32,685 nucleotides of DNA from an uncultured Actinomycetes bacterium. Lineage in GTDB: Bacteria > Actinomycetota > Actinomycetes > UBA12327. The first letter of the stretch is position 1; each line of letters opens with the position of its first letter. The position numbers were made by a program, and so were the translations under genes. The stretch spans positions 1-32,685 of the forward strand of contig CAIXNN010000024.1 of NCBI GenBank assembly GCA_903920865.1, written 5' to 3'. Below, piece after piece: positions 1 through 32,685 of this stretch. Under the pieces are notes generated by a model. The model worked only from the letters and a program-made list of their open reading frames with translations. It made no database searches and was not told the origin of the DNA.

Positions 1-183
1 GCGGTGATCTATATCGCGGCTGGTCGGGTTGATTGGGAACCAGCCTTGTTGCTCCTAGCTTCTTCGGTCGTAGGGGGCTTTGTCGGTGCTCGCGTCGGCT
101 TACGAGTCCCAGACGTGGCCGTGCGTTGGATCGTCATCGTGATGGGCACTGCGGCCTCGATTGGCCTGTTTGTTCGGGGCTAG
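1..183 (+). CDS. C-terminal fragment of a membrane protein, possibly TauE/SafE (TSUP) family permease; 5' end outside the window
   Basis: Frame 1 is open from base 1 to TAG at 181-183: AVIYIAAGRVDWEPALLLLASSVVGGFVGARVGLRVPDVAVRWIVIVMGTAASIGLFVRG*; hydrophobic, GGFVGARVG pattern typical of TSUP C-termini. Confidence 0.6.
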   Translation, partial: AVIYIAAGRVDWEPALLLLASSVVGGFVGARVGLRVPDVAVRWIVIVMGTAASIGLFVRG

Positions 184-356
184 TTGGCGAACCGATGAAG
201 CGAAAATGTGCAGAGACCCATTCCGCGTTCGGCCCTAATTCGCGTGACCAAAGTCCCGCCTCGCCCAGATAGGATTGACTCCATCGGAAAATGACCGGAT
301 TCTGTGTGCACCCCGATCGGATTGTGCGTCAGATTCACCTATAAGAGGAGGCTGCT

Positions 357-1181
357 ATGGGCGAAACCATGGTGACTGTTGAAGAGTTGGTAGCCCAGAG
401 CGGCCCCGTTGATGTCACGTGGGTCTATGAACAATGGCGCGAGAAGTTGGCCGGTTTGCTTGCCAAGCTCGAGGATCGATTTGAGTTGCACCTTGACCCC
501 TCAACCAAAGGCCTGGAGATTGCAGGCGAAATCGGCTCGGGGATTCATGGTCAGGTGCAGTGCTTCGCGGGCCCGGAAATCGACTGGATGGTTTATTCCT
601 GGATGGCCGACCCCAAGCGAGGATTCGCCAACCTGCACATCACGATCAGCCCAGGCCCTCAGGTTGACGTGCCCTTGTTCGGGATGGCGTTTGCTTGCTT
701 CGGAGAGCGTCCGTGGGGCTTTATTGACTACGGGGCACGTCGCGAAGCAGCAGTAAACACCGACTATTACTTTAAGTATTACGAGCCGCTCAATGAGCGC
801 TGGCTGAACGTTCGTCGCGACAACCCGCAACTTGACTGGTTCATGTCGCCCTCAGGCTATGTGCGGCAAGTGCTTTCGCCGATTGCATTTTGTTACTCCG
901 GGCCTCCAGAGCAACGCACAGTTGACGTCATCCAAGGCGAAGCCGAATACATGCTTGATGAGTGGTTGAAGATGTTTGATGAAGCCGACCCGGTTCCTGT
1001 TGAAGAGCAGGCGGAGTTGTGCCAATACACCGAAGACTGGCGTTCCACGGTTGCGCGCCTTGACCCAGCCAACAGCGTCGCTGTGAAGCTCTTTGGTCAG
1101 GACATCTGCGACCAACTGGTGGTTGCCTTGGGTGGCACCGAACGCACCTTGCCGCACGCTGGCAAGTTCTGGACCAACTAG
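357..1181 (+). CDS. Red chlorophyll catabolite reductase (RCCR)-like / ferredoxin-dependent bilin reductase superfamily protein
   Basis: ATG preceded by AGAGGAGG RBS. Central block DYGARREAAVNTDYYFKYYEPLNERWLNVRRDNPQLDWFMSPSGYVRQVLSPIAF resembles the RCCR region with pattern D..xR...DY...YE....P...F.S..Y.R.V.SP.A; C-terminal YTEDWRSTVARLDPANSVAVKLFGQD resembles the FDBR C-terminal helix (Y..yR....DPA.....LFG). Confidence 0.7.
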   Translation: MGETMVTVEELVAQSGPVDVTWVYEQWREKLAGLLAKLEDRFELHLDPSTKGLEIAGEIGSGIHGQVQCFAGPEIDWMVYSWMADPKRGFANLHITISPGPQVDVPLFGMAFACFGERPWGFIDYGARREAAVNTDYYFKYYEPLNERWLNVRRDNPQLDWFMSPSGYVRQVLSPIAFCYSGPPEQRTVDVIQGEAEYMLDEWLKMFDEADPVPVEEQAELCQYTEDWRSTVARLDPANSVAVKLFGQDICDQLVVALGGTERTLPHAGKFWTN

Positions 1182-1199
1182 AAATTCACAGAGACGACG

Positions 1200-2195
1200 A
1201 TGAGTGAAAAGGATTTTCTCGTTCGTTCCCTCTGGGACGCAGTAAAAGTTGACGGTTTGGAAGCTCCGTACGACACGGCGCACCTGCGTATCTACTACGC
1301 AGCAACGAATCCCAACACTCTTGAAGTCGACATGTCGGGAATTATGCCGGCGGCCAAGCGGTCGCCGGCACCTGTCGTGCTGTTTCTTGGTGGCGTCAAC
1401 ATTGGTCAGGATTCACTGCGTTGGTTGATGATCAACTTGGTGGAAGCCGGCTACGTGTGCGTCACCTTCGATCTGGTGGGCGAACAGATGCCAGGTTTTT
1501 ATGGCACCACACCAGGTCTTGATTTATCCGCTCTGCAAGCGGGTGTTTATGGCACTCGACCGCCATCGATTGCGATCCAGCCCATCCTTGACCGCTTGGC
1601 AGTTCTTAACGCCGAAGGCACCTTGGCTGGTGTCATGGATTTGGATCGCCTCGTTCTTGGCGGGCATTCGGGTGGCGGAACCGTTGCGCTGGAATCTGCG
1701 CGCCGGGCGTACTTCCCGTCTCTGCGAGCCGTCGTGGCCTACGCGGCTCACACTGTGCCGGCTCAAGTTCTTGGCCACCCCGATGGCACGGTTCTCGAGT
1801 GCGCTTCTGATATCCCTGCCTTGTTGATGGCAGGCACCGAAGACGGAACGATGAAGCGCAGTGCAGCTCGGTACCCAGGTCAGGACCCAGCAACCTTCAA
1901 CCCCATCATCATGACGTTTGAGCAGGGCATTCCCGGTGGCCGCGATGACGCGTGGTTTGTCCAGTGGGATGGTGCCAACCATTTTGGGATGGGCTATCCG
2001 TTGGACCCCACCTGCGCGCGGGGATTTCTTGACAGCGAACCAACAACCGATCCCGCGCAAACGCGAGCCGATCTCACAGCGCTCATTGTTGATTTTCTTG
2101 ATGCGTATGTCCGAGCAGATGTTGGTGCAGCAACAGCCTTAGAAAAGTTCCAGAGCGATCCCCCCAACACCGTCAAAGAAGTGCGTCGTCGATAA
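1200..2195 (+). CDS. alpha/beta hydrolase (dienelactone hydrolase/chlorophyllase-like fold)
   Basis: VVLFLGGVNIG near the N-terminus, nucleophile elbow GGHSGGG, ALLMAGTEDG acid region, GANHFGMGYP histidine region; 18 bp downstream of the previous ORF. Confidence 0.75.
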   Translation: MSEKDFLVRSLWDAVKVDGLEAPYDTAHLRIYYAATNPNTLEVDMSGIMPAAKRSPAPVVLFLGGVNIGQDSLRWLMINLVEAGYVCVTFDLVGEQMPGFYGTTPGLDLSALQAGVYGTRPPSIAIQPILDRLAVLNAEGTLAGVMDLDRLVLGGHSGGGTVALESARRAYFPSLRAVVAYAAHTVPAQVLGHPDGTVLECASDIPALLMAGTEDGTMKRSAARYPGQDPATFNPIIMTFEQGIPGGRDDAWFVQWDGANHFGMGYPLDPTCARGFLDSEPTTDPAQTRADLTALIVDFLDAYVRADVGAATALEKFQSDPPNTVKEVRRR

Positions 2196-2231
2196 CCAAC
2201 CCCGGTTACGACACAAGTCAGGAGAAATGCC

Positions 2232-3470
2232 ATGTTGAAAAACTTCTGGTGGCCCGTAGAGATTGCCAGCGCGGTTACTCATAAGCCTCTGCCTATGACG
2301 GCAGTCGGGCAGAAGTTCGTGCTGTGGCGCGATGGGGAAGGCAAAGTGCATTGTCTCAATGACATGTGCGTTCACCGAGGCGGTTCGTTCGGAGTCGGAT
2401 GGCTATCGGAGGACAAGAACAGAGTCGTGTGCTCGTACCACGGTTGGGAGTTCGGTGGCGATGGTGCATGTACCAAGATCCCGGCACACCCACAGCGTGG
2501 AATTCCTAAAAAGGCACGCGTTGACTCGTATCCAGTCGTCGAACGCTACGGCCTGATCTGGGCTTTCCTCGGCGATCTTCCTGAAGACGAGCGCCCACCG
2601 TTGCCCGAGATTCCTGAACTCGAAGACCCTCGTTTCAAAAAGGTGTACGGCGAGTTCTGGTGGGACGTCAACTACGAGCGAGCGTTGGAAAATGGGATGG
2701 ACCCATCCCACGCGGCCTATGTTCATGGCAACCGCTTCGGCGATCTTGATAATCCGCAAATCCCGGACTTCGAAGTGCAAACCACGCCTTGGAGCGGGTT
2801 ATCCACGATTCCGTTGTATCCACCACCGGGTAACTCGAAGGGTAAGTGGGGGCGGGCATTCCGCAAATCGTTGCCCGAAGGTGAGACCAATCATTTGGCT
2901 GAAACTCGCGCTGGGTTCTTCTTGCCCAACATGAACTTGTTGAGTGTCCCGCTGCCTTTTGGCGAGATGGTCTTGTTCGATGCTCACGTGCCGATCTCGC
3001 AGAACCGCACGCGCACGATCTACATAGGTATGCGTACTTTCTTGAAGAGTGACTGGGGGGACAAGGACACCCACAAGCGCATTCACTACATCTTCAAGCA
3101 GGACGATGACGTGATTCGCGTTCAGCGCCCAGAAATGATTCCGTACAACCTCTCGGATGAGCTCCCGGTTCGCTCTGATGCATTGCAAGTGGCCTACCGC
3201 CGCCGCCGTGCCGAGTTGATCGACCAGGGCTGGGGCGTTGACATGCACCAGATCGTTGGCGATGGGCCCCGAGATGTTGCCGTGGTTATTCCCTCACCTG
3301 AGCGTCGCAACAACCCAGAGTTGGCGAATGCCTGGGTGCACAAGGAAGTGCAGTCCGCACAGATGCTCGGATTGGATCGGGAACGCAAGGTTAAGGCCGG
3401 CGGGTACCTGGAAAATCAGGCAGACGATGGCACCTCGGTGCTGGGCGTGACATCCGGGACGACCGTCTAG
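2232..3470 (+). CDS. Rieske [2Fe-2S] non-heme iron oxygenase alpha subunit, PaO/VanA-like
   Basis: Rieske motif CVHRGGSFGVGWLSEDKNRVVCSYHGW (C-x-H...C-x2-H); mononuclear iron motif ENGMDPSHAAYVH (D-x2-H-x4-H); IPELEDPRFKK segment resembling PaO. Confidence 0.93.
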   Translation: MLKNFWWPVEIASAVTHKPLPMTAVGQKFVLWRDGEGKVHCLNDMCVHRGGSFGVGWLSEDKNRVVCSYHGWEFGGDGACTKIPAHPQRGIPKKARVDSYPVVERYGLIWAFLGDLPEDERPPLPEIPELEDPRFKKVYGEFWWDVNYERALENGMDPSHAAYVHGNRFGDLDNPQIPDFEVQTTPWSGLSTIPLYPPPGNSKGKWGRAFRKSLPEGETNHLAETRAGFFLPNMNLLSVPLPFGEMVLFDAHVPISQNRTRTIYIGMRTFLKSDWGDKDTHKRIHYIFKQDDDVIRVQRPEMIPYNLSDELPVRSDALQVAYRRRRAELIDQGWGVDMHQIVGDGPRDVAVVIPSPERRNNPELANAWVHKEVQSAQMLGLDRERKVKAGGYLENQADDGTSVLGVTSGTTV

Positions 3471-3471
3471 T

Positions 3472-3487
3472 AACTAATTGGTTAGTT
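3472..3487. promoter_or_regulatory. Operator-like palindrome AACTAA-TTGG-TTAGTT
   Basis: Perfect 6-bp inverted repeat with 4-bp spacer directly after the oxygenase stop codon, upstream of the tandem barrel-like genes. Confidence 0.4.
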
Positions 3488-3616
3488 CACAAGGCAAGCG
3501 TCTGGTTCGGGTCTAGACTCTCATCAGCCGCTTCCTTGTGGGGCGCCTAAAGGTTTCTCGCACATCATTCGCCTCGCCCTTGACTGCCCTGGGGCGCTTT
3601 GGAAGGTACACACGCA

Positions 3617-4621
3617 ATGACTGATCAAGGCACTTCTTCTGGCGCTGCGAATGCAGCTAATGCCCCGATTTTCGTCAATACAGGAATCGAAGCCCCCAGC
3701 GAATGGCAAAAGGTGATTGAAGGCACCTGGCATGGCCGCCCATCAATCTTTGATGGCGAAGGCACCCACGTGGGGTATGAAAACGTGGCGCGCGCCAGCG
3801 AGTTTTCCAACGGTCAGACGCACTACTGGATGAACACCAAGTTCGATGGTGGCGGGCACCTGCGTAGTCGTCTTGAGCTCGGTGGAATGTTCTCGTTCGG
3901 TGTCATTGATTCGGACCAAAATCGGATTTACACCGGCCCTGACTTCTTCGGCGCTGGGCAGCCTTACGGCACGTTCGTTGACTCGAACTACTACTCCCAG
4001 GGGTGGCAAGCTGACCTGGTGACGTGGAACTACGTCATGCCTGGCACAGACGTTCAGGTGTACTCCTCGGTCTGTTATGACGGCTGGACTCCCGCAGTGA
4101 TTTTTAACGGTCTGTACCTGCGCACGTTCGATCACGAGACCAACCCAGAAACCGCGAAGCGCGTTCAAGAGTTCAAGGACCAAGAAGAGGCCTTGGGTGA
4201 GATGAACTTCGTTACGCCAACCAAGCAGCGCGGCGCTTGGCGTGGGACCGTTGAGGTATTCGGTGCGGACCAGCAGCTCATCGGTCACAGCGAAGTCGTG
4301 ATTGACCACGAGCCCCTGGATCTGATTCGCTCCCGCCAAACGGTGACCTGGAGTGGAGTCCTGGAGCGCCAGTACACCTTTGAGCGCGTGCGCCTCGAGC
4401 ACAAGACGATGTTCCACGGCCCAGACATGTGGGGCAACCAGATGGCGTACGGCCGTTGTGCGTTCACCGCTCAGCACTTCACTAACGAGGCCACCAAGAT
4501 CAAGGGCCGAGAGTTCATGTTGAACTACGACTACGAATTGGTCGTTAACTGGCAAGTCTCTGACGGCAACGGGTTGACCCATGTCGTAGTGGGCGTCTTG
4601 ACCTGGGAGCCTGCGGGCTAA
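3617..4621 (+). CDS. Hypothetical protein, internally duplicated, possibly lipocalin/nitrobindin-like beta-barrel (paralogue 1)
   Basis: ORF 3599-4621, more probable ATG at 3617 (MTDQGTSSG). Extensively similar to the next gene (SEWQK.I.G.WHGRP..FD.EG.HVGYE..ARASE; GPDF.G.GQPYG.FVD..YYS.GWQADL.TWN). Confidence 0.75.
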   Translation: MTDQGTSSGAANAANAPIFVNTGIEAPSEWQKVIEGTWHGRPSIFDGEGTHVGYENVARASEFSNGQTHYWMNTKFDGGGHLRSRLELGGMFSFGVIDSDQNRIYTGPDFFGAGQPYGTFVDSNYYSQGWQADLVTWNYVMPGTDVQVYSSVCYDGWTPAVIFNGLYLRTFDHETNPETAKRVQEFKDQEEALGEMNFVTPTKQRGAWRGTVEVFGADQQLIGHSEVVIDHEPLDLIRSRQTVTWSGVLERQYTFERVRLEHKTMFHGPDMWGNQMAYGRCAFTAQHFTNEATKIKGREFMLNYDYELVVNWQVSDGNGLTHVVVGVLTWEPAG

Positions 4622-4681
4622 GCCTGGACTTGGGGACCTATCCTTAGTCTCAGCTTGGGAGGCCCGTTTTGGCTGATGGAG

Positions 4682-4695
4682 GGGCGATTTCGCCC
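4682..4695. other. Short hairpin GGGCGA-TT-TCGCCC between tandem paralogues
   Basis: Perfect 6-bp inverted repeat in the 126-bp intergenic gap; no obvious T-tract. Confidence 0.35.
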
Positions 4696-4747
4696 TACTT
4701 CAGGCACACTTAGGGGGCTTTGAGACCCGATCAGGAAGTAGGGATAG

Positions 4748-5722
4748 ATGACCGCGGTGAGTGATCGCAGTAATACCGCCAGCGAGCCCAGCGAATGGCA
4801 AAAGAAGATCGCAGGGGAATGGCACGGTCGTCCCGGTTTGTTTGATGCTGAGGGCAACCACGTGGGCTATGAGCGCATTGCGCGCGCCAGCGAGGTGTTG
4901 CCTGACGGCACCACGGTCTATTGGATGAATGGCACTCTGGACGGTTCCGGGCCACTGCGCAACCGCTTCCAACTCGGCGCAGACTTCCGCTTTGAAGTCA
5001 TCGATTCAGATGAGAACCGCGTGTACATGGGTCCCGACTTCTATGGCACGGGCCAGCCCTACGGCTTGTTCGTTGATGCTCATTACTACTCGCCTGGATG
5101 GCAAGCCGACCTTCGTACGTGGAACCAAGTCCTGCCGGATGGCAAGACCCAGGTCTACTCATCGGTCTTGCACGACGGCTGGAGCGTGTGCGCGGTATTT
5201 AACGGCCTGTACAAGGTCGTCGACATCGGCGCGAATGACCAAGAAACGCAAGGTTTCATCGATACCTGGATCCGCGACGAGACCAACCGTGCCCCCCGTC
5301 CGCACGTGCTTCCCACTAAGCAAAAAGGTGCATGGACCGGCACCCTTGAGGTCTACGACGCCGCATCGCAAGAAAAGGTTGGCGATAATTTCGTGACCAT
5401 CGACCATGAGCCGCTATCTCTGGTGCGCACTAAGCAGACGATTACATGGGAAGGTGCGATCAACCGCAAGTACTCCTTTGAGCGCCTTCGTCGTGACCAG
5501 AACACCACCTACGATGGACCAGACATCATGGGCAACGCACGTAACTATGGCCGCGCGTTGTTCACCAGCCAGCACTTCACCGGTGGGGATGTGTGGAAGA
5601 TTAAGGGTCGTGAATACCTACTAGATGACTCGCAGTCATTGAGCATCGTGTGGGAAGCATTTAAGGGCGACATGCTCACAAACGTTATTTTCGGACAGTT
5701 GGATTGGAAGGCACAAGCATGA
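4748..5722 (+). CDS. Hypothetical protein, internally duplicated, possibly lipocalin/nitrobindin-like beta-barrel (paralogue 2)
   Basis: Collinear similarity over its full length to the 3617-4621 product; ends with a 4-bp ATGA overlap with the SDR gene. Confidence 0.75.
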   Translation: MTAVSDRSNTASEPSEWQKKIAGEWHGRPGLFDAEGNHVGYERIARASEVLPDGTTVYWMNGTLDGSGPLRNRFQLGADFRFEVIDSDENRVYMGPDFYGTGQPYGLFVDAHYYSPGWQADLRTWNQVLPDGKTQVYSSVLHDGWSVCAVFNGLYKVVDIGANDQETQGFIDTWIRDETNRAPRPHVLPTKQKGAWTGTLEVYDAASQEKVGDNFVTIDHEPLSLVRTKQTITWEGAINRKYSFERLRRDQNTTYDGPDIMGNARNYGRALFTSQHFTGGDVWKIKGREYLLDDSQSLSIVWEAFKGDMLTNVIFGQLDWKAQA

Positions 5723-6549
5723 GCGAGAACCGTTCCGTCGTCGTCACTGGTGGAACCCGTGGCATTGGCCAAGGATTAGTGCGCGAGTTCATCAAGGCGG
5801 GTTGCCGCGTCACCTTCACTGGATCCAGTGAAGCATCCACGGCTAAGGGTCTGGAGGCTTTGGGTGGAGCCACGGCTAACCTGACTGCTAAGGCGTGCAA
5901 CATCACCGATCGCGACCAGGTTCAAGCGGTATGGGATCACGCCGTTGCTACCTACGGTCGCGTGGACATCTGGATTAACAACGCGGGTATTTCGTTGCCC
6001 CGCAAGCCTTTTCAGGAGCACACGGTTTCGGACCTTCAGGAAATCGTTAACACCAACATCGTGGGGATCTTCAACGGTGATGCGGTGGCCATGAAGGGCA
6101 TGTTGGCCCAAGGTTCTGGTTACATCTGGAACATGGAGGGCTTCGGTTCCAACGGTCAGACCAGTTCAGGCCTTGGACCCTATGGCTCAACGAAGCGCGC
6201 TTTGAACTACCTCACGAAAGTGCTCATCAAGGAGCTCAAGGGCACTGGCGTGGGCATGGGTTACCTCAGCCCAGGCATTGTGGCCACTGACCTGCTCATC
6301 CAAGACTATGAAGACGACATGGCGCAGTGGGAAAAGGTCAAGAAGACCTTCAATATTCTCGGCGACACTGTTGAAACTGTCACTCCTTACCTCGTTGAGG
6401 GTGTTTTGAAGACGGACAAGAACGGCAAGCGCGTTGCTTGGCTGACTCCCGCAAAAGCTGGTGGACGCTTCGCGACAGCAGGCTTTAAGAAGCGGAACTT
6501 GTTTGACCAGATAGATCCCCGAAAGACGATGGATCAACAAGGGGCCTAG
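5719..6549 (+). CDS. Short-chain dehydrogenase/reductase, NYC1/NOL (chlorophyll b reductase)-like
   Basis: TGGTRGIG cofactor motif, IWINNAG, YGSTK (YxxxK); NMEGFGSNG...YGSTKRAL...SPGIVATDLL and NILGDTVETVTPYLV...LTP resemble NYC1/NOL. Start chosen at ATG 5719 (ATGA overlap) rather than 5704. Confidence 0.85.
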   Translation: MSENRSVVVTGGTRGIGQGLVREFIKAGCRVTFTGSSEASTAKGLEALGGATANLTAKACNITDRDQVQAVWDHAVATYGRVDIWINNAGISLPRKPFQEHTVSDLQEIVNTNIVGIFNGDAVAMKGMLAQGSGYIWNMEGFGSNGQTSSGLGPYGSTKRALNYLTKVLIKELKGTGVGMGYLSPGIVATDLLIQDYEDDMAQWEKVKKTFNILGDTVETVTPYLVEGVLKTDKNGKRVAWLTPAKAGGRFATAGFKKRNLFDQIDPRKTMDQQGA

Positions 6550-6598
6550 TGGAACGCTGGTCTTGGTAGAGCGTTGATTCTTAGAAGGGCATGAACTA

Positions 6599-7300
6599 AT
6601 GGCAGCGCAGGAGTGCGTGACCTATCCATTAGCTCTGGCTCTCGAAGACGTTGTTCCCATTGTGTTAGCCGGCTTTGGTTATTGGTATTTGTCCAAGCGG
6701 GTTAGCGATGATTTTGACGGAGCGCGTTCGGTAGCCCTAGCAATGAAGATTGCTGCATTCTTGTTAGTTCTGTGTTCCTTTATTGCTGGGCCAGTGCGCA
6801 AGATCCTTTCCCATGCAGCAGCGGTTCCCATTTGTGCGCCAGATTTTGACGTTCCCTATTCGCAACTTCAGATCCCCTTTGTGAGTGCACTCGCGCCCGG
6901 ATTCGCGCTACTGACCTGGGGAGTGATCTGTACTCTCCGCTCGCGCAAGGTGGCTTTTTGGCCCTTTGTGGCGCTCCTAGCCTTGGGCGTTGTCGGGGCT
7001 GTGGCTGCTGGTGAGCGAACCATCTTGTTTGCTGTTGGGGGATTGTGGGCAACGGCTTTGGCCGTTTCGACCGGAATCCTTGCCTCTCGCCAACGCGATT
7101 TTGTGGCAACGGGACTCTTTGCCCTATACGCGTTGGGTACTTTGGCCCTACCGCCGATCAGCTCTAAAGGGAATGTTTCTGATGTAAAAGTTCAGTGGTT
7201 GGCACAAGGGATCAATACGGCTACTCAAGCCATCTTCCTTTATGCCTGCTATCGACTGGTCACTGGTTTTGTCCGACAATCCAAAGGCACACATAGTTAG
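6599..7300 (+). CDS. Multi-pass membrane protein of unknown function
   Basis: 233 aa with about six or seven hydrophobic segments; co-directional and tightly spaced in the cluster; no family recognised. Confidence 0.65.
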   Translation: MAAQECVTYPLALALEDVVPIVLAGFGYWYLSKRVSDDFDGARSVALAMKIAAFLLVLCSFIAGPVRKILSHAAAVPICAPDFDVPYSQLQIPFVSALAPGFALLTWGVICTLRSRKVAFWPFVALLALGVVGAVAAGERTILFAVGGLWATALAVSTGILASRQRDFVATGLFALYALGTLALPPISSKGNVSDVKVQWLAQGINTATQAIFLYACYRLVTGFVRQSKGTHS

Positions 7301-7311
7301 GGAGATCACGC

Positions 7312-8058
7312 ATGGCAGATCAACTCGCTTTCCGCAAGAAGTTTGGTGTCTTGGCACCAAGTACCAACTCCATCGTTGAGCCGGACTTCAATCGCATGGG
7401 TGTTCCCGGCGTTACACCGCTGTTTAGTCGCATTCATATTTATGACCAAGACCTGTCGACCGAGGCCCAGATGGAAAAGTTGCGTGTCCAACTCGATGAG
7501 TCCTTGGACTACGCCATTGATCTGGTCTGCACGGCCGAAGTTGATTACATGGTCATGGGAATGTCGGCTGAGACCTTCTGGGGCGGCGTTGCGGGCAATG
7601 ACTACTTCAAGTCACGCGTCAAGGAACGTTCGGGCGGGCTTGATGTGGCCACCGGTGCCGAAGGGTGCCAAAAGGTCCTCAACAGCTACAACGTCAAGTC
7701 CATCTCTGTTGTCACGCCGTATCAAGAAAACGGTGACCGAGAGGTCATCAATTACTTTGAGGAGATCGGCTTCGAGGTCAAGAAGTTGATCGGCCTCAAG
7801 CGTCCGACCGCGGTTTCCATTGCGCACACCACGGAAGACGAACTTCGCGATGCCCTCATTGAACTCAACGAGAGCGGTGCCGAGGCGATCGTCCAGGTGG
7901 GCACGAACTTGTCCATGGTGCGCTTGGCCGCTGAGGCTGAGCGCTGGTTCCACAAGCCGGTTGTGGCTATTAATGCTGCGACGTGGTGGATGGCACTTCG
8001 CGAGAACGGAATCAATGACAAGCTCTACGGCTTTGGCCGCATGTTTGAGGACTTTTAA
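7312..8058 (+). CDS. Asp/Glu racemase superfamily protein (maleate isomerase/arylmalonate decarboxylase-like)
   Basis: FGVLAPSTNSIVEPDFNRM N-terminus, YMVMGMSAETFWGG loop, VVTPYQENGDREVINYFEEIGFEV, IVQVGTNLSMVRLAAEAE. Confidence 0.8.
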   Translation: MADQLAFRKKFGVLAPSTNSIVEPDFNRMGVPGVTPLFSRIHIYDQDLSTEAQMEKLRVQLDESLDYAIDLVCTAEVDYMVMGMSAETFWGGVAGNDYFKSRVKERSGGLDVATGAEGCQKVLNSYNVKSISVVTPYQENGDREVINYFEEIGFEVKKLIGLKRPTAVSIAHTTEDELRDALIELNESGAEAIVQVGTNLSMVRLAAEAERWFHKPVVAINAATWWMALRENGINDKLYGFGRMFEDF

Positions 8059-8074
8059 GCAGTACCGAGAAAGG

Positions 8075-9505
8075 TTATGGAACTAAGGGTTGATCTCCAG
8101 TTCCAAATCGGAAGCAACCCTTATCAGTCCTGTCGCTAAGCGTGCAGGAGTTATCCCAGTACAAGCCCTTGACTGTGGTCACTCCTGCATATTGGCCAGT
8201 GCTCCAATTAGTCCCGTAGGCAACAGCCGAGGTATAACTTGAGCCCAAAGACCACATGGCGTTCTTAAAGGCGTTTGGAGTCAGATCCTTGGGCGCCTTG
8301 TCCAAGGCTGATTTCAGCAGCAAAGTCGCATCGCAGAATTGCATGACCACTCTGTAGTTCTCTCGCTTACCTTCCGGTGGGGCAGCCCCAGCACCGTCGA
8401 TGATTTGCTTGCACAAACCTTCATTGGGTCGGGCTGGGTCTGGGAAGGGTTCAGTTGAAGAATCAGCTCGCATATCGGAGGATGGTGAGAAGCCCAAACC
8501 GGCCATACCTACACGCGCTTCGGGAACGATGGTGCCAGGATTGTCGACAAAGAATGCTGGGTTGTCGTAGGAAGTAATGCTGTAACGGGCCTTCAGGTCT
8601 TGGGCTTCACTGGAGGACAGGGCAACAGCCAAGATCCGCTCACCACCGATCGTCAGTACCCGATCTAGTCCTTTGTTCTTAGCGCCGGTGAGAGCGGCCG
8701 ATGAAGTCGCACCCAAGGTTCCAATATTGGAGATATCAATGAAGTAGTTAGCCGACTTCGTGACACCGATGCTTTGTAGGTAGGGCGCAACAATGCTCGT
8801 ACTAACTCGTCGTGAAACCTCAGTATCAGGGGCCAGAACAGCAACTCCCTGCGCCCCGTCAAACCAGCCAGAATTTTTCAATGTGACAAGCAGGTTCTTT
8901 ACGAAGGTGTCGAAGTTTGGTAGGGACGTTGACCACAGGTAAGGACTGTATTCGTTGAATTCTTGTTGGTCGTGAGGGACGTAGGTTTGGTCCAACATGA
9001 TGGCGCGAGCGGATTTGTAGCAGGGGCGGGCGTTATTTTGGAACTGACCGTCCATCGCAATGGCGAAAACCTGAGAGTCTTGAGTGAAGGCCCGACATTG
9101 TGCTTCGGCGTAGTCGGGTGCATCGTTTTGACCGAGGTAGGGCTTAATGATCGGATTAATTTTACGCCCGCCAACACCACCATTAGTGTTGACGTAATTC
9201 ACGACGGCTTGAATGCCCTTACTCGTGACGTCAAAGCCACCATCTTCGATGTTCTTGAACCCAAGGTTCTTGGAGAGCTCTCCAATGTCAACCACGAGAT
9301 ACCCCACGTTGACGGTGTCGGCTGTAACTCCAGGCGAGGCTTGATCTGCGCCACCACCGGCAGCATTGGCAGCGCCAGCGCCAGCGCCACTTCCACCCTG
9401 GCCACTGTTACTTGATCCCTTGGACCCAGAACAGCCAGCGATTAAGGCCGCGCAGGCCAATAAGGCCACAACCGAGCGGAACATGGTTAAGCGTGACGAA
9501 TTCAC
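8075..9505 (-). CDS. Liv-type ABC transporter substrate-binding lipoprotein (periplasmic binding protein type 1), paralogue 1
   Basis: Signal peptide with lipobox LIAGC; SPGVTADTVNVGYLV, NGGVGGRKINPIIKPY motifs typical of LIV-BP family. Confidence 0.88.
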   Translation of the reverse strand: MNSSRLTMFRSVVALLACAALIAGCSGSKGSSNSGQGGSGAGAGAANAAGGGADQASPGVTADTVNVGYLVVDIGELSKNLGFKNIEDGGFDVTSKGIQAVVNYVNTNGGVGGRKINPIIKPYLGQNDAPDYAEAQCRAFTQDSQVFAIAMDGQFQNNARPCYKSARAIMLDQTYVPHDQQEFNEYSPYLWSTSLPNFDTFVKNLLVTLKNSGWFDGAQGVAVLAPDTEVSRRVSTSIVAPYLQSIGVTKSANYFIDISNIGTLGATSSAALTGAKNKGLDRVLTIGGERILAVALSSSEAQDLKARYSITSYDNPAFFVDNPGTIVPEARVGMAGLGFSPSSDMRADSSTEPFPDPARPNEGLCKQIIDGAGAAPPEGKRENYRVVMQFCDATLLLKSALDKAPKDLTPNAFKNAMWSLGSSYTSAVAYGTNWSTGQYAGVTTVKGLYWDNSCTLSDRTDKGCFRFGTGDQPLVP

Positions 9506-9526
9506 GGCGTACCTCCACCTCCTAGG

Positions 9527-12376
9527 TTACGACACAGAGGCGGTAAATGGACCCGAACGCTCAACTGCGGTCATATCTGCGCCCAAGTAGGAGCGAACAA
9601 CGTCTGGGTGGTTACGAACTGCCTCAGGGGTGCCCTCTGCGATAACCCCGCCCAATTCCATCGCCACCACTCGTTGGGCCAAGCGGAAGAGCAAAGGCAG
9701 GTCGTGCTCGACCACTACCAGAGTTGTTCCAAGGTCGCGGTTTACTCCAGTCAGGAGCTGGACCAGGCTTTCGCCTTCTGATTGGGCAATCCCACCGGCT
9801 GGCTCGTCCAAGAGGAGAACCTGTGGGTCTAGCGCGAGCATGGACGTGATCTCGACCATTCGCCGTGTTCCGGTGGATAGTTCACCCACCGGTTTTGCTT
9901 GCAGATTGTCCAGGCCCATGACCTCGAGATATTGCAAGGCCCTCTTACGCTTTGATCGGTCAGCCATGGGAAGTCCCAACAGGGATGAAGTAACGCTGGT
10001 AGGTGATGTGCGCTCCATGGCCACCATTACCGTCTCCAGCACGCTCATCGTTGGGTACAAGCGGGCTGCTTGGAAGGAACGCACCAGACCCAATTTGGCT
10101 CGTGCATCGGGGGCCAACTTGGTGATGTCACGACCATTGAAAACGATTGAACCCGCATCGGGTGAGGTAAACCCAGCGATGATTTCAAACAGTGTGGTCT
10201 TACCTGCACCGTTGGGACCGATGATGCCAAGAATTTCTCCTGGCTGAACGGAGATGTCGACACCGTTGACTGCTTTGATGCCGCCAAAGGCAAGCGATGC
10301 TCCGGTGACCTGAAGGATCGGTGGCAGTGACGTCGGATCGATCCCAAGGAAGGGGTCGCGACCTGAGTTTTGCTTGAGCGGGCTGACATCAATGATTGAG
10401 ATCCGTCGGTCTTCACCCTCCGTCTTACCCTCATCGGCACGGATGGCGGCCTGCGCATCAACACCTTGCAGTCGAGCTAAACCGAATGCGGCCTTGTTGC
10501 GCACCCGAACCAAAAGACCACCCAAACCACGTGGGATCAACACGATGATGATGACCGAGAGCAAGATCAACAGCGGTGGGATGAATTCGTTAAGTGTCAC
10601 CAGTTGTGGGACGCGACTGTAGAGGGCTCCGATAGCAGGACCAGGCAGAACTCCAAGTCCACCGAGGACTGTTTGCGAAACCACGTCAACACTGAATCCG
10701 CCCTTGAAGTAATCAGGGGTCAAGGTTGTCACCGAGTTCGCGATCACTACACCACCGAGTCCGGCCAGCCCACCGCTAATGGCGAAAGTTTGCAGTTTGC
10801 GCTTCGGGGCAGCAATGGTGAAAGCGCGCGCAGCATTTTCGTTATCCCGCAGCGCGCGAAGTACTCGCCCTAATCCGGTACGACGGATATTGGCCGATAC
10901 AAGAAAAGCTAGGACTAGGAATATCAGGGAGAAGAGGAAGTAATTCTTTGGAAATGAGAAGTCGACGTCAAGGCCAGGAATTTCAAGGGGCTGAACTTTG
11001 ATACCGGAAGCTGTTGGACCGATCAGGAAACTTTGGCGTAGGAACCAAGCGGAGGTCGCAAACGAGAACGCCAAGGTGCTCACAGCTAGCGCGAGTCCAC
11101 GCAGACGCAACGCCGGGATTCCCACTAAGGCTGAGGTGATCGCTCCTGCCACGATGCCGGCAAGAACACCGAGGAAGAACTGTCCTGTTGAGGCCGACAC
11201 TCGAACCGCCACGGTTCCAGCGATAGCAGCGAAGGCAAATTGACCAAGTGAGAGTTGACCAGCAATTCCGGTCAAGACTCCAACAGACAATCCCACGATC
11301 GTGAAACCGACTGCGAAAGTAAGGATGGTTGCGATCTTGTTTGTGACGGTGAGTCCGATATAGATCGTGGCGCCTAGGGCGATCACAGAGATGATCGGAG
11401 TGATGATGCGTACGGTAAACAGATTACGCACCTGACTTGGCAATCCTGGTGGGTACAACTTGTTCCATTCGCCGCGGTCTTCGTCTCGGCGAGAAGAAAG
11501 TTTTGGTTGAAGCAGAAGTCCAAGAAATACCACGATGACTAATGCCAGTTGAGCTAAACCAACTTGGTCCTGATTGCTGGTCAGAATCTGCGCAACTACA
11601 CCGATAATCACGGAAGAGAAAAATGCCACCGGTAAGTTTTGGAATCGGCCTAGCACCGCACCGGCTAGCGGTAATACGAGCAAGGATGGTCCGAGGAAGT
11701 CAGCATCGGGCAGGTTGATCGTTGGGTAAACCAAGATCACCGAGAAGGCCGCGATGGCGCCGGCGATTCCCCACGAAAGGGTCACCATTCGGCTCGCCGT
11801 TACCCCGGCAAGGGAGGCCGCATCTGGGTTGTCCGCAGCAGCGCGGATGGCAAGTCCGTAGCGGGAGCGTCGAAGGAACAGCGATAGGGCCAATAGCACC
11901 AGAGGAGCAAGCAGGACGATGGTGATGAACGAGGGTGAGATAGAAATTGTTCCAAGTTTGACGTTTGTCAAAAAGCCAGGAAGTACGGGCTTGGGGAAGA
12001 GCCGGCCGGTGGCATTTTTTTGGTTAACGACAAGGCCGAAAATGATCAGGAACTGGGCCAAGCCAAGAGTTACCACCGTGCCAAGAACGCGCGGCGCATC
12101 AGAGATGCGGCGAACAAATCCCCACTCGACCCCTGATGCGATAAATGCGCCGGCCAAAATCCCCACGGGGAAGAAGACCCAATAGGGAACTCCACGGGAG
12201 ACGACTGCACTGAAGATGGATGCAGCAAAAATTCCAATCGCTACGTGAGCGAAGTTGATAAAGCGGCTGGCCCGATAAACCAGTACTAACCCGATCGATA
12301 GCAGTCCGTAGAGGAACCCGGTGAAGACTCCGCTGAGGATGTTGGCGAAGGAAAGGTCGAAACTCGAAAGGCTCAT
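9527..12376 (-). CDS. Fused branched-chain amino acid-type ABC transporter: LivH permease + LivM permease + LivG ATPase
   Basis: 949 aa: LivH-like N-terminus (GLLSIGLVLVYRASRFINFAH), LivM-like middle (GIAGQLSLGQFAFAAIAG, GLGRVLRALRDNENAARAF), C-terminal ATPase (GPNGAGKTT Walker A, LSTGTRR signature, VLLLDEPAGG Walker B). Confidence 0.93.
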   Translation of the reverse strand: MSLSSFDLSFANILSGVFTGFLYGLLSIGLVLVYRASRFINFAHVAIGIFAASIFSAVVSRGVPYWVFFPVGILAGAFIASGVEWGFVRRISDAPRVLGTVVTLGLAQFLIIFGLVVNQKNATGRLFPKPVLPGFLTNVKLGTISISPSFITIVLLAPLVLLALSLFLRRSRYGLAIRAAADNPDAASLAGVTASRMVTLSWGIAGAIAAFSVILVYPTINLPDADFLGPSLLVLPLAGAVLGRFQNLPVAFFSSVIIGVVAQILTSNQDQVGLAQLALVIVVFLGLLLQPKLSSRRDEDRGEWNKLYPPGLPSQVRNLFTVRIITPIISVIALGATIYIGLTVTNKIATILTFAVGFTIVGLSVGVLTGIAGQLSLGQFAFAAIAGTVAVRVSASTGQFFLGVLAGIVAGAITSALVGIPALRLRGLALAVSTLAFSFATSAWFLRQSFLIGPTASGIKVQPLEIPGLDVDFSFPKNYFLFSLIFLVLAFLVSANIRRTGLGRVLRALRDNENAARAFTIAAPKRKLQTFAISGGLAGLGGVVIANSVTTLTPDYFKGGFSVDVVSQTVLGGLGVLPGPAIGALYSRVPQLVTLNEFIPPLLILLSVIIIVLIPRGLGGLLVRVRNKAAFGLARLQGVDAQAAIRADEGKTEGEDRRISIIDVSPLKQNSGRDPFLGIDPTSLPPILQVTGASLAFGGIKAVNGVDISVQPGEILGIIGPNGAGKTTLFEIIAGFTSPDAGSIVFNGRDITKLAPDARAKLGLVRSFQAARLYPTMSVLETVMVAMERTSPTSVTSSLLGLPMADRSKRKRALQYLEVMGLDNLQAKPVGELSTGTRRMVEITSMLALDPQVLLLDEPAGGIAQSEGESLVQLLTGVNRDLGTTLVVVEHDLPLLFRLAQRVVAMELGGVIAEGTPEAVRNHPDVVRSYLGADMTAVERSGPFTASVS

Positions 12377-14634
12377 GAGATGTAGTTTCCCTTCGAATCG
12401 GCGTCAGCTTTTGTTGTGGACAGGTCGTTGCCCGGTCCTGAGGGCGAGTCCTTTTCAGGAACCCCACCCAAACTCAATGTTTGGACAAGGTCAGGTTGGG
12501 CCAGCAGGTCTTTAGAAAGGCCTTCGTAGACGATCTCGCCCTTTTCCATGAAGTAACAGCGATCAACCAGATTGAGGGCCACATTGACTGACTGCTCGAC
12601 GACCAAGATGGCCGTACCACGGGAGTTGAGCTCACGAACCATTCCTAAAAGCTCTCCAACCACGATGGGCGCAAGGCCCAACGAGAACTCGTCAACAACC
12701 AGAACCTTCGGCTTGGTGATTAAGGCCTTGGACAGGCCCAACATTTGTTGTTCACCGCCACTGAGGGTGGAGCCAAGTTGGTTTCGCCGGTCGGCAATCT
12801 TGGGGAAGATCTCGAAAGCTTCTTCAATGCCAGCCTTTACGCTTGCCCGATCGCGTCCCAAACTAAATCCGTACATCGTCAAGTTTTCGTAAACGGTCAT
12901 CGATCCGAAGACTGCATTGCCACCAACGATTTGAGATAGGCCGAGGGTTACTCGCCGGCTAGCTCCAAGGTCAGTGACATTTTCGCCGGCTAAGCGGACG
13001 ACACCGCCCTGTGGTTTTTCAAGTCCGGAGAGCACGCGCAACAAGGTGGTCTTGCCAACCCCGTTGGGGCCAAGTAATGCGACCATTTCGCCTTCATTGA
13101 CTCGCATGGAAACGTCAAAGAGGACCTGCACGGAACCGTAAGCAAAGTCAACATTTCGAGCAGAAAGGATCGGCGCTTGACCGGATTCGCTAACGCCTTC
13201 ATCGAAGGATTGGGAATCCTCGTCGACACCCAGACGCGTATCAAGATCTGGCCCAGCAGCGCGAATGAGCTTCTTTGATCGTCTCCAAAACAGCAAAACC
13301 GGAAGGCTTGCAGCAGCGAAGGCGATCACGTAGCCGGTCGAACTGTTGATGAGAGCACTAACAGCGCTGATCAACAACAAGCCCACAAGACCGCCACCGA
13401 TAAGCGAAAAGACGGACAGTCCAGCTGCGGCTGCTCGATCTTCAGGTTGGAGCGCTGAGAAGACGGTGATGTCCAATGCGACCCAAGCCAGGTAGGCCCC
13501 GATTCCAGCAAGTGCCAGTTGGGGCGAGATGATTTTTGGAAGCAGACCCGTGAGCACAATGCCAGCAAAAGCAAGAATCAAGCCGAGCGAAATAACAGCA
13601 GCAAGACCCTCTGGAGATTTTTGGTGAGTCTTTTCTAGTCCGCGTGAGGCGAGGAGCAAAATCAGTGCGCTGACCAGGCTAGAAATCGCGATCACCAATG
13701 CTGGAGTCGAGATGTAGAGATCCTTGGCCTTGGCAAGGCGAACAATCGGAATGATCAGTGCCGCACTGGTGCACCAACCAACGGCGACATAGGCCGTTAA
13801 GGAAAATCGCAGGGTAGGAATAGAGCTGATCCGCACAATTGATTCGGCCCACGTGGGTCGAAGTTCAAATACGGGGTCGTGAACCTTCCCCAGTGCTCGC
13901 CGAATGCGATTTGGTTCGAAGCCTCCGACAGCGGTGTCGGTAAGTAAGAAGGAACCCAGCGACAAAATGACACCGAGCACGCCAGCGACCACGAGTGCTT
14001 GACCCACGCCAATATTGAGGGCAGTTGTTGCTAGCCAAGCGCAAAGGCCACCTGCTGCAGCTCCAAGCAGGGTGCCAATGTGGGTGCGAGCAAGGGTGCG
14101 TGCGCGAGCCTCAGGAACGGTGGCGTCAAAGGCCAAGGTGCGAATAATTGGCGCGCTGAGTCCGAACAAGGTGCCACGGCCAAGGCCGATGACAAGGAAA
14201 ATGACGATGCCGGGAATTAAATTCGCCAGCAGGGCTAGAAGCGCGGCATTAATACTGAGAACAATGGCTGCGGCCACACGTTTTGCTGGCGGCACTCGAT
14301 CGCTCAGTGGCAACCCCAACAATGCTGCCAAGATGGCACTTGCAATCAGGGTTACGCCGTAAAGGGTTGTTGAACTTTTCGTATCGCGCGCTACAAGCGG
14401 CAAGAGCAGAAGCAAAGTGGTCAAGGGCAATGAGAACGATGCATTGATTAAACCAAGCGCGAGCACGCGTCGGCGTCCACTGCGTGGTACTGCCTCACGC
14501 CAGCGGGGGATTTGGGTTTGACCCTTGACACCTATGGCGCTTCGAGCAGCTTCGCGCACCGATGTTTCAATCACGGCAGGTTTGTCCGCGACAAGAACCG
14601 GCGGGCTAGTTGGTAGCGAAGGGGACATTCCCAC
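12373..14634 (-). CDS. Fusion of an MFS-like permease domain with a LivF-type ABC ATPase domain
   Basis: 753 aa: about 12 hydrophobic segments in the first ~460 aa with an MFS-like loop (GLPLSDRVPPAKR), then GPNGVGKTTLLR Walker A, LSGGEQQML signature, VLVVDEFSLGLAP Walker B. 4-bp overlap with the downstream gene; ATG at 14628 is an alternative start. Confidence 0.88.
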   Translation of the reverse strand: MGMSPSLPTSPPVLVADKPAVIETSVREAARSAIGVKGQTQIPRWREAVPRSGRRRVLALGLINASFSLPLTTLLLLLPLVARDTKSSTTLYGVTLIASAILAALLGLPLSDRVPPAKRVAAAIVLSINAALLALLANLIPGIVIFLVIGLGRGTLFGLSAPIIRTLAFDATVPEARARTLARTHIGTLLGAAAGGLCAWLATTALNIGVGQALVVAGVLGVILSLGSFLLTDTAVGGFEPNRIRRALGKVHDPVFELRPTWAESIVRISSIPTLRFSLTAYVAVGWCTSAALIIPIVRLAKAKDLYISTPALVIAISSLVSALILLLASRGLEKTHQKSPEGLAAVISLGLILAFAGIVLTGLLPKIISPQLALAGIGAYLAWVALDITVFSALQPEDRAAAAGLSVFSLIGGGLVGLLLISAVSALINSSTGYVIAFAAASLPVLLFWRRSKKLIRAAGPDLDTRLGVDEDSQSFDEGVSESGQAPILSARNVDFAYGSVQVLFDVSMRVNEGEMVALLGPNGVGKTTLLRVLSGLEKPQGGVVRLAGENVTDLGASRRVTLGLSQIVGGNAVFGSMTVYENLTMYGFSLGRDRASVKAGIEEAFEIFPKIADRRNQLGSTLSGGEQQMLGLSKALITKPKVLVVDEFSLGLAPIVVGELLGMVRELNSRGTAILVVEQSVNVALNLVDRCYFMEKGEIVYEGLSKDLLAQPDLVQTLSLGGVPEKDSPSGPGNDLSTTKADADSKGNYIS

Positions 14635-16039
14635 CTCGGTATAGGAAGCATCCGGGCTTTCCGGACACGGGGTTTAAACAGGTCGTTGAGTCAAAAACCA
14701 GTACCCGGCCAGTGTTAGTGGCTGCGTACTTACCGTTGGCCAGGGTTCCGCCAAAGGTGACTGCTGAACTGTATCCCGTTCCCACCTGCCATGCCGCGTC
14801 ACGGAAGGCGTTGGCGGTTAAGTTTTTAGGCGCCTTGTCGATGACGGCCTTGAGGAACAAGGTGGCGTCGCAATATTGCAGGCCTTCCTTGTAATTGGGC
14901 CGGACTCCATCGGGAGGTGTAGCACCGGCGGAATCAATGATTTGCTTGCAAAGCCCCTGGTTTGGGGTGGCTGGGTCTGGGAATGGGACAGCTGGATCTT
15001 CACGAATATCGCCCGCTGGCAACACACCGAATCCGGTCATTCCCACCAAAGTTGATGAAACTTCAAGGCTTGGGTTGTCTTGTAGGAACAGCGGGCTGTC
15101 GTAAGAGGAAATAGCGAATTTTGCCTTCGTGGTGGTTGCTTCTTGAGTGGACAACATCACCGGCAAGATGCGAGCACCGCCGATGACGATGACCCGATCA
15201 AGGCCGGCATTAGCTGTGCCGGTGAGCGCTGCCGATGAGCCAGCACCCAAGGTGCCAGCATTGGAGGTATCAACGAAGAATGATTGCGACTTCGTAATCC
15301 CATTGCTTGTAAGAAACGGGATTACGATGTCAGTGATGTTGCGTCGAGCAATCTCGTTATCAACTCCGACTATGGAAACACCGGCCGTACCGGTAAACCA
15401 GCCTTGGGACTGCAATGCGGCTAATTCGGTGCGCAGGTAACTGCTGTACTCGGGCCACGTGGGCGACCACAGGTACGGCGAAAGGCGTTCAAATTCGGTC
15501 TGATCTTGGGCTAGGAGCGTCTCGTCAATCATCAACGTCTTGCGGGCCGCGTAGCAAGTTCTGGCATTACTTTGGAACTGCCCTTCGAGAACAACGGCGA
15601 AAACCTGTTCGTCTTGGGTGAAGGCGTTGCAGAAGGATTCCGCGTATTCGGGACTGTCTTGTCCTCCGCCGTAGGTTTTGATGATGGGGACAATCTTGCG
15701 ACCGTTGAGCCCGCCGTTAGCGTTGACTGCGTTAACTAAGGCTTCAATTTGCTTGGTCTCGCCCGCCACCCCGCCGTAGTTGGCGGTCTTAAACCCAAGC
15801 TGTTCTGAGAGGACTCCGAGGTCGGGCAGCAGGTAGCCGATCTTGATGGAATCTGCGGTAACCCCTGGTGAGGCATCATTTCCGCCCGCAGTAATTCCTG
15901 ACCCCGAGGAACCCGAGTTAGCCGTCGAATTTGACTTTGAACTGCAGGCGGTGGTCAGTGCGGCAATGAGTGCTAGGACCGCGATGGTGGTAGCAACCCG
16001 ACGCGCAGGCCCTGGGGTTCGCACAGCGGTTGGGGACAT
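14606..16039 (-). CDS. Liv-type ABC transporter substrate-binding lipoprotein, paralogue 2
   Basis: Signal peptide with lipobox-like ALTTAC; collinear with the 8075-9505 product (SPGVTADSIKIGYLLPDLGVLSEQLGFK; GLCKQIIDSAGATPPDGVR.NY). Confidence 0.88.
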   Translation of the reverse strand: MSPTAVRTPGPARRVATTIAVLALIAALTTACSSKSNSTANSGSSGSGITAGGNDASPGVTADSIKIGYLLPDLGVLSEQLGFKTANYGGVAGETKQIEALVNAVNANGGLNGRKIVPIIKTYGGGQDSPEYAESFCNAFTQDEQVFAVVLEGQFQSNARTCYAARKTLMIDETLLAQDQTEFERLSPYLWSPTWPEYSSYLRTELAALQSQGWFTGTAGVSIVGVDNEIARRNITDIVIPFLTSNGITKSQSFFVDTSNAGTLGAGSSAALTGTANAGLDRVIVIGGARILPVMLSTQEATTTKAKFAISSYDSPLFLQDNPSLEVSSTLVGMTGFGVLPAGDIREDPAVPFPDPATPNQGLCKQIIDSAGATPPDGVRPNYKEGLQYCDATLFLKAVIDKAPKNLTANAFRDAAWQVGTGYSSAVTFGGTLANGKYAATNTGRVLVFDSTTCLNPVSGKPGCFLYRGGNVPFATN

Positions 16040-16446
16040 TGAAAGTGGCGCCCTTCACGATGGGGAACAAGTAAGGCTCGTTGGTCAGGCTGCCTGCCAC
16101 AGGTGAAACATTGATTGCTAGTTCTCGCCAGTGGCTGTCAGGTTTGAATCACAGCCTAGGAGCCGGCAGGAACGCGTGTCAACGCACCTGCGAAGTATTC
16201 CCGCACCCAGGCTGTTCCGGCACCGGCTGGGGCTGTTCGCGTGTGTGGGCAAGTGCCTTGGCGTGGCGAAAATTGAGGAGCAGGTTGACGGGACGCGCTA
16301 CGGGTATCTAGTGTTCGGGGGCTGGAACGTCGGGCGTAGCCTGTTCGTCCAAGGATTTATCGGACCTTCCCCACAGTGTCTGAATGTGGGTCGGGCTCGG
16401 ACTTGATCTGACCACCTTCTCGTCGCAGCGACGAGCCGTCGAATGG

Positions 16447-17484
16447 ATGCGCAGAGTGAAACAAGGCTCGAGCCTTCGATTGACCCTAACTTTGCTAGCC
16501 GCTGGTGTTGCCGGTGCACTTATTGTTCCCATGTCGGCGCCTGCGCAGGCCGCCGATAACGGAGCTTGGTCTGCTGCACCCACCCAGCAAGGATCATTTG
16601 CTGGTCGTCAATTCTTCTTTGAAGAGCTCGCGCCGGGTGCCACCGTAAAGGATTCCATTACCGTCAAGAACGCAAGTGCGGCACCTTTGGACTTGGATGT
16701 CTACTCCGCTGACGCGTTTAACGTTGAAGCCGGTGCAGGATTTGCATTGCGCAAGCGTGGCGAAACCAATACCGATGTGGGTTCTTGGATCACGGTCGGT
16801 AAAACCAAAATTGTGTTGCAACCTGGGCAAAAGGGGAATGTTCCTTTCACTTTGACCGTTCCACGTGGGGTGACCCCCGGTGACCACGCTGGTGGAGTTG
16901 TCACCATCGAGCCTGCACCGACTCCAACCGGTGACTCCAGCCAATTGCTCATTCAGCGGGCCCTCGGAGTTCGCGTTTACGTGCGGGTGGCGGGTCCGCT
17001 TTCGCCTCGCCTAACCGTTACGAACGTGGACCTGGCTGTTAAGCCGGCTCGCTTGCCCTTCGTAGGCCAGCAGGGTGGGGCGACCGTGACATATACGGTG
17101 GAGAACTCCGGAAACGTGCGTCTAACCGCTAATCGGCAAATCGTCCTTAAGGGCATCTTCGGCAATACTTTGCATGACACCGGCACAGGGCCGATTCCTG
17201 AAATTCTGCCTGGTTCGACAGTTCGTTTGACGGAAAATTTCAGCGGCATGCCGGTCCTAGATCGCGTCAGCGCAAACCTGGTGTTGAGCGAAAAGGCCAA
17301 TAACGTCAAGTCGGCTGGGCAAGCTTCGGCTTGGTCAATCTCGTGGGTCTTCTTATTCCTCCTGCTTTTGCTGATTTTGGGTACGCTAGGGGCGATTTGG
17401 TGGTCAAGACTTGGAACGGCTGCCTCTTCACCGGTTTCACCCGCAGCTGGACCGACGACTCAACCGGAGACTGAACAACCGTGA
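16447..17484 (+). CDS. Secreted/membrane-anchored DUF916-like protein (WxL-interacting protein type)
   Basis: Signal peptide (LTLTLLAAGVAGALIVPMSAPAQA), FFEELAPGATVKDSITVKNASAAPLDLDVYSADAF, VPRGVTPGDHAGGVV; C-terminal TM WVFLFLLLLLILGTLGAIWW. ORF extends to 16384; ATG 16447 precedes the signal peptide better. Confidence 0.75.
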   Translation: MRRVKQGSSLRLTLTLLAAGVAGALIVPMSAPAQAADNGAWSAAPTQQGSFAGRQFFFEELAPGATVKDSITVKNASAAPLDLDVYSADAFNVEAGAGFALRKRGETNTDVGSWITVGKTKIVLQPGQKGNVPFTLTVPRGVTPGDHAGGVVTIEPAPTPTGDSSQLLIQRALGVRVYVRVAGPLSPRLTVTNVDLAVKPARLPFVGQQGGATVTYTVENSGNVRLTANRQIVLKGIFGNTLHDTGTGPIPEILPGSTVRLTENFSGMPVLDRVSANLVLSEKANNVKSAGQASAWSISWVFLFLLLLLILGTLGAIWWSRLGTAASSPVSPAAGPTTQPETEQP

Positions 17485-18845
17485 TGCGCAGCAGGCTCGC
17501 CTCCAAAACAACGGTCGCCGTGTCGGCCTTTGTTTTGATTGGCATCAGTGGGCTGATTGCATCTTCAGCCCAAGCATCGATGAGCCAGGCTGACCCGAGT
17601 GTCCCAGTGGTTCAATCGCCTGTGACTTCGACGGTGCCAGGTGCAACCACTCCCAATCCTTCAACTCCTAGTGCGCAATCCATCGGCCGCCGAGCGGTTT
17701 TGAATGTGACGATTGGAAGTTTGCAGGACAACAATTTCAAGGTCAGTGGATCTGGCTGGCCTGCAGGTCAACCGGTGACATTGCAGGTGTGTGGAAATAG
17801 CTTCCGCAATGGCACAGTGGACTGCTCCAAGGATCAGGCTCAAACGGTGCCAAGCTCAACGGGCGATTTCATCCAGGCCATCACATTGACAAGGCCCCCG
17901 AGCCCATGCCCATGTGTTGTCCACGTTGCTACCTTTGCTGACCCCATAGCTATTGACTTGCCCTTTGATTTTGTGGGAATTCCGACGGCGACTCCGTCAA
18001 CGACGACAACAACTCGCTCCATTGATGTCAACGCGAGCATCTCTGGCTCCGGGCCGTTCTCGGCGTACTTGGGCGGGGCTGCAAAGCGGGAATTGCTGTT
18101 GAGTGTCACCAACACCGGTTCACAGCCATTGGTCAACCCGTCCCTGAACTTGTTTGTCGGTCGTGGCGAAGACCCAGCTGATCCGCTGGTCAGCCCTGAA
18201 GGTGGACAGCCCAATCTGGGAACCATCGCTCCTGGGGCCACGGTTGAATACCGCCAGCCAGTCACTATTGGCGCCCCTGCATTCGGCCAGTACCGCGTTA
18301 AGGGCGAGTTTTCTGGTCTGGACTCGATCACTATTGATCAAGTCCAAAATGCTCAGGGCGATTTGAGTTTTTCTGTTGCTACCTCAAGCTATCCATGGGT
18401 TTTGATCATCGTTGCCTGGCTACTCCTACAGATTCCTCTTCTGGGTCTGTACAAGCGTCGCCCGGTTGCGCAATTGCCAACCGATGAGGATTCCTTAATT
18501 GAACAGTTGCCGGTGGCTGATGGCAATGCTGGTTTTGCTGCGGGAATGTTTGACCAACCCATTGCAGTTGGCGCCACCGCTGCGGCCGTAGCCGCACCTG
18601 CTGCCCAAATGGCCCGATCAGCAACTGCTCCTCCACCACCGCCACCGGGCTACCGGGCCGTCCTGCCCGCCGGACAGGTTTTCGCCGCTCCCGTTGTGGC
18701 TACAGTCGCGCCAGTTGCGACAAGTGCAAGTGGTTTGCCGCCGATGCCCGCACCTGCTGTAGGAGTTTCGGCCGCACCTGTTGCAACGCCAGCACCGACC
18801 GGTGTTGAAGCCTTACGCGCCTTGCTGCAACCGCCACAGCAGTAA
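17481..18845 (+). CDS. Secreted surface protein with neocarzinostatin-like domain, C-terminal TM and Pro/Ala-rich tail
   Basis: GTG/ATG start overlapping the previous stop; signal peptide; VLNVTIGSLQDNNFKVSGSGWPAGQPVTLQVCGN; TM WVLIIVAWLLLQIPLLGLYKRR; tail rich in A/P. Confidence 0.6.
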   Translation: MMRSRLASKTTVAVSAFVLIGISGLIASSAQASMSQADPSVPVVQSPVTSTVPGATTPNPSTPSAQSIGRRAVLNVTIGSLQDNNFKVSGSGWPAGQPVTLQVCGNSFRNGTVDCSKDQAQTVPSSTGDFIQAITLTRPPSPCPCVVHVATFADPIAIDLPFDFVGIPTATPSTTTTTRSIDVNASISGSGPFSAYLGGAAKRELLLSVTNTGSQPLVNPSLNLFVGRGEDPADPLVSPEGGQPNLGTIAPGATVEYRQPVTIGAPAFGQYRVKGEFSGLDSITIDQVQNAQGDLSFSVATSSYPWVLIIVAWLLLQIPLLGLYKRRPVAQLPTDEDSLIEQLPVADGNAGFAAGMFDQPIAVGATAAAVAAPAAQMARSATAPPPPPPGYRAVLPAGQVFAAPVVATVAPVATSASGLPPMPAPAVGVSAAPVATPAPTGVEALRALLQPPQQ

Positions 18846-18889
18846 TTTCTCAGACCTAACCAACGCTGTTAGTGGATTTATTCCACGCA

Positions 18890-19591
18890 TTAGCTACTCA
18901 GCAAAAACTCACAAACCATGTGCGCGTTAACCATCGGGCTGTCGTGTGGCCCATCTAAGACGGCGTAAGAAATGCCCTGATCATCAAGGTGAAGCCGGGT
19001 GTATTGACACGGATAGGTCTGCGGCGTTTGAGAGAAGAACGCGAAGGTAGCTGGAACCTTCTGCGCATCGGTTGACCTCAAGGTGACCGCATCAAGGGAA
19101 GGGCCAATGGGCGTGGGAACAAGGCGCGAGTTAACAAATTCGATCAATTCAGGATCAACAAATCCTTGTTCAGGACCCACGGGGCGAGCTGGAATCATCA
19201 ACGTGGGATCAAGGTCGGCTGGCGGCGCCGGGACCCCTGGCGGGTTTAAGTCCACCCCCCGTTGCCCGTTTCCGGGAACTGCTGCATCTAGGTAAACGAC
19301 TCTCTTGATCTTTCCGGAATCAGTTTCAAGGACTTGCCGCACCGGTATCCCGGCTTGGCTGTGAGCCACCAGAACAATCTCGGAGTCAGCTGTGGCGGTG
19401 CTCATGGCTTGACGTATGTCCTGGACCCACTCAGCCAACCCAACGCGGGTGCCAACGCGCAAAGTATCCGGCTCGCATCCGGTGAGCGTGGGAGCAATCA
19501 CGGTGTGGCCGAGTAAAACAAGCTCATCGCGCACCTTGTCCCAAGCCCAGCCACCGCGGAATGCCCCATGAACTAAGACAAAGGTTGTCAT
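18890..19591 (-). CDS. alpha/beta hydrolase (EstC-like esterase)
   Basis: FVLVHGAFRGGWAW, AHSQAG nucleophile elbow, VVYLDAAVP, DGPHDSPMVNAH. Confidence 0.85.
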   Translation of the reverse strand: MTTFVLVHGAFRGGWAWDKVRDELVLLGHTVIAPTLTGCEPDTLRVGTRVGLAEWVQDIRQAMSTATADSEIVLVAHSQAGIPVRQVLETDSGKIKRVVYLDAAVPGNGQRGVDLNPPGVPAPPADLDPTLMIPARPVGPEQGFVDPELIEFVNSRLVPTPIGPSLDAVTLRSTDAQKVPATFAFFSQTPQTYPCQYTRLHLDDQGISYAVLDGPHDSPMVNAHMVCEFLLSS

Positions 19592-19600
19592 CGGGCCTGC

Positions 19601-19939
19601 CTAAATCTCAGGGATGAGTGTCGTTGATCCAGGTCCGGTATCTAGGACGATGTCAACAAATTCACGTGGGTAAGAATCGTAGGGTTTCATGTGTTCATAC
19701 ATTATTTCGGTGTAAGCCACATACCCCTCTCGCTGCGTGCACTGGGTGTAGGAATCCACGTGGTCAAAAAATCTCAGGTTCATAAAGTGAGTTCGATCTT
19801 CTTGGCCGCGCACCAGCAGTCGACGAATAAAGCCTGGGTGATCATCGAAGAACTGAGCAAATCCTTCTGAAAGCTCTATGTAGGCATCCGCGTGAGCATC
19901 TTCATCCTTGGTCCACGCGTGCGAAATAACGATAACCAT
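19601..19939 (-). CDS. Small protein, possibly antibiotic biosynthesis monooxygenase/dimeric alpha-beta barrel-like
   Basis: 112 aa; MVIVISHAWTKDEDAHADAYIELSEGFAQFFDDHPGFIRRLLVRG...; 9-bp gaps to both neighbours suggest co-transcription. Confidence 0.55.
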   Translation of the reverse strand: MVIVISHAWTKDEDAHADAYIELSEGFAQFFDDHPGFIRRLLVRGQEDRTHFMNLRFFDHVDSYTQCTQREGYVAYTEIMYEHMKPYDSYPREFVDIVLDTGPGSTTLIPEI

Positions 19940-19948
19940 GAGGTGATG

Positions 19949-21241
19949 TTACGTCAGGGTGATCGTCAAGGTGGTGGTGTAGCGGTCAGCGGCCAAGAAC
20001 GGCGGGAGGGTGAGTTCAATTGTTGACTGCACGAAGTACAGACCACCGGTACTTTGCGAGACGAGGTTTTCGTCCGTGTTCTTTGTACACAGACTCACCG
20101 TTCCAGCAAAACTTTGGGCGGCCGAACCAGCCGACTGTCCTGGTGCCACCAGTGAGGCATTGAATCCGGTCAACAAGGTAGGCGTGGGCTGGGTGTAGTC
20201 GTAGGCGTTGCTGGTCGTGCTGATCGAACACGATGGGGTGGCCTTTAGGGCGCTCTTGTTCAAGGAGTTTCCGGAATCCCCTGTGAAATTATTAATCGTC
20301 GCGGTCAATGACCAGCCGAAGGTGCCGCCGCGAGTGTCAGTAACTTCGATGTCGTTGATGTGTCCGGTCACAGTTGCTGTCGTAAGCGGGGTCTGCACAG
20401 TTCCAAGGTTGACTGATGTCGCGCTGTTGTTGGCATTGGCTGTGGCTCCGCTCGTACTGCCAGAGGTCGGGGTCGTATTGGTGTAGGCCCGCTGGGTGAG
20501 CACGCCGCCGGCAACACTGGCGAACAGCACTTGCTCAGTAGCGCAGCCCGCCCCACCGGTTGAGCCTGCGGTTTGAGCGGTGCAACTGCTTACCGGCGAT
20601 GCAGGCGGGGTTTGATTCACGGTGGTGCGGGTGGCATAGGTGGAAGTACTTTGAGGCTGGCAATCAACAGTTGCCCCAGCAAGGTTGGCATCGTCGGTGG
20701 CAGTGAATACGTACTTGAATTCGTCGGGGATGAGCTCAAGTTTGTCACCGATGTCAAAGTTCTGGGTACTGCCCGTGGAGGTTGTCGTGGGCACTATGAC
20801 CGAAACCGGCCCCGGTGCGCTGATCGCACCACCGGCCGAAATCGTTGCTGCAGTGCTCACAGCTCCGGTGCTGCTGCTGACGGCAAACAGAATTGATCCA
20901 CTTTGTTTACGAACATCAATTTTTGGCTCAGCCCTAACTTGTGCACCCGTGATATCGAAGGGCAAGTTGGGGTTGATGGCTGGAAACGAATAGGTGGCTG
21001 AAAATGATGTTCCGTATTCAACGACCAAGGGTGAGGTCATAGTCACGGCGTAGTCCGAGATGCCAAGGTCGTAGACCGCATTGAGCGCGGGGGCGTTAAA
21101 CGAGCACTGGAATGGCACGGTGATAGTCGATGCCTGAGCTGCTTGCTGGGTCATGGTCATGACACCGGTGGCAGCCAAGACTCCAACGATCACCAAGGCG
21201 ATGCGTTGGGTCAGGCGATTCTTACGCGCGGTTTTGATCAT
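19949..21241 (-). CDS. Secreted protein with C-terminal WxL-like domain
   Basis: Signal peptide (ALVIVGVLAATGVMTMTQQAAQA); VTDTRGGTFGWSLTATINNF and a YTTTLTITLT end resemble WxL domain motifs (DxRG..GWxLT and YTxTLTWTL). Confidence 0.6.
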   Translation of the reverse strand: MIKTARKNRLTQRIALVIVGVLAATGVMTMTQQAAQASTITVPFQCSFNAPALNAVYDLGISDYAVTMTSPLVVEYGTSFSATYSFPAINPNLPFDITGAQVRAEPKIDVRKQSGSILFAVSSSTGAVSTAATISAGGAISAPGPVSVIVPTTTSTGSTQNFDIGDKLELIPDEFKYVFTATDDANLAGATVDCQPQSTSTYATRTTVNQTPPASPVSSCTAQTAGSTGGAGCATEQVLFASVAGGVLTQRAYTNTTPTSGSTSGATANANNSATSVNLGTVQTPLTTATVTGHINDIEVTDTRGGTFGWSLTATINNFTGDSGNSLNKSALKATPSCSISTTSNAYDYTQPTPTLLTGFNASLVAPGQSAGSAAQSFAGTVSLCTKNTDENLVSQSTGGLYFVQSTIELTLPPFLAADRYTTTLTITLT

Positions 21242-22062
21242 CAGCTCGGGGCCACCTGTCCCAAGATGACTCGCTTGAGAAATTCCGGGGCCACCAAGGT
21301 GCAGTAGTGGGCGCCCTCAAAGCGCGGATTTCCCGTTGAGTTGGAATTTGCTACGAGGGCACGAGACCCCACTTGTGCCACCGATCCGCTGGTGGTGATT
21401 GCCGCAACGCTTGGGGTCCAACTCGGGCCATCGAACACGACAGTGTCGGCAACTGTCACCAACGTGTTGGCATTGGCTGACGGCAAGTTGCTGGCTGTGG
21501 GGTTGTAAACGGCAGAATTTTTTTGTCCGTTGCTCAATGAGCCCCACACGTTGTCAATCGTGGCTTGATTGACCACACGACATTGTTGATCAGTGCTGGG
21601 GTTTGTACTCAAACCAGTTCCAGCGCTACCAAAGCCGTACGCCGGCTCAACGACAAAACGCCCCGAGTTGTTGGTTGATCCGTTTGGCCATGCTCCGGCC
21701 GTGAAACTTTCACCAGTTCGCAGTTTGCAGCGAAGTAGCTTCGGCTGGGTCTGCTGGGCATCTTCGTAGAGCGTCCACTGCGAATCGTTAATCTTCTTTG
21801 TCGTTGTGGTTACCGATGACTTAGAGTAAACGAAGTCGTCCAGACTCTTGTAGAGCGAATTCGTTATCGTGAAATCGCCGCCGTTTTCGGTAAGTTTCGC
21901 GCTGTCAACGTTGGCGATCGTCTCTTGTGCATCGGCACAGAACCTGAAAAATCCCTGGGGCGTAATCGTGTTACCAGGGATGGGTGCGGCCCCAGATAAA
22001 GCAGGAATGGCAAGGGCGGCGATGATGCCCAAAAGGACAACTGTTAGCCGCCGGCGCCTCAT
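21241..22062 (-). CDS. Secreted protein of unknown function
   Basis: Signal peptide MRRRRLTVVLLGIIAALAIPALSGAAP; ORF extends to 22092 but ATG at 22062 fits the signal peptide; overlaps the downstream start (TGATG). Confidence 0.6.
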   Translation of the reverse strand: MRRRRLTVVLLGIIAALAIPALSGAAPIPGNTITPQGFFRFCADAQETIANVDSAKLTENGGDFTITNSLYKSLDDFVYSKSSVTTTTKKINDSQWTLYEDAQQTQPKLLRCKLRTGESFTAGAWPNGSTNNSGRFVVEPAYGFGSAGTGLSTNPSTDQQCRVVNQATIDNVWGSLSNGQKNSAVYNPTASNLPSANANTLVTVADTVVFDGPSWTPSVAAITTSGSVAQVGSRALVANSNSTGNPRFEGAHYCTLVAPEFLKRVILGQVAPS

Positions 22063-22203
22063 GGACACTCCACTTTCGCTAAGTACGGTCATCTATCCTC
22101 GCGTGAAAGTGCAGTGGGCGAAAGCGGTTTTTATTACATTCCAACAACGGCTGGCGGGCGTGCCCGCCGTACGGGGGCCAACGGCAGGCGAGAGGATGGG
22201 TCC

Positions 22204-23202
22204 ATGAGTGGAGTTCGGGTCGAAGTAGCCAGCCCTGCTGGGGTTAAGCTGGCGGTGGCCACGCTGGCCGCAGGCGGGCTGGTTGTCCTGCCCACTGAGA
22301 CGGTCTATGGCCTTGGGGCGGACGCCCGATCGGAACTAGCCGTGGCCAGAATTTTTCAGGTCAAGGGCCGGCCGGCCGATCATCCGGTCATCGTCCATGT
22401 GCTCGGGGCCGGTGACCTGGATGCCTGGGCTCAGGAGGTCCCTGATTACGCCCGCGCCCTAGCTGATCGATTTTGGCCGGGCCCTTTGACGTTAGTTCTT
22501 AAGCGCAAAGCATCAGTGGGCGAAATCGCCGCTGGAGGCGCGCCGACGATTGCTTTGCGAAGTCCATCTCATCTTGTGGCTCGCGCCGTGATTGAACAGT
22601 TGGGTTCAGGTGTAGCTGCACCGTCGGCTAATCGTTTTGGTCGGGTCAGCCCAACTACGGCTCAACATGCCATTGACGAACTCGGCGATGTGTTGTTGGC
22701 AACGGATTTAGTTCTCGATGGTGGTGAATGCTCAATAGGTGTTGAGTCCACCATTGTTGACTGCACCGGTTCGCAGCCGATTGTTCTGCGTCCAGGGGGC
22801 GTGACCGAATCCGACATTTCCCACATTGTTTCGTTGGCAGTCCAGGGAATCAGCGATGCAGATTTAGAAGTTCGCGCTCCTGGCACTTTGGCCGCGCATT
22901 ACGCACCCACAGCTCGAGTCTTACTCGCCGAACCGGTGGAGGCAGACGCAGTTATCAACGCCGCACCTTCGGGTGAAGTGGGGTTGCTCTGCTTGGTGGA
23001 TTTTGAACCGACAAGCGAACGTTTTGTTCATCGATTGGTCGCCCCGGGCAATGTGGATGAGTATGCGCAGGACCTTTATGCAGCCCTTCGGCGTGCTGAC
23101 CAACTTGGACTTGTCGCGGTGGTAGCCGTTTTGCCGCCGGCGGAAGGCATCGGGGTGGCAGTGCGAGACCGCCTGCAGCGCGCAGCCACCGGATCGGCCT
23201 GA
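22204..23202 (+). CDS. L-threonylcarbamoyladenylate synthase (Sua5/YciO/YrdC family, long form)
   Basis: GLVVLPTETVYGLGADA, KGRPADHPVIVHV, FWPGPLTLVLKR, APSANRFGRVSPTTAQH, STIVDCTGSQPIVLRPGGV, C-terminal Sua5 extension. Confidence 0.95.
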   Translation: MSGVRVEVASPAGVKLAVATLAAGGLVVLPTETVYGLGADARSELAVARIFQVKGRPADHPVIVHVLGAGDLDAWAQEVPDYARALADRFWPGPLTLVLKRKASVGEIAAGGAPTIALRSPSHLVARAVIEQLGSGVAAPSANRFGRVSPTTAQHAIDELGDVLLATDLVLDGGECSIGVESTIVDCTGSQPIVLRPGGVTESDISHIVSLAVQGISDADLEVRAPGTLAAHYAPTARVLLAEPVEADAVINAAPSGEVGLLCLVDFEPTSERFVHRLVAPGNVDEYAQDLYAALRRADQLGLVAVVAVLPPAEGIGVAVRDRLQRAATGSA

Positions 23203-23221
23203 TCTGCACTAGCGTGGTGTT

Positions 23222-23398
23222 GTGGTTGATACATCGGCCGATCTCGGTGCCGGCGTTTTGACAACATTTCGCTTGGTGACCTTCCCCATGTTGCGGGGTG
23301 CATTGCTTGCCGGCGCGATCCTGGTCGTTGTTTCTATCATCCCCATCTACCCGTCACAAAAACTTGCTGGCGAAACTGCGACCGGAGGTCGCTTTTGA
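23222..23398 (+). CDS. Small hydrophobic protein (58 aa, GTG start), tentative
   Basis: GTG GTT GAT ... TTT TGA open frame; VVDTSADLGAGVLTTFRLVTFPMLRGALLAGAILVVVSIIPIYPSQKLAGETATGGRF; one TM-like segment. Confidence 0.35.
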   Translation: MVDTSADLGAGVLTTFRLVTFPMLRGALLAGAILVVVSIIPIYPSQKLAGETATGGRF

Positions 23399-23406
23399 TC
23401 ACGTGG

Positions 23407-23479
23407 TGGGCCGCCCGGGGCTTGAACCCGGAACCCACGGATTAAAAGTCCGTTGCTCTACCAATTGAGCTAACAGCCC
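23407..23479 (-). tRNA. tRNA-Lys (anticodon TTT), CCA encoded at 23404-23406
   Basis: Reverse complement GGGCTGTTAGCTCAATTGGTAGAGCAACGGACTTTTAATCCGTGGGTTCCGGGTTCAAGCCCCGGGCGGCCCA folds as a cloverleaf. Confidence 0.95.
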
Positions 23480-23590
23480 GGGGACACGTAGGAAAGTTGG
23501 TAGTTATTTCCTCAGTGGCCATTAGCACAAGGTTAGCGGGGACGTTTACCTCTGTTTTCCGGGCCCAAAGCACCCACCAGACATGCAAGA

Positions 23591-23616
23591 GGCGGCCCGA
23601 GCAAGGCTCGGACCGC
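23591..23616. terminator. Strong GC-rich hairpin downstream of the FkbM gene, terminator-like
   Basis: GGCGGCCCGAGC-AAG-GCTCGGACCGCC, near-perfect inverted repeat with one mismatch; no clear T-tract. Confidence 0.45.
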
Positions 23617-23680
23617 CCCTTGGCAGACCAACTCTGACTTTCGTGCTTGATGAGGTGGTGCCGAACGCCTTTCGGCCCGG

Positions 23681-24505
23681 TTACTCGGTCTGGTCTAAAG
23701 CGTTCGGTAGACCGTTGCCCCTACGTGACACCGCGAAGAAGTTGCTCGTATCGAAGGCCTCATCTGACTCGCGATACTCGGGTATGGGCACAAGGCCTCT
23801 TGGACTAAGTCGAAAGAGCTCGAAGTCAAGTTCCTTGAAGAAGTAGAAGAAGTCCTGAAAGTAGGTGCGGGTATCGATATTGCAGCCCCCGAATTCAAAC
23901 TGGACCACCGATGACTGGGACACAGTGTTACGCCCTGATAAAAGGACGTCGAGTTCGTGACCTTCCACGTCCAACTTGATCAGGTTAGGACGTACCCCGG
24001 CGCTTTGGGCCCACTCATCTAGAGTCTCAACAACGACCATCTCTGAGTGAGAAAAGTCCATCCCAAAGTGGTCCAGCCGGCGACGCGTGAGACTTGCCAA
24101 GCCACTTCCATCCTGGTCAGACCAGAGTTGAGCACTGCCCGCGGCACGACCAAGCGCTACAGGAAGAAGGGACACGTTCGTGCGCCCGACCATCCGCTCT
24201 TGAAGTCGCGAAAAGGCCACCGAGCTCGGTTCAAAGCAAGTTAGAGATGCCGCTGGCGCCGCCCTGAGCAGCGCGTCCGCCCAGTCACCGACATTGGCAC
24301 CAACGTCCAACACGACGGGGGCTGACCGTCGTCCGGGCTCCAACACAGACAAGCCGGCAGAGACCTCGTCCGCGACCGTCGCGGCACCACCGCCCTTCCC
24401 CTGCACAAGGCGCGCCTTGGCTTCCACACCTGCGACGACACTTTCCGGCATGGCCAAGAGCCCTCGGTAGATAGCCGAAGACGCAAGTGACTTCAGACGA
24501 CTCAT
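23681..24505 (-). CDS. FkbM family methyltransferase
   Basis: PVVLDVGANVGDWADALLRAAP, SLTCFEPSSVAFSRLQ, NLIKLDVEGHELDVLLSGR. Confidence 0.88.
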   Translation of the reverse strand: MSRLKSLASSAIYRGLLAMPESVVAGVEAKARLVQGKGGGAATVADEVSAGLSVLEPGRRSAPVVLDVGANVGDWADALLRAAPAASLTCFEPSSVAFSRLQERMVGRTNVSLLPVALGRAAGSAQLWSDQDGSGLASLTRRRLDHFGMDFSHSEMVVVETLDEWAQSAGVRPNLIKLDVEGHELDVLLSGRNTVSQSSVVQFEFGGCNIDTRTYFQDFFYFFKELDFELFRLSPRGLVPIPEYRESDEAFDTSNFFAVSRRGNGLPNALDQTE

Positions 24506-24736
24506 GACATTTTCCCTCCGAATGGGCGCCAGCCCAGTCTACTTCGGCAGACGGTGACAGCGTCCCGAAGTAACCGAGCCAAGGTGTGAGTTAGTAGCCC
24601 GGGCACTTGACTCCACGAATCTGAAATAACCACGTATCCCAACGGCCCGCCTGGCTTGCGGGAGTTGGATGAGCCCATACGCCTTGACCTAGACCGTGGT
24701 GACCACCACCGATTAGCCATGAGCCAAGATTGGGCC

Positions 24737-25369
24737 ATGCGCCTTGACCATGTCTCTTATGCAGTCCCGGCCTCACACCTTGGTGATGAAGTTCAGCGTT
24801 TGGGTGCCAGCGCTGGTGGCATCTTCCGCGATGGTGGCCGCCACCCTCGCTTTGGGACTCGAAACTTCGTTTTGCCGCTGGCCGGTGGCTCCTACCTTGA
24901 GGTAGTCGCAACCCTTGACCACCCAGCCTCAGATCGTGCCCCGTTTGGACAAGCCGTGAAGTATCGCGCTGAACGTGGCGGCGGGTGGATGGCATGGGTG
25001 TTAGCCGTTGATGACATTGCATCGGCAGAGCAACGGCTTGGTCGTCCTGCTGTGGATGGCATGCGTCACCGACCCGATGGTGTTGACCTGACGTGGAAGC
25101 AGCTTGGCGTCAAGGACGTGATGGAAGATCCACAGGTTCCATTCTTCGTTCAGTGGTTGAGTCCGGCGGAGCACCACCCAAGCGTTGGCGCTGAAGACCT
25201 ACCAAGAATTGAACGACTTGAAATCGGTGGCGATGCGGGATCTGTTAATGATTTTCTGGGAACATCTCTTGACTCCATCGAAGGAGTCACCATTGACTTT
25301 GTTGATGATGAACCCGGTCTAGTAGCGGTGCATCTGGCCACACGCTTTGGATCAGTCAGGCTGGATTAG
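24737..25369 (+). CDS. VOC/glyoxalase-like domain protein
   Basis: RLDHVSYAVPASHLGDEVQRLGASAGGIF, GTRNFVLPLAGGSYLEVVATLDH; alternative start 24719. Confidence 0.75.
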   Translation: MRLDHVSYAVPASHLGDEVQRLGASAGGIFRDGGRHPRFGTRNFVLPLAGGSYLEVVATLDHPASDRAPFGQAVKYRAERGGGWMAWVLAVDDIASAEQRLGRPAVDGMRHRPDGVDLTWKQLGVKDVMEDPQVPFFVQWLSPAEHHPSVGAEDLPRIERLEIGGDAGSVNDFLGTSLDSIEGVTIDFVDDEPGLVAVHLATRFGSVRLD

Positions 25370-26946
25370 TGACTTCCTCAGGCAGCACAGGCTTCGATGT
25401 GATGCAGGGCCACCCTCGCCGCTGGCCAATTCTGGGTGTGATGGTTTTCAGTTTGTTGGTCGTTGTACTCGACAACAGCGTGCTCAATGTGGCCCTTCGT
25501 TCAATTCAACAAGAACTTCAAGCATCACAGTCTCAGCTTGAGTGGGCGGTGAACTCCTACACCTTGGTTTTTGCCGGATTGCTTTTCACTTGGGGCGTCT
25601 TGGGCGATCGTTATGGTCGCCGTCTGATCCTGGTGATGGGAATGATTTCATTTGGAATCACCTCAGCGCTGTGTGCCCATGCGGCCACTGCGAACCAACT
25701 CATCGGGTATCGCGCTCTGATGGGTGTTGCTGGCGCCTCCGTACTTCCGGTGACCCTGGCCATCGTCACGAACGTCTTCCCGCCTGCTGAGCGTGGCCGG
25801 GCGATTGGTGTTTGGGCTGGTTCAACAGGCTTGGGTGTAGCTCTTGGACCGATCGTGGGCGGCTTACTCCTCGAACACTTCTGGTGGGGTTCGGTTTTCC
25901 TCATCAATGTCCCGATCGCCATCGTCGCTGTAGTTGCTGTTCTGGTTCTGGTTCCGGAATCTAAAGATGCTCATCCGAGCAAGATTGACCCGCTGGGTGT
26001 CCTACTTTCGCTGGTTGGTGTCATCACGTTGGTCTTCGGGATCATTCGGGGTGGCAACCTCAACGACTGGTGGAACATTCAAGTCATCGGACCGATCGTG
26101 CTCGGTATCGTCTTGCTTGCAATCTTTGCTCTCTTTGAGCGCCGTAGTTCGCACCCGTCATTGGATGTCACGCTCTTTAGGGATGCCCGGTTCTCGGCCT
26201 CAACTGCAGCCATCACATTGGCCTTCTTTGCGCTGTTTGGTGCTGTCTTCTTCCTGTCCTTCTATCTTCAATACGTCAAGGACTATTCCCCACTTCAAGC
26301 TGGCCTGCGGTTGATTCCAACGGCACTTGGCTTGGTGATTTTTGCTCCCTTGAGCGAGCGCGGAGTTCGCCTCTGGGGCGCCCGGGTCGTCGTGGCAGTT
26401 GGCTTGTGCATCGTGGCCTTGAGTTTCTTTGGTAACCAACTCATTGAGGTCGAGACCCCGTACTGGCACTTGGCAATTTTGCAGGCAATGTTGGGAATGG
26501 GAATGGGGCTTACCGTCGCCCCAGCAACGACGTCCTTTATGTCTGCCTTGCCGCGTGATAAAGCCGGGACCGGTTCTGCGGTAACCAATGCATTCCGACA
26601 AATTGGTGGCGCACTAGGTGTGGCAATTTTGGGATCGGTTATTGCAAGTGTTTACCGAACCAACATTTCATCGTCCTTGAGTTCGCTGCCTCCTGAATTG
26701 CAAAAGACGGCAGGGGAATCCTTGGGTTCGACCTTGCAGGTTGTTGGCGCAGCTCCAGAATTGGAAAACCCAGATCTGATTGTCAACAATGCGCTCCATG
26801 CCTATGTTGATGCGCTCCATGCCGGAACATTGGTGGCTGCTGTGGCCGCCTTATGTGGTGCCGCGGTGGCGTTTAAATGGTTGCCGAAAAAGGGCGCTAA
26901 CCCAGTCCCTGAAGCCGGCGTGAGCCATGGTGCGGACTTCGCCTAA
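25369..26946 (+). CDS. MFS transporter, DHA2 (EmrB/QacA) family
   Basis: VLDNSVLNVALRSIQQEL, GVLGDRYGRRLILVMG, GVWAGSTGLGVALGPIVGGLLLEHFWWGSVFLINVPIA; GTG start overlapping the previous stop by 1 bp. Confidence 0.93.
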   Translation: MTSSGSTGFDVMQGHPRRWPILGVMVFSLLVVVLDNSVLNVALRSIQQELQASQSQLEWAVNSYTLVFAGLLFTWGVLGDRYGRRLILVMGMISFGITSALCAHAATANQLIGYRALMGVAGASVLPVTLAIVTNVFPPAERGRAIGVWAGSTGLGVALGPIVGGLLLEHFWWGSVFLINVPIAIVAVVAVLVLVPESKDAHPSKIDPLGVLLSLVGVITLVFGIIRGGNLNDWWNIQVIGPIVLGIVLLAIFALFERRSSHPSLDVTLFRDARFSASTAAITLAFFALFGAVFFLSFYLQYVKDYSPLQAGLRLIPTALGLVIFAPLSERGVRLWGARVVVAVGLCIVALSFFGNQLIEVETPYWHLAILQAMLGMGMGLTVAPATTSFMSALPRDKAGTGSAVTNAFRQIGGALGVAILGSVIASVYRTNISSSLSSLPPELQKTAGESLGSTLQVVGAAPELENPDLIVNNALHAYVDALHAGTLVAAVAALCGAAVAFKWLPKKGANPVPEAGVSHGADFA

Positions 26947-27034
26947 ACACACCTGACCAGCCTGCGTTGGTGATTTTGGTGTCGCGTATGCTTCAGCGGG
27001 TTCCCAACGGGCCTGTGTAAACAGGTACCCGTGA

Positions 27035-27107
27035 GCCCCCATCGTCTAGTGGTCTAGGACGCCGCCCTTTCAAGGCGGTAACACGGGTTCGAACCCCGTT
27101 GGGGGTA
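27035..27107 (+). tRNA. tRNA-Glu (anticodon TTC)
   Basis: GCCCCCATCGTCTAGTGGTCTAGGACGCCGCCCTTTCAAGGCGGTAACACGGGTTCGAACCCCGTTGGGGGTA. Confidence 0.96.
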
Positions 27108-27162
27108 CGCAAGAAGGACAGCGTTTCGGCGTTGTCTGGCCTTGGCAGATTCGTCTGCACTA

Positions 27163-27236
27163 GGCCCCGTAGCGCAGTTGGTTAGCGCGCCGCCCTGTCA
27201 CGGCGGAGGTCGCCGGTTCGAGCCCGGTCGGGGTCG
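27163..27236 (+). tRNA. tRNA-Asp (anticodon GTC)
   Basis: GGCCCCGTAGCGCAGTTGGTTAGCGCGCCGCCCTGTCACGGCGGAGGTCGCCGGTTCGAGCCCGGTCGGGGTCG. Confidence 0.96.
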
Positions 27237-27275
27237 CTCAGATTTATCCCCAGCCTGGCTGAGGGTGATCTGTTC

Positions 27276-27348
27276 GGTCAGGTAGCTCAGTTGGGAGAGC
27301 GACCGCCTGAAAAGCGGTAGGTCGGCGGATCGAACCCGCCCCTGACCA
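27276..27348 (+). tRNA. tRNA-Phe (anticodon GAA), CCA encoded at 27349-27351
   Basis: GGTCAGGTAGCTCAGTTGGGAGAGCGACCGCCTGAAAAGCGGTAGGTCGGCGGATCGAACCCGCCCCTGACCA. Confidence 0.96.
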
Positions 27349-27478
27349 CCAAAGTGTGACCTATCTCTAATCCGTCGAACCCCCTTTCTAGAGGGGGGAG
27401 TGCGCCTAAGTCGGCCTTACCCCCTAGGGTTCTAGTCAGGCACGAAGATGTGCCACAACCGTACTCAAGGAGAAGTCT

Positions 27479-27766
27479 GTGAACCGCAGTGAATTGGTGG
27501 CCGCTGTTGCCGCAAAGACCGGTCAGAGCGCCAAGGACGTTGACGCTGTCCTCAAGGGTTTTGCTGAAGTCGTCGCATCTGAACTGTCCTCGAGCAAGCA
27601 GGCCAAGATCAGCCTTCCCGGCTTCCTGACCTTCGAGACCGGTTTCCGCAACGCTCGTACCGCTCGTAACCCACAAACTGGTGCTGAGATCCAGGTTGCA
27701 GCCACCCACACCGCCAAGGTGTCAGCTGGCTCAACGCTCAAGGCAGCAGCTCAAAAGAACAACTAA
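27479..27766 (+). CDS. HU family DNA-binding protein
   Basis: GTG start after AAGGAG; MNRSELVAAVAAKTGQSAKDVDAVLKGFAEVV...ISLPGFLTFETGFRNARTARNPQTGAEIQV. Confidence 0.96.
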   Translation: MNRSELVAAVAAKTGQSAKDVDAVLKGFAEVVASELSSSKQAKISLPGFLTFETGFRNARTARNPQTGAEIQVAATHTAKVSAGSTLKAAAQKNN

Positions 27767-27834
27767 AACTAACTCGTTCTACCCAGCACTTTCCTCACGC
27801 GCCGTCATGGTGCCTACCGCTTGGCCTGGTCTAG

Positions 27835-28056
27835 CTAGTCCACAGCGTTAGGTTCATCCTTGGCGGCGCGTTGCTGTGGGATGCCCTCGAGGAGTTCGCG
27901 CACTTCAGATGCTCGATAGCGGCGATGCCCGCCCAGAGTTCGGATTGCCGAGATCTTCCCTGCTTTGGCCCATCGGGTCACGGTTTTGGGGTCAACCCTG
28001 AAAAGTGCGGCCACTTCGGCCGGTGTGAGCAAAGTTTCCGATTCGTCAGAACTCAT
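27835..28056 (-). CDS. bldC: BldC-type MerR-like helix-turn-helix transcriptional regulator
   Basis: LLTPAEVAALFRVDPKTVTRWAKAGKISAIRTLGGHRRYRASEVRELL; near DUF3073-purM-purF as usual in Actinobacteria. Start at 28056 preferred over 28101. Confidence 0.92.
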   Translation of the reverse strand: MSSDESETLLTPAEVAALFRVDPKTVTRWAKAGKISAIRTLGGHRRYRASEVRELLEGIPQQRAAKDEPNAVD

Positions 28057-28287
28057 CGACGAAAATCCCCCTAGTTTCCCCAGTAATCGAGCCTGACCCA
28101 TCTTGCCCTATTACGACCCAAGTTATGTGAGTTTGGGCGAAATCGCCGGCCTTGCCGGCTTTGACCTGGCCTAGCAGGTTTTGTGCACCGCCCTGAATGC
28201 GAACGCAGGCCTTTTGCCGGTAGCCTTGGATTAGTTCCCGTAGCGGCCCGTTAATAAGGCCCGAACAGCACATGAGGGGGTCGAGCC

Positions 28288-28521
28288 ATGGGGCGCGGCC
28301 GAGCCAAAGCCAAGCAAACCAAAGTTGCACGCCAGTTGAAGTACAGCTCAACTGGGACCGACTTAGATGCTTTGCAAGCTGAACTTTCCGGGTCTGCCAC
28401 TGGCACACCGGTATCGCAAGACTCTGAAGCTGAATCCACCGAGTATGACCAGTACGGTCAATATGGAGACGAAGATTCTGAGTCAGAAGATGATGAAACT
28501 GATCCTGCCACCGCTCAGTAG
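28288..28521 (+). CDS. DUF3073 family protein
   Basis: MGRGRAKAKQTKVARQLKYSSTGTDLDALQAEL with acidic C-terminal tail. Confidence 0.92.
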   Translation: MGRGRAKAKQTKVARQLKYSSTGTDLDALQAELSGSATGTPVSQDSEAESTEYDQYGQYGDEDSESEDDETDPATAQ

Positions 28522-28525
28522 TTCG

Positions 28526-29620
28526 TTACTTGGCGTAATCACCGATCAGCGTTACGGATCCGCCACCGCCACCTTTGGCTGGAGCATCTGAACTTTCATT
28601 ATTAATGCGCGTGCGAACCTCACCCACGATCCAGGAATTAACTCCACGTGAGTTCAAGGCGCGCAGGGTTGCATCAGCACTGCTGGCTGCAACAACTGCC
28701 ACCATGCCAATTCCCATGTTGAGAGTCTTTTCGAGTTCCAATCGGTCAACCTTGCCAAGTTCGCCGATAGTGGCAAATATTGCGGGTACCTGCCATGAGT
28801 TGCGCTGCAAGTCTGCATGCAAATCGGCAGGCAAAACTCGGGCCAAATTGGCGGCAAGGCCGCCGCCGGTTACATGGCTAAAGGCGTGGATGTCCAGGGA
28901 AGGATCACGAGCAATAGCCAAGCAATCCAAGGAATAAATCGTTGTTGGTTCGAGCAGTTCAGCACCCAGGCTCCGACCAAATTCGGGTACGGCGCGATCG
29001 AGCTTCCACTGAGCCATCGTGAAGAACACGTGCCGAGCCAATGAGTAGCCATTTGAGTGCAGACCACTTGAGGCCATTGCGATGACAACATCCCCAGCTT
29101 GAACCCTCTGGGGTCCCAAGATGTGATCCGCTTCAACAACACCGGTGCCGGCGCCGGCCAAATCGTACTCGTCTTCTTTAAGCAGACCTGGGTGTTCGGC
29201 AGTCTCGCCACCGATGAGTGCGCATCCTGCTTTCTGGCATCCAACTGCGATTCCGCTAACGATTGAGGCGATGCGCGCAGGAATGACTTTGCCAGTTGCG
29301 ATGTAGTCGGTCATAAAAAGCGGTTCCGCGCCACAGACCACGAGGTCATCAACGACCATGCCCACCAGGTCCATGCCGATGGTGTCATGAACGTCCATGG
29401 CTTGAGCGATCGCAACTTTGGTTCCCACACCGTCAGTAGAGGTGGCAAGTAGTGGCTTGGTGTAATTCTTCACAGCCGAAATATCAAACAATCCAGCAAA
29501 TCCGCCAAAATCTCCGACAACCTCTGGACGCTTTGTTGCCTTGATTGAAGCCTTCATCAGGGCTACGGCCAGTTCGCCTGCTTCAACATCAACGCCGGCA
29601 GCCGCGTAGGAAGACGTCAC
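28526..29620 (-). CDS. purM: Phosphoribosylformylglycinamidine cyclo-ligase
   Basis: SYAAAGVDVEAGELAV, STDGVGTKVAIAQ, MDLVGMVVDDLVVCGAEPLFMTDYIA, GGETAEHPG, VTGGGLAANLARVLP. Confidence 0.97.
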   Translation of the reverse strand: MTSSYAAAGVDVEAGELAVALMKASIKATKRPEVVGDFGGFAGLFDISAVKNYTKPLLATSTDGVGTKVAIAQAMDVHDTIGMDLVGMVVDDLVVCGAEPLFMTDYIATGKVIPARIASIVSGIAVGCQKAGCALIGGETAEHPGLLKEDEYDLAGAGTGVVEADHILGPQRVQAGDVVIAMASSGLHSNGYSLARHVFFTMAQWKLDRAVPEFGRSLGAELLEPTTIYSLDCLAIARDPSLDIHAFSHVTGGGLAANLARVLPADLHADLQRNSWQVPAIFATIGELGKVDRLELEKTLNMGIGMVAVVAASSADATLRALNSRGVNSWIVGEVRTRINNESSDAPAKGGGGGSVTLIGDYAK

Positions 29621-31155
29621 GGCCGACTCAGCGCATCTGCGGCCCCGCCGCCAGTACTTCCAACCACTGGTAGATCAACAAGAGTTTCTGCCGGTGCCTT
29701 GGACTGTAAGGCTGGTTCTGGAATCTCAACGGGGTAAACCCCATCAAAGCAGGCTCGGCACAGGTGATCCTTTTTGATGGTGGTGGCATCGATGAGTTCT
29801 TCTAGAGATACAAAGGCCAGTGAGTCAGCACCGATAGACGCTCGAATGTCATCAACGGTCAGGCCATTGGCGATCAGTTCAGCCCGGCTAGCAAAGTCAA
29901 TCCCATAAAAGCAGGGCCACTTGACCGGTGGAGAGGAAATTCTTACGTGAACCTCAGCGGCTCCTGCTTCGCGCAACATTCTCACCAGTGCACGTTGGGT
30001 GTTACCGCGCACTATGGAGTCATCAACGACCACCAGGCGCTTGCCTTCAATAACATCACGCAGGGGATTGAGCTTGAGTCGAATTCCGAGTTGGCGAATG
30101 GTTTGACTGGGTTGAATAAAGGTTCGACCGACGTAGGCATTCTTAACAAGACCCTGGGCATAAACAATGCCGCTTTCTTGTGAGTAGCCAATAGCTGCGG
30201 GAGTTCCTGATTCAGGAACCGGGATGACAAGGTCAGCATCGACGGGAGCTTCACGAGCTAAGCGACGACCAGTCTCAACGCGGGCTTCGTTGACTCCTAC
30301 GCCAGCGATTGTGGTGTCGGGGCGAGCAAGGTAAACGTATTCAAATAAGCAACCTTTGGGCTCAGGGGTTGCAAAGTGCTGTGATCGCAAGCCATCTTCA
30401 TCAATAGCGATGAGCTCGCCCGGTTCAATTTCGCGAACAAAACTTGCACCAACGATGTCCAGGGCCGCCGTCTCGCTGGCCACTACCCAACCGCGCTCAA
30501 GGCGACCGAGCACCATCGGACGGATGCCTTGCGGGTCGCGCGCGGCATACAAGGTGGATTCGTCCATGAAGACCAAACAGAACGCCCCGCGCAACTGCGG
30601 CAGGACCTCCATCGCGGAGGCTTCAAGGGACCGATCCGGATGAGAGGCCAGCAGCGCTGTGACCAAGTCGGTGTCGCTTGTTGATTGTGGAGTGGTGGAA
30701 AAACTTCCCGGGAAGTTCAATTCGCCGGTATTTCGACGTTGATTCAAAATCTTGGCAAGTTCGCCGGTGTTGGTTAAGTTTCCGTTGTGGCCAAGAGCGA
30801 TACTTCCGGTCGCGGTCGCGCGAAACGTCGGTTGTGCATTTTCCCAAACAGATGCACCCGTTGTGGAGTATCGCGTGTGGCCGATAGCCAAGTGACCGCT
30901 CAGCGATTCAAGTGCACCTTCGGTGAAGACCTGCGAGACCAAACCCATTTCTTTGTAAACCACGATGTGGCGACCATCCGAGACGGCCATACCTGCTGAT
31001 TCTTGACCGCGATGTTGTAATGCGTAAAGTCCGTAGAAAGTTAATTTGGCGACTTCTTCGCCAGGCGCCCACACTCCGAATACGCCACAAGCATCCTGCG
31101 GTCCCTTGTCGCCAGGGAGCAGATCGTGATTTAAAAGACCGTCGCCTTTAGGCAC
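29617..31155 (-). CDS. purF: Amidophosphoribosyltransferase
   Basis: DACGVFGVWAPGEEVAKLTFYGLYALQHRGQESAG, GHTRYSTTG, VVDDSIVRGNTQ PRPP motif. Confidence 0.98.
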   Translation of the reverse strand: MPKGDGLLNHDLLPGDKGPQDACGVFGVWAPGEEVAKLTFYGLYALQHRGQESAGMAVSDGRHIVVYKEMGLVSQVFTEGALESLSGHLAIGHTRYSTTGASVWENAQPTFRATATGSIALGHNGNLTNTGELAKILNQRRNTGELNFPGSFSTTPQSTSDTDLVTALLASHPDRSLEASAMEVLPQLRGAFCLVFMDESTLYAARDPQGIRPMVLGRLERGWVVASETAALDIVGASFVREIEPGELIAIDEDGLRSQHFATPEPKGCLFEYVYLARPDTTIAGVGVNEARVETGRRLAREAPVDADLVIPVPESGTPAAIGYSQESGIVYAQGLVKNAYVGRTFIQPSQTIRQLGIRLKLNPLRDVIEGKRLVVVDDSIVRGNTQRALVRMLREAGAAEVHVRISSPPVKWPCFYGIDFASRAELIANGLTVDDIRASIGADSLAFVSLEELIDATTIKKDHLCRACFDGVYPVEIPEPALQSKAPAETLVDLPVVGSTGGGAADALSRP

Positions 31156-31171
31156 TACTGAAGTCTATCGG

Positions 31172-32685
31172 TTAGCCCATCGGCATTGATGAGGCCGCCC
31201 GGCCCGCGTCGTCCATTCGAGATTTTTTTGCCGCCGGCTGGCCTGCGCCAATTGACTCGTTGGCTGAACCATGGTCGTCGTCCTTAGCCGACGGCATGGG
31301 AACAATGTGGCCATCGGTAAGGATGATGCCGTCCTCAAAGCGAGCTTCGATGGCACCGCCACCAAACTGTTGTTCGTAAAGGTCGGCGTAGACCCCGCCT
31401 GTAGCCAACAGCTCATCGTGCGAGCCATGTTCAACGATTTGGCCATCCTGGACGGCAAAAATCACATCGGCTGAGCGGATCGTCGAGAGCCGGTGAGCGA
31501 TCGCGATCGTGGTGCGATCCTTCATCAGGGGGCGAAGCGCTGCCTGGACGAGTCTCTCGTTGGTGGTATCTAGGGCGCTGGTGGCTTCGTCAAGGATGAG
31601 GATGCGTGGGTTCTTCAAGATCACCCGGGCAATGGATAGCCGCTGCTTTTCACCACCGCTGAGTCGATAGCCCCGCTCGCCAACCATCGTGTCGTAGCCA
31701 TTTTCAAAGGTCATGATTCGATCATGAATTTGGGCAGCACGGGCTGCAGCGATGACCTCTTCGTCAGTGGCTTCAGGGTTTGCGTAGCGCATGTTGTCAT
31801 TGATGGTGGCGTGGAATAGGTAGCTCTCTTGGGTCACGACTCCGATTGTCTGAGCAATCGATTTTTGGGTCAGGTCCCGAACATCATGACCATCAAGACG
31901 CACCGCACCTTCGGTGACTTCGTACAACCGGGGCACCAAATAAGAGATTGTGGTCTTGCCCGCCCCGCTTGGGCCGACGAAGGCGGCGAGCATGCCGGGT
32001 TCAATGGTGAAGTTGACACCCTTGAGCGCGTACACCGGCTCACCCTTTTTGGGTCGTGGGTCATAGGAGAAACGAACGGCATCAAATTCGATCCGACCCA
32101 AGGCGGGTTGGGGCAAATCAATGGCGTCATCTTTATCAACGATGTCAGCCTCAACATCGAGGTAGTCGAAGATGCGGTTGAACAGGGCTAGCGAGCTAGA
32201 AACTTCGGTTGTGCTTTGGAGTAGCTGGCCCAGCGGGAAGAACAACCGGGTTTGCAATCCGGTGAAGGCCAGAATTGTTCCGGCTGTGATAACAATTCCG
32301 CCTGTGTTGACGTATCCGGTGACGACAAACACTGCCACCGGAAGCACCGAGAAGAATGAAGAAACCACGATGAAGAAGCCACGGCCAACAATTTGTTGCT
32401 TGACCTGCAGGCGGGCCAGCACCGAGCTTTGAGTGCGGTACCCATCGGATGCACCGGCTTGTTGCCCATTGGACTTCGCCAACAGCACGCCAGACACGCT
32501 CAGGGACTCCTCGGTGATCGCCGACATATCGGCCAGCGAAACTTGAGTTGCAGCACTGACCCGGCGGCGATACTTACCCACCACAGAGGTCAGCCAAATA
32601 AAGACCGGCAAACTCACGATTGAGACGATTGTCAACTGCCACGAAAGAATGAGCATGGCAATCACGGTGGAAACTAAGACCACCA
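31172..32685 (-). CDS. ABC transporter with fused TM and ATPase domains (exporter type), 5' end outside the window
   Basis: GPSGAGKTT Walker A, LSGGEKQRLSIARV signature, ILILDEATSALD Walker B, TIAIAHRLSTI; N-terminal TM region truncated by window end. Confidence 0.92.
   Translation of the reverse strand, partial: VVLVSTVIAMLILSWQLTIVSIVSLPVFIWLTSVVGKYRRRVSAATQVSLADMSAITEESLSVSGVLLAKSNGQQAGASDGYRTQSSVLARLQVKQQIVGRGFFIVVSSFFSVLPVAVFVVTGYVNTGGIVITAGTILAFTGLQTRLFFPLGQLLQSTTEVSSSLALFNRIFDYLDVEADIVDKDDAIDLPQPALGRIEFDAVRFSYDPRPKKGEPVYALKGVNFTIEPGMLAAFVGPSGAGKTTISYLVPRLYEVTEGAVRLDGHDVRDLTQKSIAQTIGVVTQESYLFHATINDNMRYANPEATDEEVIAAARAAQIHDRIMTFENGYDTMVGERGYRLSGGEKQRLSIARVILKNPRILILDEATSALDTTNERLVQAALRPLMKDRTTIAIAHRLSTIRSADVIFAVQDGQIVEHGSHDELLATGGVYADLYEQQFGGGAIEARFEDGIILTDGHIVPMPSAKDDDHGSANESIGAGQPAAKKSRMDDAGRAASSMPMG

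Follow-up and report, generated by a model that had tools for sequence, protein, structure and literature searches.

Vast amounts of chlorophyll are degraded every year, and the known plant pathway ends at linear phyllobilins. To our knowledge, it is an open question which microbes and genes finish phyllobilin breakdown, and we know of no enzyme of established function in the RCCR/FDBR sequence family that acts on anything other than an open-chain tetrapyrrole. We take RCCR, HY2, PebB, PcyA, PebA, PebS, and coproporphyrinogen oxidase to be known members of the superfamily, and Glu154 and Asp291 to be the catalytic residues of Arabidopsis RCCR. In plant chlorophyll breakdown, the Rieske monooxygenase PAO opens the ring and RCCR acts directly afterwards (PMC8219035). 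The open-access literature examined shows bacterial relatives of RCCR solely in the role of outgroup in phylogenies (including in PMC10151467). A search of that literature, with subscription journals and preprints outside its scope, returned no description of a bacterial gene cluster of the kind reported here.

We analyzed a stretch of 32,685 nucleotides from an uncultured Actinomycetes bacterium, hereafter the window, whose features are collected in Table 1. A sequence-only reading had assigned one open reading frame, RCCR1, to an RCCR-like reductase of the FDBR superfamily, and the motifs it quoted are present in the translated protein. RCCR1 scored 33 bits against the Pfam family RCC_reductase (PF06405), above the curated cut-off of 24.9, and 26.6 bits against Fe_bilin_red (PF05996), below the cut-off of 31 for FDBR membership. 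A phmmer search of the PDB placed Arabidopsis RCCR crystal structures at the top (E about 5e-4), and a profile built from 57 RCCR1 relatives found AtRCCR (E 2.7e-20) ahead of GtPEBB (3.7e-9) and HY2 (2e-5). PF06405 was matched by all 57 members at E <= 0.01 and PF05996 by 33 of them. The AlphaFold2 model (pLDDT 92, pTM 0.91) had RCCR as its best Foldseek match (3agb, E 1.1e-12, TM 0.68); ranks 1-7 were all RCCR, followed by HY2, PebB, PcyA, PebA, PebS, and lastly coproporphyrinogen oxidase. The resemblance is far greater than chance would give, and RCCR1 is a member of the RCCR family by sequence and by its alpha-beta-alpha fold. The Pfam, profile, AlphaFold2, and Foldseek results therefore bear out the earlier assignment, which had proposed the structural comparison itself and named a wrong fold or the lack of a superfamily match as evidence against it; neither arose.

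Table 1. Features of the window.
Feature	Position	Strand	Basis and remarks
TauE-like permease gene, 3' end	1..183	+	exact overlap with contig C72
RCCR1, RCCR-like reductase	357..1181	+	274 aa, ATG start, AGGAGG ribosome-binding site upstream
alpha/beta-hydrolase, serine esterase of PETase/DLH/chlorophyllase neighbourhood	1200..2195	+	331 aa; Pfam Abhydrolase_6
Rieske non-heme-iron oxygenase, VanA_C type	2232..3470	+	412 aa; Pfam Rieske and VanA_C
X1, double calycin-like beta-barrel protein	3599..4621	+	TTG start 3599, ATG at 3617; family A7
X2, double calycin-like beta-barrel protein	4748..5722	+	324 aa; AlphaFold2 and Foldseek
Short-chain dehydrogenase/reductase (SDR)	5719..6549	+	Pfam adh_short 1e-39
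Multi-spanning hydrophobic protein, cluster-conserved	6599..7300	+	homologues in 40 loci
EutA / arylmalonate-decarboxylase / maleate-isomerase superfamily protein	7312..8058	+	Pfam; 53/80 loci
Branched-chain-amino-acid-type ABC importer, candidate uptake system	8075..16039	-	Pfam
Importer binding proteins	8075-9505 and 14606-16039	-	Pfam
Importer permease-permease-ATPase fusion	9527-12376	-	Pfam
Importer MFS-like and ATPase fusion	12373-14634	-	Pfam

To compare active sites, the chain-to-protein numbering of AtRCCR was anchored on the F218V mutant chain. In profile alignments, A111 of RCCR1 shared a column with AtRCCR Glu154 and with the GtPEBB Asp equivalent to PcyA Asp105, and this column was Ala in 55 of 57 family members. 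D236, in the DPxN block, aligned with AtRCCR Asp291 and with the Asp of GtPEBB 'DPAR', and was found in every member (57/57), as was each of E74, D76, and R128. H94 (56/57) aligned with a GtPEBB Asn, presumably the position of PcyA His88. As read from these columns, the active site of RCCR1 retains one acid, has lost one, and carries one His. The plant catalytic pair is represented by the equivalent of Asp291, with Ala at that of Glu154, and A111 likewise occupies the PcyA-type Asp105 position of the LFGxD segment.

The sequence-only reading was right in placing Ala at the PcyA Asp position and in likening the C-terminal block to FDBRs, and the mapping of RCCR catalytic acids that it proposed succeeded for Asp291 (D236) and gave Ala111 for Glu154. 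Its expectation that PcyA-type chemistry is absent is reasonable with Asp105 gone. However, the argument is weak: plant RCCR has its Glu154 in this very column, and loss of the acid casts equal doubt on plant-type RCCR chemistry. Moreover, pre-1 PcyA proteins are without Asp105, His88, and Glu76, and one of them nevertheless produced a small amount of phytochromobilin (PMC10151467), so a missing Asp105 equivalent is compatible with activity. That RCCR1 is an RCCR in the biochemical sense is not established by these alignments.

The cluster also encodes a second reductase-like family, C1, of 230-275 aa. The C1 profile found AtRCCR at E 0.022, PF06405 weakly matched 10 of 37 members, and hhalign aligned C1 with the RCCR-like family end to end (98.4% probability, E 7e-15). 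C1 has D91 at the Glu154/Asp105 column and D225 at the Asp291 column, both in 37/37. Judged by these positions, the cluster pairs an RCCR-like protein without one acid with C1, a relative in which both are present. In the window genome there are three RCCR-like and five C1-type genes, or eight superfamily members in 1.68 Mb.

Scanning 85,488 species genomes for RCCR relatives yielded 80 loci spread over Actinomycetia, Acidimicrobiia, Chloroflexota, and Pseudomonadota (including Gammaproteobacteria). Carriers included Actinomadura, Nocardia, Nocardioides, Streptomyces, Micromonospora, Nonomuraea, Mumia, Acidimicrobiia MAGs, Chloroflexota, Alteromonadaceae, and Pseudohongiella. C1 was carried by about 75 of these loci and the double-calycin protein by about 72. 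Within 10 kb of the RCCR gene, a Rieske oxygenase was present in 77 of the 80 loci, the serine esterase in 73, the SDR in 68, and a tandem nitrilase-type amidase in 65. These were followed by the EutA-like protein and an ALDH (53 each), an acyl-CoA-dehydrogenase-type flavoenzyme (50), and a PHBH-type FAD monooxygenase (46). RCCR, hydrolase, and Rieske genes occurred together in 73/80 loci and all nine core families in 37/80, with a median gap of -1 to +15 bp, often an overlap, between most adjacent core genes. With only 7 Rieske genes in the 1.68 Mb of the window genome, chance co-location with RCCR is negligible. No dedicated ferredoxin or reductase gene was found among the conserved neighbours. 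This conserved cluster, which the sequence-only reading left unmentioned, is stronger evidence, and a larger finding, than RCCR1 itself.

When the phylum was sampled evenly, only 2 of 398 other genomes carried the RCCR family. The RCCR-like family is rare and patchily distributed, and its gene neighbourhood is fixed. Branching in the bacterial RCCR tree agrees with phylum, class, and, for the most part, genus. A plasmid and a phage collection each gave no match, and spread by plasmid or phage was set aside. Placement of plant RCCR and GtPEBB in this tree was dropped since their branches were too long to trust. A class-mate genome (G057) carries most of the window's genes in the same order; the G057 contig is apparently the same as that of Planomonospora venezuelensis (L086). 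Two public MAGs titled 'Bifidobacterium breve' (L039 and L084) clearly belong with the window genome as relatives rather than to Bifidobacterium, and are apparently mislabelled.

Conserved catalytic residues in the Rieske oxygenase, esterase, and amidase make these look like working enzymes rather than relics. S157, D215, and H261 are invariant in the esterase family alignment, as are the Rieske ligands C46/H48/C67/H70 and D157/H160/H165/D291. In the tandem amidase, E43, K115, and C148 are invariant in the N-terminal half, and the C-terminal half is without Cys. Among 24 esterase family members, PETase was matched by 20 and Chlorophyllase weakly by 15 (best 2.9e-6). The window esterase scored 11.5 bits against PF07224 Chlorophyllase, whose cut-off of 26 rules it out as a true chlorophyllase, and its nearest PDB entries were polyester hydrolases. 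The nearest PDB entry to the Rieske protein was NdmA. A true PAO was ruled out, as VanA_C was present in 25/25 cluster Rieske proteins and the PAO C-terminal Pfam domain in 0/25.

The two X proteins are paralogues (52% identical) for which a Pfam search returned no family. The AlphaFold2 model of X2 (pLDDT 92.8) best matched plant BFA1 (5yvf, 7.5e-9) and cyanobacterial DUF3598 (2o62, 3.6e-8) in Foldseek, with the phycobiliprotein lyase CpeS (4tq2, 0.0099), nitrobindin, and lipocalins among lower matches. Calycins often bind tetrapyrroles, and the predicted fold is suggestive only of such a role for X. Kinship between X and RCCR was also considered, and hhalign showed nothing. In the EutA-like family, the first isomerase Cys is absent, ruling out a maleate isomerase; the second is kept in most relatives and is Val in the window protein. 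The adjoining hydrophobic protein is without a Pfam family, and in many loci its gene shows translational coupling with that for the EutA-like protein. Homologues of the importer occur in 23 of the 80 loci. Its architecture is unusual: a single 753-aa ORF joins an MFS-like membrane domain to an ABC ATPase of LivF type, and beside it lies the permease-permease-ATPase fusion.

The cluster does not end with the window. Its first 120 bp are identical to the last 120 bp of another contig of the same genome (C72, locus L018), inside the TauE-like gene, and in a relative (L021) a single contig carries the two halves in the same gene order; the cluster therefore continues upstream onto C72. Joined, the contigs make up a single large cluster that holds two RCCR genes, two Rieske genes, and the importer. 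The upstream part encodes RCCR2, two C1 proteins, a Rieske protein 67% identical to that of the window, a flavoenzyme, ALDHs, an isochorismatase-family amidase, a Dabb protein, and an AMDase-like protein. Also encoded there are a protein that exceeds the NCBIfam cut-off for the HMG-CoA-lyase family, a PrpB/PEP-mutase-family (methylisocitrate-lyase-like) lyase, and a CoA-transferase whose nearest match is succinate-glutarate CoA-transferase. Further upstream is an ORF with flavin-reductase and HMGL-like domains, and an IclR regulator and HpcH lyase lie around the cluster.

Directly after RCCR2 is a gene for a 224-aa protein (L018:11540-12214, minus strand) without a Pfam family, which was met with solely in genomes of the window's own family. 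Outside the cluster, on contig C13 of the window genome (L019:15496-16413), lies a third RCCR-like paralogue, which is divergent (25% identical); in every family member observed it adjoins a gene of alanine-racemase-like type, and it groups with a Pseudomonadota MAG (L118). Another contig of the genome carries a second, partial cluster (L020:3303-12719, on a contig also named C1) with a hydrolase, two C1 reductase-like genes, a tandem nitrilase, an NMT1-type binding protein, an FAD monooxygenase, and an ALDH.

Our reading, held with moderate confidence, is that RCCR1 is an RCCR-like reductase of bacterial type, encoded in a conserved operon that breaks down a tetrapyrrole pigment aerobically. 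This pigment is most likely chlorophyll-derived, either of pheophorbide/chlorophyllide type or a phyllobilin from plants or algae. Rieske and RCCR genes paired as in the plant pathway, in one operon with genes for an esterase, an SDR, and an importer, suggest that a tetrapyrrole is catabolised. The window genome, from a lake-type actinobacterium, has no match to Photo_RC, in agreement with the non-photosynthetic host proposed earlier and ruling out its own photosynthesis. Nor does it have a heme oxygenase (PF01126), ruling out a bilin pathway fed by that enzyme in this genome. Together these absences argue against self-made biliverdin as the substrate and make a scavenged chlorophyll-derived substrate the simplest reading.

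The analysis establishes the fold and family, the residues at the active-site columns, the cluster with its conservation, and the contig join; we infer the substrate, every reaction, and the order of steps of such a pathway. The ABC importer would take up the pigment or its fragments, the serine esterase would cleave a phytyl or methyl ester, and the Rieske oxygenase would open the ring or cut a methine bridge. The RCCR-like protein and C1 could then use ferredoxin as electron donor to reduce the opened product, while the double-calycin protein may bind the pigment. The SDR, flavin monooxygenases, and aldehyde dehydrogenases would trim the pieces, and amidases would open the resulting imides. 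Specifically, pyrrole rings, each with a methyl group next to an ethyl, vinyl, or propionate side chain, may be oxidised to dialkylmaleimides, which amidases would convert to dialkylmaleates. Hydration and cleavage of the PrpB/dimethylmalate-lyase type could yield pyruvate and a short acid, and the propionate ring could yield glutarate, matching the succinate-glutarate-type CoA-transferase. Methylisocitrate-lyase-like, HMG-CoA-lyase-like, and CoA-transferase enzymes would pass branched diacids to central metabolism. No hydratase for this lower pathway was identified, leaving a gap in the proposed chemistry. The full proposal is a bacterial pathway taking a chlorophyll-derived pigment to central metabolites in lake, soil, and other heterotrophs, by Rieske opening, paired RCCR-superfamily reductases with and without the usual acid, and amidases and lyases mineralising the fragments. 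It is a tentative one, which we judge somewhat more apt to fail than to hold as a whole.

Several observations favour tetrapyrrole catabolism, namely the RCCR/FDBR family and fold, a C1 protein with both acids, the conserved catalytic residues of the Rieske oxygenase, esterase, and amidase, Rieske beside RCCR in nearly all loci, the calycin fold of X with its weak bilin-lyase match, and the weak lean of the esterase toward Chlorophyllase. The predicted lower-pathway genes (CoA-transferase, PrpB-like, HMG-CoA, and HpcH lyases, IclR) and the ferredoxins present in the window genome fit as well. Counting against it are Ala at the Glu154/Asp105 column, a VanA_C rather than PAO domain, an esterase below the Chlorophyllase cut-off, and the lack of a dedicated ferredoxin or reductase neighbour. 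The lower-pathway genes also resemble those for other N-heterocycles. The cluster might alternatively be read as degrading a non-tetrapyrrole N-heterocycle or aromatic natural product, such as a pyridine, indole, or pyrrole compound, with both RCCR-superfamily proteins repurposed to reduce it. PnpA and HspB, the latter a pyridine enzyme, are the nearest matches to its FAD/flavin hydroxylase, its amidase, isochorismatase, and maleate-isomerase/AMDase-superfamily genes recall lower nicotinate-type pathways, and an IclR regulator with a liv-type importer is typical of small-molecule catabolism; the catalytic acid lost from the RCCR-like protein fits too. We nevertheless regard this as unlikely, if the most serious competitor, because two members of a tetrapyrrole-specific fold, one with both acids, are kept together, as is a double-calycin protein with weak likeness to bilin lyases.

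Breakdown of environmental heme-derived bilins (biliverdin, bilirubin, or urobilin types) is improbable. Family similarity does reach the biliverdin-reducing FDBRs, through PF05996 and GtPEBB, and His94 aligns with the GtPEBB Asn, presumably the PcyA His88 position. However, it is the RCCR family that every member matches, the window genome is without heme oxygenase, and the conserved oxygenase is a Rieske protein. That the RCCR-like gene serves biosynthesis of a pigment or secondary metabolite is very doubtful: many carriers are secondary-metabolite-rich actinomycetes, but the importer, CoA-transferase, C-C lyases, ALDHs, and IclR regulator are catabolic in type, and the gene is present also in a 1.68-Mb genome.

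Overall, the cluster looks like a pathway, so far undescribed, for the aerobic catabolism of tetrapyrroles, with chlorophyll-derived pigments as its most likely substrates. Its compact form in cultured strains of Actinomadura, Streptomyces, Micromonospora, and Nocardioides makes the question of microbial chlorophyll breakdown directly testable. If the reading is true, it would place RCCR in a bacterial setting and hint at where the enzyme came from.

Relative to known systems, the cluster is not of the kind formed by the pre-PcyA globin/V4R clusters (PMC10151467). RCCR1 shares its fold and similar central and C-terminal motifs with the FDBRs (PcyA, PebA/B/S, HY2, and pre-PcyA), including DPxN aligned to GtPEBB DPAR, but differs in having no Asp105 equivalent, a lower FDBR score, and a genome without heme oxygenase. 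The X proteins resemble DUF3598/BFA1 double-calycin proteins in predicted fold across both barrels, although identity is 9-12% and X comes from heterotrophs and has no Pfam match. Plant RCCR (Arabidopsis 3agb/2zxk) is like RCCR1 in exceeding the PF06405 cut-off, in sharing its fold over about 230 aligned residues, and in its invariant Asp291 equivalent and conserved SPSxxxRxxxSPxA segment. Both have a Rieske partner, a gene neighbour here and a pathway step in plants. In contrast, RCCR1 is only about 19% identical, has Ala for Glu154 and Leu at the Phe218 position, and lies in a bacterial operon. The cluster follows the plant PAO/phyllobilin pathway in its logic of esterase, Rieske monooxygenase, RCCR, and SDR. 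It departs from that pathway in its VanA-type Rieske protein, in an esterase that by cut-off is neither PPH nor chlorophyllase, and in the lack of a match to Staygreen (the Mg-dechelatase, PF12638) in 50 cluster genomes, a search run without a positive control and so given no weight in either direction. It also extends beyond the plant pathway, with a second RCCR-like protein, a calycin protein, an amidase, and putative ring-fragment catabolism.
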